Notes under the pieces: generated by a model
Seen by the model: only the letters and a program-made list of their open reading frames with translations
Databases searched by the model: none
Told to the model about the DNA's origin: nothing
Shown here: positions 1 through 64,000 of the stretch, piece after piece
Layout of the letters: every line of letters starts with the position of its first letter
Numbering within the stretch: position 1 is the first letter of the stretch
DNA from: Arthrobacter echini
GTDB lineage: Bacteria; Actinomycetota; Actinomycetes; Actinomycetales; Micrococcaceae
Assembly (NCBI RefSeq): GCF_008107445.1
Contig: NZ_VSLD01000003.1
Coordinates: 124,001-188,000 of the forward strand
Direction: 5' to 3'
DNA length: 64,000 nt
Program-made: the position numbers and the translations under genes

Positions 1-664
1 GGGGAATCTCGACTCCGACGCGCAGCGTGATGTGCTGCTGCGGATCGTGGGACTCGGCGTCGGCCTGGCGATGGACGATCTCGGCGCCGGGTACAGCAGC
101 CTCAAGCGGCTCTCCTCGCTCCCGTTCAGCACCATCAAGCTGGACCAGGACCTGCTCGCCGATATCCACAGCAGGCCCACCGACGCGCTGAGCATGATCG
201 CGGCGATGATCCAGCTCGGACGGGATGTGGGGATGACGGTGGTGATCGAGGGCATCGAGGAACGGGGTGTGGCCGAGGCAGTCACCGTCCTCGGAGCAGC
301 GCTCGGCCAGGGCTTCTACTTCAGCAGGCCGCTTCCCGCGCACGAGGTTCCGGCTTTCGTGGCCCGCTTCAGCGAGCGGCTCGACCCAGACCGGTTCCGG
401 ACCCACCTCGGAGCGCTCGCGTACCACTGGCAGTTCGCGCGTCTGGGTTCGCCGCATGCCCGGGCCCTGGACGTCTGTCCGCTCAGCCATTTCCTCTCGG
501 CCGTCGACGCTCCCGCCGACGTCGAACGCTGGCATGCACAGCAGCACGACGGGCGTGCGGTGCACCTCGGCGCGGGGCGGCTCATGGTCGACTGGTTCGT
601 GCAGCAGGTGCGTCGTTCAGCTCCACTGGCCCTGCTCGCGCCCGGTCCGCTGACGTTCTCCTGA
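1..664 (+). CDS. EAL-domain protein (c-di-GMP phosphodiesterase-like), 5' truncated
   Basis: The gene enters from the left edge already open (reading frame from base 2), so the N-terminus is missing. The visible part is the C-terminal half of an EAL domain: DDLGAGYSSL (the DDFGxGYSS loop that carries two metal-binding Asp), KLDQDL (K-x-D), IEGIEE (the EGVE motif) and QGFYFSRPL near the domain end. EAL enzymes hydrolyse cyclic di-GMP; these conserved acidic residues suggest an active enzyme, although the EAL tripeptide itself lies outside the window. About 90 further residues follow the EAL fold and contain spaced His, Cys and Trp (HWQF, CPLSHFL, WHAQQH). They look like a small separate sensory or metal-binding domain, but I do not recognise the family. 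Confidence 0.85.
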   Translation, partial: GNLDSDAQRDVLLRIVGLGVGLAMDDLGAGYSSLKRLSSLPFSTIKLDQDLLADIHSRPTDALSMIAAMIQLGRDVGMTVVIEGIEERGVAEAVTVLGAALGQGFYFSRPLPAHEVPAFVARFSERLDPDRFRTHLGALAYHWQFARLGSPHARALDVCPLSHFLSAVDAPADVERWHAQQHDGRAVHLGAGRLMVDWFVQQVRRSAPLALLAPGPLTFS

Positions 665-761
665 GACCGCGCACACCGGCGTCCGCAGCACGAGCCTCGG
701 ATTCCGCGCGTCGTGCGCGAACCGGCGCGCCGAGGGACGGTGACTAGGGCAGGATGGCTAG

Positions 762-1985
762 GTGACACCAGCAGAATCCGGTCCCCCGGATCGCCAGCCG
801 CCGATCCTCCCTTCGTCCGCCGAGCCTTCACCGGGTCCGTCGGAGGGCAATGAGCGGCACGGGGCATCCACGGCCAGGCGCTTCCGCCCGAATGCCATGG
901 CGGACGGGCTGAAGGCCAGCGCAGCCTGGACCGCACGCGGGATCATCGTCCTCGCGGGGCTCGTGATCCTCTGGTACGTCACGGGGGCGCTCTGGTCGAT
1001 CGTCCTGCCCACGCTCTTCGCGCTGCTCCTCGCCTCCGTGCTGTGGCCGCTCAACCGGGTGCTGCGGAAGATCCTTCCCAGGATACTGGCGTCGCTGGTG
1101 ACACTGCTCGGGTTCATCGGCGTCGTCGCCGGGATCGGCGCGCTGACCATCCCCACGATCGCCAGCGGCATCACCGAACTCACGGCCCTGGCCCAGGAGA
1201 ACGTCCGCGACATGGTGGACTTCGCCTCGGGGCTGCCCCTGGATCTCGATTCCGCCAATCTGGACCGCCTCGTGGACACCGCGCTGACCGAGTTGCAGTC
1301 CAACGTGGGGAACATCATCAGCGGTATCACTGCCGGCCTGAGCGAACTCACCTCCGGGACCATCGTGGTGCTGCTCTCGCTCGTCTTCACTTTCTTCTTC
1401 CTCAAGGACGGCGACCGCTTCATGCCGTGGGCGTCGCGCTGGACGAATTCCACCGCGTACGGCCACGCCGCGATGATCGCGAACGGGACCTGGAAGGCGC
1501 TGTCCCACTACATCTTCGCCCAGGCGACCGTCGCCCTGGTGGATGCCGTGTTCATCGGTCTCGGCCTGGTGCTGCTGGACATTCCGCTGGCCATCCCGCT
1601 CGCCGTGCTGGTCTTCTTCTCGGCGTTCATCCCGGTGGTCGGTGCCGTGGTCTCAGGACTCGTCGCGACGCTCGTGGCGTTCCTCGCCTACGGCTGGGTG
1701 AGCGCGCTGCTCGTCCTGGGACTGGTGGTGCTGGTCCAGCAGCTCGAGAGCAACTTCATCCAGCCACTGCTCGTCGGGAGGACCCTCGAGATCCACCCGG
1801 TCGTCGTCCTCGCCTCGGTGACCGCGGGAGGCACGCTGTTCGGGATCGTGGGGGCCTTCTTCGCGGTCCCGACGACGGCGGTGGCGATCGTCGTCCTGCA
1901 GTACCTCCGGGACCAGTCGATCGAGCAGCATCCGGCGGCCGCAGGGCCCGAGGAGGATCCCGGGCCGGCGGGAGCTGCCGGGTGA
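762..1985 (+). CDS. AI-2E family transporter (PerM/UPF0118 membrane protein)
   Basis: A 407-residue multi-span membrane protein. Family hallmarks are visible: an N-terminal hairpin of hydrophobic segments, a soluble middle region, LVFTFFFLKDGDRF, and a C-terminal block with FIPVVGAVVSG, QQLESNFIQPLLVGRT and HPVVVLAS that is typical of AI-2E/PerM exporters. The family contains autoinducer-2 exporters and Na+/H+ antiporters, so the substrate is open. The GTG start at 762 has CAGGAT six bases upstream, which could be the -10 of a leaderless transcript; an in-frame ATG at 897 would remove a Pro-rich, non-membrane leader and is the alternative. The stop overlaps the next start by four bases (GTGA), so the pair is probably translated together. 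Confidence 0.85.
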   Translation: MTPAESGPPDRQPPILPSSAEPSPGPSEGNERHGASTARRFRPNAMADGLKASAAWTARGIIVLAGLVILWYVTGALWSIVLPTLFALLLASVLWPLNRVLRKILPRILASLVTLLGFIGVVAGIGALTIPTIASGITELTALAQENVRDMVDFASGLPLDLDSANLDRLVDTALTELQSNVGNIISGITAGLSELTSGTIVVLLSLVFTFFFLKDGDRFMPWASRWTNSTAYGHAAMIANGTWKALSHYIFAQATVALVDAVFIGLGLVLLDIPLAIPLAVLVFFSAFIPVVGAVVSGLVATLVAFLAYGWVSALLVLGLVVLVQQLESNFIQPLLVGRTLEIHPVVVLASVTAGGTLFGIVGAFFAVPTTAVAIVVLQYLRDQSIEQHPAAAGPEEDPGPAGAAG

Positions 1986-2956
1986 CGCGGCGGCCGGTGA
2001 TAGCCGTGCTCGAGGGTGCCCACCCTGTGCGGGGGCTGGAGCGCGTGCAGGAGCTCGCCGAGTTCCGCGTGGTGCAGTCGGACGGCTTGGCGCGGGCCCT
2101 CGACGGCGCTGATGTCCTCTATCTCTGGGATTTCTTCTCCGGCGCGCTGCCGGCCGCCTGGCACGCCGCCGATTCCCTGCAGTGGCTGCACTGCGCTGCG
2201 GCCGGGGTGGACAGGCTCCTCTTCCCCGAACTGGTGGCCTCCGACGTCGTCGTGACCAACGCCCACGGCGTGTTCGACCAGCCCATGGCGGAGTACGTCC
2301 TCGGAGCCGTGCTGCACGCAGCCAAGGGCTTCGGGCCCCTGCGGGACCAGCAGTCGCAGCGGGACTGGATCTGGCGGGAGGGCCGCAACATCGCCGGCAC
2401 GCGTGCCCTCGTGGTCGGCACGGGCAGCATCGGGCGCCACACGGCCCGGCTCCTGAGGGCCGTAGGAATCCGGGTGGAGGGTGTGGGACGGGTTGCCTCG
2501 GAGCACGACGACGACTTCGGCCGGGTCCATGCTGCAGCTGACCTGGCCCGCGTGGTCGGCGACGTGGACTGGTTGGTGCTGGTCGCCCCGCTGACGCCCG
2601 CCACGGAGAATCTGATCGACGCGGACGTCATGGGCGCGTTGCCGGAGTCCGCCGTGCTCATCAACGTGGGCCGAGGCAGATTGCTCGACGAGGAGGCACT
2701 CGTCGCCCGGCTGCGGGACGGGACGCTCGCCGGCGCTGTGCTGGACACATTCGCCGTCGAGCCCCTGCCGCCGGACAATCCGCTGTGGTCCCTGCCGTCG
2801 GTCCTCATCACGCCCCACATGGCGAGCAACGCCGACTCCTGGCTGGACGATCTGGCGGCGCAGTTCGAGCGGAACCTCCGGTTGTGGCTGGCCGGCGAGC
2901 CGTTGCCCGGCGTCGTCGACAAGGTCCTCGGGTACGTCCCCTCGATCCGCCGCTGA
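1982..2956 (+). CDS. D-2-hydroxyacid dehydrogenase (NAD(P)-binding)
   Basis: A 324-residue enzyme of the D-isomer-specific 2-hydroxyacid dehydrogenase family, which interconverts 2-hydroxy acids and 2-keto acids (glyoxylate/hydroxypyruvate reductase-like members are common). The dinucleotide-binding motif GTGSIG lies near residue 146. The catalytic triad is visible as Arg231 (NVGRG), Glu260 (FAVEPLP) and His279 (TPHMA). The N-terminal catalytic half is shorter and more divergent than in phosphoglycerate dehydrogenase and there is no ACT domain, so a serine-biosynthesis role is unlikely. The GTG start lies inside the stop of the transporter gene, so both are probably one operon, though a functional link is not obvious. 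Confidence 0.85.
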   Translation: MTRRPVIAVLEGAHPVRGLERVQELAEFRVVQSDGLARALDGADVLYLWDFFSGALPAAWHAADSLQWLHCAAAGVDRLLFPELVASDVVVTNAHGVFDQPMAEYVLGAVLHAAKGFGPLRDQQSQRDWIWREGRNIAGTRALVVGTGSIGRHTARLLRAVGIRVEGVGRVASEHDDDFGRVHAAADLARVVGDVDWLVLVAPLTPATENLIDADVMGALPESAVLINVGRGRLLDEEALVARLRDGTLAGAVLDTFAVEPLPPDNPLWSLPSVLITPHMASNADSWLDDLAAQFERNLRLWLAGEPLPGVVDKVLGYVPSIRR

Positions 2957-3036
2957 CCGCAGCGCTCCAGCAGCCGCACGGGCTCACGTGGTTCCGGACA
3001 GCGGACGACGGATCCATCGATATTCAATCCTGACCC

Positions 3037-3058
3037 GGCACCTGCGCCAGTGGGTGCC
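3037..3058 (+). terminator. weak hairpin downstream of the dehydrogenase gene
   Basis: GGCACC at 3037-3042 is complementary to GGTGCC at 3053-3058, with a flanking C-G pair that makes seven pairs around a 10-nt loop. It lies about 80 bp after the dehydrogenase stop. No T-run follows, so termination is only a possibility. The rest of the gap up to the HNH gene is non-coding and becomes A+T-rich from about 3150 to 3200, which is unusual for this window and probably holds the HNH gene promoter. Confidence 0.3.
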
Positions 3059-3230
3059 GTTCAGCTCCGCACGCTCGGCCGTCAGCACCACGACGATCTC
3101 CAGCGCCCGCCGCTCACTGCGCAGGGGTGCTGCTGTGCTTCGGCAACGAGAAGATAACGCTTGCTGATTCTTCCACGAAATTAGTCCATATATTCTATTT
3201 TTGTCGGAGGTAGCTGGGAAAATCGTTGCT

Positions 3231-4595
3231 ATGGAGCACATCGCGGAGGCGGGTTCGGAGCAGTTGGACGCTGTTCTGGACCTCGTCGCTGCTCTGGCGG
3301 TGAGGGTGAGGGGTAACGCCTCCGAAGCACTCGACGTCGTATCCCGCATCGACGCACTGTGCGACCGTCTCCAGGGCGTCCGGATGGACCTGCTGCACGA
3401 GGCACAGGTGAGTGGTGAGCCAGGACTGAGCGCGGCCGAGCGGCTCCATGCGACCAATCGGGTGTCGCTGTCCTCCTCGCGTCGCGACGTGCGATTGGCT
3501 TGCGACCTGTCGGACCGGTTCTCCCTGATCGCGCAGGCGTGGCGCGACGGCGTGGTGTCGGGTCAGCAGGCCCGCGGGATCGTCGCGGGGCTGAAGCACT
3601 TGCCCGTGGCGATGACCCGACTGCAGCTCGATGCCTGCCAGACAGAGCTCGTCGGTTTCGCCGATCGACTGGATCCCGACGAGCTGCGCGTCGTCGCCGA
3701 GCGGATGGCCGAGGTGATCGACCCGGAGCGGGCCGAAGCGCTGGAGGCCGACCGCATCGAGCGCGACGCCCGGATCGCCCACGCGCGGCGCGCTCTGGTG
3801 GTGGTGCCGGATCATCAGGGTTCGATGCTGATCCGCGGCCAGGTGCCGATCGCCGACGGGGAATTGTTCCTGGCGCAGCTGACGGCGCTGACGCCGTCGG
3901 CCGCCTCCTACCGGTTGACGGGTGAGCTTCCGGACCGGTCGGCGCGGAGGGCCGATGCCCTGGTGCGGTGGTGCGGCATCGCCGCCGCCTCGGGGCAGCT
4001 TCCGGCCACGGGCGGAGACAGACCGCAGGTGCTGGTGACCCTGGGCCTGGAAGCGTTGGTCCATGGGATGGGTGCGGGCACCATGCTGGCTTCGGGGGAA
4101 CCGCTGTCCGCGGGGGAGGCCCGGCGCCTGTCGTGTGACGCGCACATCACCCCCACCGTGCTGGGCGGTGCCTCGGAAGTGCTGGACGTGGGGCGGACCC
4201 ATAGGTTCTTCACCAGGCCCATCCGGGCCGCCCTGGTGTTACGCGATCAGGGATGCGTGTTTCCCGGTTGCGATGCTCCTCCTGCTGCGTGCGAGGGGCA
4301 CCATACTCGACCGTGGTGGAGCGGTGGGACCACCTGTGTCTCGAACGGGGTTCTGCTGTGCCCGTACCACCACCGCCTCGTGGAACCGGATCCGAACAGG
4401 TCGGCCCAGGTGCAGTGGCAGATCCTGATCGACCCCGGAAATGGCTTGCCGTGGTTCACCCCGCCCCGCCAGATCGACCCGGCGCGCGCCCCACGACTGC
4501 ACCACCGCTTCCTGCTCAGGGGCACGGGCCCGCCTCCTTCCCAGGAACAGGACTGGGCCCGTAGCTTGCCGCAAGTGGCGCGCGATCCGCAGTGA
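3231..4595 (+). CDS. HNH endonuclease with DUF222 (13E12-repeat family)
   Basis: A 454-residue protein with an N-terminal helical DUF222 region (to about residue 300) and a C-terminal HNH nuclease domain starting near residue 342: CVFPGCD, then GHHTRPW, then NGVLLCPYHHRLV. This supplies the Cys pairs and the His-Asn-His metal centre. Such proteins are abundant, often in many copies, in actinobacterial genomes; their biological role is unsettled. I chose ATG 3231; a TTG at 3201 is in frame, but the only GGAGG (3206-3210) lies inside that extension and is 20 nt from the ATG, so the start is uncertain. The upstream 50 bp is A+T-rich, unlike the coding DNA around it. Confidence 0.85.
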   Translation: MEHIAEAGSEQLDAVLDLVAALAVRVRGNASEALDVVSRIDALCDRLQGVRMDLLHEAQVSGEPGLSAAERLHATNRVSLSSSRRDVRLACDLSDRFSLIAQAWRDGVVSGQQARGIVAGLKHLPVAMTRLQLDACQTELVGFADRLDPDELRVVAERMAEVIDPERAEALEADRIERDARIAHARRALVVVPDHQGSMLIRGQVPIADGELFLAQLTALTPSAASYRLTGELPDRSARRADALVRWCGIAAASGQLPATGGDRPQVLVTLGLEALVHGMGAGTMLASGEPLSAGEARRLSCDAHITPTVLGGASEVLDVGRTHRFFTRPIRAALVLRDQGCVFPGCDAPPAACEGHHTRPWWSGGTTCVSNGVLLCPYHHRLVEPDPNRSAQVQWQILIDPGNGLPWFTPPRQIDPARAPRLHHRFLLRGTGPPPSQEQDWARSLPQVARDPQ

Positions 4596-4640
4596 ATGAC
4601 AGACTTGCGCCTGCCGCCACCCGCCGATCAGGAGTCCTCC

Positions 4641-5897
4641 GTGCGTATCCGCCCGCCCCGACCGGAGATCCGGAACCGCGCCCGCCCGGTCTGGTTGTTC
4701 TTCGCACTGATTCATGTCGGGTTCCTCGCACGCCTGCTGCCCTTCATCATCGGCGGGGGGGTGCTCAGTGACATCCGGTTCTACCGCGAGTGGGCGTATC
4801 AAGCACTGAACGACGGCGTCTGGGAAGGCATCGACACGGCCTGGGTCTATCCGGTGGGAGCCCTCGCGCCCATGCTCGTCGCCACGATCCTCGGCCCCCA
4901 CCTGTACCAGCTGGCCTGGTTCGTCCTCTTCGCCGCGCTGAACGCCGTGGCCACGGCGGTCCTCGTCCGGCGGGGTACACCGTCGTCGTGCACCGCCGCC
5001 TACTGGTGGCTCGGCGTGACCGCGCTCTTGGGGCCGGTGGCGGTGGGACGGATCGACGGTCTGACGGCGCCAATGGTCATCACCGCCCTCCTCGTCATCG
5101 CCACCCGCCCTTCCATTGCGTCCCTCGTGCTGAGCGCGGCGACCTGGATGAAGGTCTGGCCCGCCGTCGTCCTGCTGGCCGCGCTCGTCGTCCTGCGGAA
5201 GTCACGCCTGGCCCTCCTGGCTGCCGGCGCGGCACTGACGGCCGTCATCGCCGTCGTCGTGGGCGTCTTCGGGGACATCCGCCATCTCACGGGGTTCCTC
5301 AGCGCCCAGGGAGCCCGCGGCATGCAGCTCGAAGCGCCCCTGAGCACTCCCGGGGTGTGGCAGGCGATCACGGGAACCTCGGGCGCCTACTTCTTCGAGG
5401 ACGAGGTCATCAACACCATGGAGGTCCGCGGGGCGCTGAGCGAAGTGGTGGGGGCCCTGATGACGCCGCTACTGGTCCTCTCGGTGGTCCTCATCGCCGT
5501 TGTCCTCGCGGTCGCGAGGCATCGTGGCGTTCCCGGCGACGCCCTTCTGGCCACGGGGTCGCTGGCCCTCGTGAGCGCCCTCGTGGTCTTCAACAAGGTG
5601 GGCTCGCCGCAGTTCATGCTGTGGATCGCGGCGGTGATCGGAGTGGGACTCGCGCTCGGCCAGGCTGCGCGGTGGCGGTACCCGGCGATTGCGATGCTGG
5701 TGACCGCGGGGCTGACAACGCTGGTCTACCCGATCTTCTACGACGCCCTGCGCTACGATCTGCAGCCTGCTGTCGCCGTGCTGCTGACACTGCGCAATCT
5801 GCTCGTGGTCAGCATCTTCGTGTGGTCACTGGTGCGGCTGGGCCGGTTGGCCGCGCGGCGCCACGCGCCTGCCATCGTGCGCCCTAGGGGTGCCTGA
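4641..5897 (+). CDS. multi-span membrane protein, GT87/DUF2029-like glycosyltransferase
   Basis: A protein of about 418 residues with roughly ten hydrophobic helices. An acidic first loop (SDIRFYREWA) is followed by WVYPVGALAPML and a later WMKVWPAV segment, the arrangement seen in polyprenyl-phosphate-mannose-dependent transferases of the GT87/DUF2029 type that build cell-envelope glycans. I start it at GTG 4641 because AGGAG at 4630-4634 stands six bases ahead; the in-frame ATG at 4596 touches the stop of the HNH gene but has no ribosome site. The last 14 bp overlap the end of the convergent epimerase gene. The exact sugar and acceptor cannot be read from the sequence. Confidence 0.6.
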   Translation: MRIRPPRPEIRNRARPVWLFFALIHVGFLARLLPFIIGGGVLSDIRFYREWAYQALNDGVWEGIDTAWVYPVGALAPMLVATILGPHLYQLAWFVLFAALNAVATAVLVRRGTPSSCTAAYWWLGVTALLGPVAVGRIDGLTAPMVITALLVIATRPSIASLVLSAATWMKVWPAVVLLAALVVLRKSRLALLAAGAALTAVIAVVVGVFGDIRHLTGFLSAQGARGMQLEAPLSTPGVWQAITGTSGAYFFEDEVINTMEVRGALSEVVGALMTPLLVLSVVLIAVVLAVARHRGVPGDALLATGSLALVSALVVFNKVGSPQFMLWIAAVIGVGLALGQAARWRYPAIAMLVTAGLTTLVYPIFYDALRYDLQPAVAVLLTLRNLLVVSIFVWSLVRLGRLAARRHAPAIVRPRGA

Positions 5898-6732
5898 CAC
5901 CCTCTTCGGCCAGGACGGCCCGATACCCCTGGCGATACGTGGGGTAGGTGAAGGAGAAGCCCGTGGAGCGCAGGAGACTGCTGTCCACGCGGCGCGCGCC
6001 ACCCCGGCTCGACGGCGCATCCCCGCGTGGGGGCTCGGCCACTCCCAGTTCCCGGGCGAGGAACTGCAGCACCTCGGCCAGATCCACCGGCTCCTCGTCG
6101 CTTCCCAGGTAGATCGGTGCCGGGGAATCGACCGCGGTCACCAGGTGCACGATCGCCGCAGCCGCATCATCCCGGTGGATCCGGTTCGTCCACTGGATCT
6201 CGCCGGGCAGGACCGCCGAACCGCCGGTGATCTGATCGATGAGCCGGGTACGCCCCGGCCCGTAGATCCCCGACAGTCGCAGCACCACACCGCTGCCGGG
6301 GACGCGCTCGAGGAGGACCTGCTCGGCGGCCCTGACCTGACGGGCCGTCGGGCCGGCACTGTCGGCCGGTGACTCCTCTGTGACCCAGCCGCCGTCGAAG
6401 TCCCCGTACACCGCCGTCGAGGAGACGAAGAGGACGCGCCGCGGCCTGACGCCGTCGCGCTCGAGGGCGTCGAGGACGTTGCCCGTCGCGTCCACGTAGG
6501 CGCTGCGGTAGGCAGCCTCCGTGCGCTCCCCGGCGGCGCTTGCGATGACGACGACGTCGGTGTCGTGCGGGATGGTCGGCAGGTGTTGGGTGAGGTCGAC
6601 TGCGACGCCCTCGATGTCGGACGGCAGGTGCTGCGGGGAGCGCCGCCAGCCGATCACGCGCTCGCCCGTAGCCGCCAGGCGCAGCCCCACCTCGGTCCCG
6701 AGATCTCCGCAGCCCGCTATCAGCACCGTCAT
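5884..6732 (-). CDS. NAD(P)-dependent epimerase-like SDR protein
   Basis: A 282-residue extended-SDR-like protein. It starts MTVLIAGCGDLG, a Rossmann GxGxxG within the first twelve residues, and continues with a VVIASAA strand, VLFVSSTAVYGDF (the SSxxVYG region near the usual catalytic Tyr) and LRLSGIYGPGR. The usual YxxxK catalytic pair is not clear, as in the YeeZ-like atypical SDRs, so substrate and reaction are unknown. The ATG at 6732 is preceded by a G-rich GAGGACGGG stretch; a -10-like TAGACT on this strand (6786-6791) lies about 50 nt upstream. The 3' end overlaps the convergent glycosyltransferase gene by 14 bp. Confidence 0.75.
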   Translation of the reverse strand: MTVLIAGCGDLGTEVGLRLAATGERVIGWRRSPQHLPSDIEGVAVDLTQHLPTIPHDTDVVVIASAAGERTEAAYRSAYVDATGNVLDALERDGVRPRRVLFVSSTAVYGDFDGGWVTEESPADSAGPTARQVRAAEQVLLERVPGSGVVLRLSGIYGPGRTRLIDQITGGSAVLPGEIQWTNRIHRDDAAAAIVHLVTAVDSPAPIYLGSDEEPVDLAEVLQFLARELGVAEPPRGDAPSSRGGARRVDSSLLRSTGFSFTYPTYRQGYRAVLAEEGVRHP

Positions 6733-6913
6733 TGCGTGTGTCCCGTCCTCGGCTCCCTGCGGTCCGCCCTGGCCGCGCCGAGGCCAGTCTAGGTGCTGCG
6801 GCACCACGCCCGACCGGGGATGGACCCGGCGTCACGTGCTTCCGCCCGTAGACTGACCCGCGACCGGGACAAAGTGGTCCGGCAGCAGGATGCGCGGGAG
6901 ACCAGGGGTAGGC

Positions 6914-7426
6914 ATGGGACGTACGGGACGAACCACGTCGGTATCTGACAGCATCGTGATCGACCGGTCACCGCTGGAGCTGTACGGGATGGTCGGTGAC
7001 GTCACGAGGATGGGCGAGTGGAGCCCCGAGAACAAGGGGGCCAGGCGTCGGAGCGGCGGCGCAGCCCGGGTGGGGGACGAGTTCGTCGGGTGGAACACGC
7101 GTGGCCGGGTCAGCTGGAGCACGCTCTGCACTGTCACGCGCGCCGAGCCGGGCAGGGAATTCGCCTTCCGCGTCCATGAGATCGGCGGCCCGAAGCGCCG
7201 CGTGTCCGCCCGGATCGCCACCTGGCAGTACACCTTCGAGGACCACGACGGCGGAACCCTCGTCACCGAGACCTGGACGGACGACAGGCCGTGGCCCGAC
7301 GCCGTCGCCCGCGTGTTCGATCACCTCGCCACCGGGGGCAAGACCTTCGCGGCATTCCAGCGCGGCAACATCCGGCGCACCCTCCGGAGGCTGAAGGAGG
7401 TCGCGGAGGCCGACGTCGTCCGCTGA
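6914..7426 (+). CDS. SRPBCC family (polyketide cyclase/dehydrase-like) protein
   Basis: A protein of about 170 residues with the START/SRPBCC pattern: IVIDRSPLELYGMVGDVTRMGEWSPE at the N-terminus (the W-S-P after the first helix is typical), a central beta sheet, and a long C-terminal helix (FDHLATGGKTFAAFQRGNIRRTLRRLKEV). These helix-grip proteins bind hydrophobic ligands; no particular ligand can be inferred. ATG 6914 is preferred because AGGGG (6904-6908) precedes it by five bases; an in-frame ATG lies at 6890. A TAGACT at 6846-6851 is a plausible -10. It is divergent from the epimerase-like gene. Confidence 0.8.
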   Translation: MGRTGRTTSVSDSIVIDRSPLELYGMVGDVTRMGEWSPENKGARRRSGGAARVGDEFVGWNTRGRVSWSTLCTVTRAEPGREFAFRVHEIGGPKRRVSARIATWQYTFEDHDGGTLVTETWTDDRPWPDAVARVFDHLATGGKTFAAFQRGNIRRTLRRLKEVAEADVVR

Positions 7427-7456
7427 CCGCGCCGCGCACCTGACCGGGCGTTCCGC

Positions 7457-9271
7457 TCAGTCGCGCATGCGCACAGCCGTCTCACGCAGATACAGGTCCA
7501 CGCGGGCATAGGCGTCGCGGGTGAGCGCTTTCCAGAGTTCCGCGGCGAGCCGTGGATCCTCCTCCTCGATCTCCTGGATGGTCTGCGCGGTGAGGATTTC
7601 CACCCGCGAACGCTCCAGGGCCTTGACCGTGGTCTCCTGGCGGTCGTCACTGCCGAGGGCCAGCTCGCCGAAGGTCATTCCGGCGCTGAGTGTGCTCAAT
7701 TTCAGGCGCTCGCCGGTGGGTCCTGGCGCAGAGGTGAGGATCTTCCCGGACACGATGAAGTACACGCCGCCGAACGACTGCCCCACGCGCCGGACCACCT
7801 GGCCCTTCTCGTAGACGCGTTCTTCCATCCGATGGGTCAGGGCGGCGATGTGGGCCGGCCTCAGCGGACTCAGCGCCGGGCATTGGCCCACCTCCACCTC
7901 GGTCGGCATCAGCAGATCCTCGCCGTACCGCCCGATGAGCTCGTTCTCGCACCACTCGATGGCAGCGGTCCGTGTGTCGAACGTGGGAACCGGGTGGTCG
8001 GCGTCGCTGAACGTCTCGGTGAGCGTACTCTCGCGGTCGATCAGCACCAGTTCGCAGCCCGCATCGAGCAGATTCTGGCGGGCCTCGCCGAGCAGGCGGA
8101 GGGAGACGTCGGCCACCTCGTCCACGCGGCGCAGATCCAGGACCACGTAGGTGATGTCCTCGGACAGGCTGCTGAGTTCGCGCACCATCGATTCCGTCCC
8201 GGCGAACAGCAGGTCGCCGTTGAGCTCGATCACCATGGCACGGTGCCCCTCCGCGCGCAGCACCTCCACGGCCTCGTCCGTGCGCCGGATGCCCGACGGT
8301 GCGGCCGTGATGTCGTAGGTGGCACGGATCGCGGAACGCCCGGCCCGCGCCGCCCTGACGAAGTGCAGCTCCATGTCGCGGGACAGCCGCTGGCTCGCGG
8401 CCACGCCACGGACGCTGCTGCCGTGCTCGTCCAGGGGCGGGGAGTAGACGGCCAGGCCCACCTGACCGGGCAGTACGGCGATGGTCCCGCCGGCCACACC
8501 GCTCTTGGCGGGCATGCCCACGGTCGTGAGCCAGGCCCCGGCGTCGTCGTACATGCCGCACGTGGTCATGACGGAGAGCACGCGCTCGACCGGGAGGAGG
8601 TCCATGACCTGGACGTTCGTCAGCGGGTTGCGGCCCGAGTTGGCGAGCGTCGCGGCCATGACCGAGAGGTCCATGCAGTTGACCATGACCGAGCACTGGC
8701 GGAAGTAGTCCTCGACCACCGGGGTCGGATCGTCCTCGATGATGTCGAAGGAGCGCAGCAGGTAGGCCAGTGCCCGATTCCGGTGGCCGTGCTCGAGCTC
8801 GGAGCGGAAGATCTTCTCGTCCACGCCGAGCTGCCGGCCGGCGAACTGCGAGTAGATGTTGGCGATGCGCTTGAAACGGGTGTTGCCTCCGCGGGATCGG
8901 ATGAGCGAGGTGGCCGTCAGCGCGCCGGCGTTGATCATCGCATTCGACGGGCGGCCACTGCCCGGAGCGAGCGAGATCTCGTTGAACGAGTCACCCGATG
9001 GTTCCACGTCGACCTTCGCATCGACGGCGTCCATCCCCAAATCGGACAGCGCCAGGCCGTAGGTGAAGGGCTTGGAGATCGACTGGATGGTGAACTCCTC
9101 ACGCGTGTCACCGATCTCGTACATGTACCCGTCCACCGTAGTGAGGCAGATGCCGAAGTTGTCGGGGTTGACCGCCGCCATCGCCGGGATGGTGCTGTAG
9201 GGCTTCCCGTCCCGCAGTTCGGAGATCTCCGCGTGGATGAGTTTCAGATAGTTCTCGATCGGAGATTCCAT
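7457..9271 (-). CDS. glsA: glutaminase A fused to STAS and cyclic-nucleotide-binding domains
   Basis: A 604-residue three-domain protein. Residues 1 to about 305 are a serine-dependent glutaminase (L-glutamine to L-glutamate plus ammonia) with the S-x-x-K motif at Ser64-Ile-Ser-Lys67 and NAMINAGAL. Residues about 340-450 resemble a STAS domain (VIELNGDLLFAG, YVVLDLRRVDEVAD). Residues about 465-590 are a cyclic-nucleotide-binding fold (KGQVVRRVG, GVYFIVSGKI, FGELALGSDDRQETTV). The E. coli enzyme has only the first part. The extra domains suggest allosteric control or membrane association, which is inference. It sits just downstream of an amino-acid permease on the same strand, like the E. coli ybaST pair. 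Confidence 0.9.
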   Translation of the reverse strand: MESPIENYLKLIHAEISELRDGKPYSTIPAMAAVNPDNFGICLTTVDGYMYEIGDTREEFTIQSISKPFTYGLALSDLGMDAVDAKVDVEPSGDSFNEISLAPGSGRPSNAMINAGALTATSLIRSRGGNTRFKRIANIYSQFAGRQLGVDEKIFRSELEHGHRNRALAYLLRSFDIIEDDPTPVVEDYFRQCSVMVNCMDLSVMAATLANSGRNPLTNVQVMDLLPVERVLSVMTTCGMYDDAGAWLTTVGMPAKSGVAGGTIAVLPGQVGLAVYSPPLDEHGSSVRGVAASQRLSRDMELHFVRAARAGRSAIRATYDITAAPSGIRRTDEAVEVLRAEGHRAMVIELNGDLLFAGTESMVRELSSLSEDITYVVLDLRRVDEVADVSLRLLGEARQNLLDAGCELVLIDRESTLTETFSDADHPVPTFDTRTAAIEWCENELIGRYGEDLLMPTEVEVGQCPALSPLRPAHIAALTHRMEERVYEKGQVVRRVGQSFGGVYFIVSGKILTSAPGPTGERLKLSTLSAGMTFGELALGSDDRQETTVKALERSRVEILTAQTIQEIEEEDPRLAAELWKALTRDAYARVDLYLRETAVRMRD

Positions 9272-9314
9272 GCTGTCCAGCCTAGGGTGCCGCGCGGTGC
9301 GCTCCGGCCGTCCT

Positions 9315-9330
9315 CCTGCAGCGGTGCAGG
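9315..9330 (-). terminator. short perfect hairpin after the permease gene
   Basis: CCTGCA (9315-9320) and TGCAGG (9325-9330) form a perfect six-pair stem around a GCGG loop, directly next to the stop codon of the APC permease and 44 bp before the glutaminase start. It may attenuate read-through between the two genes. There is no T-run, so the function is uncertain. Confidence 0.3.
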
Positions 9331-10764
9331 TCAGCGCCGCTGGGCCAGCCGATGCAGGAGGCGATCCTCGGCGTCGGGGCCGGCAGCGATCCCGCGGGGA
9401 ATACGCAGCAGGAAGACGATCCCGAGCACCCACCACAGACCGAACAGGATCCACGGGGGAGGCGTGAGCGCCGCGGGCATACCCGGCAGGTACAGGCTGA
9501 GCAGGCCCACGCACAGGACGGCGGCGAGCCAGCCGATCATCTCGCCGCCCCTGCCGCGTCCGCCGACCCGCAACGGCCGGTCCATCCCCGGCTCGCGCCG
9601 CCGCAGGATGACGAACACGAGGGAGACGAGGATGTAGGCCAGCACGATGCTGGGGGCACCGGAGTCGACGAGCCAGCCGAGCATCTCGGTGCCGAAGAAA
9701 GGGGCGGCGAAGGAGAGTGCGCCGATGAAGACGAGCGCGTTGACCGGCGTCCGGTAGCGCGGGTGCAGTACGCCGAACCAGCGCGGCAGCATCCCCGAGC
9801 GCGCCATCGAGTACATCAGTCGGGAGGCTCCCAGCAGCAGCGAATTCCATGACGTGATGATGCCGGCGATCCCGCCGGCGATCAGCACGTTGGCCATGAG
9901 GTCGGAGCCGAACATGGTTCCCATCGCGTCGGCCGTCGCGATGTCGGCGCCCGCCAGGTCGGCGGCAGGCATGGCCGACGACGTCGTCAGGATGGTCATC
10001 ACGTACCAGAGGGTTGCGAGGATCACGGCGACGACGACGAGGCGCCCGATCTGCCGGGCCGGGATGTCCACCTCCTCCGAGGACTGTGGAATGACGTCGA
10101 AGCCGATGAACAGGAAGGGCACCACGACCAGGACGGAGAAGAAGCCGGAGGTGCCTCCCGTGAAGAACGGCTGGATGTTCGCCGGCGACCCGCCGGTGAT
10201 GCTGCCGAGGATCAGGATCAGTCCGATGACGAGCAGGAAGACGACGACGAAGGTCTGCGCCGTCCCGGCGATCTTCACGCCGCGGATGTTGATCACGGTG
10301 ATGACGACCGCTGCGAGTGCCCCGACGAGGGCCCAGGTGAGATGAACCTCGTCGCCGGCCACGGTCCAGAGCGGGATGCGGCTGAGATCGGGGAAGATGT
10401 ACTCGGCGGTCCGGGGCAGCGCCACGGCCTCGAAAGCGACGATGGTGACGTAGCCGCCGGTGATGGCCCAGGAGCCCACGAAGGACCACCGCGGGCCCAT
10501 ACCGCGGAGCAGGAAGTTGTGCTCCCCGCCGGCCTTGGGCATTGCTGCTGTCAGTTCCGCGTAGGTCAGGCCGACGACGCCCATGATCACCCCGCCCGTG
10601 ATCATGGCCAGCACAGCTCCGCCCGTCCCGGCCGAGGCTATCCACCCTCCCGTGAGCACCACCCACCCGAAGCCGATCATGGCGCCGAAGCCCAGTGCGA
10701 GGGCGTCCCAGTTGCCCAGGACCTTCAGGAGGGAGTGTTCCTCGGTGGTCTCCTGTTTCGACAT
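9331..10764 (-). CDS. APC superfamily amino-acid permease
   Basis: A 477-residue integral membrane protein with about twelve helices. The first helix has the APC substrate-site signature GFGAMIGFGWVVLTGGW, followed by GLTYAELTAAMPKAGGEHNF, which resembles the conserved helix-2/3 region of amino-acid permeases and antiporters. It probably moves glutamate, glutamine or a related amino acid across the cytoplasmic membrane; the evidence for this is only the adjacent glutaminase gene. Start ATG 10764 has a GAACGG stretch upstream. It is followed on the same strand after 59 bp by glsA, so one transcript is likely, perhaps weakened by the hairpin between them. Confidence 0.85.
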   Translation of the reverse strand: MSKQETTEEHSLLKVLGNWDALALGFGAMIGFGWVVLTGGWIASAGTGGAVLAMITGGVIMGVVGLTYAELTAAMPKAGGEHNFLLRGMGPRWSFVGSWAITGGYVTIVAFEAVALPRTAEYIFPDLSRIPLWTVAGDEVHLTWALVGALAAVVITVINIRGVKIAGTAQTFVVVFLLVIGLILILGSITGGSPANIQPFFTGGTSGFFSVLVVVPFLFIGFDVIPQSSEEVDIPARQIGRLVVVAVILATLWYVMTILTTSSAMPAADLAGADIATADAMGTMFGSDLMANVLIAGGIAGIITSWNSLLLGASRLMYSMARSGMLPRWFGVLHPRYRTPVNALVFIGALSFAAPFFGTEMLGWLVDSGAPSIVLAYILVSLVFVILRRREPGMDRPLRVGGRGRGGEMIGWLAAVLCVGLLSLYLPGMPAALTPPPWILFGLWWVLGIVFLLRIPRGIAAGPDAEDRLLHRLAQRR

Positions 10765-10824
10765 GACCGTTCCGTTCTCGTGTTGGCCCCGCCGACGTTC
10801 GGCAGCGGCTCCCGGGCCGGGTGC

Positions 10825-10837
10825 ACCTACTGTAGGT
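10825..10837. promoter_or_regulatory. 13-bp palindrome in the divergent promoter region
   Basis: ACCTACTGTAGGT is a perfect palindrome with 6-bp arms around one central base, in the gap between the divergent permease and pentapeptide genes. Read on the minus strand it contains TACAGT, a good -10 for the permease, so a regulator bound here would block that promoter. No cognate regulator is encoded next to it. Confidence 0.35.
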
Positions 10838-10962
10838 CCGCGGAGGCTGCGGTGGAAGGTCGCGACGATCGACGCCAGCACGACCCGGAGACTCGGCCGG
10901 GTGGTTTGATGGACACGCCGCTGCCCCGCCGGATGCAGCACCCTGATGATCGGAGCGAAAAG

Positions 10963-11631
10963 ATGCCACCGCGACCACGCGGCGCCACCCAGGCGCCTCG
11001 GCTGTCCCTGCGACCGCCCCGGGGAATGACCGTGGTCGCGGAGCCCCGCCTGCTTGACGGCGACCACCGCGAAGGGGAGCACTATGAGCGGCTCACCCTC
11101 GACGGCAGGGATCTGGCCGGAATCACGCTGCAGGAGTGCATCCTCGACGGAGTGTCCCTCGACGACACCGAGCTGCGCGGCGCTCGCTTCATCGAGTGCC
11201 GCATCGAGGATCTGTTCGCCCCGGTCTTCCGCGCAGCGCGCAGCAGCTGGCGCGAGACCTCCCTACGCAGCACGCGCTGGGGTTCGGCCGAGCTCTACGA
11301 CAGCCGGTTCGACGGTGTCCACCTCGACGGCGGCAAACTCGACTACGTCAATCTCCGCAGCTCCCAGCTGACCGATGTGCTCATCAGCGGCTGCATCATC
11401 GGGGAGCTGGATCTCTCCGGGGTGAAAGCCACGCGCATGGCCCTGCAGGACTGCACCCTCGGGACGCTGACTCTCGACGGTGCGCAGCTGAAGGAGGTGG
11501 ATCTGCGTACGAGCAGCTTCCGCACCATCAACGGGCTCGATGGTCTGCGTGGTGCGACCGTGGACGACTACCAGCTGCAGCTGCTGGCGCCCTATCTCGC
11601 CGAGAGCATGGGTCTCCGGGTCGAGGGGTGA
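10963..11631 (+). CDS. pentapeptide-repeat-like protein
   Basis: A 222-residue soluble protein dominated by degenerate five-residue repeats with Leu/Phe/Ile at the centre (LDGRDLAGITLQECILDGVSLDDTELRGARF and similar runs to about residue 195). Such repeats fold as a right-handed quadrilateral beta helix. Some members mimic DNA and protect gyrase (MfpA/Qnr), but nothing here identifies that role. ATG 10963 is chosen because GGAG (10952-10955) precedes it by seven bases; in-frame ATGs at 10909 and 10933 have no such site. It converges on the CPBP protease gene, from which it is separated by 22 bp. Confidence 0.75.
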   Translation: MPPRPRGATQAPRLSLRPPRGMTVVAEPRLLDGDHREGEHYERLTLDGRDLAGITLQECILDGVSLDDTELRGARFIECRIEDLFAPVFRAARSSWRETSLRSTRWGSAELYDSRFDGVHLDGGKLDYVNLRSSQLTDVLISGCIIGELDLSGVKATRMALQDCTLGTLTLDGAQLKEVDLRTSSFRTINGLDGLRGATVDDYQLQLLAPYLAESMGLRVEG

Positions 11632-11653
11632 ATGGTCCGTCGGGTTGCCGGCG

Positions 11654-13126
11654 TCATGGTGCCGGAGGCCCTGCCTCCGAGCCGTCCCTCCCTGCGCCCG
11701 GGTATCCCGGCCCGCTGGGGTACGGAGTGCCGGAAGGGTACCCCGGGCCGGGTGGGTGCGCCGGGCCGGAGGGATGCCCCCCGGCCTGCGACTCCTGTTC
11801 CGGCTCCGTACGAGGCCTGCTCGGCGGGGAGCCCGTAACGGGCTGCGGGGCAGGGCGCCCTGCAGCGGTAGCCCCTCCATGCGCAACGTCCTCGGCGCGG
11901 GCCGGCCGGTTTTCCGCAGGAGTGACCGACGTCGGCTGCGCCGTGGATGAGGGCTGCTGACCGGATGCGGGCCGCTGGTCGGCGGTCGGCTGCCGCGCGG
12001 GGTCACGGTGCGCTTGTTCACGGTGTGCGGGGTCGTGGTGCGTGGAATCGTACTGCGTCGGATCGTACTGCTCGGGGTCCCAGGAGACACCAGGCATCGA
12101 CGGCCCGGCAGGCATCGGAAGCCCAGCAGGCGCCAGGGGCTGCCCGCCGGAGCGGTCGTTCCCGCCGTAGGATGGCCCGGCCCAGGCGGGCTGGGGAATC
12201 GGGCGGATCGCAGCGGGCGGAGGAACCGACCGCGTCCGCGAGATCCCGCGCCGCTCCGCGAGGCGGAGGATCACCACGGCGATCACGATCGTGGTGACCA
12301 CGGAGACCACGAGCCCGCCCATGGAGCCCTCCGAGGAGTTCACGTCGACGAGGCCGAGGGCGCCGAGGACGAAGATGGTCATGTTGTTGACGGTGTGGAC
12401 CGCGATCGCGGCTTCCAGGCCGCCGGTCCGCCAGGTGATCCAGCCGGCGAAGACGGCGAAGATCGCCACATCGGTCTGGCCCAAGGGGTCGTAGCCGTGC
12501 CCGAGGACGAAGAGCGGGACGGGCAGCAGGATCGCGAAGGCAGGATGGCGCAGCCAGCTACCGATCGCCTGCATCAGGAACCCGCGGAACACGTACTCCT
12601 CCGCGGCGGCCTGGAACGGGACGGCGAGGATCGACAGGGCGAGCATGAACACCAGCAGCGAGCCGTCCTGCGGCACGGGCACGGCAGCGGACTCGTCCGG
12701 GAAGAAGACGCCGATCACCAAGGACACCACGAGACTGGCGACGAAGACGCCCAGGGCGGCCAGACCGCAGACCAGCAGCCAGCGCCAGCGGATCCGGCCT
12801 GCCACGGACGAGAGCAGACCGATGGGTTTCGGTCCCATGATCAGCACGGCCAGGATGAGGGAGGGGATCATGAGGATCAGCGACGCGAGGGTGAAGGCGA
12901 AGATCGCCGGATCACTCAGATCGATGACCGCGGCGGCATCCAGGTACCGATCGAGGTCCGCCGAGGTTGCGAAGACGACGATCGCGGCCACGACGAGCAG
13001 TGCGATGGTGAAGACCAGGTAGATCGCCGTACCCAGCAGGGCGGTGACGAGCGGCTTCCACCAGCGGTGCTGCGGCCATGAGAGCGCCAGTCGGTGGTAC
13101 TCGTACTGCTGATCGACCTGTTCCAT
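11654..13126 (-). CDS. CPBP family intramembrane metalloprotease with long Pro-rich tail
   Basis: A 490-residue protein. The first 290 residues hold about eight membrane segments with the three CPBP (Abi/Rce1-like) motifs: Glu176-Glu177-x3-Arg181 (EEYVFRG), FVLGHG with His210, and HTVNN with His244/Asn248. Together these form the intramembrane metal site. The remaining 200 residues are a cytoplasmic, low-complexity tail rich in Pro, Gly, Tyr, His and Asp, with repeated DPxxYD/HRDPA and GYPSG-type units. The AGGAG ribosome site overlaps the stop codon of the upstream DUF1275 gene (TAGGAGTCATG), so the two are translationally coupled. Substrate unknown. Confidence 0.85.
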   Translation of the reverse strand: MEQVDQQYEYHRLALSWPQHRWWKPLVTALLGTAIYLVFTIALLVVAAIVVFATSADLDRYLDAAAVIDLSDPAIFAFTLASLILMIPSLILAVLIMGPKPIGLLSSVAGRIRWRWLLVCGLAALGVFVASLVVSLVIGVFFPDESAAVPVPQDGSLLVFMLALSILAVPFQAAAEEYVFRGFLMQAIGSWLRHPAFAILLPVPLFVLGHGYDPLGQTDVAIFAVFAGWITWRTGGLEAAIAVHTVNNMTIFVLGALGLVDVNSSEGSMGGLVVSVVTTIVIAVVILRLAERRGISRTRSVPPPAAIRPIPQPAWAGPSYGGNDRSGGQPLAPAGLPMPAGPSMPGVSWDPEQYDPTQYDSTHHDPAHREQAHRDPARQPTADQRPASGQQPSSTAQPTSVTPAENRPARAEDVAHGGATAAGRPAPQPVTGSPPSRPRTEPEQESQAGGHPSGPAHPPGPGYPSGTPYPSGPGYPGAGRDGSEAGPPAP

Positions 13127-13131
13127 GACTC

Positions 13132-13854
13132 CTACCGTAGTGCGGATTTCTTCACGTTCTCTGAGGCTGCCGCCGCGTGGTCCTGCCGGTACCGGACGTG
13201 CCCGAGCACGGTGACGACGGCGGAGAGCAGCGCCGAGACGGCAATACCCAGCCAGAGGTCCACCCTCAGGGTCAGCGCCCCCACGACGGCGCCCGCCAGG
13301 ATGAGCGCGATCGCCGAGGAGCGTCGCGCCCAGAATAGACTCTTGCCCCCGGCCAGCCGGGAATCGGAGGCGAGCCCGGTGATGGTGGACGTGACGACCA
13401 CGGTGGTGATCTCGGCGACCTTCAGGCGCTTCGCGGTCGCGGCCTGGACGCCCATCATCGTCGCCAGGCCCGACGTCGTGATGCTGCCGAGCAGGTCCTC
13501 GGCGTGGACGTCCACGAGAGCGGTGTACACCGCGACGGCTGCCAGCCCGAGCGTCACCGTGAGGAGGGAGCGCGAGGTGTGGGCGGACCAGCCCTCGGGG
13601 CCCTTGCGCAGGACGCGCCCCGCGAGTGCCGCGCCCACCATGAAGAACACGAGCGCCAGGGCGGGCCGGAGGATCGGCAGGTCCGCGCCACCCACGAAGG
13701 CCATGCCGAGGAGCACCACATTGCCCGTCATGTTGCCGGTGAAGACGCGATCCAGTCCCAGGTAACCCACCGCATCGATCACGCCCGTGGAGAAGGTCAG
13801 GGCAAGCATGAGCCACAGGTGTAGGCGCTCCGTCGGCACCCGATTCTTCCGCAC
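13132..13854 (-). CDS. DUF1275 (YoaK-like) membrane protein
   Basis: A membrane protein of about 240 residues with six hydrophobic segments and the family signature FTGNMTGNVVLLG after the first helix (STGVIDAVGYLGLDRVFTGN). DUF1275 members are uncharacterised inner-membrane proteins, some with a distant likeness to transporters. I favour GTG 13854, which has AAGGA seven bases upstream; an in-frame GTG at 13869 has no ribosome site. It is divergent from the peptide-transport operon, and the palindrome at 13886-13897 overlaps a TATACA that could be its -10, so the GntR regulator could also affect it. Its downstream partner is the CPBP protease gene. Confidence 0.8.
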   Translation of the reverse strand: MRKNRVPTERLHLWLMLALTFSTGVIDAVGYLGLDRVFTGNMTGNVVLLGMAFVGGADLPILRPALALVFFMVGAALAGRVLRKGPEGWSAHTSRSLLTVTLGLAAVAVYTALVDVHAEDLLGSITTSGLATMMGVQAATAKRLKVAEITTVVVTSTITGLASDSRLAGGKSLFWARRSSAIALILAGAVVGALTLRVDLWLGIAVSALLSAVVTVLGHVRYRQDHAAAASENVKKSALR

Positions 13855-13877
13855 AGTGATGTCCTTCACAAAAAAGC

Positions 13878-13929
13878 TTGATCTGTTTGTATACGAAGCC
13901 TACAGTCGGTTCTGCGATTGTATTCAATC
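13878..13929 (+). promoter_or_regulatory. promoter with two palindromic operators before the peptide/GGT operon
   Basis: TTGATC (13878-13883) and TACAGT (13901-13906) are separated by 17 bp and form a good sigma-70-type promoter for the plus-strand operon. TTTGTATACGAA (13886-13897), a near-perfect palindrome centred on GTATAC, lies in the spacer. A second palindrome, GATTG-TATT-CAATC (13916-13929), covers the expected transcription start. Their centres are 31 bp apart, about three helical turns. Both resemble TTGTATACAA-type sites known for FCD-class GntR regulators, and the operon ends with such a regulator gene, so autoregulation is likely. Confidence 0.65.
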
Positions 13930-13979
13930 GAGGAGAGCGTGACCGAAGCAGTTCCTACCCGCCCGTTCGTGAGGAACCC

Positions 13980-15644
13980 ATGCAGTATCCCACTCGCACC
14001 ACAGGCCACCGCAGAACCTCCGGCAGAGCTGCCGGACTACTCGCGGCGGTCGTCGTCGTCGTCACCGTCAGCGCGTGCCAGCCGATCCAGCCATTGCCCG
14101 CCACGGAGGACCGTGAGGACGTGACCTCCGCCCAGGCCGGCACGCAGGCGACCCTGGAGGGCGGGGACCTCGTCATGGCACTCTCCGCCGAGCCGGACCG
14201 GCTCGATCCGACGACGTCGTCCTCCCTCTACACGCGCTACGTCATGCAGACCATGTGCCAGAAGCTGTACGACATCGACGCCGCAGGCGAGATCGTCCCG
14301 CAGCTGGCGACGGCGCTGCCGGAGGTCTCGGAGGACGGCCTGACCGTCACCATCCCACTGCGCACCGATGCCATCTTCGCCGACGGTGTCCCGTTCGACG
14401 CCGAGGCCGTCCGTGCGACCCTCGAGAGGCACCTGACCTTCGAGGGCTCCACGCGGAAGGGCGAGCTCGGGCCGATCAGCGACATCCGCGCCGTCAGTAC
14501 CGACGCGGTCGAGATCACCTACGAGAAGCCGTTCGCCCCGCTCACCGCGGCACTGGCCGATCGGGCGGGCATGATGCTCTCGCCGCAGGCCATCGAGGAG
14601 AAGGGCGCGGACTTCGGCGAGAGCCCGGTCTGCGTGGGTCCGTTCAAGTTCGTCGACCGCGTTCCACAGACCTCCATCTCGGTGGAGCGGGACCCGCTCT
14701 ACTACGACGCCGACAACGTCCACCTCGACACGATCACGTACCGGATCATCACCGATGCCAATATCAGGGCCGCCAATCTGCGCTCGGGGGATGTGCAGGT
14801 GGCGGACACCATCTCCCCGCAGGACGTGGACGCGCTCCTGAAGGAGGACGGCGTCGGTGTGCTCCAGGTCGGATCGCTGGGATATCAAGCCCTCACGGTG
14901 AATGTCGGCAACACCGAGGGTGTGGGAGAACCTCCCGGCACCATCGACACACCCCTCGCCCAGGACAGGGCCGTCAGGATGGCCCTGTCCATGTCCGTGG
15001 ACCGCGGGGCCCTCGTGAACACGGTCTTCAACAGCTGGTTCGAACCGGCGTGCTCACCCATCTCCCCGACGAGCCCCTTCGCCACCGAGGTCAGCGCGGC
15101 GTGTCCACCGTACGACCCCGAGGGCGCGAAGCAGCTGCTCGAGGATGCCGGTGTGGAGGTGCCCTATGCCATCGAGATGCAGGTCACGAACACCCCGGAC
15201 ACCCTGCGCTACGCCCAGGCGCTGCAAGCGGCGGTGAGGGACGGCGGCTTCGAGCTGAAGGTGGTGCCCGTGGAATACTCCACGCTGCTCGATGTGCAGT
15301 CCCGAGGCGACTTCGAGGCGCTGCAGCTCGGCTGGTCCGGCCGCGTGGACCCGCACGGCAACATGTCCAACTTCCTCTCGACCGGCGGGGGCAACAACTA
15401 CTCGGGCTACAGCAGCCCCGCCATGGACGAGCTCCTCGCCAGTGCCGCGCGGATCAACGACGTCGACGAGCGCGCAAAGCTCTACGGCGAGGCCGTCGCC
15501 CTCCTGCAGGAGGACAATCCGATCATCTACCTCTACCGGCAACGCAATCTGACGGCCTACAGCACCGATGTCACCGGTGTGGAGACCTTCACGGACGGCG
15601 TGGTGCACCTCAGCAGTGCGGCCTTCGTCGGGAAGGAGAACTGA
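13980..15644 (+). CDS. peptide ABC transporter substrate-binding lipoprotein
   Basis: A 554-residue extracytoplasmic solute-binding protein of family 5 (oligopeptide/dipeptide/glutathione type). It has a lipoprotein signal: Arg-rich start, hydrophobic run and lipobox VSAC with the lipidated Cys at residue 33. Family features include LDPTTSSSLYTRYVMQTM early in the mature protein and CVGPFKF with VERDPLYYDADNVHLD, the usual mid-protein block. AGGA at 13972-13975 precedes the ATG. It is the first gene of an operon with two permeases, a gamma-glutamyltransferase, a fused ATPase and a GntR regulator, so the ligand may be glutathione or gamma-glutamyl peptides (inference from context). Confidence 0.9.
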   Translation: MQYPTRTTGHRRTSGRAAGLLAAVVVVVTVSACQPIQPLPATEDREDVTSAQAGTQATLEGGDLVMALSAEPDRLDPTTSSSLYTRYVMQTMCQKLYDIDAAGEIVPQLATALPEVSEDGLTVTIPLRTDAIFADGVPFDAEAVRATLERHLTFEGSTRKGELGPISDIRAVSTDAVEITYEKPFAPLTAALADRAGMMLSPQAIEEKGADFGESPVCVGPFKFVDRVPQTSISVERDPLYYDADNVHLDTITYRIITDANIRAANLRSGDVQVADTISPQDVDALLKEDGVGVLQVGSLGYQALTVNVGNTEGVGEPPGTIDTPLAQDRAVRMALSMSVDRGALVNTVFNSWFEPACSPISPTSPFATEVSAACPPYDPEGAKQLLEDAGVEVPYAIEMQVTNTPDTLRYAQALQAAVRDGGFELKVVPVEYSTLLDVQSRGDFEALQLGWSGRVDPHGNMSNFLSTGGGNNYSGYSSPAMDELLASAARINDVDERAKLYGEAVALLQEDNPIIYLYRQRNLTAYSTDVTGVETFTDGVVHLSSAAFVGKEN

Positions 15645-15645
15645 C

Positions 15646-16599
15646 ATGGGGCGCTACGTCTTCACCCGGCTCTGGCAGTCGGTGCTCACACTGGTCCTCG
15701 CCTCCCTCGTGGTCTTCATCGGGGTACGTCAGCTCCCCGGCGATCCGGCGCTCGCGATGGCGGGAGAGGAGGCGAGCCCGGAGCAGCTGGCCGCCGTCCG
15801 CGCCGATCTCGGGCTCGACCAGCCGCTCCTCACGCAGTACTTCTCCTTCGTCCGCAACATGTTCCAGGGAGACTTCGGCGAATCGACGCGCACCGGCACG
15901 CCCGTCACCGAGCTCGTCGCGACCACACTGCCGGTGACGCTCTGGCTCTCGGCCTACGCGATCGTCGTGGCGATCGTCGTCGGGATCCTCCTGGGCGTCG
16001 TCGCCGAACGCTTCAGGGGACGCTGGCCCGAGTGGGTGGCCAACGCCATGGCCCTGATCGGACTGTCCGTACCGAACTTCTGGCTCGGCATCCTCGCGAT
16101 CCTCTATCTCGCCGTGACGCTGGGGTGGTTCCCGGCGTCGGGCTACGTGGACGTGCTCTCGGACCCGCTCCGCGGTCTCTACTATCTGACCCTGCCGGCC
16201 CTGATCCTCGGGACGGGCCTCGCTGCGGTGATCATGCGGCAGACGCGGGCGTCCATGATCGAGACCATGACCACCGACTACGTCCGGACCGCGCGTGCGA
16301 AGGGCCTCGGGCGAGGACGCGTCCTCGTGCGCTACGGTCTGCGGAACTCGCTGATCGTCGTCGTGACGATCGTCGGCCTGCAGCTCGGCGGCCTCATCTC
16401 CGGGGCCGTGGTCACGGAGCGGATCTTCGCGCTGCCCGGGTTCGGCAAGCTCACGCTCGACGCCGTCTTCACGCGTGACTATCCCGTCATCCAGGCCGTG
16501 GTGCTGATCATCACCGTCAGCTACATCCTGATCAATCTCGCCGTGGACATCCTGTACTCGGTGATCAACCCGAAGATCCGTGTCGGAGGAGCTGCCTGA
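15646..16599 (+). CDS. peptide ABC transporter permease (DppB/GsiC type)
   Basis: A 317-residue membrane protein with about six helices. It opens with the typical DppB-type N-terminus (YVFTRLWQSVLTLVLASLVVFIGVRQLPGDPA) and has the long loop with DLGLDQPLLTQYFSFVRNMFQGDFGES. The EAA loop that contacts the ATPase is TDYVRTARAKGLGRGRVLVRYGLRNSL. GGAAGGAG at 15631-15638 is the ribosome site. Only one base separates it from the stop of the binding-protein gene, and its own stop overlaps the next ATG by one base (TGATG). Confidence 0.92.
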   Translation: MGRYVFTRLWQSVLTLVLASLVVFIGVRQLPGDPALAMAGEEASPEQLAAVRADLGLDQPLLTQYFSFVRNMFQGDFGESTRTGTPVTELVATTLPVTLWLSAYAIVVAIVVGILLGVVAERFRGRWPEWVANAMALIGLSVPNFWLGILAILYLAVTLGWFPASGYVDVLSDPLRGLYYLTLPALILGTGLAAVIMRQTRASMIETMTTDYVRTARAKGLGRGRVLVRYGLRNSLIVVVTIVGLQLGGLISGAVVTERIFALPGFGKLTLDAVFTRDYPVIQAVVLIITVSYILINLAVDILYSVINPKIRVGGAA

Positions 16600-17489
16600 T
16601 GGCCGTCGAAACACTGACCCCTGCAGAGGGTGGCGCCGGACTCGGCTCCGGCCGCGGCCGTATCCTGTCCTCGCTCCGGCACAATCCGCTGGGCATCGCG
16701 GGCGGCATCATGCTCCTCGTCGTCGTGCTCGCCGCACTCCTGGCCCCGATCCTCGCGCCCTACCCGCCCACCGAGGTGCACTTCGACACCCCGTTCCAGC
16801 GGCCCCTGACCGAGGGCTTCCCGCTCGGCACGGACGACCTGGGGCGCGATGTCCTCTCGCGCCTGCTGTTCGGCATCCAGACCTCACTGCAGGTGGGGGT
16901 GCTCTCGGTGCTCCTGGCCGTGGTCATCGGGACCCCGCTCGGTCTCCTGGCCGGCTACTCCCGCGGTTTCGACGCCGTGATCTCCCGGCTCACCGATGTC
17001 ACCCTGGCCTTCCCGTTCCTCATCATCGCCGTCGGACTCGCCGCGATCAGCGGTCCCAGCCTGGGCAATGCCGCGATCGCCCTGGGGATCGCGCAGATCC
17101 CCACCATGATCCGCGTGGTCCGCGGAGAGACGCTGCGGATCAAGGAGAGCGACTTCGTGCTCGGCGCCCGAACCATGGACGCCTCGCCCGCCTGGATCAT
17201 GCTGCGGCACGTGCTGCCGAACGCGACCTCGGCCATCATCGTGCAGGCGACGGTCATCATGCCCGTGGCGGTCATCGGTGAGGCCCTGCTGTCCTTCCTC
17301 GGACTCGGTATCCAGCCGCCCACACCCAGCCTGGGCATCATGCTCTCCGACGCCCAGCAGTACATCTTCCGGGCGCCCAGCGCTGCGATCTTCCCGGGCC
17401 TGGCGATCGCCGCGATCTGCCTGGCCTTCAACCTCTTCGGGGACGCCCTCCGCGACGCCTTCGACCCGACCGACACCACCCGAAAGTGA
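16599..17489 (+). CDS. peptide ABC transporter permease (DppC/GsiD type)
   Basis: A 296-residue second membrane subunit. Typical features are LRHNPLGIAGGIMLLVVVLAALLAPILAPYPP (the N-terminal OppC-like region), HFDTPFQRPLTEGFPLGTDDLGRDVLSRLLFG, which is diagnostic of DppC/OppC, and an EAA loop ESDFVLGARTMDASPAWIMLRHVLPN. It pairs with the preceding permease to form the translocation channel. Its start codon shares a base with the previous stop, which implies coupled translation. Confidence 0.92.
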   Translation: MAVETLTPAEGGAGLGSGRGRILSSLRHNPLGIAGGIMLLVVVLAALLAPILAPYPPTEVHFDTPFQRPLTEGFPLGTDDLGRDVLSRLLFGIQTSLQVGVLSVLLAVVIGTPLGLLAGYSRGFDAVISRLTDVTLAFPFLIIAVGLAAISGPSLGNAAIALGIAQIPTMIRVVRGETLRIKESDFVLGARTMDASPAWIMLRHVLPNATSAIIVQATVIMPVAVIGEALLSFLGLGIQPPTPSLGIMLSDAQQYIFRAPSAAIFPGLAIAAICLAFNLFGDALRDAFDPTDTTRK

Positions 17490-17493
17490 CCCG

Positions 17494-19302
17494 ATGACCT
17501 ACACACCCCCAGAGCCGTTCACCACCAGACCCACACTGCGGGGCACTTTCGGCATGAGTGCCTCCACGCACTGGCTCGCCACCGCCTCCGCTCAGGCCGT
17601 CCTGGAGCGCGGCGGCAACGCGTTCGACGCCGCCGTCGCCGGAGCCTTCGTGCTGCACGTCGTCGAACCCCACCTCAACGGCCCCGGCGGCGACATGACC
17701 GGTGTCTTCGCCACCGCCGAGGAGCCGGGCCGGCCGATCGTCCTCATGGGTCAGGGCCCGGCACCGGCCGCCGCCACACGCGAGCACTATCTGGCCGAGG
17801 GCCTCGACCTCGTCCCCGGCGCCGGCGCCCTCGCCGCAGCGGTGCCGGCCGCCGTCGACGCGTGGCTGCTCCTGCTGCGCGATCACGGTACCTGGGAACT
17901 CGGCGACGTCCTGGCCTTCGCTTGTCGCTACGCCCGCGACGGCCACCCCGTCCTCGGGCGCGTCGGTGCGACCATCGCCACGGTCGCCGAGCTGTTCACG
18001 GAGCACTGGCCCACCTCTGCGGCGCTCTGGATGCCCGACGGCGTCCCGCCGCGCGAGGGCGACATCATCCGGAACGAGGCGTACGCAGGCGTCCTCGACT
18101 CCCTCGTGGATGCTGCGACCGACGGCGGCACGCGCAGCGAGCGGATCGACTCGGCCAGACTCGAGTGGCGGACCGGACTCGTGGCTCGGGCGGCGGCCGA
18201 ATTCGTCACCACACCCCACCGGCACTCCTCCGGGCTCGATCACGCCGGCGTCATGACGGCGCAGGACTTCGCCGACTTCGAGGCGGGCTACGAGGACGCA
18301 ACCACACTGGAGTTCCGCGGCCACACCATCGCCAAGACCGGCGCCTGGGGCCAGGGGCCGGCGCTGCTGCAGACCCTGGCCATCCTCGACGGCTTCGACG
18401 ACGACCACCTCGATCCGTCCACGGCGCTCGGAGCGCACACCATCCTCGAGGCCCAGAAGCTGGCCTACGCGGACCGGGAGGCCTACTACGGGGACGGCGA
18501 CGTCCCCCTCGAGCACCTCCTCTCTCCCGAGTACGCCGCCGAGCGGCGCGCCCTCATCACGGACACGGCCTCGCTGGAGTTCCGCCCGGGACGCGTCCCC
18601 GGCCGCACGGCGTTCATCCCGCCCCTGCGCACCGACTACACGCCCCCGGCGCTCGCCGACGGCAGCAGCTTCGCCGGCGTGGGTGAGCCGACGGTCTCCC
18701 GGAGCGGCGAGACGCGCGGAGACACCTGCCACATCGACGTCGTGGACTCCGCGGGCAACATGGTCTCCGCGACCCCCAGCGGTGGCTGGCTCCAGTCCTC
18801 GCCGACCATTCCGGAGCTGGGCTTCTGCCTCGGCTCACGCCTGCAGATGACGTGGCTCGAAGAGGGGGCGCCCTCCACCCTGCAGCCGGGAAAGCGGCCC
18901 CGCACCACACTCACCCCGACGCTCGTCCTGAAGGACGGGGAGCCCGTGGTCGCGCTGGGCTCACCCGGCGGTGACCAGCAGGACCAGTGGCAGCTGCTCT
19001 ACCTGCTGCGGACCATCGTCGGCGGGTACACGCCGCAGGAGGCCATCGACGCCCCCGCCCTCCACACCACGTCCGTCCCGGGGTCGTTCTGGCCGCGCAC
19101 CTGGGAGCCCGGCGGCGCCGTCGTCGAGGACCGGCTGGGCGAGGACGTCATCGCCGGGCTCGAGGCCCGGGGGCACGTGATCACGCGGGCGGGGGACTGG
19201 GCGCTCGGACGCCTCTCCTCGGTGGCCAGGAACCCACAGACCGGTGTGCTCTCCGCCGCCGCCAATCCGCGAGGAGCACAGGGCTATGCTGCAGGACGCT
19301 GA
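17494..19302 (+). CDS. gamma-glutamyltransferase family protein, no signal peptide
   Basis: A 602-residue member of the N-terminal-nucleophile gamma-glutamyltransferase family, which hydrolyses or transfers the gamma-glutamyl group of glutathione and related peptides after self-cleavage. Visible motifs are GGNAFDAAVA (residues 40-49), NGPGGD (62-67) and the processing site Gly409-Asp410 / Thr411-Cys412-His413-Ile-Asp-Val-Val-Asp. Thr411 is the expected nucleophile and new N-terminus; the usual second Thr is Cys here. GSPGGDQQDQWQ follows near the C-terminus. The N-terminus has neither a signal peptide nor a membrane helix, so it should work in the cytoplasm on imported substrate. It is embedded in the peptide ABC operon and its last 17 bp overlap the ATPase gene. 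Confidence 0.88.
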   Translation: MTYTPPEPFTTRPTLRGTFGMSASTHWLATASAQAVLERGGNAFDAAVAGAFVLHVVEPHLNGPGGDMTGVFATAEEPGRPIVLMGQGPAPAAATREHYLAEGLDLVPGAGALAAAVPAAVDAWLLLLRDHGTWELGDVLAFACRYARDGHPVLGRVGATIATVAELFTEHWPTSAALWMPDGVPPREGDIIRNEAYAGVLDSLVDAATDGGTRSERIDSARLEWRTGLVARAAAEFVTTPHRHSSGLDHAGVMTAQDFADFEAGYEDATTLEFRGHTIAKTGAWGQGPALLQTLAILDGFDDDHLDPSTALGAHTILEAQKLAYADREAYYGDGDVPLEHLLSPEYAAERRALITDTASLEFRPGRVPGRTAFIPPLRTDYTPPALADGSSFAGVGEPTVSRSGETRGDTCHIDVVDSAGNMVSATPSGGWLQSSPTIPELGFCLGSRLQMTWLEEGAPSTLQPGKRPRTTLTPTLVLKDGEPVVALGSPGGDQQDQWQLLYLLRTIVGGYTPQEAIDAPALHTTSVPGSFWPRTWEPGGAVVEDRLGEDVIAGLEARGHVITRAGDWALGRLSSVARNPQTGVLSAAANPRGAQGYAAGR

Positions 19303-20950
19303 GAACATCCTCGAGGTGACCGATCTCGAGGTCGGCTTCGGCGGGACCCCTGTCCTGCACCGGATCAGCTTCTCGATGCGGCGCGGGGAGCGCGTAGCCA
19401 TCGTGGGACAGTCGGGCTCCGGGAAGTCGACCGCCATCGGCGCGATCCTGCGGCTGTTGCCCGGCAGTGGACGGATCACGCAAGGGTCGATCGTGCTGGG
19501 CGGCGGAACGACGAGGGGCGAGGTCGAGGACCTCGCCACCGCCTCCGAACCCGTCATGCGGGCCATCCGCGGGGAGCGGATCGGCCTGGTCCCGCAGGAC
19601 CCGATGTCCAATCTGAACCCGGCCATGAGGATCGGCGCGCAGGTCGCCGATGCCCTCGTGGCCAATCGGACGACCGAGGGGAAGCCGGATCGCGCGCAGA
19701 TCCGCAGCCAGGCCGTGGCGCTCCTGGCCGAGGCGGGTATCCCCGATGCCGAGCGCCGCTACGGCCAGTACCCGCACGAGTTCTCGGGCGGCATGCGGCA
19801 GCGTGTCCTCATCGCGATTGCGCTCGCAGGGAAACCCGAACTGCTCATCGCGGACGAGCCCACCTCGGCGCTCGACGTCACGGTGCAGCGGCAGATCCTC
19901 AACCACCTGCAGTCGCTCGTGGACGCGCGCGGGACCTCCCTGCTATTCGTCACTCACGACCTCGGCCTGGCCGCGGACCGGACGGACAGGATCATCGTCA
20001 TGTCGGAGGGCCGCATCGTGGAGGTGGGCACTCCCCGGGAGATCCTGCTCGATCCCCAGCAGGAGTACACCCGGCAGCTCGTCGCCGCCGCGCCGTCGGT
20101 CGCCGCGGCCCTCGGCGCCGGCACCCTCGCCGATCCGACACCGGGTGTCCCCGCCCCGGCCGCCGCCCGATCCATTCTGGTGGTGGAGAACCTGGTCAAG
20201 GAGTTCGCCCTGCGCGGCCAGCGGGGCAGCAGCATCCGCGCGGTGGACAACGTCTCCTTCGAGGTGGAGCGGGGTACCACCATGGCCGTGGTGGGGGAGT
20301 CCGGCTCCGGGAAGACCACGGTGGCCCGGATCATCCTGGGCCTGGAGACGGCATCGTCCGGTCGGGCGCTGATCGACGGCGAATCCCTGACCACCACGCG
20401 CGGTGCCCAGCGCCGGGCCCTCCGCCGTAAGGTGCAGCCCGTCTTCCAGGATCCGTACGGTTCGCTGGACCCCACCTACAGCATCGAGCGCCTCATCGAC
20501 GAGCCGCTGCGGATTTTCGGTGTGGGCAGCCGCAGCAGCCGCCAGGACCGCGTAGCGGAGCTGCTCGATCAGGTGGCGCTCCCACGCACCGTGGCCCAGC
20601 GCCGGCCCAACGAACTCTCCGGCGGACAGCGGCAGCGTGTCGCCATCGCCCGCGCGCTCGCCCTCGAACCAGAACTCCTCATCTGCGACGAGGCCGTCTC
20701 CGCGCTGGATGTGCTCGTCCAGGACCAGATCCTGACCCTGCTGGCGGATCTGCAGGACAGGCTCGGGCTCACCTATCTCTTCATCACGCATGATCTGTCG
20801 GTGGTGCGCCAGATCGCCCACAGTGTCGTTGTGATGAGATCCGGCATCGTCGAGGAGAATGGCACCGTGGACGAGGTCTTCAATCATCCGACGGCGGACT
20901 ATACGCGGGAGCTCCTCGGGGCCATCCCCGGTGCGGCCTTTGCGGCCTGA
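19286..20950 (+). CDS. fused double ATPase of the peptide ABC transporter (DppD-DppF type)
   Basis: A 554-residue protein with two complete ATP-binding cassettes in one chain, as in GsiA. The first has Walker A GQSGSGKST (residues 41-49), signature FSGGMRQRV and Walker B LLIADEPTSALD. The second, after a Pro/Ala linker near residue 300, has Walker A GESGSGKTT, signature LSGGQRQRV and LLICDEAVSALD. Both carry the downstream His-loop (FVTHDLG, FITHDLS). GAGGAG at 19271-19276 precedes ATG 19286, which lies within the end of the gamma-glutamyltransferase gene. It energises the two permeases upstream. Confidence 0.92.
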   Translation: MLQDAENILEVTDLEVGFGGTPVLHRISFSMRRGERVAIVGQSGSGKSTAIGAILRLLPGSGRITQGSIVLGGGTTRGEVEDLATASEPVMRAIRGERIGLVPQDPMSNLNPAMRIGAQVADALVANRTTEGKPDRAQIRSQAVALLAEAGIPDAERRYGQYPHEFSGGMRQRVLIAIALAGKPELLIADEPTSALDVTVQRQILNHLQSLVDARGTSLLFVTHDLGLAADRTDRIIVMSEGRIVEVGTPREILLDPQQEYTRQLVAAAPSVAAALGAGTLADPTPGVPAPAAARSILVVENLVKEFALRGQRGSSIRAVDNVSFEVERGTTMAVVGESGSGKTTVARIILGLETASSGRALIDGESLTTTRGAQRRALRRKVQPVFQDPYGSLDPTYSIERLIDEPLRIFGVGSRSSRQDRVAELLDQVALPRTVAQRRPNELSGGQRQRVAIARALALEPELLICDEAVSALDVLVQDQILTLLADLQDRLGLTYLFITHDLSVVRQIAHSVVVMRSGIVEENGTVDEVFNHPTADYTRELLGAIPGAAFAA

Positions 20951-21638
20951 CCAGGACTCCGCGGCACCGCAGCGCGTGCTCGACGCGATCCGCCGGGACA
21001 TCATCTTCGGTGCCCTGGTGGCCGGTTCCCGCGTCACCGAGGCCGCGCTGGCCGCCAAGTACGGTGTGTCGCGCGTGCCGGTACGGGAGGCGCTGCGGGC
21101 GCTGGAGGCCGAGGGGTTCGTGGAGTCCCGGCCCTATGCCGGCTCCACCGTCGCCGAGATCCCGCTCGACGACGCCGAGGACCTGTTCGCCGTGCGTGGC
21201 GTGATCGAGTCCACCATCGCCCGTCGTGCTGCCCGCCGGGCGGCGGAGCAGTTCGCCGGCGATGCCCCGAACAGTCGCTGGTGGACCGCACGCCGGACAC
21301 TGACGGACATCCTCGACGCCGGCGATCGCGCCGTCGCCGCCGACGCCCTGGCGGAGCTGCCCGAACTGAACATCCGGTTCCACCTGGGGGTCGCGGAGCT
21401 CAGCGGCAGCGCCTCCCTGGCGGCCCTGCTCCGCCAGATCTCCGGGAAGATCGAGTGGCTCTACGCCGTCGACGTGGACCATCGGGGCAAGCAGTCCTGG
21501 GGGGAACACCGGGCCATCATGGCGGCGATCGACGCCGGGAACGAGCCCGATGCCGGGCGACTCATGGCCGGGCACGTGGACTCCTCCCGCCGCGGCTACC
21601 TGCAGCGCTTCGCGGGGCCGGAGCAGGCCGCCGAGTAG
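20931..21638 (+). CDS. GntR family transcriptional regulator, FCD subfamily
   Basis: A regulator of about 235 residues. The N-terminal winged helix-turn-helix reads VLDAIRRDIIFGALVAGSRVTEAALAAKYGVSRVPVREALRALEAEGFV. The C-terminal all-helical FCD domain contains the His-bearing helices expected to bind a metal and a carboxylate ligand (NIRFHLGVAEL, WGEHRAIMAAI, MAGHVDSSRRGY). The best start is GTG 20931, inside the ATPase gene (20-bp overlap), which makes this the last gene of the peptide-uptake operon. FCD regulators usually repress until a small acid or amino acid binds; the paired palindromes at 13886-13929 are the likely target. Confidence 0.88.
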   Translation: MRPLRPDQDSAAPQRVLDAIRRDIIFGALVAGSRVTEAALAAKYGVSRVPVREALRALEAEGFVESRPYAGSTVAEIPLDDAEDLFAVRGVIESTIARRAARRAAEQFAGDAPNSRWWTARRTLTDILDAGDRAVAADALAELPELNIRFHLGVAELSGSASLAALLRQISGKIEWLYAVDVDHRGKQSWGEHRAIMAAIDAGNEPDAGRLMAGHVDSSRRGYLQRFAGPEQAAE

Positions 21639-21654
21639 GGTTCCGCCGGGCCGA

Positions 21655-22911
21655 CTACAGGAACGGGCGCAGGGGGGCGAGGATGATCTCGCTCGCGCGG
21701 GCCACGAAGTGGCGGCGGTCCCATTCCTCCTCCGTCAGCACACGGCTGTTCGAGGAATCGACCTCGAAGATGTTCTCCATGATGGCCGCGAGCTCCTGGT
21801 CGAAGATCTCGAGATTGATCTCGTAGTTCCCCGTGAGGCTGAGCCGGTCGATATTGGCGGTTCCCACCGTGCTCCACTGGCCGTCGATCGTCGCGGTCTT
21901 CGCATGGATCATGGAGTTCTGGTACAGCAGGATCTGCACCCCGGCACCGATCAGCGACGAGTAGAAGCCGCGTGACAGCCAGTCCGAGACCACGTGGTTG
22001 GAGTCCTCCGGCAGGAGGACGCGCACGTCCACCCCGCGCCGGCTCGCCCTGAGCAGTGCATCGAGGATCTGGCGGTCCGGGATGAAGTAGGCCGTGGTCA
22101 TGAAGATGTGCCGCTGGGCGCGGTTGATCGCGTCGAGGTACATCCCGCGGATGGGGAACACGAGATTCGCCGGGATGTTGTTCACCGCGCGGATCCGGGG
22201 TTCCCAGAAGGTGGCACTGAGATCGGGCAACTCGGTCCGGCCGGCCCTCGCGCGCAGATTCCAGAAGCCGACGAACGCCTCCCGCAGATCCCAGACGCTC
22301 GGGCCGCGGACCTCGAGGTGCGTGTCGCGCCACTTGGTCGCGTACAGGGAGCCGATATTGTATCCGCCCACGAATCCGACCTCGTCGTCGACCACCAGCA
22401 GCTTCCGGTGGTCCAGCCCCGTGCCGCGGATATTGGTGAAGAGGATGGAGAGGCGGAGCACGGGGAAGCGATAGGCGTTGACGAGCGGGTGCCACGAGTA
22501 GAAGGACGGCCTGACCACCAGATTCGCGAATCCGTCGTAGATGACGAAGACCTTCACGCCGCGCTCCGCCGCCCTGTTGACGGCATCCCGGAAGCGGGCG
22601 CCGACGGCGTCACCCTTCCAGATGTACGTCTCGAGCAGAACCTGGTGCTCGGCCCCGTCGATCGCCCCGATCATCGCGTCGAAAAGATCCTCGCCGTAGG
22701 TGTAGACGGTGGTCGCGGTCTCGCCGATGGTCGTGCTGAAGGTCCCGGGTTGGGGAAAGCCCTCGCGCTTGGTGCGCTGCCGCTTCTGGTAGGCATCCAC
22801 GGCCACGAGCCCCCCGATCACGACGACCTGCGCCGAGACCACCGCCAGGGCAGCGCGCCTGGCGGTGGTGCGGGCAAATCCCATGATCGTTTGATGCTTC
22901 GTCGAGCCCAT
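21655..22911 (-). CDS. cardiolipin synthase-like phospholipase D family protein
   Basis: A 418-residue protein with one N-terminal membrane helix (residues about 15-40) and two PLD domains. The HKD motifs are His168-x-Lys170-x4-Asp175 (DHRKLLVVDD) and His336-x-Lys338-x4-Asp343 (IHAKTATIDG). LETYIWKGD and GYNIGSLYATKWRDTH are typical of bacterial ClsA/ClsB-type enzymes that condense phosphatidylglycerol to cardiolipin. It has one helix instead of the two in E. coli ClsA. It stands alone, with its end facing the GntR gene 16 bp away. A related phosphatidyltransferase or nuclease activity cannot be excluded. Confidence 0.85.
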   Translation of the reverse strand: MGSTKHQTIMGFARTTARRAALAVVSAQVVVIGGLVAVDAYQKRQRTKREGFPQPGTFSTTIGETATTVYTYGEDLFDAMIGAIDGAEHQVLLETYIWKGDAVGARFRDAVNRAAERGVKVFVIYDGFANLVVRPSFYSWHPLVNAYRFPVLRLSILFTNIRGTGLDHRKLLVVDDEVGFVGGYNIGSLYATKWRDTHLEVRGPSVWDLREAFVGFWNLRARAGRTELPDLSATFWEPRIRAVNNIPANLVFPIRGMYLDAINRAQRHIFMTTAYFIPDRQILDALLRASRRGVDVRVLLPEDSNHVVSDWLSRGFYSSLIGAGVQILLYQNSMIHAKTATIDGQWSTVGTANIDRLSLTGNYEINLEIFDQELAAIMENIFEVDSSNSRVLTEEEWDRRHFVARASEIILAPLRPFL

Positions 22912-23015
22912 GCGCTTCAGCGTATAGCCTCGTCACGGTTCGGTTCGGCGTGCTGATGCTCCGGCGCGCCACGCCTCAACGCCCGAAGCGCTGTCGACCG
23001 ACGCCATCGTGCGTG

Positions 23016-23762
23016 CTATCCGGGGTCGTCCTGCTGCTGCGGACCCGGCGCAACGTCTGCCGGCGGATCCTGCTGTGGAGCGTCATCCTGCGGTTGCGGA
23101 GCCTGCGGGGCCTCCTCCTGCGGGGACGTCGGTACACCCGGCCCCGGTGTGACCGGGTCCTCGCTGGTCTCGTCCGGCGTGGCCTCGTCCTGGTTGGTCC
23201 CGTCCTGCTGCGGGTCCGGGGTCGTGTCTTCCTGAGGACCTTCTGGCCGGGGGCTCTCCTCGTCCGTCCCGGAACCAGGAGAGCCGCCGAAGCCCGGGAT
23301 CGACGTGCCGCTCTCGGTCTTGCTGCTGCCGCCGGTGTAGGAGGAGACCGGGCGGCCGGTGGTGAGTTCGAAGGCCAGGATCAACGCCATCGCGATGGCG
23401 AAGACCGCCGCACCCGTCCCCAGGACTCGCTTCCACGGGAGCGTGCGGAGTCTTCGCTGCCAGGAGACGGCGACGGGTGCGGTGTCCTCCCCAACGGGCG
23501 GTGACGGCGCGTCGTCGTCCTGGAAGTCGGGCGGAACACCATCCGGTCCGCTGCGGCTCGATCGGGCGCGATCCGCGGTCTGCAGGACCCGTTCCTTGGT
23601 CACCTGCAGAGACCTGGAGTACAGCGCCCCGCCGATCGTGATGACGAGGCTGCCGAGCGCAGCCCCGATCAACGTCCCGGCGACGCCCAGCGTCGACAGC
23701 AGTACCGCGGAGGAGACGGCTCCCAGCGCGGAACCGATCGACTGGGTCCAGCTGATCTTCAT
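23016..23762 (-). CDS. two-helix membrane protein with acidic Pro/Gln-rich tail
   Basis: A 248-residue protein of unknown function. Residues about 10-48 are a Gly/Ala/Leu-rich hydrophobic region, residues 50-105 are charged, a second helix lies near 113-132 (VLGTGAAVFAIAMALILAFEL), and the last 110 residues are low-complexity: Pro, Gln, Asp, Glu, Ser and Thr with repeated PQxD and TPDE-like units. The order suggests a cytoplasmic middle part and an exported or wall-spanning tail. ATG 23762 is followed by a plain lysine start, without a cleavable signal. It follows the G6PDH-like gene in the same direction after 85 bp. Confidence 0.65.
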   Translation of the reverse strand: MKISWTQSIGSALGAVSSAVLLSTLGVAGTLIGAALGSLVITIGGALYSRSLQVTKERVLQTADRARSSRSGPDGVPPDFQDDDAPSPPVGEDTAPVAVSWQRRLRTLPWKRVLGTGAAVFAIAMALILAFELTTGRPVSSYTGGSSKTESGTSIPGFGGSPGSGTDEESPRPEGPQEDTTPDPQQDGTNQDEATPDETSEDPVTPGPGVPTSPQEEAPQAPQPQDDAPQQDPPADVAPGPQQQDDPG

Positions 23763-23847
23763 GCGGTGCTCCTGATTCTCCTGGTTCCACCCCGATCCGG
23801 CTCACCGGACCGGATCCTGCGCGGAAGCGGACCGACCTACCGAACGG

Positions 23848-25263
23848 TCAGGGAAGTTGCTCCCAGCTCTGTGGTCCCGACGTCCCGGCGCGGTACTCGT
23901 CGAGCGGCACAGTGGCGTCCTGCCACACGTCGACCACCGGTTCGACGATCCGCCAGGCCTCGACCGAACTGTCGTCCCGCACCGACAGGGGCTTCCCGTC
24001 GCTCAGGACTCCCTTGAGAACCTCCCCGTACTCCAGCAGATCCCCCGGTCCGAAGCCGGCGTCGAGGGCTGCCGATGAGGTGGTGAACGGGTCGCCGGCT
24101 CCATTGATGTTCAGCTCGAGCCCGACACTGCGGGGGCCCAGACCGATGCGCAGCCGGTTGGGTTCGATCGCTCCACCGAGTCCTCCGGGAACCCGCTGCG
24201 GATCCTTGAAGGTCACCACCACCTCCTGCCGCGGAGAGCCGATCGCCTTGCCCGACCGCACGCGGAAGGGAACGCCGGCCCACCGCCAGGTATTGACGGC
24301 GAACACCACCTCGGCCAGCGTCTCGGTCCGGTGTTCGGGGTCGATCCCGTCCTCGTCGACGTAGGAGGGCAGGGACTTCCCGCCCACGTCGCCTGCGGTA
24401 TACCGGGCGCGACGGCTGTAGCGGCCGGGGTCGTCCTCCCACACGGTGGTGGCCCGCAGCACCTGGGCCTGGGCGTCCTGGAGGTCCACCACATCGAGGG
24501 TCGCCGGTGGTTGCATGGCCACGAGTGTGAGGACCTGCAGCAGATGGTTCTGGATCATGTCACGCATCGCGCCGGTGCCGTCGTAGAACCCGGCCCGACC
24601 CTCCAGTCCGAGGGTCTCCTCGAACAGGATGTCGACGGCGGCGACGTGCTCCGAGGTCAAGAGGGGCTCCACCACCCGGTTGGCGAAACGGATCCCCAGG
24701 ATGTTCAACACGGTTGACATGCCGAGGAAGTGGTCCACACGGTAGACGTCGTCCTCCGGAACCATGCCGTGGAGCACCTCGTTCAGGGCGCTCGCGCTTG
24801 CCTGATCCGAACCGAAGGGCTTCTCGAGCACCAGCTGCGTGCCCTCGGGGACCCCGATCCGCGCCAGGACCTTGCACGCCTCGATGGTCGGTGCAGGCGG
24901 AAGGGCGAAGTACAGGGTGATGCGGCCCTCTCCGGCAGCCAGCAGCCTCTGCAGATCGCCCTCGTCGGTGATGTCGGTCCTGAGATATCTCGCGTTCTGC
25001 GCTATGGCATCGATCGCCGGACCGTCTGCGTTGCCTGCGGCCAATGACTCCGCGACCACCGACTGCCATTCGTCCTGGCTCCAGGATCCTCGTCCGGTGC
25101 CGATCAGCAGGAGGTCGCGTAGGGATGACCCGCCGATCAGGCCCCCCAGCCCCGGCAGGAGCAATCGGGAGGTCAGGTCGCCCCTGGCGCCCATGATCAC
25201 CAGCGTCTGACGCCGGTCCTGATCGGATCCGGTCTCGGCCTTGGTGTCTGATGCGTTCGTCAT
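23848..25263 (-). CDS. glucose-6-phosphate dehydrogenase family protein, divergent active site
   Basis: A 471-residue homologue of G6PDH, which oxidises glucose-6-phosphate to 6-phosphogluconolactone at the entry to the pentose phosphate pathway. The fold markers are present: GARGDL for NADP (25-30), EKPFG (147-151), DHFLG (177-181), FYDGTGAMRDMIQNH with His240 at the position of the catalytic base, and RSGKAIG. However, the Lys of the substrate motif DHYLGK is Met182 here, and the GDLAK lysine is absent (GDLTS). Catalysis may therefore be altered, or the substrate may differ. Its ATG overlaps the SRAP gene stop by four bases (ATGA). Confidence 0.8.
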   Translation of the reverse strand: MTNASDTKAETGSDQDRRQTLVIMGARGDLTSRLLLPGLGGLIGGSSLRDLLLIGTGRGSWSQDEWQSVVAESLAAGNADGPAIDAIAQNARYLRTDITDEGDLQRLLAAGEGRITLYFALPPAPTIEACKVLARIGVPEGTQLVLEKPFGSDQASASALNEVLHGMVPEDDVYRVDHFLGMSTVLNILGIRFANRVVEPLLTSEHVAAVDILFEETLGLEGRAGFYDGTGAMRDMIQNHLLQVLTLVAMQPPATLDVVDLQDAQAQVLRATTVWEDDPGRYSRRARYTAGDVGGKSLPSYVDEDGIDPEHRTETLAEVVFAVNTWRWAGVPFRVRSGKAIGSPRQEVVVTFKDPQRVPGGLGGAIEPNRLRIGLGPRSVGLELNINGAGDPFTTSSAALDAGFGPGDLLEYGEVLKGVLSDGKPLSVRDDSSVEAWRIVEPVVDVWQDATVPLDEYRAGTSGPQSWEQLP

Positions 25264-26018
25264 GGGGAGGTCTCCTCAGGTGATCGTTGGTCGTCGGACT
25301 CGTCCGGCAGCGGTTCGATGAGGTCCGGTCCATTGTTCCGCACGGATCCCACCCGGCTCCCGACGACGCGCGGCACGAGGTGCGGGTCGGGGATGGCGTC
25401 GAGCAGTTCCTGGACCGCGGGCCGCGAGTCGGTGCGGGGATCCAGCCACTCGCTGTACAGCGCCGCCGGCACGATGACCGGCGTGCGGTCGTGGATCCGG
25501 TCGAGCGCGTCACTGGCAGGGCGGGTGATGATGGTGCAGCTGACCACCCAGGTGCCCTGCGGCTCCGCTGCCGAGACCGTCGAGGGGTCGCGCCAGAACT
25601 CGTACAGTCCGGCGAACCCCAAGTGCGTGGTGTCGGGGCCGTGCAGGTAGATAGGCGTCTTCGAGCCGTCGTCGTTCCTCCGCCACTCGTAGTAACCGTC
25701 CGCGGGAACGATCGCGCGGCGGCGGAGCGCAGCGGCGCGGAAGGAGGGTTTCTCCAGGACAGTTTCGCTGCGCGCGTTGATCATCCGGGCCCCCACGGAC
25801 GCGGACTTCGCCCAGGAGGGAATGAGTCCCCAGCGTGCCGGTTCGAGCCGCCTCGTCAGTTCCCCGGTCTCCGGGTGGAGCCGCTCGACCACGAGCTGCA
25901 CGACGTCGGTCGGAGCGACGTTCCAGGAACGTTCCACCTCGGCGGTGACCGTCTCGTCGACGTCGAAGGCGTCGACGAGATCAGCCTTCGAACCGGCGAT
26001 CACAAAGCGTCCGCACAT
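25260..26018 (-). CDS. SOS response-associated peptidase (SRAP/YedK/HMCES) family protein
   Basis: A 252-residue protein that begins Met-Cys2-Gly-Arg-Phe. After removal of Met, Cys2 forms a stable thiazolidine link to abasic sites in single-stranded DNA, protecting them. The other conserved residues are present: Asn34-Ala-Pro, WGLIPSWA, Asn81-Ala-Arg-Ser-Glu, Glu111 in GYYEW and His176 in HDRTPVI. Homologues are about 220-250 residues long. The gene overlaps the start of the G6PDH-like gene by four bases and is separated from doxX-like by a strong hairpin, so it probably heads its own transcript with the dehydrogenase. Confidence 0.92.
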   Translation of the reverse strand: MCGRFVIAGSKADLVDAFDVDETVTAEVERSWNVAPTDVVQLVVERLHPETGELTRRLEPARWGLIPSWAKSASVGARMINARSETVLEKPSFRAAALRRRAIVPADGYYEWRRNDDGSKTPIYLHGPDTTHLGFAGLYEFWRDPSTVSAAEPQGTWVVSCTIITRPASDALDRIHDRTPVIVPAALYSEWLDPRTDSRPAVQELLDAIPDPHLVPRVVGSRVGSVRNNGPDLIEPLPDESDDQRSPEETSP

Positions 26019-26050
26019 GCGGGAGATCCTGTCTGCTCGTGGACCGGGGT

Positions 26051-26077
26051 GCCCGGCGCCCGCTCGGGACGCCGGGC
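26051..26077 (-). terminator. hairpin terminator after the DoxX gene
   Basis: GCCCGGCG (26051-26058) pairs perfectly with CGCCGGGC (26070-26077) around an 11-nt loop that itself can pair (CCCG/CGGG). It lies seven bases past the DoxX stop on the minus strand and before the SRAP start. No T-run is evident, which is common in high-GC actinobacteria. Confidence 0.55.
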
Positions 26078-26083
26078 TCCGGG

Positions 26084-26494
26084 TTACTTCTTCTTGCGAT
26101 CGAGCACCAGCGCGAGCGCGATGGCGACCATCCAGCTGTCCTTCGCGACGGCGATGCCGTCCTGTGTGGGTCGGATGCCGTCCTTCTCCGTCAGCTCCGG
26201 GGTGCGGAAGTACATCGTCATCATCCCGGCCGAGAAGGCGAGGAGGCCCAGGCCCGCGAGCCTGCTGGGGATGAACGGGGCGAGCAGCGCGGACCCGACG
26301 ATGATCTCGGAGGAGGCGAGGAGCTTGCCGAACTGGCCGGCCTCGAGTTGGGCGGCCTGGGGGAACGCCGTGGCGGCCACCGACTGCAGGTAGCCGGCGG
26401 TGCCCTCGTCGAGGCCTGTCTTCCCGAGACCGGAGTTGAGGATGAAGGCCCCCGTGATGAGGCGGAGCGGGATGTGACTGGGGCGGAAACCCAT
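26084..26494 (-). CDS. DoxX-like small membrane protein
   Basis: A 136-residue protein with four hydrophobic stretches. It starts MGFRPSHIPLRLITGAFILNSGLGK, the usual N-terminal helix of DoxX/DoxD-like proteins, and ends with a basic RKKK tail in the cytoplasm. Residues 55-70 (GQFGKLLASSEIIVG) and 77-95 form further helices. DoxX-type proteins are linked to thiol redox and sulfur metabolism in some bacteria, but the role here is unknown. It is flanked by hairpin terminators on both sides, so it is probably transcribed alone. Confidence 0.7.
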   Translation of the reverse strand: MGFRPSHIPLRLITGAFILNSGLGKTGLDEGTAGYLQSVAATAFPQAAQLEAGQFGKLLASSEIIVGSALLAPFIPSRLAGLGLLAFSAGMMTMYFRTPELTEKDGIRPTQDGIAVAKDSWMVAIALALVLDRKKK

Positions 26495-26551
26495 GGTGAT
26501 GCCTTTCGCTGCTGATAGTGGTCCGCGTGAGAGCCTACGGCGCGTGCATCT

Positions 26552-26580
26552 GCCCCCGCCACTTGTGGTCGTGCGGGGGC
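26552..26580 (-). terminator. hairpin terminator after the Stealth gene
   Basis: GCCCCCGC (26552-26559) is a perfect complement of GCGGGGGC (26573-26580) with a 13-nt loop. It begins four bases beyond the Stealth stop on the minus strand and lies upstream of the DoxX start, so it should end the Stealth transcript. Confidence 0.6.
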
Positions 26581-26584
26581 CCGC

Positions 26585-28285
26585 TCAGACTTCCCAGGGG
26601 GCCTTGACGGGGAAGTACTTCTCGAGGAACTCGGTGACCAGCTGGGCACGCTCGTCAGCCGGGATGTCGGAGGTGCTGCCGTCATTGAGGCAGAAGAGAT
26701 CCCGGTTCCGTTTGTCGAGCATCTTGTTCAGGCTCTTCAGCTCCGAACGTGCCGTGGTGTCCACGTACTTCACCCGCGCCGACTCCTGCGTGACGGCCCG
26801 GCCGGTGAGGAGCGCGTAGTAGTGGTACAGCGAGTTGGTCACCGAGATGTTGTCCTTGGCGCGGAAGCGGGACGCCGCTGTCGCCGCGAACTCGGCGGAG
26901 AACTCCGCCTCCATCTCGAGCAGGACACTCTTGCGCAGGGGCGTGACCGCGTGCTCGAGGTGCCTCGTGGTGATGCGGCCGAACCGCTCGTGCAGCAGGC
27001 GCCGGTTGACGCGCGCGGCGTTCTCGAAGCCGCTGCGCTCGGCGTCGTTCTCCCCGAGGCCGATGCGCGTGTCGGCCTCGATGAACTTGGTGATGCCCCC
27101 GGGGGAGAAAAAGAGGTCCGGTGCGACAGGTCGGCCGAAGAACATGTCGTCATTGGAGTAGAGGAAGTGCTCGGAGAGCCCGGGGATGTGCTGGAGTTGC
27201 GCCTCGACGGCCTGCGAGTTGTGGGTCGGCAGCACGGAGGTGTCCAGGAAGTGCTCCTCCGAGGGCACGAAGGTGACGGACGGATGCTCGGCCAGCCAGG
27301 CGGGGCGCTCTGAATCGGTCGCGATGAAGATGCGGCGCACCCAGGGCGCGAACATGTAGACGGAGCGCAGGGTGTACTTGAGCTCGTCGATCTGCCGGAA
27401 GCGTGCCTCGTGGTCGTCGCCCTCGCCGACCGTCACGCCCTGCATGCGGGCCGCGCGGGCAGCCCGGTACTCGGGGCTGCTGCCGTCCACCCAGGAGTAG
27501 ACCAGGTCGATATCGAAGTCGATGTCGGTGGCGTGGTCGGCGAACATGTTGTCGATCGTGGGCCAGCTGAGCCCGTGCCGTTCCACCTCCCCGCGCACGA
27601 ATTCGGCCGCGGGGAGAGTGCGCCGGGTCAGCGAGTTCTCCACCGGGAGTTCGATCGCCGTCTCGCCGAGGGTCCACAGCTCGATCTGCACGCCGGCCGA
27701 GGGCCCGTAGGCGAGACCGCCGAGCGGCTCGATGCGCGGACGGAAGAGCCGGAAGATCCTCGCCTTCTCACTGCTGGAGAGCCGCCCGTCACTGACCAGG
27801 AGCGTGGTGCGGCGCTTCGTGTCGACCGTGCGGGAGTAGAAGGGTTCGTCACGGCAGGCCTCCACCAGGGCGGCTCGGAGCCGTTCGCGGTTGTCGAGGT
27901 CGACGGCGATCACCGGACGCTGGTCGTTCCCGCGGACGAGCAGGAAGTCGATGCCGGCGGTGTCCAGCGCGGTGCGGATGAACAGGAGATCCTCCACCAT
28001 GGCCTGCTGCGGCGTGCGGTCCTGGTTGATCAGGGTGAAGCGGCGCTTGACCGTCGTGATGTCCGAGCGGCCTTCGAACCGGGCGACCGCCGCGCGAGAC
28101 GCCGAGGCGAGGATCTCGGCTTCATTCTCCGGCTCGGGTGCTCCGAAGTAGATGTCGTGTTGGGCAGCCGTGTCTGTGATCGGAACCTCCTGGAGTATGG
28201 ATGCGTGCTTCCCATGATAGAGCCTGGCCCGGTCGTCGACGTGCGAAGGGGCACCATACCGTTTCGGCCTGGACCAGTCCAGCAT
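26585..28285 (-). CDS. Stealth family protein (capsule hexose-1-phosphate transferase type)
   Basis: A Stealth family protein, up to 566 residues if read from ATG 28285. The conserved regions are in order: IDLVYSWVDGSSPEY (CR1), DELKYTLRSVYMFAPWVRRIFIATD with HNSQAVEAQLQHIPGLSEHFLYSNDDMFFG (CR2), then EHAVTPLRKSVLLEMEAEF (CR3) and a short CR4 at the C-terminus. Family members such as capsule polymerases move sugar-1-phosphates from UDP-sugars; this one probably acts in envelope or extracellular polysaccharide synthesis. The start is doubtful: the best ribosome site, AGGAGG, lies downstream of that ATG and points to an ATC codon at 28180 (giving 531 residues). No other capsule genes adjoin. 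Confidence 0.8.
   Translation of the reverse strand: MLDWSRPKRYGAPSHVDDRARLYHGKHASILQEVPITDTAAQHDIYFGAPEPENEAEILASASRAAVARFEGRSDITTVKRRFTLINQDRTPQQAMVEDLLFIRTALDTAGIDFLLVRGNDQRPVIAVDLDNRERLRAALVEACRDEPFYSRTVDTKRRTTLLVSDGRLSSSEKARIFRLFRPRIEPLGGLAYGPSAGVQIELWTLGETAIELPVENSLTRRTLPAAEFVRGEVERHGLSWPTIDNMFADHATDIDFDIDLVYSWVDGSSPEYRAARAARMQGVTVGEGDDHEARFRQIDELKYTLRSVYMFAPWVRRIFIATDSERPAWLAEHPSVTFVPSEEHFLDTSVLPTHNSQAVEAQLQHIPGLSEHFLYSNDDMFFGRPVAPDLFFSPGGITKFIEADTRIGLGENDAERSGFENAARVNRRLLHERFGRITTRHLEHAVTPLRKSVLLEMEAEFSAEFAATAASRFRAKDNISVTNSLYHYYALLTGRAVTQESARVKYVDTTARSELKSLNKMLDKRNRDLFCLNDGSTSDIPADERAQLVTEFLEKYFPVKAPWEV
28186..28191 (-). promoter_or_regulatory. AGGAGG ribosome-binding site without a usual start codon
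   Basis: On the minus strand AGGAGG is followed by TTCCG and then ATC-ACA-GAC-ACG, in frame with the Stealth protein. No ATG, GTG or TTG occurs at usable distance. A start at ATC 28180-28178 would give a natural-looking N-terminus (Thr-Asp-Thr-Ala-Ala-Gln). Either a rare ATC start is used or an ATG has been lost by mutation or base-call error. Confidence 0.45.
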
Positions 28286-28370
28286 TCCGGGCCAACGATT
28301 CGGCGACATCGGGGAGGTACGAGGACGAGGTCGTCCGTACGGCGCGCCGCCCGCGTGGTGCGGGGGTTCG

Positions 28371-29006
28371 CTATCGGTAGTCCCGGTACAGCTCGCCGAC
28401 CGGGACCTCGCTCGCGAGCCGATTGGCCGGCCCTGGTAGCGGGCACGCCCACTCCTCGTCATAGGCACAGGACGGGTTGTAGGCGAAGTTCAGATCGACC
28501 ACGAGGCTGTTGGGGGCCCGCCCCTCACCCAGATGCGCGCCCTTGATGGTGTCCAGGACGTAGCGCCCGCCGCCGTATGTACCGCCGGGCTTCCCCGCGC
28601 TCTGATCGTGCAGGGGCAGGAACAGTCCGCCGCCGTAGGAGGCCAGTTTCCACAGGCCCAGAGTGCCCAGCCCCTGCAGCGTGAGGGAGCCGAGCCGGCG
28701 GAACGGGACGACGCCGTCCGTGCCGGTCGGCACCTCCATGATCTCGCCCTCCCCCTCGGGGGCCACAGGTGCCTCGAAGCGGAAGGCGGGGTCATAGGGC
28801 GCCACGGCGAGGCCCGTGAAGGTGGACCGGGCACCGGCATCCAGGGCGGAGGCGGGGTGGGCGCGGAACAGCTCGTCGCGTCCCCGCCGCCACAGGGCAT
28901 GGGCGGTCTCGGGCGATTCGGTGACAGCGCATGCGCGGACGTCGGCGTAGAGACCGAAGACGCGCCGGCGCCAGTCGGCCGTGGCCAGGGCGGAGGTTGC
29001 TGTCAT
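28371..29006 (-). CDS. DUF1684 domain protein
   Basis: A 211-residue soluble protein. The conserved DUF1684 parts are LWRRGRDELFRAHPASAL near residue 40, YDPAFRFEAPV near 70, LWKLASYGGGLFLPLHDQSAGK near 120, TYGGGRYVLDTIKGAHLG, and a Cys-bearing end NFAYNPSCAYDEEWACPLPGPANRL. The Asp/His/Cys in these blocks are conserved in the family, but no activity has been assigned to it as far as I know. It is divergent from the TauE/SafE gene (90 bp between starts) and its 3' end lies near the Stealth promoter region. Confidence 0.8.
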   Translation of the reverse strand: MTATSALATADWRRRVFGLYADVRACAVTESPETAHALWRRGRDELFRAHPASALDAGARSTFTGLAVAPYDPAFRFEAPVAPEGEGEIMEVPTGTDGVVPFRRLGSLTLQGLGTLGLWKLASYGGGLFLPLHDQSAGKPGGTYGGGRYVLDTIKGAHLGEGRAPNSLVVDLNFAYNPSCAYDEEWACPLPGPANRLASEVPVGELYRDYR

Positions 29007-29084
29007 ACGGACAGGCTACCGCCGGTGACGGGCCGTCCACCGGGCCCGTCATCCGGTGGACGGCGGAGTGGGCGGGTGGTTGCG

Positions 29085-29090
29085 TAGTGT
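29085..29090 (+). promoter_or_regulatory. -10 element of a probably leaderless TauE/SafE transcript
   Basis: TAGTGT ends six bases before GTG 29097 (GAGCGG between). Transcription would then start at or next to the start codon. No Shine-Dalgarno sequence competes with this reading. Confidence 0.5.
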
Positions 29091-29096
29091 GAGCGG

Positions 29097-29849
29097 GTGG
29101 CTCTCGGCATCTTCTTCATCGTGCTCGCCTCCATCCTGGTGGGGGCGGTGGCGCAGCGCATCGCCGGTCTCGGCTTCGCGCTGCTGATCTCACCGTTCCT
29201 CGTCATCATCCTCGGCCCCCACGAGGGGATCCTCCTGGTCAACGCCTGCGCGGTCGTGTCCTCGTCCATCATCGTGGGCCGGGTGTGGAAGGACATCGAC
29301 TGGAGCATGTTCCGTTGGCTGGTGGTACCGTCCCTCGCGGGGTCCATCCCCGGCTCCTTCCTCGCCGTCGCCGTGCCCTCCGCACCCCTGTCGGTCACCG
29401 TCGGGGTGATCGTCCTGGTGGCACTGACACTCTCGCTCGTGCTCCAGCGCACCGAGGTGGTGGTCCGGGGCAACGCGCCGAAGGCGTTCGCCGGCTTCGC
29501 GGCCGGGCTCACCAACTCCATGGCGGGGGTCGGCGGACCCGCGGTGAGCGCCTACGCCGTGCTCTCCCGGTGGCCCCAGCGCCCCTTCGCGGCAACGCTG
29601 CAACCGTTCTTCGTCTGCATCGGGCTGGTCACGCTCATCACCAAGTTCCTGCTCGACCCAGCACAGGCGCCGGTCCTCGCTCCGTGGATGTGGGCGGCGA
29701 TCGGTCTGGTCATCGTGGCGGGGATCTACCTGGGCGAGAAACTGGGTCGGTTCGTCCGCGACGACCATGCACGCCTGTTCGTGATCGTGATCGCCTTCGT
29801 CGGGGCCGGACTCGCCGTCGTCAAGGGAACCATCGACATCGTGGCGTGA
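29097..29849 (+). CDS. TauE/SafE family sulfite/organic-acid exporter-like membrane protein
   Basis: A 250-residue membrane protein with about eight helices. It shows the twofold TauE/SafE pattern: VGAVAQRIAGLGFALLISPFLVIILGPHEGILLVNA in the first half and FAAGLTNSMAGVGGPAVSAYAVLSRWPQRPFAATLQPFF in the second. The family exports sulfite, sulfoacetate or other anions; the substrate here is not evident. The start GTG 29097 is supported by a TAGTGT box six bases upstream. Its stop is three bases short of a GTG that may begin the DUF6350 gene. Confidence 0.85.
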   Translation: MALGIFFIVLASILVGAVAQRIAGLGFALLISPFLVIILGPHEGILLVNACAVVSSSIIVGRVWKDIDWSMFRWLVVPSLAGSIPGSFLAVAVPSAPLSVTVGVIVLVALTLSLVLQRTEVVVRGNAPKAFAGFAAGLTNSMAGVGGPAVSAYAVLSRWPQRPFAATLQPFFVCIGLVTLITKFLLDPAQAPVLAPWMWAAIGLVIVAGIYLGEKLGRFVRDDHARLFVIVIAFVGAGLAVVKGTIDIVA

Positions 29850-29899
29850 GCACGCCCGCCGGAGGGGACGTGCGGGCCGGGCGGCTCGCCGATGGCACC

Positions 29900-31186
29900 A
29901 TGGAGGGGATGAAACTCCCCACCAAACCCCATACCCTCCCGATGCCGCTGTGGCTGCAGGGCGTGCTGGAGCTCGGGCAGGCCGCCCTGATCTCGGCGCT
30001 GGTCGTGATCGTCCCGGTCGCTGCCGTCTGGCTCTCCGGGGGTCTTGCCGACCGCACCATCGATTCCGTTGCCCGGCTGGCCGGTCAGGGGTGGCTCGTG
30101 ATGCACGGGGTGCCCCTGGTCCTCCGCTTCCCGCCGGTCGTCGCGGGGGAGGACGCAGTGACGGGACTGCTCCACGCGATTCCCCTCGGCCTGGTCCTCG
30201 TACCGCTGCTGCTGGCCTGGCGTGCCGGGCGACGCCTGGCCCGGGCTTCCTCGGACCAGCTCTGGCAGGGCCTGCTCGGGGCGCTCCTGACCTACGCCGC
30301 GGCAGGCATGGGCGTGGCCTACCTGTCGAGCACGCCCGAGGCCTCCGCCTCCCTGCTGGCCGGAGCGCTTATTCCCCCGGTGTCCGCAGGCGTGGGTCTG
30401 ATCGCGGGAGCCCACCATCGCGCCGGCACCTGGAGCCGGGTGGTCGGGGTGGACCTCGCGACAGCAGTCGGCCGCGCGAGCCAGCACTCCCGCTGGGCGG
30501 GTTCCTACGCCTGGTCCGTCCTCCGCTCGGGCGCCCTCGCCGTCCTCGTGGCGGCGGGCCTGTCGGCCGCCCTGCTCGCGGTGACGATCGGGCTGAACTG
30601 GGCGGGGATCGCGGCCATCTACGAGAGGCTCGACGGCGGGGTCGCCGGGGCCTCCGTCCTGACTCTGCTCCAGCTGGGATTCCTGCCCAATCTGGCACTC
30701 TGGACCATGTCCTGGACCACCGGCGCCGGCTTCGCCCTGGGTACCGGGAGCTCCCTCACGCCGCTGGCGAGCACCGTGGGGCCGCTGCCGGCCATCCCCG
30801 TCCTCGGAGCGCTGCCCGCGGGCACGCTCCACTACGGGTATGCCGCCCTGGCCGTCCCCGTCCTCGCCGGGGCTCTGGCCGGGTGGTGGTTCTTCCGCGA
30901 GGGGGAGAACCACCTCGACGAGTGGCTCGTTCTCAAGAGCCGGCAGCGGTGGCTGACGGCGACGGCGTCCACCCTGGCGCTCGCCGTGTTCATCGGCATC
31001 ACGGCGGGCCTCGGCGGCGCTCTCGTGGCACTCGTCTCGCGTGCCTCGCTGGGACTCGGACGGTTCACGGAGCTCGGCCCCGACCCGCTCCTGCTCGGAG
31101 CATGGCTCGCGCTCGAGGTCGCGGTGGGCGCTGTCCTCGGTCACGCCGTCGGGTCCCTCCTGGAGCGGCAGCCGCGGCGTCGCTGA
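29900..31186 (+). CDS. DUF6350 family membrane protein
   Basis: An integral membrane protein of about 428 residues with around ten helices; residues such as LWLQGVLELGQAALISALVVIVPVAAVWLSGG open the first and LQLGFLPNLALWTMSWTTGAGFALGTGSSLTPL marks the central conserved part. DUF6350 proteins occur next to purN in many actinobacteria, and some have been given the name PerM and tied to cell division; that role is unproven here. The start is unsure: ATG 29900, ATG 29909 (directly behind GGAGGGG) and GTG 29846 (overlapping the upstream stop) are all in frame. Confidence 0.75.
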   Translation: MEGMKLPTKPHTLPMPLWLQGVLELGQAALISALVVIVPVAAVWLSGGLADRTIDSVARLAGQGWLVMHGVPLVLRFPPVVAGEDAVTGLLHAIPLGLVLVPLLLAWRAGRRLARASSDQLWQGLLGALLTYAAAGMGVAYLSSTPEASASLLAGALIPPVSAGVGLIAGAHHRAGTWSRVVGVDLATAVGRASQHSRWAGSYAWSVLRSGALAVLVAAGLSAALLAVTIGLNWAGIAAIYERLDGGVAGASVLTLLQLGFLPNLALWTMSWTTGAGFALGTGSSLTPLASTVGPLPAIPVLGALPAGTLHYGYAALAVPVLAGALAGWWFFREGENHLDEWLVLKSRQRWLTATASTLALAVFIGITAGLGGALVALVSRASLGLGRFTELGPDPLLLGAWLALEVAVGAVLGHAVGSLLERQPRRR

Positions 31187-31195
31187 TACCCGGCG

Positions 31196-31633
31196 CTACC
31201 CCGCGGTCTCGAACTTGCGCAGTGCGTCCTCGCAGTCGCTCCTGGCCTGCAGGGTCAGGGCGCGCGACATGCAGTCCTCGTAGTGCTGCGTGACGGGCCA
31301 GAGCAGCACCGACACGGCCGTCCCGACTGTCAGGACGACGGCAGACACGAGGCCGATCGAGGTGGCCAGCACCACGAGGCGGGGCAGCTTCGCGCCGATC
31401 ACCTTGATCAGGGCGACGACGCCGGCGGCAACGGCGAACACCGAGACCAGGAGCGTGAGCACCTTCCACGGCAGCACCAGGGATCCCAGCAGCACGCCTC
31501 CGAGGAGCGCCAGGCCGAACAGCCGCAGCCACAGCCGAGCGGACGTCCGGCGTGAGGCGACGACGTCGTCGGGCTCCTGCCGCCCGTTCCCGGGGCGCTC
31601 CGGTCCGCCTCGTCCCGTGCCCTGCTGCGTCAT
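31196..31633 (-). CDS. small membrane protein, function unknown
   Basis: A protein of about 145 residues. A hydrophilic Gly/Arg/Gln-rich N-terminus is followed by three closely packed hydrophobic helices (LWLRLFGLALLGGVLLGSLVLPW; VLTLLVSVFAVAAGVVALI; RLVVLATSIGLVSAVVLTVGTAVSVLLW) and a short tail with two Cys (YEDCMSRALTLQARSDCEDALRKFE) that could form a disulfide outside the cell. ATG 31633 has GGAG five bases upstream; a longer in-frame start lies at 31657. It sits between DUF6350 (convergent, 9 bp) and purN (divergent). Confidence 0.65.
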   Translation of the reverse strand: MTQQGTGRGGPERPGNGRQEPDDVVASRRTSARLWLRLFGLALLGGVLLGSLVLPWKVLTLLVSVFAVAAGVVALIKVIGAKLPRLVVLATSIGLVSAVVLTVGTAVSVLLWPVTQHYEDCMSRALTLQARSDCEDALRKFETAG

Positions 31634-31677
31634 CTGATCTCCGTCGGCATGGTTCAACCCTAGGCGAGGGCAGACCC

Positions 31678-31683
31678 TAAGGT
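31678..31683 (+). promoter_or_regulatory. -10 element of a probably leaderless purN transcript
   Basis: TAAGGT is followed by TGATCC and then ATG 31690, so transcription should begin at the start codon. There is no ribosome-binding sequence in this gap. Confidence 0.5.
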
Positions 31684-31689
31684 TGATCC

Positions 31690-32271
31690 ATGCGCATCGT
31701 AGTCCTCGTCTCCGGCAGCGGGTCGAACCTCCAGGCCGTACTCGACGCGGTCGCCGACGGCTCCCTGCCCATCACCGTCGCCGCCGTCGGAGCGGACCGG
31801 ACCGGGACCGGGGGCGTCCGGCGGGCGGCCGACGCCGGTATCCCCACCTTCGAGGTGGACTTCCGGGAGTATCCGCAGCGCTCGCAGTGGAACCTGGCGC
31901 TCACCGACGCCGTCGCCGGGTACGCGCCTGACTACGTGGTGTCCTCGGGTTTCATGCGGATCGTGGACCAGCAGTTCCTGGACCGGTTCCCGGACCGCTA
32001 TCTCAATACCCACCCCGCCCTCCTGCCGAGCTTCCCCGGCGCCCACGCGGTGCGTGACGCCCTGGCGCACGGCGTCAGGATCACGGGATGCACGGTCATG
32101 ATCGCCGACGCCGGCGTGGACACCGGCCCCATCCTCGCCCAGGCCGCCGTCGCCGTCCGGCCCGACGACACGGAGCAGACGCTGCACGAGCGCATCAAGA
32201 TCGAGGAGCGCCGGCTGCTCATTGCGACGCTCGCCGACCTCGCCGGACGCGGCACGGATACGGGAGCCTGA
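31690..32271 (+). CDS. purN: phosphoribosylglycinamide formyltransferase
   Basis: A 193-residue GAR transformylase that moves a formyl group from 10-formyl-tetrahydrofolate to glycinamide ribonucleotide, step three of purine synthesis. It begins with the phosphate-binding loop VVLVSGSGSNLQA. The catalytic residues fall at the same numbers as in the E. coli enzyme: Asn106 and His108 (YLNTHPALLPSFPG) and Asp144 (ADAGVDTGPI). The gene lies two ORFs and 3.7 kb upstream of purH, with corA, an MFS and a DUF559 gene between; purN-purH neighbourhoods are common in actinobacteria. One base separates it from corA. Confidence 0.97.
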   Translation: MRIVVLVSGSGSNLQAVLDAVADGSLPITVAAVGADRTGTGGVRRAADAGIPTFEVDFREYPQRSQWNLALTDAVAGYAPDYVVSSGFMRIVDQQFLDRFPDRYLNTHPALLPSFPGAHAVRDALAHGVRITGCTVMIADAGVDTGPILAQAAVAVRPDDTEQTLHERIKIEERRLLIATLADLAGRGTDTGA

Positions 32272-32272
32272 G

Positions 32273-33289
32273 ATGCCACTGATCACCAATGCCGTCTACG
32301 TGGACGGGAAGAAGCGGATCGCGCCCCAGGATCTCGACCGGACCTTCGAGCTGATGCGCGAGAGCGGCGGGATGGCGTGGATCGGCCTCTACCGGCCCGA
32401 TCGCGAGGAGATCGCCGCCGTCGAGGCCGAGTTCGGGCTGCATCCCCTTGCCGTCGAGGACGCCACCAACGGTCACCAGCGTGCCAAGCTGGAGCGCTAC
32501 GGTGACACGTTGTTCGTGGTCCTGCGGCCGGCACGCTATCTCGACGCGGAGGAGAAGGTGGAGTTCGGAGAGCTGCACCTGTTCATCGGGCAGGATTTCG
32601 TCGTCACCATCCGCCACGCCGAATCACCCGATCTCGGTGTGGTGCGGAGCAGGCTCGAGGCCGACCCCGAACTGCTCGCCGCCGGGCCGCAGGCCGTCCT
32701 CTACGCCCTGCTCGACCAGGTGGTGGACGAGTACAAGCCCGTGGTGCAGGGGCTCGAGAACGACGTCGACGAGATCGAGAACGACCTCTTCGGTGGAGCC
32801 CCGGACGTCTCCCGGCGGATCTACCAGCTCCACCGTGAGGTCATCGAGTTCCAGCGGGCCACCCAGCCCCTGCAGGACATGCTGGACGGGCTGCTCAGCG
32901 GCGCCAGGAAATATCGGATGGATGATGAGCTCGCGCGGAACCTGCGCGATGTCCAGGACCACGTGATCCGCGTCGTCGAGCGCATCAATACGTTCCGCAC
33001 ACTGCTGCAGAATGCCCTGACCGTGCACTCCACGCTCGTGGCCCAGCGGCAGAACGAGGAGATGACGCGGCTGACGGAGACCTCGCTGACGCAGGGCGAG
33101 CAGGTCAAGCGCATCTCCTCCTGGGCCGCCATCCTCTTCGCGCCGACCCTGATCGCCTCGATCTACGGCATGAACTTCGACCTGATGCCCGAGCTGCACT
33201 GGCAACTCGGGTACCCGTTCGCGATCGTCCTCATGATTGCGCTCGGCGGCGGCCTCTACTGGGCATTCCGGCGGAACCGCTGGCTGTAG
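32273..33289 (+). CDS. corA: CorA-type magnesium/cobalt channel
   Basis: A 338-residue CorA family channel. The long N-terminal cytoplasmic funnel (residues 1-270) includes FGLHPLAVEDATNGHQRAKLERYGDTLFVVLRPA and the stalk helix. Two C-terminal membrane helices follow, with the signature Gly-Met-Asn just after the first (IYGMNFDLMPEL) and a basic FRRNRWL end in the cytoplasm. The pentameric channel carries Mg2+ and sometimes Co2+ or Ni2+ inward. ATG 32273 comes one base after the purN stop, so the two genes are cotranscribed; GGGAG upstream serves as ribosome site. Confidence 0.92.
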   Translation: MPLITNAVYVDGKKRIAPQDLDRTFELMRESGGMAWIGLYRPDREEIAAVEAEFGLHPLAVEDATNGHQRAKLERYGDTLFVVLRPARYLDAEEKVEFGELHLFIGQDFVVTIRHAESPDLGVVRSRLEADPELLAAGPQAVLYALLDQVVDEYKPVVQGLENDVDEIENDLFGGAPDVSRRIYQLHREVIEFQRATQPLQDMLDGLLSGARKYRMDDELARNLRDVQDHVIRVVERINTFRTLLQNALTVHSTLVAQRQNEEMTRLTETSLTQGEQVKRISSWAAILFAPTLIASIYGMNFDLMPELHWQLGYPFAIVLMIALGGGLYWAFRRNRWL

Positions 33290-33299
33290 ACCCGCCGGT

Positions 33300-34652
33300 T
33301 CAGTCCAGTCTGGCGCGCCGCGTCTCGGGTGCGTTGAAGGCCATGAAGAGCACGGCGAGGAGAACCAGGCCGCCGATGATCGCGAACGTGAGCGGCAGGC
33401 CCAGGTAGGGCCACAGCAGGGTGCCGAAGATCAGCGGCACCAGACCTGCCCCGATGCGGGAGATGGTCGAGGCCCAGCCGAAGCCGCTCGCCCGGAGTTC
33501 GGTGGGGTACAGCTCCGAGACGTAGGTGTAGAGCACCGGGATGGCCACCTGGACCACGAAGCCGAAGGCCAGCAGCCACGCCGTCGCGACCATCGGCAGG
33601 TCCAGTGTCAGGGCGAAGGCGACCAGGAGGAGGGCGGAGCCCGGCCCGGTGATGGCCAGGAGCCACTTGCGTCCCACACGTTCCACGAGGAGGGCCGCGG
33701 CGACGACGCCGAGGAAGCCCACGCCCGTCATGAAGGTGGTGGTGATGAAGGCGACCGACTGCGCGTAGCCGGAACTGATGAGGATGCGCGGCATCCAGGT
33801 CAGTGCCCCGTAGTACACGAGGAGGATGGTCAGGAACAGGCTCCAGGCCGTCAGGGTGATGCGCCAGTTGTACCGCCACAGTCCTGTGAGCTGGCTCGAG
33901 ACGTTGCCGAGGGACAGCTTGGGGGTCTGTTCCGGATCGGGCAGGCGCCACGCTCGCTGCTCGCCGCCGGTGCGCTCCACGAGCTCGTCGATGACGGCGC
34001 GGGCCTCCTCCGGGCGACCGCGCTGCACGAGGAAGAGGGGGGATTCCGGGACTCCCCGGCGGACCCAGAACACCAGTAGCGCCGGGAGGACCATCACGAG
34101 CATCGCGTACCGCCAGTCACCGGTGGTACCGACGACCGCCGTCGTGACGATGCCGCAGAGGAAGGCGCCGATGGGCCACCACGCGTCCATGGCGGTGAGG
34201 ACGCGGCCGCGCTGGCGCCGCGGGGTGAACTCGCCCACGAGCGCGTAGTCCACGGGGATACAGCCGCCGAGCCCGAAGCCGGCGAGGAACCGGAAGGCGC
34301 AGAACCAGAGGATGTCCGGGGAGAAGGCGCCGAGGACCGTGAAGATGGAGAAGACGAGGAGTGTGAGCGTGAACGCCTTCTTCCTTCCGATCAGATCCGC
34401 CACGGAACCCCACACGAACGCTCCGACGGCCATCCCGATCAGGTTCGACGTCGCGATCCACGCCGCCTGGCCGGGGGAGATGCCCCAGTCGCCGATCAGC
34501 AGGGGGATCAGATAGGCGTTGAGTGTGACGTCCCAGGCATCGAACATGAAGCCGAGACCGCCGATGAGAAAGATCTTGCCCTGGACCTTCCAGCGCCAGG
34601 GGAGCTCCTGGACCACCTGGTCGCCTGTGGGTAGCTGAGTATTGATGCTCAT
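33300..34652 (-). CDS. MFS transporter (sugar/aromatic-acid symporter type)
   Basis: A 450-residue major facilitator with twelve helices in two groups of six. The loop 2-3 motif is GSVADLIGRKKAF, the end of helix 6 has PESPLFLVQRGRPEEARAVIDEL (typical of sugar porters and SV2-like acid:proton symporters), and the second half repeats GxxxxERVGRK. The N-terminal FMFDAWDVTLNAYLIPLL has an Asp pair like that in aromatic-acid symporters (AAHS, DGxD), but the match is not exact. The substrate is therefore a sugar, polyol or organic acid. AAGG lies ahead of ATG 34652. It is divergent from the DUF559 gene. Confidence 0.82.
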   Translation of the reverse strand: MSINTQLPTGDQVVQELPWRWKVQGKIFLIGGLGFMFDAWDVTLNAYLIPLLIGDWGISPGQAAWIATSNLIGMAVGAFVWGSVADLIGRKKAFTLTLLVFSIFTVLGAFSPDILWFCAFRFLAGFGLGGCIPVDYALVGEFTPRRQRGRVLTAMDAWWPIGAFLCGIVTTAVVGTTGDWRYAMLVMVLPALLVFWVRRGVPESPLFLVQRGRPEEARAVIDELVERTGGEQRAWRLPDPEQTPKLSLGNVSSQLTGLWRYNWRITLTAWSLFLTILLVYYGALTWMPRILISSGYAQSVAFITTTFMTGVGFLGVVAAALLVERVGRKWLLAITGPGSALLLVAFALTLDLPMVATAWLLAFGFVVQVAIPVLYTYVSELYPTELRASGFGWASTISRIGAGLVPLIFGTLLWPYLGLPLTFAIIGGLVLLAVLFMAFNAPETRRARLD

Positions 34653-34724
34653 GATGCCTTCGTGAAGGGGCGGGTTCCTGCGAGAACTGTACCGCTGCCA
34701 GGTCCGCTCCTTCTTCCCTCCGCC

Positions 34725-34778
34725 GAGACCGCAGAAATGACTGCGCTTCGGGCTCCGGCCGGGCATATCTGCGATGTC
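34725..34778 (+). repeat. 54-nt palindromic repeat, copy A (degenerate), before the DUF559 gene
   Basis: Starts GAGACCGCAGAAATGAC, identical over 17 bases to copy B, and ends with CTGCGATGTC, a decayed right arm. The centre (CGGGCTCCGGCCGGGCAT) also matches B with few changes. It lies in the gap between the divergent MFS and DUF559 genes in the same orientation as copy B. Confidence 0.7.
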
Positions 34779-34801
34779 GACGCTGAGGGCGGCCGGAGCG
34801 C

Positions 34802-34810
34802 TGTGGACAA
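34802..34810 (-). promoter_or_regulatory. perfect DnaA box upstream of the DUF559 gene
   Basis: TGTGGACAA is the exact complement of TTGTCCACA, the DnaA box of high-GC actinobacteria. It is a single box 36 bp before the DUF559 start and no origin-like cluster surrounds it. Confidence 0.4.
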
Positions 34811-34846
34811 CTCCTCCCACGGGTCCGTGACGCCCACCATGGGTGC

Positions 34847-35797
34847 ATGACGGTCGATCCCCACGCCGAAGGCCTCCTGCGGCTCCACCTCCTGCGGTGC
34901 TTCAGCGTCGAGACGGCTCGTGAGCTCGGGCTGCCCCCTCACGTGATGCGCCGCACCGCATTCAACCGCTCATCGAGGAGCGTCCGTTCGTTCGCCGGGT
35001 CTGCGCCCGAACTGTCCGACGTCGTCGCCTGCCTGAGTGGGCTGGTCCCGGGTACCGTCGCGAGCCACACGACCGCCGCGACGCTCTGGGGGTTGCCGTT
35101 GCCGCGGCAGCCGCTGAAGGCGCCGATCCATCTCACGCGCCCGGCCGGAGCGGCCCACCCCAGGCGGCAGGGGGTCGTCGGACACGTGTCCCGGTTGCGG
35201 GCGGCTGACGTCGTCACCGCCTACGGGGTCCCGCTCACGTCTCCTGCACGGACCTGGTGCGATCTCGCAGCGCAGCTGTCCCTGACGGAGCTCGTCGCGG
35301 CAGGGGATGCGCTCCTTCGGCGTCCTGATGCGCCGCTGCTGCCGGCGGTGATAGTACTGCCGAATCCGCTGGCTGGGTTGCAGGAACTCACGACGACGCT
35401 CGCTTCACGCTCCGGTGCCCGTGGTGTCGCGCTGGCCAGGAAAGCCCTGCCGCTGCTGCGGCCGGGGGTCGACTCGGCGCCCGAGAGCCGACTCCGCCTG
35501 CTCATCGTCGGAGCGGGACTGCCCGAACCGGAGGTGAACGAGTGGATCGTCGACGACAACGGGCGCAGGATCTCCCGCCCGGATCTGCAGTACAGGGCTC
35601 ACAGGCTCGCTCTCGAGTACGAGGGCGAGCACCATCTGACCGATGCCCGACAGTGGGCGCACGACATCGAGCGCGACGAACGCCTGCAGGCCCTGGGGTG
35701 GGCCGTCCTCCGCTTCACGAAGATCCACCTGGGGTCGCGGCGCCAGGAGGCCGTGGCCAGGATCCGGCGGGCGCTGGGGTCACGTGGCCCTGCCTGA
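34847..35797 (+). CDS. DUF559-domain (Vsr/PD-(D/E)xK-like) protein with AbiEi-like N-terminus
   Basis: A 316-residue protein. The C-terminal 85 residues are a DUF559 nuclease-like domain: RPDLQYRAHRLALEYEGEHH (the D...ExE core of PD-(D/E)xK folds) followed by WAHDIERDERLQALGWAVLRFT, typical of this family. The N-terminal 200 residues resemble the winged-helix, AbiEi-antitoxin-like proteins that carry DUF559 in actinobacteria (HTTAATLWGLPLP; VPLTSPARTWCDLAAQLSLTELVAAGD). Biological role unknown; DNA binding and nicking are reasonable. The gene is bracketed by two direct copies of a 55-nt palindrome. ATG 34847 is used; CACCAT six bases ahead may be the -10 of a leaderless transcript. Confidence 0.8.
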   Translation: MTVDPHAEGLLRLHLLRCFSVETARELGLPPHVMRRTAFNRSSRSVRSFAGSAPELSDVVACLSGLVPGTVASHTTAATLWGLPLPRQPLKAPIHLTRPAGAAHPRRQGVVGHVSRLRAADVVTAYGVPLTSPARTWCDLAAQLSLTELVAAGDALLRRPDAPLLPAVIVLPNPLAGLQELTTTLASRSGARGVALARKALPLLRPGVDSAPESRLRLLIVGAGLPEPEVNEWIVDDNGRRISRPDLQYRAHRLALEYEGEHHLTDARQWAHDIERDERLQALGWAVLRFTKIHLGSRRQEAVARIRRALGSRGPA

Positions 35798-35805
35798 GCG
35801 GCGTC

Positions 35806-35860
35806 GAGACCGCAGAAATGACCACGGTCGGGGCCTCCGGTCGGTCATACCTGCGGTCTC
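35806..35860 (+). repeat. 55-nt palindromic repeat, copy B (intact), after the DUF559 gene
   Basis: GAGACCGCAG (35806-35815) and CTGCGGTCTC (35851-35860) are perfect ten-base inverted arms. Inside them TGACC pairs with GGTCA, so most of the element can fold into one long hairpin. It begins nine bases after the DUF559 stop and is followed by a TAGACT -10 for purH, so it may also end the DUF559 transcript. Confidence 0.75.
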
Positions 35861-35890
35861 GGTGCTCGTGGCGACGCGCACCCGCACCGA

Positions 35891-35896
35891 TAGACT
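35891..35896 (+). promoter_or_regulatory. -10 element for purH
   Basis: TAGACT lies 39 bp before the purH GTG, giving a leader of about 33 nt with GGAG near the start codon. It is the only clear -10 between the DUF559 gene and purH. Confidence 0.45.
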
Positions 35897-35935
35897 CGTC
35901 CGAGCCCTAACGACGCCCTATCGACGGAGACCCGC

Positions 35936-37552
35936 GTGAGCCCTGACCATCTCGACCGTGTACCCATCCGCCGAGCCCTGATCTCGGTGTTCGACAAGAC
36001 CGGTCTGGAGGAGCTCGCGCAGGGCCTGCACCGCGCCGGCGTGTCCATCGTCTCCACCGGGTCGACGGCGCGGCGGATCGCCGCCGCCGGCGTGCCCGTG
36101 ATGGAGGTGTCCGAGGTGACGGGGTTCCAGGAGACCCTCGACGGGCGCGTGAAGACCCTCCACCCGGGCGTCCACGCCGGGATCCTCGCCGATCGCCGGC
36201 GCCCCGAGCACGTGGAGCAGCTCACCGAACTGGGCATCGAGGCGTTCGACCTCGTCGTCGTGAATCTCTATCCCTTCGTGGAGACGGTGCGCTCGGGCGC
36301 GGAGCCCGACGCCGTCGTCGAGCAGATTGACATCGGCGGGCCGGCGATGGTCCGCTCCGCAGCGAAGAACCATCCGTCCGTCGCCGTCGTGGTCGATCCG
36401 GCACGGTACGGCGACGTGATCACCGCGGCCGGCGAGGGCGGCTTCGAGCTGGGTGCCCGACGCCGGCTTGCGGCACGCGCGTTCGCGCACACCGCCGCCT
36501 ACGACACGGCGGTGGCCTCCTGGACGGCGGAGCACCTCGACGTGGAGGACGACGCGAGCGGGGAGGGCGTGACCTGGCCGGGCTACGCTGGCCTGGCGCT
36601 GGAGCGCTCAGAAGTGCTGCGGTACGGCGAGAACCCGCACCAGCGGGCGGCCCTCTACGTCGAGAAGGGGGCCACGCCGGGCATCGCCCAGGCGGACCAG
36701 CTCCACGGCAAGGCCCTGAGCTACAACAACGTGGTGGACGCCGATGCGGCCCTCCGCGCCGCTTTCGACTTCGACGAGCCCGCCGTCGCGATCGTCAAGC
36801 ACGCCAATCCGTGCGGCGTCGCCGTCGGCTCGGCCGACGCCCAGGACCCGATCGCGGACGCCCATGCGAAGGCGCACGCCTGCGACCCGGTCTCGGCCTT
36901 CGGCGGGGTGATCGCCGCCAATCGCGAGGTCACCGCCGGCATGGCCGAGACGGTGAAGGACATCTTCACGGAGGTCGTGATCGCGCCGTCGTTCTCCAGC
37001 GAGGCCGTGGAGATCCTCAGCCGAAAGAAGAACATCCGGCTGCTGACCCTTCCCGAGGGCTACGGCCGGAACCCCATGGAGCTCCGTCAGGTTTCCGGGG
37101 GAGTCCTCATGCAGGTCGCGGACACACTGCAGGCCGACGGCGACGACCCACACGCCTGGACCCTCGCCGCGGGCGACGCCGCCGACCACGCCACGCTCGC
37201 CGATCTCGTCTTCGCCTGGAAAGCGTGCCGCGCCGTGAAGTCCAATGCCATCCTCCTGGCCCACGACGGCGCCTCGGTGGGCATCGGCATGGGACAGGTC
37301 AACCGGGTGGATTCCTGCCGCCTCGCCGTCGAGCGGGCCAACACGCTCACCGATTCCGAACGGGCACGCGGCTCCGTGGCCGCCTCGGACGCCTTCTTCC
37401 CCTTCGCCGACGGACTGCAGATCCTGCTCGACGCCGGTGTCCGCGCCGTCGTGCAGCCCGGCGGTTCGGTCCGCGACCAGGAAGTGATCGACGCCGCGAA
37501 CGCGGCGGGAGTGACGCTGTACCTCACCGGGGCACGCCACTTCCACCACTGA
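35936..37552 (+). CDS. purH: bifunctional AICAR transformylase/IMP cyclohydrolase
   Basis: A 538-residue enzyme for the last two steps of IMP synthesis. The N-terminal MGS-like cyclohydrolase half (residues about 10-150) shows [32 protein letters not shown] and [12 protein letters not shown]. The C-terminal transformylase half has the catalytic Lys-His pair in [13 protein letters not shown] and ends with [47 protein letters not shown], the conserved terminus. Start GTG 35936 has GGAG seven bases upstream. It uses the formyl-folate pool also fed by glyA and folD further along. Confidence 0.97.
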
Positions 37553-39907
<2,355 letters not shown>

Positions 39908-39929
39908 GGTCCTCACACCCTAGGACGAA

Positions 39930-39965
39930 CCACCGGCCGGTCCAGTGCGCTGGGCCGGCCGGTGG
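39930..39965. terminator. strong bidirectional hairpin between icd and the oxidoreductase gene
   Basis: CCACCGGCCGG (39930-39940) pairs with CCGGCCGGTGG (39955-39965), continued inward by a T-G wobble and CCAG/CTGG around a TGCG tetraloop: a 16-pair stem. It lies 22 bp after the icd stop and 51 bp past the end of the convergent gene, so it can serve both. No T-run. Confidence 0.7.
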
Positions 39966-40016
39966 CCCTCGGACCGTCCGGACGCGGAGGGGCATCACGC
40001 GTGGGCGGCGGGACGA

Positions 40017-41090
40017 TCAGGCGTCGTCGTTCGGATACCGTACGCCGAGCTGCGAGCGTGCGTCGTCGAAGAGGCGCAGGGTCCGGAGGGTGTCTCCGAC
40101 GGGCATGGTGGGACTCTCGGTCAGACCCTCCTGCACGCAGCGGGTGACCTCGCGGAGCTCATGGGCGTAGCCGGCGCCGATCTGCTCGAAGCGCTCGGTG
40201 CGGGGTTCCTCCTGATCCACGGTGATGACGAGTTCGCTGGGATTGTTGAGCTTGCCTCCGGTCCGCAGCCACCCCTTCGACCCGCTGATGGTCGCCTGGC
40301 CGGGACAGGACGAGACGAACGACGAGGAGAGTTGGGCGAAGGCGCCGCTGTCGTAGCCCAGGGTGAGGACATTCTGGACGTCCACGCCGTCGTCGTTCAG
40401 GGTCCCGACGGCCGAGACCGAGTCGGGGAAGCCCAGGGACCCCAGGGCCCAGGTCAGCGGATAGACGGTCAGATCGAGCAGCGCTCCTCCGCCTGCAGCG
40501 GGATCCCACAGGCGGCTGGTGGGATCCTGCGGCGCCGTGAAACCGAGATCGGCCTGGATCCACCGGATCTCACCCAGTACACCGGCGTCGATGAGATCCC
40601 AGGCGCGGGTGACACTGGGCAGGAAGCGGGTCCAGACCGCCTCCATGAGGAACAGTCCGCGCTCCGCGGCGAGGTCCGCGAGCTCCTGGGCCTCGGCCGC
40701 ATTGATGGTGAAGGACTTCTCGCACAGGACGTGCTTGCCGGCGTGCAGCGCGGCCCGGGCCACCTCGAAGTGCTGGCCGTGGGGCGTGGCGATATAGACG
40801 ACATCCACCTCCGGGTCTTCCATGAGCCGCTGGTAGCCGGCCGTCCCGCCGTCGTCCCCGTAGCTCGTGGAGAAGCCGAAGCGGGCGGCGAAGGCGGCAG
40901 CGCTGTCGGAGCTGCGGGAGCTGACGGCGTGGAGGACGGCGTCCTCGAGCAGGGCCAGATCGCCCGTCACCTTCTGCGCGATGCGGCCGGTGGAGACGAC
41001 GCCCCACTTCAGGGGACGGCCGGTGGCGGACAGGGGGCTCGGCGCGCCTGCTCCGGCGCAGGGGGCAGGGACTATGCGGTGGGGTTTCAT
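40017..41090 (-). CDS. Gfo/Idh/MocA family oxidoreductase
   Basis: A 357-residue NAD(P)-dependent oxidoreductase. After a 25-residue leader it has [13 protein letters not shown] (Rossmann GxGxxA variant), [43 protein letters not shown] (the conserved EKP-like motif, here EKS) and [13 protein letters not shown]. The Ser instead of Pro and the EAxWTRF motif fit the trans-1,2-dihydrobenzene-1,2-diol/sugar dehydrogenase branch. The substrate is probably a sugar or sugar-like compound, consistent with the sugar ABC operon just upstream on the same strand, but a strong hairpin lies between them. Start ATG 41090 has AAGGA eight bases ahead. Confidence 0.85.
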
Positions 41091-41177
41091 GGCACCATCC
41101 TTGCGGCTGCCCGGTCCGGCGTCCATCCTCGCCGCCGGTGCGGACCCTCCACCGAGGACGGGCGGGACCCCAGAATG

Positions 41178-41230
41178 CCAGGAGCGCCCCGGCCGATGGC
41201 CGGGGCGCTCCTGAACCGGCCCGTGGGCCG
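41178..41230 (-). terminator. two consecutive hairpins ending the sugar ABC operon
   Basis: CAGGAGCGCCCCGGCC (41178-41193) and its perfect 16-base complement (41197-41212) flank only GAT. A second stem, CCGGCCC/GGGCCGG with a two-base loop, occupies 41215-41230. Both lie just beyond the chvE stop on the minus strand and before the oxidoreductase start. Confidence 0.75.
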
Positions 41231-41240
41231 GTGGATCGTG

Positions 41241-42338
41241 CTACTTGGTCAGCTCAGCGAGCGCCGGGTTGTTCGCGTAGGCCTCCGCCGCGTTCTCCTT
41301 CGTGACGATCTGCGGCTCGAGGAGATAGGCCGGAACGGTCTTCACGCCGTTGTCGTAGGAATCGGGGTCATTGATCTCGAGTTCCTCGCCGGCCTGCAGA
41401 TTGTTCACCATCTCGATCGCGTGCTCCACGAGGGCACTGGTGTCCTTGTTGATGGTGGAGTACTGCTTGCCGGCCATGATCGACTTCACGGACTCCACCT
41501 CGGAGTCCTGTCCCGTGACCACGGGCAGTTCCTTGCCGGCGCCTTCCACCGAGGTCAGGATGGCGCGGGCGAGGGTGTCGTTGGGGGAGAGGACGCCGTC
41601 GAGCTCGGTGGAGCCGTAATTGCCGGAGAGGAGCGTGTCCATGCGCTTCTGCGCGTTCTCGGCCTTCCAGCCCTGCGTGACGGCCTGGTCGAAGGTCTCC
41701 TGGCCCGATACGACGACGACGTTGCCGTTGTCGATCTCCGGCTGCAGGATGCTCATGGCGCCGTCGAAGAAGACCTTCGCATTGGCGTCGTCGGGCGAGC
41801 CGGCGAAGAGCTCGATGTTGTAGGGGCCCTCGGGCTTGGCGGCCTCCATGCCGTCGAGCAGGGCCTGGCCCTGGAGCTCACCGACCTGGAAGTTGTCGTA
41901 GGCCACGTAGTAGTCCACATTCTCCGTGTTGGTCAGGAGGCGGTCGTACGCGATGACCGTGATCCCGGCGTCCTTGGCCTGTTGGAGCTGCGTTCCGAGC
42001 TGTGCGCCGTCGATCGCTCCGACCACGAGCACCTTCACGCCGTTGGTGATCATGGAGCTGATCTGGTTCTGCTGCTCCGAGACACCGCTGTTGGCGAACT
42101 GGACATCCGGCTCGTACCCGGCCTCGGTGAGACCGTCGTTGAAGAGCTGTTCCGCGAGGACCCAGTTCTCCGAGGTCTTCTGCGGGAGGGCGACGCCGAT
42201 GCCGGCGCCGGCGTCGAAGCCGCTGGTCGCCGCGCTGCTGTCGTCCGTGGCGGGGGCCGCTTCCTCACGGCCACAGCCTGTCAGCGTCAGTGCCGAGATC
42301 GCAGCGATAGCTGCGAGGGATTGTGCGAATTTGCGCAT
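41241..42338 (-). CDS. chvE: multiple-sugar ABC transporter substrate-binding lipoprotein (ChvE type)
   Basis: A 365-residue sugar-binding lipoprotein: MRKFAQSLAAIAAISALTLTGC, lipobox LTGC. The mature part follows ChvE/XylF-like proteins: GIGVALPQKTSENW, QISSMITNGVKVLVVGAIDG, VIAYDRLLTNTENVDYYVAYDNFQVGELQG, and VVTGQDSEVESVKSIMAGKQYSTINKDT near the C-terminus. ChvE-type proteins bind several aldoses (glucose, galactose, xylose, arabinose) for the MmsAB/GguAB transporter, and both those genes precede it. It is the last gene of the operon and is followed by two hairpins. The actual sugar is not determinable by eye. Confidence 0.9.
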   Translation of the reverse strand: MRKFAQSLAAIAAISALTLTGCGREEAAPATDDSSAATSGFDAGAGIGVALPQKTSENWVLAEQLFNDGLTEAGYEPDVQFANSGVSEQQNQISSMITNGVKVLVVGAIDGAQLGTQLQQAKDAGITVIAYDRLLTNTENVDYYVAYDNFQVGELQGQALLDGMEAAKPEGPYNIELFAGSPDDANAKVFFDGAMSILQPEIDNGNVVVVSGQETFDQAVTQGWKAENAQKRMDTLLSGNYGSTELDGVLSPNDTLARAILTSVEGAGKELPVVTGQDSEVESVKSIMAGKQYSTINKDTSALVEHAIEMVNNLQAGEELEINDPDSYDNGVKTVPAYLLEPQIVTKENAAEAYANNPALAELTK

Positions 42339-42403
42339 TGCATTCTCTTTCTGTGATGGACGGGTGAAGCGTAGGGGGTCTGCGCATCCGGCCGGAACCG
42401 GAG

Positions 42404-43705
42404 CTAGACGTCGTGGGAGATGACTTCCTTGGTCCCGACGGCCTGTTCGGTGGGCGCCGGGTTCGGAGCGTCTGCGTCGGTCTTCCTCGTACCGCCGCCT
42501 CCGCCGAGATTCCTGGTGAGCAGGCCGATGATGGAGGGCTTGCCCTGGCTCTTGTTGAAGACGTCGAAGGCGACGGCGACGAGCAGGACGAGACCCTTGA
42601 TGATCTGGGTGTCGTCCGCCCCCGCGCCGAGCAGCTGGAGGCCGTTGTTGAGGACGGCCATGACGAGTCCACCGATGATGGAGCCCACTACGGTGCCCAC
42701 GCCGCCGGTGACCGCGGCGCCGCCGATGAAGACGGCGGCAATGGCGTCGAGTTCCCAGCCGACGCCGTCGGAGGGGCCGGACGCGGTGGAGCGGCCCACG
42801 AAGATCATGCCGGCGAGGGCTGCGAGGACGGACATGTTCATCATGACCATGAAGTTCACCCGCTTGCTCTTGACCCCCGACAGCTCGGCTGCATGCCGGT
42901 TGCCGCCGACGGCGTAGACATGGCGACCGAGGATCGTCTTGTTGGAGACGAACGCGTAGATGATCACGAGCACCCCGAGGATGATGCCGGGGACGGGGAA
43001 CGACGTACCCGGGCGACCCGTCGCGAAGAGATACGTAGCGTAGAGGATGACGGCCGAGAGGAGGACCACCTTGACCACGGGGACCCAGCTGGGAGGCACC
43101 TGGGCCTTGATCTTCTCGAGTCGGCGGCGCCCCCGGAACTCGTTGTAGACCACGAAGGCCACCAGGGCGAAGCCGATGAGCAGGGTCAGGTTGTTGTAGC
43201 CCGTGGTCGGACCGATCTCGGGGAGGTAGCCCGCGCCGAGATACCGGAAGCCCTCGGGGACGGGCACGGTGAGCGAGTTGCCGACCCGCTGATTGGCCCC
43301 CCGGAACAACAGCATGCCGGCGAGGGTGACGATGAAGGCCGGTATGCCCACATACGCCACCCAGAAGCCCTGCCATGCGCCGATCAGCATACCGAGCACC
43401 AGCCCGAGGAGGACACCGAGGTACCAGGGGATACCCCAGTCCCGCATGGCGATCGCGACGACGATGCCGACGAACGCGGCGATCGAGCCCACGGAGAGGT
43501 CGATGTGCCCGGCGATGATGACGAGCACCATGCCGATCGCCAGGATCAGGATGTACGAGTTGCCGTTGAACAGATTCATCATGTTCACGGACGTGAGCGT
43601 CTTGCCGCCCGTGCGCCACTGGAAGAACACGACGAGCGCGACCAGGGCGAAGATCATCCCGAACTGGCGGGTGTTGCCGCCGAAGAGGTGTTTGAGGGAT
43701 TTCAT
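42404..43705 (-). CDS. mmsB: multiple-sugar ABC transporter permease (MmsB/GguB)
   Basis: A 433-residue membrane subunit with about ten helices, of the ribose/xylose (RbsC/XylH) type. Clear motifs are ILILAIGMVLVIIAGHIDLSVGSIAAFVG, PAFIVTLAGMLLFRGANQ, LGRHVYAVGGNRHAAELSGVKSKRVN (the cytoplasmic coupling loop) and GGAAVTGGVGTVVGSIIGGLVMAVLNNGLQL. It is longer than RbsC because of a loop near residue 225 and a hydrophilic C-tail, as usual for the GguB branch. It lies between the ATPase gene and the binding-protein gene. Confidence 0.92.
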   Translation of the reverse strand: MKSLKHLFGGNTRQFGMIFALVALVVFFQWRTGGKTLTSVNMMNLFNGNSYILILAIGMVLVIIAGHIDLSVGSIAAFVGIVVAIAMRDWGIPWYLGVLLGLVLGMLIGAWQGFWVAYVGIPAFIVTLAGMLLFRGANQRVGNSLTVPVPEGFRYLGAGYLPEIGPTTGYNNLTLLIGFALVAFVVYNEFRGRRRLEKIKAQVPPSWVPVVKVVLLSAVILYATYLFATGRPGTSFPVPGIILGVLVIIYAFVSNKTILGRHVYAVGGNRHAAELSGVKSKRVNFMVMMNMSVLAALAGMIFVGRSTASGPSDGVGWELDAIAAVFIGGAAVTGGVGTVVGSIIGGLVMAVLNNGLQLLGAGADDTQIIKGLVLLVAVAFDVFNKSQGKPSIIGLLTRNLGGGGGTRKTDADAPNPAPTEQAVGTKEVISHDV

Positions 43706-43728
43706 GGTGTCTTTCCTAGGGGCTTCGG

Positions 43729-45267
43729 TCAGGCGGATTTTCTGCTGGCGGTCATGAGTTTCATGAGGGATTCCTGGTTCGCGTTGCGGCGGTCCAGTTC
43801 GCCCGTGATGGCACCCTCGAAGATCGTGTAGATGCGGTCCGAGAGTCCGAGCAGTTCGGGCAGTTCCGAGGAGATGACGATCACGCCCTTGCCCTGGTCC
43901 GCGAGTTTCTGGATGATGCCGTAGATCTCGTACTTCGCACCGACGTCGATGCCGCGTGTGGGCTCGTCGAGGATCAGGAGCTCGGGATCGGTGAACATCC
44001 ATTTCGCCAGCACGACCTTCTGCTGGTTGCCGCCCGAGAGTTTGGCAACGCCCTCGTTGACGCTCGGCGTCTTGGTCCGCAGGGACTTGCGGTAGTCCTC
44101 GGCGACGCGGAACTCCTCGTCCCGGTCGACCACCAGGCCCCGCGTGATCTTCTTCAGATTCGCCGAGACCGTGGTGGTCTTGATGTCGTCCAGCAGATTC
44201 AGGCCGAGCGACTTCCGGTCCTCCGTCACGTAGGCGAGGCCGGCGTCGATCGCCTGTGGCACCGTTCTCAGGGTGACTTCCTTGCCGTCCATGACGATCT
44301 GGCCGGATCGATAGGTGCCGTAGGAGCGGCCGAAGACCGAGCGGGCCAGCTCGGTGCGGCCCGCGCCCATCAGTCCGGCGAAGCCGACGATCTCACCGCG
44401 ACGGACGTGGAAGCTGGAGTTCTTGCACACGAGGCGGTCGGGGACCGAGGGGTGGCCCACGGTCCAGTTGCGGACCTCGAAGAACGTCTCCCCGATCGTC
44501 GGGGTGTGCTCGGGGAAGCGGGACTCGAGCGAGCGGCCCACCATGCCCCGGATGATGCGGTCCTCGTCCACGCCGTCGTCCTTGACGTGGAGCGTCTCGA
44601 TGGACCGGCCGTCCCGGATGATGGTGATCGAATCGGCGATCTGCTCTATCTCGTTGAGCTTGTGCGAGATCATGATGCACGTGATCCCCTTGGAGCGCAG
44701 GCCCGCCATGAGATCGAGCAGGTGCTGGGAGTCCGATTCGTTGAGCGCCGCCGTCGGTTCGTCGAGGATGAGCAGTTTGACCGACTTGTTGAGGGCCTTG
44801 GCGATCTCGACGAGCTGCTGCTTGCCCACACCGATGTCCTTGACCTTCGTGGTGGGGTCCTCGCTCAGGCCCACGCGAGCCAGGAGTTCGAGTGCCGTGC
44901 GATTGACGAGGTCCCAGTTGATCGCACCGAAGCGCGTGGGTTCGTTCCCGAGGAAGATGTTCTCCGCGATGGACAGCTCGGGGATGAGCGCGAGCTCCTG
45001 GTGGATGATCACGATGCCGGCGGCCTCGCTCGAGCGGATGTCCCTGAACTGGACCGGCTTGCCCTGGAAGATGATGTCGCCTGAGTACTCGCCGTAGGGG
45101 TAGAGCCCCGAGAGGACCTTCATCAGGGTGGATTTACCGGCGCCGTTCTCGCCGCAGATGGCATGGATCTCACCCGCCCTCACCTCGATGGAGACATCGG
45201 CCAGTGCCTTGACGCCGGGGAATTCCTTGGTGATGGAGCGCATCTCGAGGATGGTGTGGTTGATCAT
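43729..45267 (-). CDS. mmsA: multiple-sugar ABC transporter ATP-binding protein (MmsA/GguA)
   Basis: A 512-residue sugar ABC ATPase with two cassettes. The first has Walker [10 protein letters not shown], signature-region [13 protein letters not shown] and Walker [13 protein letters not shown]. The second has a degenerate Walker A (GLMGAGRTE, normal for this subfamily), signature [14 protein letters not shown] and [19 protein letters not shown] lies seven bases before ATG 45267. It heads the mmsA-mmsB-chvE operon and is preceded by a promoter at 45324-45353 and the ROK regulator gene. Confidence 0.93.
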
Positions 45268-45323
45268 CGAATCTCCCGCAAGGACGTCGCTGTCGAAGGT
45301 GGAACCAAACCTGGCCCGAAAGA

Positions 45324-45353
45324 ATTGAACACGGTGGGTGGGCCTGGCGTCAA
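45324..45353 (-). promoter_or_regulatory. promoter of the sugar ABC operon
   Basis: Read on the minus strand, TTGACG (45353-45348) is followed after 18 bp by TTCAAT (45329-45324). The mmsA start is about 57 bp further on. This gap between the ROK gene stop and mmsA is the natural place for the ROK operator; ATTGA and TCAAT at the two ends form a loose inverted pair. Confidence 0.5.
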
Positions 45354-45368
45354 TGGTTGAAGGCAATG

Positions 45369-46634
45369 CTACAGCTGTGTGACCTGGGCCATTGCGGTGT
45401 CCGGTCGGGCCAGGCCGGCGCGCGCGAGGACGACGGCAGCGGCGCCGAGTGCTTCGGCCCGATCGCCCAGGGAGGACATGCAGAGGTTCGTCGTCTCGCC
45501 GATGATCGGTACGGCATGGCGCGAGAGGCCGCGTCGGACGGGCTCGAGCAGGATCTCGCCGAGATCGGTGAGGGGACCGCCGATCACGATCGTCTCGGGG
45601 TTGACGAGATTGGCCATGTGCGCGAGCGCCCTCCCGACGGCGACCCCCGCGTCGTCGATCACGCGCAGCACCGCGGTCTCGCCGGCGAGTGCGCGCTCCA
45701 CGATCTGCCGCGTGTCCACCGGCTCCCGGGTGCCACGGCTCAGCAGCTCGATCATGGTGGACGTCGACGCCACGGTCTCGAGGCACCCGCGATTGCCGCA
45801 TCGGCAGATGACGCCCTGCTCGTTGATCGTGGTGTGTCCCAGTTCCCCCGTGACGCCGACGTGACCGTAGAAGAGGGCTCCGTCGAGTACGAGGCCGGCC
45901 CCGATACCGGAACCGAGCTTCAGGAAGAGGAGATTGGCGACCGCCTGGTGCGGGCCCCAGCTCACCTGGGCCAGGGCGCCGAGATTCGCGTCGTTGTCGA
46001 TGTAGACGGGGATCTGCAGGCGATCCCGGAACATGCCACGGATGTCGATCCCCACCCACTCCGGGAGGATGCCTCCCTGGACCACTGTTCCCGTCCTCCG
46101 GTCGATCGGCCCGGGAATGCCCACGCCTGCACCGAGGAGGGCCCGCCGATCGATGCCACCCTCGGCGAGCAGGCTGTCCAGGAGGTCCGCGGCGATGGTG
46201 AGACCGTCGGTGGCGGTGTGCCCGGGCGGCAGCGCCACCGAGGCCTCCCGGATGATGCTGTGGCTCGTGCCGGCCAGTACGACACGCAGATGTCTCCGGC
46301 CCACATCGATCCCGGCGGCCACCTGGCCGTCGTCCTCGAGCGTGACCGAGAGGGCGCGGCGACCGGAACTCGTGGTCGGTTCCGTGCTGACGACGCCGGC
46401 TGCGGCCAGGGCCTTGACGATGTTCGACACCGTGGCCGTGGACAAGCCGGTCTGGCGCGCGAGCTCGGCCTGCGTCTGGGATCCGCCGCTCCTCAGTGCC
46501 GAGAGCAGGCGCTGCTGGTTCTGCCGACGCAGCGCCGACTGTGATCCCGGCCTGCCGGACACATCGGATACGTCGAATACGTCGGACATGTCGGGCGCCG
46601 TGTCCGGTGTCGGGGAAGGGGAGTGTGCGGGCAT
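45369..46634 (-). CDS. ROK family transcriptional regulator
   Basis: A 421-residue ROK repressor. The N-terminal winged helix covers residues about 30-95 ([45 protein letters not shown]). The sugar-kinase-like ROK domain follows, with [18 protein letters not shown] (ATP-motif remnant), [11 protein letters not shown] and the zinc site [25 protein letters not shown] containing the CxCGxxGCxE pattern. ROK regulators such as XylR/NagC release DNA on binding a sugar. Its place directly upstream of mmsAB-chvE on the same strand suggests it controls that operon. The first 25 residues are low-complexity (DVFDVSDV) and may be unstructured. Confidence 0.9.
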
Positions 46635-46665
46635 GACCTCAGGGTTGCGCAGCTTCCCCTTGCCG

Positions 46666-47187
46666 TCAAGAAGTCAACGCATCGCGATGCTCCTGCGCCA
46701 AAGCCCTGTAGTGGGCTGCATTGGCCTCAACATCCTCCACCTCATTGTCCGCAAGCTCCCGCCGGACCCTCGCCGGCACTCCGGCCACGAGGGAGCGGGG
46801 CGGGACGATCGTTCCCTCGAGCACGACGGCGCCCGCAGCCACGAGGGACCCGGAGCCGATCACGGCCCCGTTCATGACGGTGGCGCTCATGCCGATGAGG
46901 CAGTCGTCCTCGATGGTGCATCCGTGCACCACGGCACTGTGGCCCACGCTGACGCGGTCACCGATCCGCGCCGGGAAGCCGGGGTCGGCGTGGACCACCA
47001 CGTTGTCCTGCAGATTCGTACCCTCGCCGATGTGGATCGGGGCAGCATCCGCGCGGACACTGGCGCCGTAGAAGACGCTCGCGAAATCGCCGACGGTGAC
47101 GTCGCCGATCAGTGCTGCGGTGGGTGCGGTGAACACGGAGTCGCCGATGACGGGGGTCTTGCCCCGGAACGTGATGAGGTGGGCCAT
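46666..47187 (-). CDS. gamma-carbonic anhydrase family hexapeptide-repeat protein
   Basis: A 173-residue left-handed beta-helix protein. Repeats of the [LIV]-G-x4 type run from residue 12 to about 135 (VIGDSVFTAPTAALIGDVTVGDFASVFYGASVRAD). The three zinc ligands expected in the gamma class are His66 (NVVVHAD), His83 and His88 (GHSAVVHG), so it is probably a metal enzyme, either a carbonic anhydrase or an acyltransferase-like relative. The C-terminal helix (EDVEANAAHYRALAQEHRDAL) packs against the trimer. It lies 31 bp upstream of the ROK gene on the same strand and is divergent from glyA. Confidence 0.88.
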   Translation of the reverse strand: MAHLITFRGKTPVIGDSVFTAPTAALIGDVTVGDFASVFYGASVRADAAPIHIGEGTNLQDNVVVHADPGFPARIGDRVSVGHSAVVHGCTIEDDCLIGMSATVMNGAVIGSGSLVAAGAVVLEGTIVPPRSLVAGVPARVRRELADNEVEDVEANAAHYRALAQEHRDALTS

Positions 47188-47249
47188 GGCGTCAGCCTAG
47201 GCGACGTCGCCGGCGTGGACACCTGTCGCGGGGGGCGGGGCGGTGCGGT

Positions 47250-47255
47250 TAGCAT
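47250..47255 (+). promoter_or_regulatory. -10 element for glyA
   Basis: TAGCAT lies 63 bp before the glyA ATG. AGAAGGATC near 47306 is the ribosome site. I saw no riboswitch-like fold in this leader. Confidence 0.35.
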
Positions 47256-47318
47256 GAGGGCGACGTCGAAGCGCGGCCACGAGGCCTGCGCCGATGCGAC
47301 CCAGAGAAGGATCGATCG

Positions 47319-48626
47319 ATGACCACTTCGCCTACGTCCGGTTCCTCCACCGCGGCGGATTCCGTCACCGACGCGCCCCTGTCGGAGGTGGATCCGGAGA
47401 TCGCGGCCGTCCTCAGGGACGAGCTCGCACGGCAGCGGGACACCCTCGAGATGATCGCCTCCGAGAACTTCGCCCCCCGCGCGGTCCTCCAGGCCCAGGG
47501 CAGCGTCCTCACCAACAAGTACGCCGAGGGCTACCCCGGGCGCCGGTACTACGGCGGGTGCGAGTACGTGGATGTCGCGGAGAATCTGGCGATCGAGCGG
47601 GTGAAGACACTCTTCGGAGCCGAGTTCGCGAACGTCCAGCCCCACTCCGGCGCGCAGGCCAACGCAGCCGCACTGTCGGCCATGATCAAGCCCGGCGAGA
47701 AGATCATGGGTCTCTCGCTCGCCCACGGCGGACACCTGACACACGGTATGAAGCTCAACTTCTCGGGCAAGCTGTACTCCGTGGCCGCGTACGGCGTCGA
47801 GGAGGACACCCACCGCCTCGACATGGACAGGGTTCGTGAGCAGGCACTCGCGGAGAAGCCCCAGGTCCTGATCGCCGGTTGGTCCGCCTACCCGCGCCGG
47901 CTCGACTTCGCGGCCTTCCGTTCCATCGCCGACGAGGTCGGGGCGATCCTCTGGACCGACATGGCGCACTTCGCCGGCCTCGTCGCCGCCGGAGTGCACC
48001 CGAACCCGGTGCCCCACTCCGACGTCGTCACCTCGACCGTCCACAAGACGCTCGCCGGACCGCGGTCCGGCGTCATCCTCGCGAAGCAGGAGTGGGCCAA
48101 GAAGCTCAACTCGAGCGTCTTCCCCGGACAGCAGGGCGGCCCGCTCATGCATGTGATCGCCGGCAAGGCCACCGCTTTCAAGATCGCGGGGTCCCCTGAG
48201 TTCAGGGAGCGCCAGGAGCGCGTCCTCGAGGGCGCCCGCCTCATCGCGGAGCGGCTCACCGGCTCCGACGTGGCGGAGCACGGCGTCTCGGTGCTCACGG
48301 GCGGCACCGATGTCCACCTCGTGCTCGTCGACCTGCGCAACTCCACCCTCGACGGTCAGCAGGCGGAGGATGTTCTGCACTCCGTGGGCATCACGGTCAA
48401 TCGCAACGCCGTGCCGTTCGACCCGCGTCCACCGATGGTCACCTCGGGGCTGCGGATCGGGACACCTGCCCTGGCCACCCGCGGTTTCGGTGCCACCGAG
48501 TTCACCGAGGTCGGGGAGATCATCGCGGCAGCGCTGAAGCCGGCGCCCGACGTCGAGGCGCTCCGCGCGAGGGTCTCCGCGCTCACCGCCGACTTCCCGC
48601 TCTACCCGGGCCAGGAGGAGTGGTAG
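47319..48626 (+). CDS. glyA: serine hydroxymethyltransferase
   Basis: A 435-residue PLP enzyme that converts serine and tetrahydrofolate to glycine and 5,10-methylene-tetrahydrofolate. Recognisable parts are [43 protein letters not shown] at the N-terminus, [11 protein letters not shown], and the PLP lysine Lys243 in [14 protein letters not shown], where the usual R-G-G is R-S-G. Length is normal apart from about 25 extra N-terminal residues. It is followed 84 bp later by folD, which uses its product, so a small one-carbon operon is likely. Confidence 0.96.
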
Positions 48627-48710
48627 GCCCGTCCCAGGGCAGCCGCCGCCGGTGGTGAGGGACGGAACCGCAGCACCGATCATCCGAGCAACCGAACGAG
48701 GTCGATCCGC

Positions 48711-49601
48711 ATGAGCCCAGCCCGCATCCTTGACGGGAAAGCAACCGCCGCGCAGCTGAGGGCGGAGCTGACCAAACGCGTGGCAGCGTTGCGTGAGCAG
48801 GGGATCACCCCCGGGCTCGGCACGGTGCTGGTGGGCGACGACCCGGGTAGCCGCTCCTACGTGGCGGGCAAGCACCGCGACTGTGCGGAGGTGGGTATCA
48901 CCTCGGTGCGGCGCGATCTGCCCGCGGACATCACGCAGGAGGACCTCGAGTCCGTCCTCGACGAGCTGAATGCCGACGACGTCACCACGGGCTACATCGT
49001 CCAGCTCCCGTTGCCCGCGCACCTCGACACCGACGCGATCCTCGAGCGCATCGATCCGGCCAAGGACGCCGACGGACTGCATCCCACCAATCTGGGCAGG
49101 CTGGTGCTGAATGTGGACCGGGAGATGGTGTCACCGCTGCCCTGCACGCCGCACGGCATCGTCGAGCTCCTCAAGCGCCACGGTGTGTCCCTCCGGGGCC
49201 TCGACGTGCTCGTGGTGGGCAGGGGCGTGACGGTGGGTCGGTCGCTGGGCCTGCTGCTGACACGCAAGCAGATCAACGCGACCGTGACACTGGCCCACAC
49301 CGGAACCTCCGATCTGGCGGCGCACCTCGCCCGGGCCGACGTGGTCGTCGGTGCCGCGGGGAATGCACACATGATCCGCGCCGACCAGCTCAAGCCGGGC
49401 GCGATCGTCCTCGACGTCGGCGTGAGCCGCGTCGAGGACCCGGACACGGGTAAGGCTGTGCTGACGGGCGACGTCGAGCCTGCTGCCGCGAAGGTGGCCG
49501 GCTGGCTCTCGCCGAATCCCGGGGGAGTGGGTCCGATGACCCGCGCCATGCTCCTGACGAACGTCGTCGACGCCGCGGAACGCCGCGCGCGCAGCAGCTG
49601 A
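48711..49601 (+). CDS. folD: methylenetetrahydrofolate dehydrogenase/cyclohydrolase
   Basis: A 296-residue bifunctional enzyme that turns 5,10-methylene-THF into 10-formyl-THF by way of methenyl-THF, with NADP. The catalytic Tyr and Lys are in [13 protein letters not shown], then [14 protein letters not shown] and [13 protein letters not shown], the NADP loop [13 protein letters not shown], and the family end [23 protein letters not shown] about ten bases ahead of ATG 48711 is the ribosome site. Downstream of glyA; its product feeds purN and purH, which are also in this window. Confidence 0.96.
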
Positions 49602-49641
49602 CGGACTCCGCGCCCTGCCCCGTTCCGAGCCTGATCTCGCC

Positions 49642-49647
49642 TACGCT
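49642..49647 (+). promoter_or_regulatory. -10 element of a probably leaderless ABC exporter transcript
   Basis: TACGCT, then GGGCAG, then GTG 49654: six bases between box and start codon. The ABC-2 operon thus seems to have its own promoter right after folD. Confidence 0.45.
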
Positions 49648-49653
49648 GGGCAG

Positions 49654-50595
49654 GTGCACCCCCATCCTCCCGGCGCGCCGGTGATCTCCGCCCAGCGGCT
49701 CAGCAAGCACTACGGCGATTTCAGGGCCGTCGACGGGATCTCCTTCGATGTCCCGGCCGGTGAGGCCTTCGGGCTACTGGGACCCAACGGTGCCGGTAAG
49801 TCGACCACCATGCGCATGATCGGCGGCGTGTCCCAGCGGACGTCCGGGCAGCTGACGATCATGGGGCTCGATCCCGAGGAGCACGGGCCCGAGGTCCGGG
49901 CGCACCTCGGCGTGGTCCCGCAGCAGGACAATCTCGACGAGGAACTCCGGGTCCGCGACAATCTGATCGTGTACGGCCGCTACTTCGGCCTCCCCATGAG
50001 CTATCTCGGGCCCAAGGCCGACGAACTCCTCGAGTTCGCCCAGCTCACGGACAAGGCCTCGGCGAAGGTCGACGCTCTCTCCGGCGGCATGAAGCGACGC
50101 CTGACCATCGCGCGCTCGCTCATCAACGAGCCCAGGATCCTCCTGCTCGACGAGCCCACCACCGGCCTGGACCCGCAGGCCCGGCACATCCTGTGGGACC
50201 GGCTGTTCCGGTTGAAGGAAGCCGGCGTCACCCTCATCCTGACCACCCACTACATGGACGAGGCCGAGCAGCTCTGCGACCGCCTCGTCGTCGTCGACAA
50301 GGGGCAGATCATGGCGGAGGGTTCACCTGCCCAGCTCATCCGCGACCACTCCACGCGGGAGGTCCTCGAACTGCGCTTCGGTTCGGAGCGGAACACCACC
50401 GTGGCCGCGGAACTGCAGGGCATCGGCGAACGCCTCGAGCCGCTACCGGACCGCGTGCTGATCTACGCGCGCGACGGCGAGGCTGCACTGGAGGAGGTCA
50501 GCGCGCGGGGGCTGAAGCCCCTCACGTCACTGGTGCGCCGGTCCTCGCTCGAGGACGTCTTCCTGCGCCTGACCGGAAGGAGCCTCGTTGACTGA
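49654..50595 (+). CDS. ABC-2 exporter ATP-binding protein (NodI/DrrA type)
   Basis: A 313-residue ATPase. It has Walker A GPNGAGKST near residue 47, Q-loop VVPQQDNLD, signature LSGGMKRRL, Walker B ILLLDEPTTGLD and the H-loop TTHYMDEAEQLCD. A C-terminal extension (residues about 230-313) ends with SLEDVFLRLTGRSL, as in the DrrA/NodI branch that works with ABC-2 permeases to export drugs, lipids or polysaccharides. The stop overlaps the first permease start. The cargo is unknown. Confidence 0.9.
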   Translation: MHPHPPGAPVISAQRLSKHYGDFRAVDGISFDVPAGEAFGLLGPNGAGKSTTMRMIGGVSQRTSGQLTIMGLDPEEHGPEVRAHLGVVPQQDNLDEELRVRDNLIVYGRYFGLPMSYLGPKADELLEFAQLTDKASAKVDALSGGMKRRLTIARSLINEPRILLLDEPTTGLDPQARHILWDRLFRLKEAGVTLILTTHYMDEAEQLCDRLVVVDKGQIMAEGSPAQLIRDHSTREVLELRFGSERNTTVAAELQGIGERLEPLPDRVLIYARDGEAALEEVSARGLKPLTSLVRRSSLEDVFLRLTGRSLVD

Positions 50596-51463
50596 GCCAC
50601 GGACCACCGTGCCGGGCGACGAGCTGGCACTCCGGCCCTACCGTCTCCATGCCCATGCACCCGAGGTGTCGGCGTCCCGAGCACGCCGGTTCGGCACCTG
50701 GTACTACGCCGAGCACGTGCTGCGGTCCATGAGGAGCTACCGCTGGACGCTGCTCGCCTCCAGCGTGGGGACACCCGTGGTGTATCTCTTCGCCCTGGGC
50801 GTGGGGTTGGCGACGCTCGTGGACCAGAAGTCCGCCGAAGCCTTCGGCGGGGTCAGCTATCTCGCCTTCATCGCCCCGGCGCTGCTGGCGTCGGCGGCCA
50901 TCATGACGGCGGCCACCGAGTTCACCTACCCGGTGATGGACGGCTTCAAGTGGCGCAGGGTCTACTACGGACCCCACGCCTCACCCCTGGGGACGGAGCA
51001 GATCGTGAACGGCCACGTCCTGGCGATCACGCTCCGGCTCCTGGCGAGCACTGTCATCTATTTCCTGATCATCGCGGCCTTCGGTGCCTCACCCTCGCCC
51101 GCCGGGGTGCTGGTCGTCCCGGTGGCGGTCCTCACGGGGCTCGCTTTCGGTCTGCCGCTGCTGGCCTACGCGGCAGGGGTGGAGGATGACCGGGGGCAGT
51201 TCCCGCTCGTCATGCGCTTCGTCGTCACGCCGCTGTTCCTGTTCTCCGGCACATTCTTCCCGCTGGAGACCCTGCCCCTGTTCCTGCGCTGGATCGGCTG
51301 GATCTCGCCCCTCTGGCACGGGACGGAACTGGGCCGGGCACTGACCTACGGGTACGAACTTCCGGGCTGGCTGGCGCTCGTCCACGGCATCGTCCTCGTG
51401 GTCCTCGCCGTCGTCGGCCTGTACCTGGCCCGCTCGGTCTTCGCGCGGAGGCTGGGTCGATGA
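50588..51463 (+). CDS. ABC-2 type exporter permease 1
   Basis: A 291-residue membrane protein with six helices in the ABC-2 arrangement: an amphipathic N-terminal helix (FGTWYYAEHVLRSMRSYRW), GTPVVYLFALGVGLATLV, YLAFIAPALLASAAIMTAATEFTYPVMDGFKWRRVYYG and the late motif FLFSGTFFPLETLPLFLRWIGWISPLWHGTELGR. TTG 50588 is the start because GGAAGGAG stands five bases before it; it overlaps the ATPase stop. It shares about half its layout with the next permease, with which it presumably forms a heterodimer. Confidence 0.88.
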   Translation: MTEPRTTVPGDELALRPYRLHAHAPEVSASRARRFGTWYYAEHVLRSMRSYRWTLLASSVGTPVVYLFALGVGLATLVDQKSAEAFGGVSYLAFIAPALLASAAIMTAATEFTYPVMDGFKWRRVYYGPHASPLGTEQIVNGHVLAITLRLLASTVIYFLIIAAFGASPSPAGVLVVPVAVLTGLAFGLPLLAYAAGVEDDRGQFPLVMRFVVTPLFLFSGTFFPLETLPLFLRWIGWISPLWHGTELGRALTYGYELPGWLALVHGIVLVVLAVVGLYLARSVFARRLGR

Positions 51464-52293
51464 CCACGGGATTCCCGGGGCGGGAGCTGCGGCTGGAAGG
51501 CTCCACGCGGCCGTTGGCAGCTCTGTACTCCCGCAACGCGAAGGCCGTCATCGCCCGGGGATTGCTGGCCACCAGGAGCAGCAACGGGCTGGTCCTGGTG
51601 TCGGGCTTCTTCGAGCCGGTGCTCTATCTGCTGTCCATGGGGATAGGACTCGGCGCGCTGGTGGGCGAGCTGGACGGACCCGACGGCCGCCCCATCAGCT
51701 ACGCCGCCTACATCGCACCGGCACTGCTCGCGGTATCCGCGATGAACGGTGCGGTCTACGACAGCACGTGGAACGTCTTCTTCAAGATGAACTTCGCCAA
51801 GCTCTACCAGGGCATGCTGTACACCTCGCTCGGACCCCTCGACGTAGCGATCGGGGAGATCTTCCTGGCGCTGCTCCGCGGTGCCCTGTACGCCACGGGG
51901 TTCACCACCGTGATGGCGCTGATGGGTCTGCTCACCACGCCGGTGGCACTGCTGATGATCCCGGTGTCGGTGGTCATCGCCTTCGGGTTCGCGTCCTTCG
52001 GCATGGCCATCACGAGCTTCATGAAGACATTCCAGCAGATGGAGTGGGTGAACTTCGTGATGCTGCCGATGTTCCTGTTCTCGGCCACGTTCTACCCGCT
52101 GAGCGTCTACCCGCAGGGCATCCAGTGGTTCATCCAGGCGCTACCCCTCTGGCACGGCGTGGAGCTGCTCCGGCAGATCAGCGTGGCCTCGTTCGGCCCG
52201 GCCACGCTGATCCACCTCGGCTACTTCGTGATCATGATCGCCGTCGGAATGCTGCTGACCACGCTGCGCCTGCGGAAGCTGTTCCTGAAGTAG
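51460..52293 (+). CDS. ABC-2 type exporter permease 2
   Basis: A 277-residue second ABC-2 membrane subunit. Comparable blocks are GFFEPVLYLLSMGIGLGALVG, YAAYIAPALLAVSAMNGAVYDSTWNVFFKMNFAKLYQG and FLFSATFYPLSVYPQGIQWFIQALPLWHGVELLRQ. The ATG overlaps the stop of permease 1 by four bases (ATGA). With the ATPase it makes a complete exporter of the NodIJ type, but no neighbouring biosynthesis gene hints at what it exports. Confidence 0.88.
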   Translation: MTTGFPGRELRLEGSTRPLAALYSRNAKAVIARGLLATRSSNGLVLVSGFFEPVLYLLSMGIGLGALVGELDGPDGRPISYAAYIAPALLAVSAMNGAVYDSTWNVFFKMNFAKLYQGMLYTSLGPLDVAIGEIFLALLRGALYATGFTTVMALMGLLTTPVALLMIPVSVVIAFGFASFGMAITSFMKTFQQMEWVNFVMLPMFLFSATFYPLSVYPQGIQWFIQALPLWHGVELLRQISVASFGPATLIHLGYFVIMIAVGMLLTTLRLRKLFLK

Positions 52294-52300
52294 GGAGCCC

Positions 52301-52313
52301 GGGGCAGCGCCCC
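52301..52313. terminator. short GC hairpin between convergent exporter and sortase genes
   Basis: GGGGC (52301-52305) and GCCCC (52309-52313) flank AGC. It lies in the 24-bp gap between the two convergent stops. Five pairs and no T-run make it a weak call. Confidence 0.35.
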
Positions 52314-52317
52314 CGCG

Positions 52318-53016
52318 TCAGGTCTTGAGGGTCGCGTAGACCACGTAGTTGTCGTCGAACTCCCCGGTATCCGGGTTGTAGCCGTCGCAGGTGATGAGGC
52401 GCAGTTCGGAGCCCGCCGTGTTCCCGTAGACCGTGAGCGTGGGGAACTCGTCCTTCATGTACTGCTCACCGTGCTGGAACTGGAAGACCGCCGTCGTGCC
52501 GTCCTCGCGGACCACGTTGATGACGTCCCCGGTCTTCAGTTCGCGCAGCCGGGCGAACACTCCTGCGCCGCCGTCCGTCGCGTTGACGTGTCCCAGCATC
52601 ACGGCGGGGCCGCGTTCCCCCGGTGTGGGCGACTGGTTGTACCAGCTCGCGGGCGATCCGGGCTCACCTGTTGGGACGTCGAGACTCTTGTTCTCGCGCA
52701 GTCCGAGGCTCAGCAACTCGGAGCGCGCGCCGATGGACGGGATGTCGAGCGTGGTCGGAGCCGACGCGGGCAGCACTGCCGGAAGGGAGGGGGCCGCGGA
52801 CGGTTTCGGGGACGGTGTCGCCGTGGAGGACGCGGTGGGTACCGGCGTCGCAGGCGTCGAGGGGGACGCGCTGGCAGACGCGGCCGACGCCGCAGTGGAG
52901 GTGGGCTGCGGGGCGGTCCCCGGCTCGGCTGCGGACCCGCAGCCGGCGAGGAGAAAGAGGGCGGCCACCGCCGGGGCGGTGAAGCCCCAGCGATGGCCGT
53001 TTTTCCTACTGATCAT
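52318..53016 (-). CDS. class F sortase, lipoprotein-like N-terminus
   Basis: A 232-residue transpeptidase that should attach proteins to the cell wall. Residues 1-26 form a signal with LLAGC (Cys26), so it may be lipid-anchored. Residues 30-88 are a Pro/Ala/Ser/Thr spacer that could cross the wall. The catalytic domain has His143 (MLGHVNAT) and Cys210 (LRLITCDGYNPDTGEFDDNYVVYA), which is class F-like. Arg206 lies four residues before the Cys, but no Arg follows it, so the third catalytic residue is unclear. Twelve base pairs upstream on the same strand ends the CHRD protein gene, its probable substrate. Confidence 0.85.
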   Translation of the reverse strand: MISRKNGHRWGFTAPAVAALFLLAGCGSAAEPGTAPQPTSTAASAASASASPSTPATPVPTASSTATPSPKPSAAPSLPAVLPASAPTTLDIPSIGARSELLSLGLRENKSLDVPTGEPGSPASWYNQSPTPGERGPAVMLGHVNATDGGAGVFARLRELKTGDVINVVREDGTTAVFQFQHGEQYMKDEFPTLTVYGNTAGSELRLITCDGYNPDTGEFDDNYVVYATLKT

Positions 53017-53027
53017 AGGGATCAGGA

Positions 53028-53804
53028 TTATGCGTTGTGCGCCGCGCGACGACGAACCATGTAGGTTCCGCCTGCTGCTGCAGCCAGCACGAGACCGCCA
53101 CCGAGGGCGATCATGCCCGTGGAGGAGGAGTTCTCGGTAGCGACACCGGTGTCGGCGCCACCCTCGGGCATGGCGGCCATCTGGCCCTTCACGAGCGTGC
53201 CACACAGTGCGGGCGAGGTGGCGCCGAGGGGAAGCTTGGGATCCAGGTCGCTGGGCGAGCCGAAGACCTCCTCGGAGACGCCCGCGGTTGCCGGATCCAG
53301 GCCGTGCACGACGACGACCGAGTTGCCGGCCTCCAGTGACTTCTGCTGGGCCTCGTCGATGGTGATGGTGCGCTCGATGCTGTACGAACCACCCTGTCCA
53401 CCCAGCTCGAGGTTCAGGGCGGCGGCCGGGGTGGTGTCGCCGGAGGTGGTCAGCGTGGTGAGGATGTCGCCGTAACGGCTGGCAGCCTCGGTGGTGCTGA
53501 CGATCCCGTTGCCGTCGGCGTCATCGGCCGGCGTGGGGCAGGTGCCCATGGCGTTGCCGTGGACGTGCTGCACGTGGGGGTACGGTCCGTCCATGAAGGT
53601 CTCGGCCAGGCCGGAGACCTGCAGGTTGACCTTCGCCTGGTCGCCGGTCACATCGACGGTGACGGTGCCGGTGCCGGTGGTGCCGTTGAGCTGGCCCAGG
53701 GTCGAGGAGTAGGAGCCGTCGGCCGCCAGGGCGGGCGAGCCGGCCATGGCGACAGCGCCGAGGGCGAGTGCCGGTACAGCGAGGAAACGCATTTTCTTGT
53801 TCAT
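53028..53804 (-). CDS. CHRD-domain exported protein with C-terminal sorting-type signal
   Basis: A 258-residue exported protein. The signal peptide ends at AGSPALA-A. The mature part starts as a CHRD-like beta domain (YSSTLGQLNGTTGTGTVTVDVTGDQAKVNLQVSGLAETFMDGPYPHVQHVHG), with clustered His (HVQHVHG). The C-terminus has PEGGADTG at residues 213-220, a short spacer, a helix (GMIALGGGLVLAAAAGGTYMV) and Arg-Arg-Arg, which is the layout of sortase substrates with a variant motif. GGAGG lies eight bases before ATG 53804. It immediately precedes the class F sortase gene. Confidence 0.82.
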   Translation of the reverse strand: MNKKMRFLAVPALALGAVAMAGSPALAADGSYSSTLGQLNGTTGTGTVTVDVTGDQAKVNLQVSGLAETFMDGPYPHVQHVHGNAMGTCPTPADDADGNGIVSTTEAASRYGDILTTLTTSGDTTPAAALNLELGGQGGSYSIERTITIDEAQQKSLEAGNSVVVVHGLDPATAGVSEEVFGSPSDLDPKLPLGATSPALCGTLVKGQMAAMPEGGADTGVATENSSSTGMIALGGGLVLAAAAGGTYMVRRRAAHNA

Positions 53805-53974
53805 GATGATGTCCTCCATAGTGCGAATGCTGCGCACCGTGGGGCACGCACGGGAGTAGTTCGGGGTGAGTCCCGTCACGGATTGGGAAGCTGGAAAAAA
53901 AGTTGGGATCACCTGGCAGTTCGCCCGCGGTGGAAGCACGGGGACACAGTGATCGGATGCGGGAGAATGGGCGG

Positions 53975-54457
53975 ATGCAGTCACTAGGGAGCAATGGGCG
54001 GCCTGCGGGTCGGGGTCCGAGCATGCGCATGGGCAGTGCGGGGGTGGCCGTCATGCTGGTCGTCTTCCTCGTCGCCGTGGTCTTCGCTGCCAACCAGAAC
54101 GACGTCGTCGGCTGGCTGGTGGTGATCATCTCCCTCGGCTGGCTCCTCGTCTTCAGCTTCGTGGTGTTCAGTCTCCGCTCCGCAGCCCGCAAGGCGGCCG
54201 CGCGGCTGCAGGGTCATGCGGGCCCGGGCGGGAAGGGCGGCGATTCCCCGGTCGCGGTGGACAGGTCCAGGGACCTCAAGCTCGAGCACAGCTTCAAGAT
54301 CGTGCAGGTCCAGGTGGGTGTGGTGCGGGAGTACCTCGGCAAGGACCAGGAGATGGTGGAGCGGGCGCTCGAGACGATCGAGATCACCTCCCACAACGCA
54401 CGCTCCATGATGAAGGATTCCGGTGAGGGACCCGTGGAGGGCACGGTTGTCGACTGA
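53975..54457 (+). CDS. two-helix membrane protein with cytoplasmic helical tail
   Basis: A protein of about 160 residues that I do not recognise. After a short basic start, two hydrophobic helices (VAVMLVVFLVAVVFAANQND; WLVVIISLGWLLVFSFVVFSL) form a hairpin, followed by a basic loop (RSAARKAAARLQGH) and a predicted amphipathic helix (HSFKIVQVQVGVVREYLGKDQEMVERALETIEITSHNARSMM). GGGAG at 53961-53965 supports ATG 53975; ATG 53957 is also in frame. It is divergent from the CHRD gene and followed by xthA after about 50 bp. Confidence 0.65.
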   Translation: MQSLGSNGRPAGRGPSMRMGSAGVAVMLVVFLVAVVFAANQNDVVGWLVVIISLGWLLVFSFVVFSLRSAARKAAARLQGHAGPGGKGGDSPVAVDRSRDLKLEHSFKIVQVQVGVVREYLGKDQEMVERALETIEITSHNARSMMKDSGEGPVEGTVVD

Positions 54458-54495
54458 CCGGGAGTGCCGCAGGGACGACGGCGCACAGTCGCGGG

Positions 54496-54501
54496 TAGGG
54501 T
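54496..54501 (+). promoter_or_regulatory. -10 element of a probably leaderless xthA transcript
   Basis: TAGGGT lies seven bases (TGAGCGG) before GTG 54509. It also argues for this start rather than upstream in-frame codons. Confidence 0.45.
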
Positions 54502-54508
54502 TGAGCGG

Positions 54509-56390
<1,882 letters not shown>

Positions 56391-56435
56391 TCGATGGGTG
56401 ACGTGAGTCCGCGGAACCGAGCAGAGGGGTCAGCC

Positions 56436-56993
56436 GTGTCCCGTACACCATCCGGCGAGAGCTGCGTGGGCATCACGATCCCCGTCCCCGAGCCACTCGC
56501 GGGAACCCTCGAGGCGTTGCGGGCCTCCTTCGGAGACCCGATGGCCGCACTCGTGCCGCCCCACATCACCCTCATCACCACCACGCCCGCCTCCGACTGG
56601 GACGCCACGATCCGGCATGTCCGCGGCGTCGCCCGGCGGCAGGAGCCCTTCCTGGTGCGCCTGCACGGTACGGGCTCCTTCAGGCCGATCTCCCCGGTGG
56701 TGTTCCTCCGGCTCGAAGCGGGCTTCGAGGAGTGCGTCGGTCTGCACTCCAGGTTGCAGACCGGTCCGCTCGAGCGTGACCTCGCGTTCGACTTCCATCC
56801 GCACGTCACCGTGGCGCACGACGTCTCGGATGCCGCCATGGACCACGCGATGCGGGAACTGGCCGGCTTCGAGTCTGCCTTCGAGGTGCGGACCATGGGA
56901 CTCTATGAGCACGTTCCCACAGGTTTGTGGACGTTGAGGGAGGAGCTGATCCTTGGCGAGGACACTGACCGTTCCCAAACCGCCCCCGGTTGA
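56436..56993 (+). CDS. 2'-5' RNA ligase/cyclic phosphodiesterase (2H) family protein
   Basis: A 2H phosphoesterase family protein of about 185 residues. The two hallmark HxT/S-x motifs are present: PPHITLITTTP near residue 45 and HPHVTVAHDV near residue 125. Together they form the symmetric active site that hydrolyses 2',3'-cyclic or 2'-5' phosphodiesters in RNA or nucleotides. I chose GTG 56436 because AGAGGGG precedes it by six bases; ATG 56394, four bases after the trpS stop, is in frame but has no ribosome site. The end overlaps the start of the YihY gene by 41 bp. Confidence 0.82.
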   Translation: MSRTPSGESCVGITIPVPEPLAGTLEALRASFGDPMAALVPPHITLITTTPASDWDATIRHVRGVARRQEPFLVRLHGTGSFRPISPVVFLRLEAGFEECVGLHSRLQTGPLERDLAFDFHPHVTVAHDVSDAAMDHAMRELAGFESAFEVRTMGLYEHVPTGLWTLREELILGEDTDRSQTAPG

Positions 56994-58041
56994 TCAGCCG
57001 TACCCCACGAATCTGCCCGATCTCCGGCGCAGGGTGATCGACGCCCAGGTCAGGCTCGGCCGGCTCAACCGTTCCGGCATCGGTGGTTCGGAACTTCTCC
57101 TCGCCCGGATGAACGTGGTCCTGTTCCGCATCTCCACGACCCAGCCGGTGCGCGTCCTGCTCCTGTACGTGGAGCGACGTGGCCCGTTGATGGCCGCCGG
57201 GCTCGCCTACCGGCTCTTCTTCGCCATCGCCGCACTCCTCGTGGTGGGCTTCGCGACGGTCGGCATCGTGATCGCAGGCAACGAGGCACTGCGGACCATT
57301 TCCGTCAACGCCCTCGACCAGTCCGTGCCGGGGCTGATAGACCGCGGGCAGGGTGACGGCGGGCTGCTGAAGCCGCAGGCCCTGTTCGACGCGACGAGCG
57401 GACTGGGATGGGCAATTGTGGTCTTCACCATCGTGATGCTGGTGACCTCGCTCGGCTGGATCGCCGGGATGCGTCAGGCCATGCGCGGCCTCTTCGCCCT
57501 GCGCCCCGTGGCCATGAACCCGTTCCTGCTCAGGGTCAGGGATCTGGGCACCCTCGCCCTGCTCGGCGCCGTGATGCTCGTGACCACAGCCCTCGGGGTC
57601 ATCGCCAACAATACTCTCGACGCACTGCTCCTGGTCCTCCGGCTCAGTGCGGTGACCCAGATCCTCACGCAGGGAGCAGGCTTCCTGCTGATGATCCTGC
57701 TGGATACCCTCATGGCCGCGATCCTGCTCGGGTCCGCCTCTGCGATCGAGATGCCCAAGCCGATCCTCCGCCGGGGGGCGATCCTCGCAGGCTTCGGCAG
57801 CACGGTGCTGAGGACCTTCTCGGCGCAGATCCTCGGCAGTGTGGGAAACAACCCACTCCTGTTCTCCTTTGCCGTGATCCTCGCGCTCTTCGTCTGGTTC
57901 TTTCTCCTCAGCCAGGTGTATCTGCTCGCGACGGCGTGGTGCGCGATCGCCTCGGCCGACGCCCAGGGCGCAGCCGAGCGTGAGCATCATGCGAAGGCGG
58001 GGTCCCTGAGGCAGCGGAGCCGCCGCCGCCTCAGGGACTGA
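56953..58041 (+). CDS. YihY/BrkB family membrane protein
   Basis: A 362-residue membrane protein with six helices. The family motif region RRGPLMAAGLAYRLFFAIAALLVVGFATVG (residues about 74-105) is followed by GWIAGMRQAMRGLFAL and a late LFSFAVILALFVWFFLLSQVYLLATAWC. YihY proteins were once called RNase BN by mistake; their role is unknown, possibly lipid or phosphate transport. The start is TTG 56953, supported by GGAGGAG about eight bases upstream and lying inside the 2H gene. The last 13 codons (Arg-rich) double as one arm set of a hairpin shared with sdhB. Confidence 0.85.
   Translation: MARTLTVPKPPPVDQPYPTNLPDLRRRVIDAQVRLGRLNRSGIGGSELLLARMNVVLFRISTTQPVRVLLLYVERRGPLMAAGLAYRLFFAIAALLVVGFATVGIVIAGNEALRTISVNALDQSVPGLIDRGQGDGGLLKPQALFDATSGLGWAIVVFTIVMLVTSLGWIAGMRQAMRGLFALRPVAMNPFLLRVRDLGTLALLGAVMLVTTALGVIANNTLDALLLVLRLSAVTQILTQGAGFLLMILLDTLMAAILLGSASAIEMPKPILRRGAILAGFGSTVLRTFSAQILGSVGNNPLLFSFAVILALFVWFFLLSQVYLLATAWCAIASADAQGAAEREHHAKAGSLRQRSRRRLRD
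58002..58038. terminator. hairpin encoded inside the 3' end of the YihY gene, facing sdhB
   Basis: GTCCCTGAGGC (58002-58012) and GCCTCAGGGAC (58028-58038) are perfect 11-base complements; the loop contains a further GCGG/CCGC. The stem ends one base before the YihY stop and four bases from the sdhB stop, so it can terminate both convergent transcripts. Confidence 0.6.
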
Positions 58042-58830
58042 TCAGACCTTCCGGGTCAGGATGGCCTGCTTGACCTCCGAGATGGCCTTGGTCACCTGGA
58101 TGCCACGGGGGCACGCCTCGGTGCAGTTGAAGGTGGTCCGGCAGCGCCAGACACCCTCCTTGTCGTTCAGGATCTCCAGCCGCATGTCCCCGGCGTCGTC
58201 GCGCGAGTCGAAGATGAAGCGGTGCGCGTTGACGATGGCTGCCGGCCCGAAGTACTGGCCATCGGTCCAGAAGACGGGGCAGGACGAGGTGCACGCCGCG
58301 CACAGGATGCACTTGGTGGTGTCGTCGTACCGCTCACGCTCCTCGGAGGACTGCAGGCGCTCCTTGGTGGGGGAGTGCCCCTTGCTGACGAGGAAGGGCA
58401 TGATCTCGCGGTACGACTGGAAGAACGGCTCCATGTCCACGATGAGGTCCTTCTCCACCGGCAGGCCCTTGATGGGTTCCACCAGGATCGGCTTGGACGT
58501 GTCGAGATCCTTCAGCAGCGTCTTGCAGGCCAGGCGGTTGCGCCCGTTGATGCGCATGGCGTCCGAACCGCAGACACCGTGGGCGCAGGACCGCCGGAAG
58601 GACACCGAGCCGTCGTGCTCCCACTTGACCCGGTGGAGGGCGTCGAGCACGCGGTCCGTGCCATACATGGTCAGCTTCCACTCGTCCCAGTGCGCCTCGT
58701 CCGAGATCTCGGGATTGTAGCGACGCACCTTGAGAGTGATGTCGAAGGTCGGGATCTCCCCGCCGCCTCCGACGCCGGGTGCGAGCTCGACCTTGGAGGC
58801 CGGCTCCTTTTCCATCGTTTCGGTGCTCAT
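58042..58830 (-). CDS. sdhB: succinate dehydrogenase iron-sulfur subunit
   Basis: A 262-residue Fe-S subunit of complex II that passes electrons from FAD to quinone. The [2Fe-2S] site is Cys82, Cys87, Asp90 and Cys102 (SCAHGVCGSD...RLAC), with Asp at one ligand position, as in other SdhB. The [4Fe-4S] and [3Fe-4S] ligands are Cys174, Cys177, Cys180 (CILCAAC), Cys184, Cys230, Cys236 and Cys240. It is the last gene of sdhCDAB; its ATG shares one base with the sdhA stop. Confidence 0.97.
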   Translation of the reverse strand: MSTETMEKEPASKVELAPGVGGGGEIPTFDITLKVRRYNPEISDEAHWDEWKLTMYGTDRVLDALHRVKWEHDGSVSFRRSCAHGVCGSDAMRINGRNRLACKTLLKDLDTSKPILVEPIKGLPVEKDLIVDMEPFFQSYREIMPFLVSKGHSPTKERLQSSEERERYDDTTKCILCAACTSSCPVFWTDGQYFGPAAIVNAHRFIFDSRDDAGDMRLEILNDKEGVWRCRTTFNCTEACPRGIQVTKAISEVKQAILTRKV

Positions 58831-60608
58831 CAGTACTTACGCTCCATCGGCTGGTAACGGGTGAAGATCACGGGCTTGGTCTCGAGGCGGACGCCGCTGG
58901 TCCTCGTGGCACTGGGGTCCCTGTAGGCCATGGAGTGCGTCATGAAGTTCTCGTCGTCGCGCTCGGGGAAGTCCTCACGGAAGTGGCCCCCGCGGGATTC
59001 CTGCCGATGCAGCGCGGCCGCCGTCATCACCTTGGCCATGTCGAGCAGGAAGCCGAGTTCCACAGCCTCCAGCAGATCGAGATTGAACCGCTTGCCCTTG
59101 TCCTGGACGGTGATGCGCGTGTACCGCTCCTCGAGGCTCTCGATGACACTCAGGGCCTCGAGCAGTGTCTCCTCGGTGCGGAACACCTGGACATTGGCGT
59201 CCATGATGTCCTGCAGTTCCTTGCGGATGAGGGCCACCCGCTCGCCGCCCTCCGAGCTGCGGGCCCGGTTGAGCAGCTCCTCGGTCTCCACCGTGGGATT
59301 CTCCGGGATCTCGACGAAATCCGCGGTCAGCGCGTAGGCTGCCGCCGCGATGCCGGCGCGCTTGCCGAAGACGTTGATGTCCAGGAGCGAGTTGGTCCCG
59401 AGCCGGTTGGAGCCATGCACGGAGACACAGGCCACCTCGCCGGCGGCGTAGAGCCCGGGAACCACGGTGTCGTTGTCCGCCAGCACCTCGGCCGAGATGT
59501 TCGTGGGAATCCCGCCCATGGCGTAGTGCGCGGTGGGGAAGACCGGGACGGGCTCGGTGTACGGCTCCACACCGAGATACGTGCGGGCGAACTCGGTGAT
59601 GTCCGGGAGCTTCGCATCGATGTGCGCCGGCTCGAGGTGCGTCAGGTCGAGCAGGACGTAGTCCTTGTTCGGCCCGGCTCCGCGCCCCTCCCGCACCTCG
59701 TTGGCCATGGACCGGGCAACGATGTCGCGCGGGGCGAGATCCTTGATGGTCGGCGCGTAGCGTTCCATGAAGCGCTCACCCTCGGAGTTGCGCAGGATGG
59801 CGCCTTCGCCGCGGGCGGCCTCCGAGAGCAGGATCCCGAGGCCCGCGAGTCCGGTCGGGTGGAACTGGAAGAACTCCATATCCTCCAGCGGGATGCCACG
59901 GCGGAAGGCGATGCCCATACCGTCTCCGGTCAGGGTATGCGCGTTCGAGGTCGTCTTGTAGACCTTGCCGACGCCCCCCGAGGCGATGACGATCGACTTG
60001 GCCTGGAAGATGTGCAGCTCGCCCGAGGCCAGATCGTAGGACACGACGCCGGCCACCCGCTTCTCGAGGCGGGTCTCACCGTCCACGGTGACCTCCTGGT
60101 CCACCATCAGCAGATCGAGCACGTAGTACTCGTTGTAGAACTCCACGTTGTGCTTGACGCAGTTCTGGTACAGGGTCTGCAGGATCATGTGCCCCGTGCG
60201 GTCGGCCGCGTAGCAGGAACGGCGCACCGGCGCCTTCCCGTGGTCACGCGTGTGGCCGCCGAAACGCCGCTGGTCGATGCGGCCCTCGGGCGTCCGGTTG
60301 AAGGGCAGGCCCATCTTCTCGAGATCGAGCACGGCCTCGATGGCTTCCTTCGCCATGACCTCGGCGGCGTCCTGGTCCACGAGGTAGTCCCCCCCCTTGA
60401 CCGTGTCGAACGTGTGCCACTCCCAGTTGTCCTCCTCGACATTGGCCAGGGCCGCGCACATCCCGCCCTGTGCGGCACCCGTGTGGGATCGCGTGGGGTA
60501 GAGCTTCGTCAGGACGGCGGTGTGGGCGCGCTGCCCGGACTCGATGGCAGCGCGCATTCCCGCGCCACCCGCGCCGACGATGACGACGTCGTACTTGTGG
60601 ACCTGCAT
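58830..60608 (-). CDS. sdhA: succinate dehydrogenase flavoprotein subunit
   Basis: A 592-residue FAD subunit that oxidises succinate to fumarate. The dinucleotide site is VVIVGAGGAGMRAA (8-21); His42 in RSHTGAAQGG is the residue to which FAD is covalently bound in the family. FGGHTRDHGKAPVRRSCYAADRTGH, EFFQFHPTGL and HGSNRLGTNSLLD mark the substrate and capping regions; Arg in RDIVARSM is the expected proton shuttle. A gap of 91 bp separates it from sdhD, with an AAAGAG-type ribosome site before the ATG. Confidence 0.97.
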   Translation of the reverse strand: MQVHKYDVVIVGAGGAGMRAAIESGQRAHTAVLTKLYPTRSHTGAAQGGMCAALANVEEDNWEWHTFDTVKGGDYLVDQDAAEVMAKEAIEAVLDLEKMGLPFNRTPEGRIDQRRFGGHTRDHGKAPVRRSCYAADRTGHMILQTLYQNCVKHNVEFYNEYYVLDLLMVDQEVTVDGETRLEKRVAGVVSYDLASGELHIFQAKSIVIASGGVGKVYKTTSNAHTLTGDGMGIAFRRGIPLEDMEFFQFHPTGLAGLGILLSEAARGEGAILRNSEGERFMERYAPTIKDLAPRDIVARSMANEVREGRGAGPNKDYVLLDLTHLEPAHIDAKLPDITEFARTYLGVEPYTEPVPVFPTAHYAMGGIPTNISAEVLADNDTVVPGLYAAGEVACVSVHGSNRLGTNSLLDINVFGKRAGIAAAAYALTADFVEIPENPTVETEELLNRARSSEGGERVALIRKELQDIMDANVQVFRTEETLLEALSVIESLEERYTRITVQDKGKRFNLDLLEAVELGFLLDMAKVMTAAALHRQESRGGHFREDFPERDDENFMTHSMAYRDPSATRTSGVRLETKPVIFTRYQPMERKY

Positions 60609-60699
60609 GCTGGTCGCTCTTTCTGTTGGAACCGGTGGTGGTGCGGGACGGGCGCTGCGTCGCATCCGTCCTGCGGATCTGCCGAGGTGCAGCAGGTGC

Positions 60700-61167
60700 C
60701 TAGGTGGCGGAGCAGTAGTCGGCCACGTGGGCGACGCCGTCGATCACGGGGCAGGGGTCGAAGGTGAAGATCACGAGGGTTCCGAGGACCACGATCACGA
60801 CGGTGGAGGTGTACAGCACTCCCTTGAGCCACATCCGGGTGCTGTTCTTCTCGGCGTAGTCGTTGATGATCACGCGGATGCCGTTGGTGCCGTGCAGCAT
60901 GGCGAGCCACAGCATGGTCAGATCCCAGATCTGCCACAGTGGATCGGCCCACTTGCCGGCGACGAAGCCGAAGTCGATGGCACTGATGCCGTCGCCGGTC
61001 ACCAGATTGACGTAGAGGTGGACGAAGATGAGCACCACCAGCAGGGCTCCGGACAACCGCATGAAGAGCCAGGCGATCATCTCGAAGTTGCCCCGGGAGG
61101 CCGATGAGCGGGAATATCCCGGCGAGACGCGGCCGGAGCGCGGGCTTTCGATTGTTGGCGTGGCCAT
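60700..61167 (-). CDS. sdhD: succinate dehydrogenase membrane anchor subunit D
   Basis: A 155-residue membrane anchor with three helices (FEMIAWLFMRLSGALLVVLIFVHLYVNLVTG; IWDLTMLWLAMLHGTNGIRVIINDYAE; GVLYTSTVVIVVLGTLVIFTF). His in LIFVHLYVN and LHGTNGIR are the candidate heme ligands, and Tyr-Ala-Glu follows the second helix. About 25 hydrophilic residues precede the first helix. It starts five bases after the sdhC stop. With SdhC it binds heme b and menaquinone. Confidence 0.92.
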   Translation of the reverse strand: MATPTIESPRSGRVSPGYSRSSASRGNFEMIAWLFMRLSGALLVVLIFVHLYVNLVTGDGISAIDFGFVAGKWADPLWQIWDLTMLWLAMLHGTNGIRVIINDYAEKNSTRMWLKGVLYTSTVVIVVLGTLVIFTFDPCPVIDGVAHVADYCSAT

Positions 61168-61172
61168 GGGTC

Positions 61173-61556
61173 CTAACCTCCGAAGACGTGCATGAGATGG
61201 CGGATCGAGAAGGCGATCATGACGACGGCCCAGAGTCCGACGACGCTCCAGAGCATCTGCCGGTGGTACCTCGGGCCCTTCTTCCAGAAGTCCACGAGGA
61301 TGACACGGATCCCGTTGAAGGCGTGGAACACGATGGCTGCGACGAGCCCGAGTTCACCCAGGCCCATGATCGGATTCTTGTAGGAGGCGATCACGGCGTC
61401 GTACGCCTCGGGTGAGACGCGCACGAGCGACGTGTCGAGGACGTGCACGAGGAGGAAGAAGAAGATCACCACTCCCGTGATGCGGTGGGCCACCCAGGAC
61501 CACTGGCCCTCCCGGCCACGGTAGAGGGTGCCTGCTGGTACCAGTGTCTTCGACAT
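61173..61556 (-). CDS. sdhC: succinate dehydrogenase cytochrome b556 subunit
   Basis: A 127-residue membrane subunit with three helices. The family signature is WVAHRITGVVIFFFLLVHVLDTSLV (His-Arg-x-Thr-Gly and the heme-ligand His in LLVHVLD), followed by IVFHAFNGIRVILVDFWKKG with a second conserved His. GGGAGG lies about eight bases before ATG 61556. It is the first gene of the sdhCDAB operon and has a clear promoter about 90-115 bp upstream. Confidence 0.93.
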   Translation of the reverse strand: MSKTLVPAGTLYRGREGQWSWVAHRITGVVIFFFLLVHVLDTSLVRVSPEAYDAVIASYKNPIMGLGELGLVAAIVFHAFNGIRVILVDFWKKGPRYHRQMLWSVVGLWAVVMIAFSIRHLMHVFGG

Positions 61557-61629
61557 CGAAATGACCTCCCTGCATCGCCAGGGCGTTAGCGCGTTGTACG
61601 CAATGATTACGCCGGTGCGACAGCACTCT

Positions 61630-61638
61630 TGTGGACAA
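61630..61638. promoter_or_regulatory. perfect DnaA box at the sdh transcription start
   Basis: TGTGGACAA, complement of TTGTCCACA, covers the base expected to be the sdh start site (about seven bases past the -10 at 61643-61648). A bound DnaA or other protein would block initiation. Confidence 0.4.
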
Positions 61639-61642
61639 CGAT

Positions 61643-61671
61643 AATCTAGGCCGCCGACATTTACCGTTCAA
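61643..61671 (-). promoter_or_regulatory. sdhCDAB promoter
   Basis: On the minus strand TTGAAC (61671-61666) and TAGATT (61648-61643) are exactly 17 bp apart. The sdhC start is about 80 nt beyond the expected transcription start. The 220-bp divergent region to manC holds no gene. Confidence 0.6.
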
Positions 61672-61763
61672 GGTAGGTGCGCCTGACCTGTGACGTTGTA
61701 GACACCGGCCCGTACTGCCGTCCCGGCCCGCCGGCGTCGGGTCCGGCTCGGGCGGGCGTCGGT

Positions 61764-61769
61764 TACCGT
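61764..61769 (+). promoter_or_regulatory. -10 element of a probably leaderless manC transcript
   Basis: TACCGT is followed by seven bases and ATG 61777. A GTG at 61768 overlaps this box and is therefore not the start. Confidence 0.45.
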
Positions 61770-61776
61770 GGGACTG

Positions 61777-62916
61777 ATGAGTACAGAGAGGGCGGCTGCC
61801 CGGAACCCCGACAGTGTGCTGGACCGCTTCCACGGCGTCATTCCCGCGGGAGGCACCGGGACACGCCTGTGGCCGCTCTCGCGTGCGGCGGCGCCGAAGT
61901 TCCTGCACGATCTCACCGGCTCCGGCAGCACGCTGATCCGTGCCACCTACGACAGGCTCCTGCCGCTCAGCGGCGGCCGGATCATGGTGGTGACCGGGAT
62001 CGTGCACCGGCGTGCGGTGCTCGCGCAGCTTCCCGAGATTCAGGACACGGACCTGGTCCTCGAGGCCGAGCCGAAGGACTCCGCGGCCGCCATCGGCCTC
62101 GCCGCTGCGATCCTGCACCGCCGGGACCCGGACATCATCATGGGGTCCTTCGCGGCGGACCAGGTGATCGCCCCCGTCGAGGTCTTCCAGGACGCGGTGC
62201 GGGAGGCAATCCACACGGCGGCCCAGGGTTATATCGTCACGATCGGGATCAAGCCGACCCACCCGTCCACCGGCTTCGGCTACATCCGTGCGGGCGAGCC
62301 CCTGTCCGTCGCCGGGGCGCCCACGGCGCGTGCGGTCATCGAGTTCGTGGAGAAACCCTCGCAGGCCGTCGCGGACGGGTACATCGACAGCGGCAACTAC
62401 TCCTGGAACGCCGGGATGTTCGTGGCACCCGTGGACCTCATGCTCCGGCACCTCGCTGCGAACGAACCCGAGTTGCACGCCGGTCTGCTGGAGATCGCCG
62501 CAGCCTGGGACACCCCGCAGCGCGTGGAGGTGGCGCGCCGCGTCTGGCCCACCCTGCCGAAGATCGCGATCGACTACGCAGTGGCGGAACCGGCGGCAGC
62601 CGCCGGCGACGTCGCCATGATTCCCGGTGAGTTCACGTGGGACGACGTCGGGGACTTCGCCGCCATCGGCCGCCTCAACCCGGCCGAGGAGAACAGCGAA
62701 TTGACGGTGATGGGCGAGGGAGCCAGGGTGTTCTCCGAGAACGCCTCGGGCATCGTGGTCTCCGACACCAAGCGCGTGATCGCGCTGATCGGGATCGACG
62801 ACGTCGTCATCGTGGATACCCCGGACGCCCTGCTCGTGACCACCAAGGAGCACGCGCAAGAGGTCAAGAAGGCCGTGGAACGCCTGCGTGCCAGCGGAGA
62901 CACGGACGTGCTCTAG
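61777..62916 (+). CDS. manC: mannose-1-phosphate guanylyltransferase
   Basis: A 379-residue nucleotidyltransferase that makes GDP-mannose from mannose-1-phosphate and GTP, for envelope mannan and glycolipids. The signature is Gly25-Gly-Thr-Gly-Thr-Arg-Leu-Trp (PAGGTGTRLWPLSRAAAPK). FAADQVI (usual SxDHxI, here with Ala and Gln), STGFGYIRAG, EFVEKP, NYSWNAGMF and FTWDDVGDF complete the GMP pattern. It lacks the C-terminal isomerase domain of bifunctional ManC/AlgA. The GDP-mannose may ultimately supply the GT87-like transferase at 4641, which is only a pathway guess. Confidence 0.93.
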   Translation: MSTERAAARNPDSVLDRFHGVIPAGGTGTRLWPLSRAAAPKFLHDLTGSGSTLIRATYDRLLPLSGGRIMVVTGIVHRRAVLAQLPEIQDTDLVLEAEPKDSAAAIGLAAAILHRRDPDIIMGSFAADQVIAPVEVFQDAVREAIHTAAQGYIVTIGIKPTHPSTGFGYIRAGEPLSVAGAPTARAVIEFVEKPSQAVADGYIDSGNYSWNAGMFVAPVDLMLRHLAANEPELHAGLLEIAAAWDTPQRVEVARRVWPTLPKIAIDYAVAEPAAAAGDVAMIPGEFTWDDVGDFAAIGRLNPAEENSELTVMGEGARVFSENASGIVVSDTKRVIALIGIDDVVIVDTPDALLVTTKEHAQEVKKAVERLRASGDTDVL

Positions 62917-62991
62917 ACCGCACACGGTCGGTCACGACCGCCCGGGTGCTCGTGACGCGGCCCGCGTGCGTCGGCGCCGCGCCCCGGTCGG

Positions 62992-62997
62992 TAGGCT
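62992..62997 (+). promoter_or_regulatory. -10 element of a probably leaderless M20 amidohydrolase transcript
   Basis: TAGGCT, then GAGGAC, then GTG 63004. The GAGG in the gap would be too close to act as a ribosome site. Confidence 0.45.
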
Positions 62998-63003
62998 GAG
63001 GAC

Positions 63004-64000
63004 GTGGAAACGTACAACGCCCAGAGTGCCTCGACCTCGCGCGTGGGCGTAGCCCTCGAGCCCCTGCTCGGCGGCCTGACGGAACTCCGGCGAGAGTTCC
63101 ACCGCCACCCGGAACTGTCCTTCAGGGAGCAGCTGACCACGGAGCTCATCGTCGCCCGGCTCGAGCGGGCGGGCCTGGCTCCGCAGCGACTCACGGGAAC
63201 CGGGGTGTTCGTGGACATCGGTCGGGGGGCGCTGGTCCTCGGGTTGCGCGCGGACATCGACGCCCTGCCCATCTCCGAGGAGACCGGCCTCGCCTACTCC
63301 TCGGAGAACCAGGGGATAGCCCATTCCTGCGGCCATGACATCCACACGACCGTGATGCTCGGCGTCGCCGCCGTGCTCGCCGAGCTCGACGCCGCCGACC
63401 CGCTGCCCGGTACGGTGCGGATCATCTTCCAGCCCGCCGAGGAGATGATGCCCGGCGGTGCCCTCGACGTGATCTCCCAGGGTGTCCTGGTCGGGCTGCC
63501 ACGGATCCTGGCCCTGCACTGCGACCCGCGGATCGACGTCGGACTCGTCGGCACGCGCATCGGTGCCATCACCTCGGCCTCGGACACCATCCGCGTGGAA
63601 CTCAGCGGGCGCGGCGGGCACACCTCGCGGCCGCACCTGACCGAGGACCTGGTCTTCGCGCTCGCATCGATCGCCGTCAACGTGCCGGCGATCCTGTCCC
63701 GCCGGATCGACGTGCGCAGTGCCGTCTCGGTGGTGTGGGGGCAGATCCATGCCGGATCCGCCCCCAACGCGATCCCCGCCCACGGTTTCATGTCCGGCAC
63801 GCTGCGGTGCCTCGACGGCGAGGCGTGGGAGTCCGCCGGGGAGCTGCTGGACCGGGCGGTACGGGAGGTCGCGGCCCCGTTCGGCGTGGATGTGAGACTG
63901 GAGCACATCCGCGGTGTGCCGCCGGTGGTGAACCAGGAAGCCGAGACCGGTCTCCTGGAAGCCGCCGCGCGTGCCGAGCTGGGTGCGCGGGCCGTGGTGC
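63004..64000 (+). CDS. M20 family amidohydrolase (peptidase M20D), 3' truncated by the window
   Basis: The reading frame stays open from GTG 63004 to the right edge, 332 codons, about 80-90% of a usual M20D protein. Seen are LRREFHRHPELSFRE (34-44), LRADIDALPISEETGL, the metal site Cys109-Gly-His111-Asp112-x-His114 (SCGHDIHTTV), FQPAEEMMPGGA with the catalytic Glu, LHCDPRIDVG and the dimerisation-domain GRGGHTSRP. Such enzymes cleave N-acyl amino acids, hippurate, indole-acetyl conjugates or aminobenzoyl-glutamate; the substrate is open. It follows manC by 87 bp with its own TAGGCT box. Confidence 0.9.
   Translation, partial: METYNAQSASTSRVGVALEPLLGGLTELRREFHRHPELSFREQLTTELIVARLERAGLAPQRLTGTGVFVDIGRGALVLGLRADIDALPISEETGLAYSSENQGIAHSCGHDIHTTVMLGVAAVLAELDAADPLPGTVRIIFQPAEEMMPGGALDVISQGVLVGLPRILALHCDPRIDVGLVGTRIGAITSASDTIRVELSGRGGHTSRPHLTEDLVFALASIAVNVPAILSRRIDVRSAVSVVWGQIHAGSAPNAIPAHGFMSGTLRCLDGEAWESAGELLDRAVREVAAPFGVDVRLEHIRGVPPVVNQEAETGLLEAAARAELGARAVV

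Follow-up and report, generated by a model that had tools for sequence, protein, structure and literature searches.

Introduction

In REP/RAYT, the standard example of palindromes linked as a population to one flanking gene, the palindromes carry a GTAG or CGTC tag at the end and occur in tens to over a thousand copies per genome. How abundant they are is reported to depend on the cognate gene, with departures from this ascribed to gene loss (PMC3686654). Excerpts of two further papers describe relevant DNA-binding and nuclease proteins. AbiEi binds two 23-bp inverted repeats with 3 bp between them, and for Rv2827c the repeats within pairs lie 13 bp apart (PMC7319586). The nuclease I-Bth0305I is reported to dimerise on its target, which is nearly 60 bp long (PMC3943268).

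Here we describe a predicted nuclease gene that lies between two palindromes in the window, which is the whole 64,000-nucleotide stretch of DNA that was analysed. The arrangement recurs in Arthrobacter and other soil bacteria related to it. A sequence-only reading had proposed the locus as a small actinobacterial analogue of REP/RAYT, and our results support this proposal. Three outcomes that would weigh against it were checked (two copies only, no link to further genes of this type, and a gene fixed at one place), and none occurred; the palindromes may move, though slowly. Among the matches listed for openly licensed PMC papers, we found no published description of the system.

Results

Two direct palindromes enclose a predicted AbiEi-like/DUF559 nuclease gene

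The gene (34847..35797, plus strand) encodes a 316-residue AbiEi-like/DUF559 protein, with a predicted AbiEi-like DNA-binding part (residues 4-205; 34856..35461, plus strand) and a predicted Vsr-like, EDxHD-type nuclease domain (residues 210-315; 35474..35791, plus strand). The DUF559 assignment was upheld at 25.1 bits against a cut-off of 20.6. Downstream of the gene lies copy B of the palindrome, which had been placed at 35806-35860. Its arms GAGACCGCAG/CTGCGGTCTC and inner TGACC/GGTCA pairing were confirmed, and one extra base pair extends the intact element to 57 bp (35805..35861, plus strand; 61.8 bits). Copy A, a member of the same 57-bp family with a decayed right arm, lies upstream (34724..34779, plus strand); its 52.2 bits are among the scores from covariance model R1, which was built with both window copies included. 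As originally read at 34725-34778, copy A has its first 17 bases and much of its centre in common with copy B, and the two copies face the same way with a single open reading frame between them. Folded as single-stranded RNA, copy B (35800-35866) reaches -41.1 kcal/mol (z -5.5), which 0 of 200 shuffles equal, and the decayed hairpin of copy A reaches -24.0 kcal/mol (z -0.6), which 51 of 200 shuffles equal.

The purN-purH neighbourhood was also borne out, with an MFS transporter gene and purH adjoining the gene and purN about 2.6 kb upstream. The 18-mer GAGACCGCAGAAATGACC has 3 matches in the window with up to 3 mismatches, compared to 0.10 expected, and none of 100 shuffles reached 3. Chance repetition is ruled out by these shuffles together with the arm covariation, flank similarity and mismatched-locus comparison given below. 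Among the purH-linked orthologues (n = 8), dN/dS values of 0.14-0.31 indicate purifying selection.

The protein joins a DNA-binding part to a homing-type nuclease fold in structure prediction

Structure was predicted from alignment A6, which holds 46 of the 81 proteins compared below. The N-terminal part of the model has the AbiEi fold, and the C-terminal domain has both the Vsr fold and the EDxHD catalytic fold, closest to I-Bth0305I. The model thus suggests an AbiEi-like DNA-binding part joined to a Vsr/I-Bth0305I (EDxHD) homing-type nuclease. Residues E213, D246, H263 and D273 are invariant and in the same order across the 46 rows, and by their order only may correspond to the residues of I-Bth0305I. 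With an E limit of 1, a PDB sequence search returned 4 matches, of which 3hrl alone fell below 0.01. The two best Foldseek matches by E-value were Toxoplasma mitoribosome chains, which were set aside for their low TM-score.

A Pfam search with 7 proteins (E up to 1) gave no HUH (Y1_Tnp) domain, and 5 proteins searched in NCBIfam had no match. Neither a cytosine methyltransferase nor an AbiEii (DUF1814) toxin was present among the four neighbouring proteins scanned, and the gene is directly flanked by MFS and purH. This pair adjoins the gene in 9 of the 30 DUF559 loci compared within the genus.

The palindrome is dispersed in this genome and across the genus

The covariance model gave 18 strand-matches in this genome, a measure that counts most places twice, and these correspond to about 9 places; a core-pattern search located further palindromes on other contigs. 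The element is therefore not confined to the two window copies, and some relatives hold more. Dispersed cognate copies lie close to where other genes end and number roughly 5-20 per genome, which is low for a self-spreading repeat. The consensus of the window's palindrome type begins CGAGA and finishes TCTCG.

At E up to 0.01, the model matched 33 of 38 genomes of the genus. The median was 18 strand-matches in the nine genomes with a purH-linked gene (34, 26, 25, 24, 18, 12, 10 and 9 in the eight besides this one) versus 3 in the 29 without, two of which have no purH match (p = 3e-5, kinship ignored). Many palindromes also occur in three genomes without a relative of the gene (E 1e-5): 20 strand-matches in G010, 18 in G058, whose genome is incomplete (83% complete), and 12 in G002. 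A kinship-corrected test used 3 independent pairs on well-supported branches and gave a mean of 1.7-1.8 in the same direction and about 0 in the opposite one (p = 0.5), too few independent pairs to carry the link between gene and palindromes.

In an alignment of 33 copies, 87.3% of cells are paired, compared to 82.1% after shuffling and 36-49% after sliding. Changes occur on both sides at 11 of 20 pairs, with arm pairing retained. These statistics tilt towards structure because the 33 palindromes were hand-picked from pattern matches and gene flanks.

Matching repeats flank most relatives of the gene

Relatives of the protein are found in 26 of the 38 genus genomes. A scan of named genomes produced 286 relatives, and the best 80 loci, mostly from Micrococcaceae (titles include Agreia and Arenivirga), were retained and compared together with the window gene, making 81 genes. 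We scored flank similarity as the best local alignment between the 350 bases upstream and the 350 bases downstream, with control windows 1050-1400 bases off. The median score was 32 at the 81 genes versus 14 in the distant windows (95th percentile, 20). Similarity exceeded 20 at 69 genes and was not over the control at 12. The 99th percentile of 5958 mismatched up/down comparisons, between loci whose proteins are less than 60% identical, was also 20. When the comparison was to random other loci, related ones included, 3 of 81 genes passed the 99th percentile, because relatives have repeats in common.

Inverted repeats exceeded the control's 95th percentile upstream of 76 of the 81 genes, downstream of 44, on both sides of 41 and on either side of 79; since the loci are related, flank counts are not independent. 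An association with other genes of the same kind had been anticipated, and it is found here as matching repeats on both sides of 69 of 81 genes and an inverted repeat on at least one side of 79. Two of the 81 genes contain an in-frame stop, at L200:2462-3394 (codon 59) and L209:2309-3262 (codon 29, with the start as chosen), and the genome of L200 retains 40 matches to its palindrome type.

The suggested link to DUF559 genes holds for relatives of this protein and does not extend to DUF559 in general. We fetched 30 loci from the wider class and analysed 29 with a rough choice of open reading frame; 8 of these 29 had flank similarity above 20, which leaves a general DUF559 property unsupported. 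Because the underlying search missed the window's own gene at its E-value limit, this set samples other subfamilies and says little on the range of the subfamily. Four of its loci, L265, L277, L260 and L273, had up/down scores of 53, 36, 34 and 32 with this rough choice, and so the arrangement may extend past Micrococcaceae.

Each protein goes with its own palindrome

Repeats from the 69 loci passing the flank test were typed by single linkage and fell into 31 types, 22 of them seen once. For pairwise comparison of the same loci, two stop-containing proteins were retained with the stops masked as X. At protein identities of 70% or more, 157 of 187 pairs had the repeat in common; at 60-70% identity 1 of 53 pairs did, and below 60% 0 of 2106.

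Whole-genome searches with three other repeat types gave the same picture; matches here are arms, and an intact palindrome can therefore give two. Type ATTGCTCCGTAACTGCC (2 mismatches) had 9-28 matches in all 8 genomes with the matching gene and 0-2 in 11 others, and a reversed-pattern control gave 0-3. Type GAGTTGGCATTTAATGACA (2 mismatches) had 40 and 17 matches in the 2 matching genomes, 3 in one other and 0 in 16. Type GCGCGAACTGGCAGCTAATG (3 mismatches) had 36-39 matches in all 5 matching genomes and 0-2 in 6 others. Genome G060 carries two of these systems, and both palindrome sets are present. Together, these results give strong support to a cognate pairing of protein and palindrome.

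A DnaA-box-like site lies upstream of most of the genes

The window gene is preceded by a DnaA-box-like site, TTGTCCACA (34802..34810, minus strand), which reads TGTGGACAA in the gene's direction and starts 45 bp 5' of the start codon. This TGTGGATAAC box is one of 2 exact TTRTCCACA matches in the 64-kb window. The 180 bases preceding the gene contain TTRTCCACA with up to 1 mismatch at 75 of the 81 genes, and the match is exact at 59. Orientation is the same for 71 of 78 sites, which mostly lie 45-49 or 60-75 bases 5' of the start. Controls gave 1 of 81 downstream, 5 of 79 and 2 of 81 at distant positions, and 1-6 of 81 in five shuffles. Upstream sites were found at 6 of the 29 class-wide DUF559 loci, at scattered positions. 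The dnaN locus of this genome contains 3 exact TTATCCACA, and the sequence suggests that DnaA may act at the upstream box.

We also observed that palindromes lie closer to dnaN than a uniform distribution predicts in G063, G270 and G002 (one-sided KS p = 0.0028, 0.018 and 0.014), with clusters merged within 10 kb and an incomplete list for G002. This proximity is only a lead, because G063 and G002 had prompted the idea, the G002 list is incomplete, and G270 is the sole independent test.

Dispersed palindromes tend to avoid divergent promoters, and gene presence is patchy

We examined the placement of 19 dispersed palindromes, namely L219 and 18 of the 47 places from the sister-species comparison, with strand assigned from a small codon-usage score. 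The genes on either side are convergent at 11 sites, tandem at 8 and divergent at 0. The strand score was below 0.10 on at least one side at L218, L223, L226, L237, L238, L242 and L247, and the stop distance at L218 is also inconsistent; without these seven sites the counts are 7, 5 and 0. L226 and L242 are orthologous, and L223 and L237 may be.

The possibility of a gene fixed at one place did not hold up. Among 30 purH loci fetched, the gene is present in 9, MFS stands next to purH without the gene in 18, and neither lies within the fetched 1.5 kb in 3. On the purH tree, gene presence needs 6 changes on the best tree, and at least 3 are forced by well-supported branches. The sister genome G010 has about 2.2 kb of other genes at the gene's place between MFS and purH (L241:9070-11285), which by eye look like genes for a luciferase-like monooxygenase and for a flavin reductase. 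At L092 and L099, inspection by eye showed a lone, different palindrome between MFS and purH, with the gene absent there. Because the spacer has diverged, the purH insertion boundary and any target duplication are not definable by eye.

G010 lacks the gene and has a counterpart of all 7 palindrome sites fetched from outside the window in this genome; one of these, L219, falls below the model threshold in this genome. Most of the palindromes compared are common to sister species, indicating that turnover is slow. G005 and G027 differ at two sites: the L246:641-697 palindrome has no equivalent at L250:2265-2270, where the flanks are 92-94% identical, and a second copy at L243:8909 is absent in L251. 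These indels could be deletions, and neither a target-site duplication nor an exact insertion boundary was definable at the presence/absence sites. Palindromes compared with their flanks in 7 sister pairs gave a mixed result (79-96% identical versus 72-99%), the single striking case being L219/L225, with a palindrome 86% identical and flanks 98-99% identical.

Some palindromes bracket other genes. In G005, two enclose a pair of small genes (L246:8892-9821), by eye an ArsR-like regulator and an AHSA1-like protein, and in G027 sequence like this cargo lies between palindromes together with an MFS-like gene (L250:9110-11474). The same site has one palindrome and no such cargo in G000 and G010, and two close palindromes in G016. 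At L229:8317-9033 in G016, a 238-aa open reading frame lies between two palindromes; G000 and G010 each have one palindrome at this place.

Of 72,556 plasmid records, 3 contain relatives of the protein, and all 3 are from Arthrobacter. Among 50,697 phage records there was 1 match, in a faecal contig of 6.7 kb, and the 17 pattern matches in viral contigs included no confirmed relative. The three large plasmid records (NZ_CP012477.1, NZ_AP024649.1 and NZ_AP024648.1) carry relatives 38-41% identical. On these few matches in plasmid, phage and viral collections, a phage or plasmid origin was rejected.

Discussion

We think it reasonably probable that the locus is a two-part repeat system, in which a sequence-specific nuclease works with a cognate palindrome of about 57 bp that flanks its gene and is dispersed through the genome. 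Two protein monomers would probably occupy the two arms of about 20 bp, as AbiEi and Rv2827c do on paired 23-bp inverted repeats. The nuclease domains could nick or cleave the palindrome itself, DNA close to it or a hairpin that it forms in replication, and repair or replication would then spread, convert or re-form palindromes, sometimes taking the gene along. The DnaA box by the promoter may couple expression to DnaA. Binding, cutting, control by DnaA and the nuclease as the cause of spread or mobilisation are steps that we infer, and we regard nuclease-driven spread as an evenly balanced proposition. Several observations weigh against this reading: the low copy number, palindromes in G010, G002 and G058 despite the lack of a related gene, counterparts in G010 of all 7 sites fetched from outside the window, 12 of 81 genes with no flank similarity above control, and a downstream inverted repeat at only 44 of 81. 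A host function of the palindromes is possible.

We judge it unlikely that the system represents domesticated chromosome maintenance, in which the cell would bind or process the palindromes as fixed sites, for example at forks or in the origin region, inherited vertically and immobile, with DnaA controlling the nuclease as an enzyme of the host. The orthology of most compared palindromes between sister species, purifying selection on the gene, DnaA-box-like sites upstream of 75 of 81 genes, and palindromes closer to dnaN in three genomes, with G270 alone independent, favour such a role. However, the repeat type is wholly different between proteins less than 60% identical, two systems coexist within G060, and the gene's own two-sided flanking is left unexplained. 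The 6 changes in presence at purH, at least 3 of them on well-supported branches, and the empty purH sites also argue against maintenance.

A free-standing homing endonuclease would cut sites lacking the element, and repair would copy the gene with its palindromes, leaving dispersed palindromes as footprints. We consider this doubtful. The nuclease domain is nearest to I-Bth0305I, for which excerpts report a dimer target of nearly 60 bp (PMC3943268), and purH sites are both filled and empty. Yet the empty purH spacers contain no obvious uninterrupted target by eye, palindromes are far more numerous than gene-bearing units, and it is the palindrome that tracks the protein.

There is a small chance that the protein is an autoregulated AbiEi-type repressor whose operators are the palindromes, with dispersed copies as a regulon or residues. 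The same repeat is also downstream of most genes, none of the 19 dispersed copies scored stands between divergent genes, and the DNA-binding part is fused to a nuclease fold in which E, D, H and D are invariant; these features count against a repressor even though one palindrome is upstream of the gene and the repeat layout of AbiEi and Rv2827c, as given in excerpts, is much like the 57-bp palindromes (PMC7319586). Ordinary bidirectional transcription terminators repeated by chance are scarcely credible, for the strong GC-rich hairpin often lies shortly past stop codons and between convergent genes but is also upstream of the gene, there are 0 terminator-like sites with a T-run in 34600-36000, and palindromes are abundant only with the cognate gene, which sets aside the simpler initial reading as a terminator or attenuator hairpin.

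Returning to the two-part repeat system, we tentatively propose a more specific form that we hold with less than even confidence: a class independent of REP/RAYT, built on an EDxHD nuclease that acts as a dimer, is guided by its AbiEi part and is switched by DnaA when replication initiates. This nuclease would recognise, re-form and spread the 57-bp palindrome that belongs to it, occasionally together with its gene or neighbouring cargo, to gene ends, preferentially near the origin, with specificity re-set as the protein diverges. If true, this would be a repeat-mobilising system of a new class in bacteria, independent of REP/RAYT. The family offers a natural panel for the specificity of an AbiEi-type DNA reader fused to a homing-type nuclease. 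It also points to a likely function of one DUF559 subfamily, and the possible connection of DnaA with a repeat-associated nuclease lends itself to testing.

Several known systems share parts with this one. Unlike the EDxHD homing nuclease I-Bth0305I, the protein is encoded outside an intron or intein, has an AbiEi-like DNA-binding part and is accompanied by dispersed palindromes. It differs from the Vsr repair endonuclease in its added AbiEi-like part, its palindromes and the lack of a methylase among the four neighbours scanned. Compared to the type IV antitoxins AbiEi and Rv2827c, there is no AbiEii among the neighbours scanned, a nuclease is carried, and the sites are two-sided and dispersed. 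The system stands apart from known families because, for each family considered, a defining feature is either absent here or beyond computation.

The resemblance to REP/RAYT lies in a gene flanked by palindromes (flank similarity at 69 of 81 genes, inverted repeats on both sides at 41 of 81) and in dispersed extragenic cognate copies whose abundance goes with the cognate gene. In contrast to REP/RAYT, the enzyme is an AbiEi plus Vsr-like nuclease with no match to an HUH/Y1 transposase, the palindrome is 57 bp with arms of about 20 bp and no GTAG or CGTC end tag, and copies number roughly 5-20 rather than tens to over a thousand. By layout alone, the system could also count as a REP/RAYT variant. 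On present evidence we consider that it operates like REP/RAYT and is not a member, since a defining feature, the HUH transposase, had no Pfam match in the 7 proteins searched. From this comparison it resembles REP/RAYT built from unrelated parts and looks separately evolved, with an unrelated enzyme in actinobacteria that has the REP/RAYT layout and about 31 repeat types tracking the protein.
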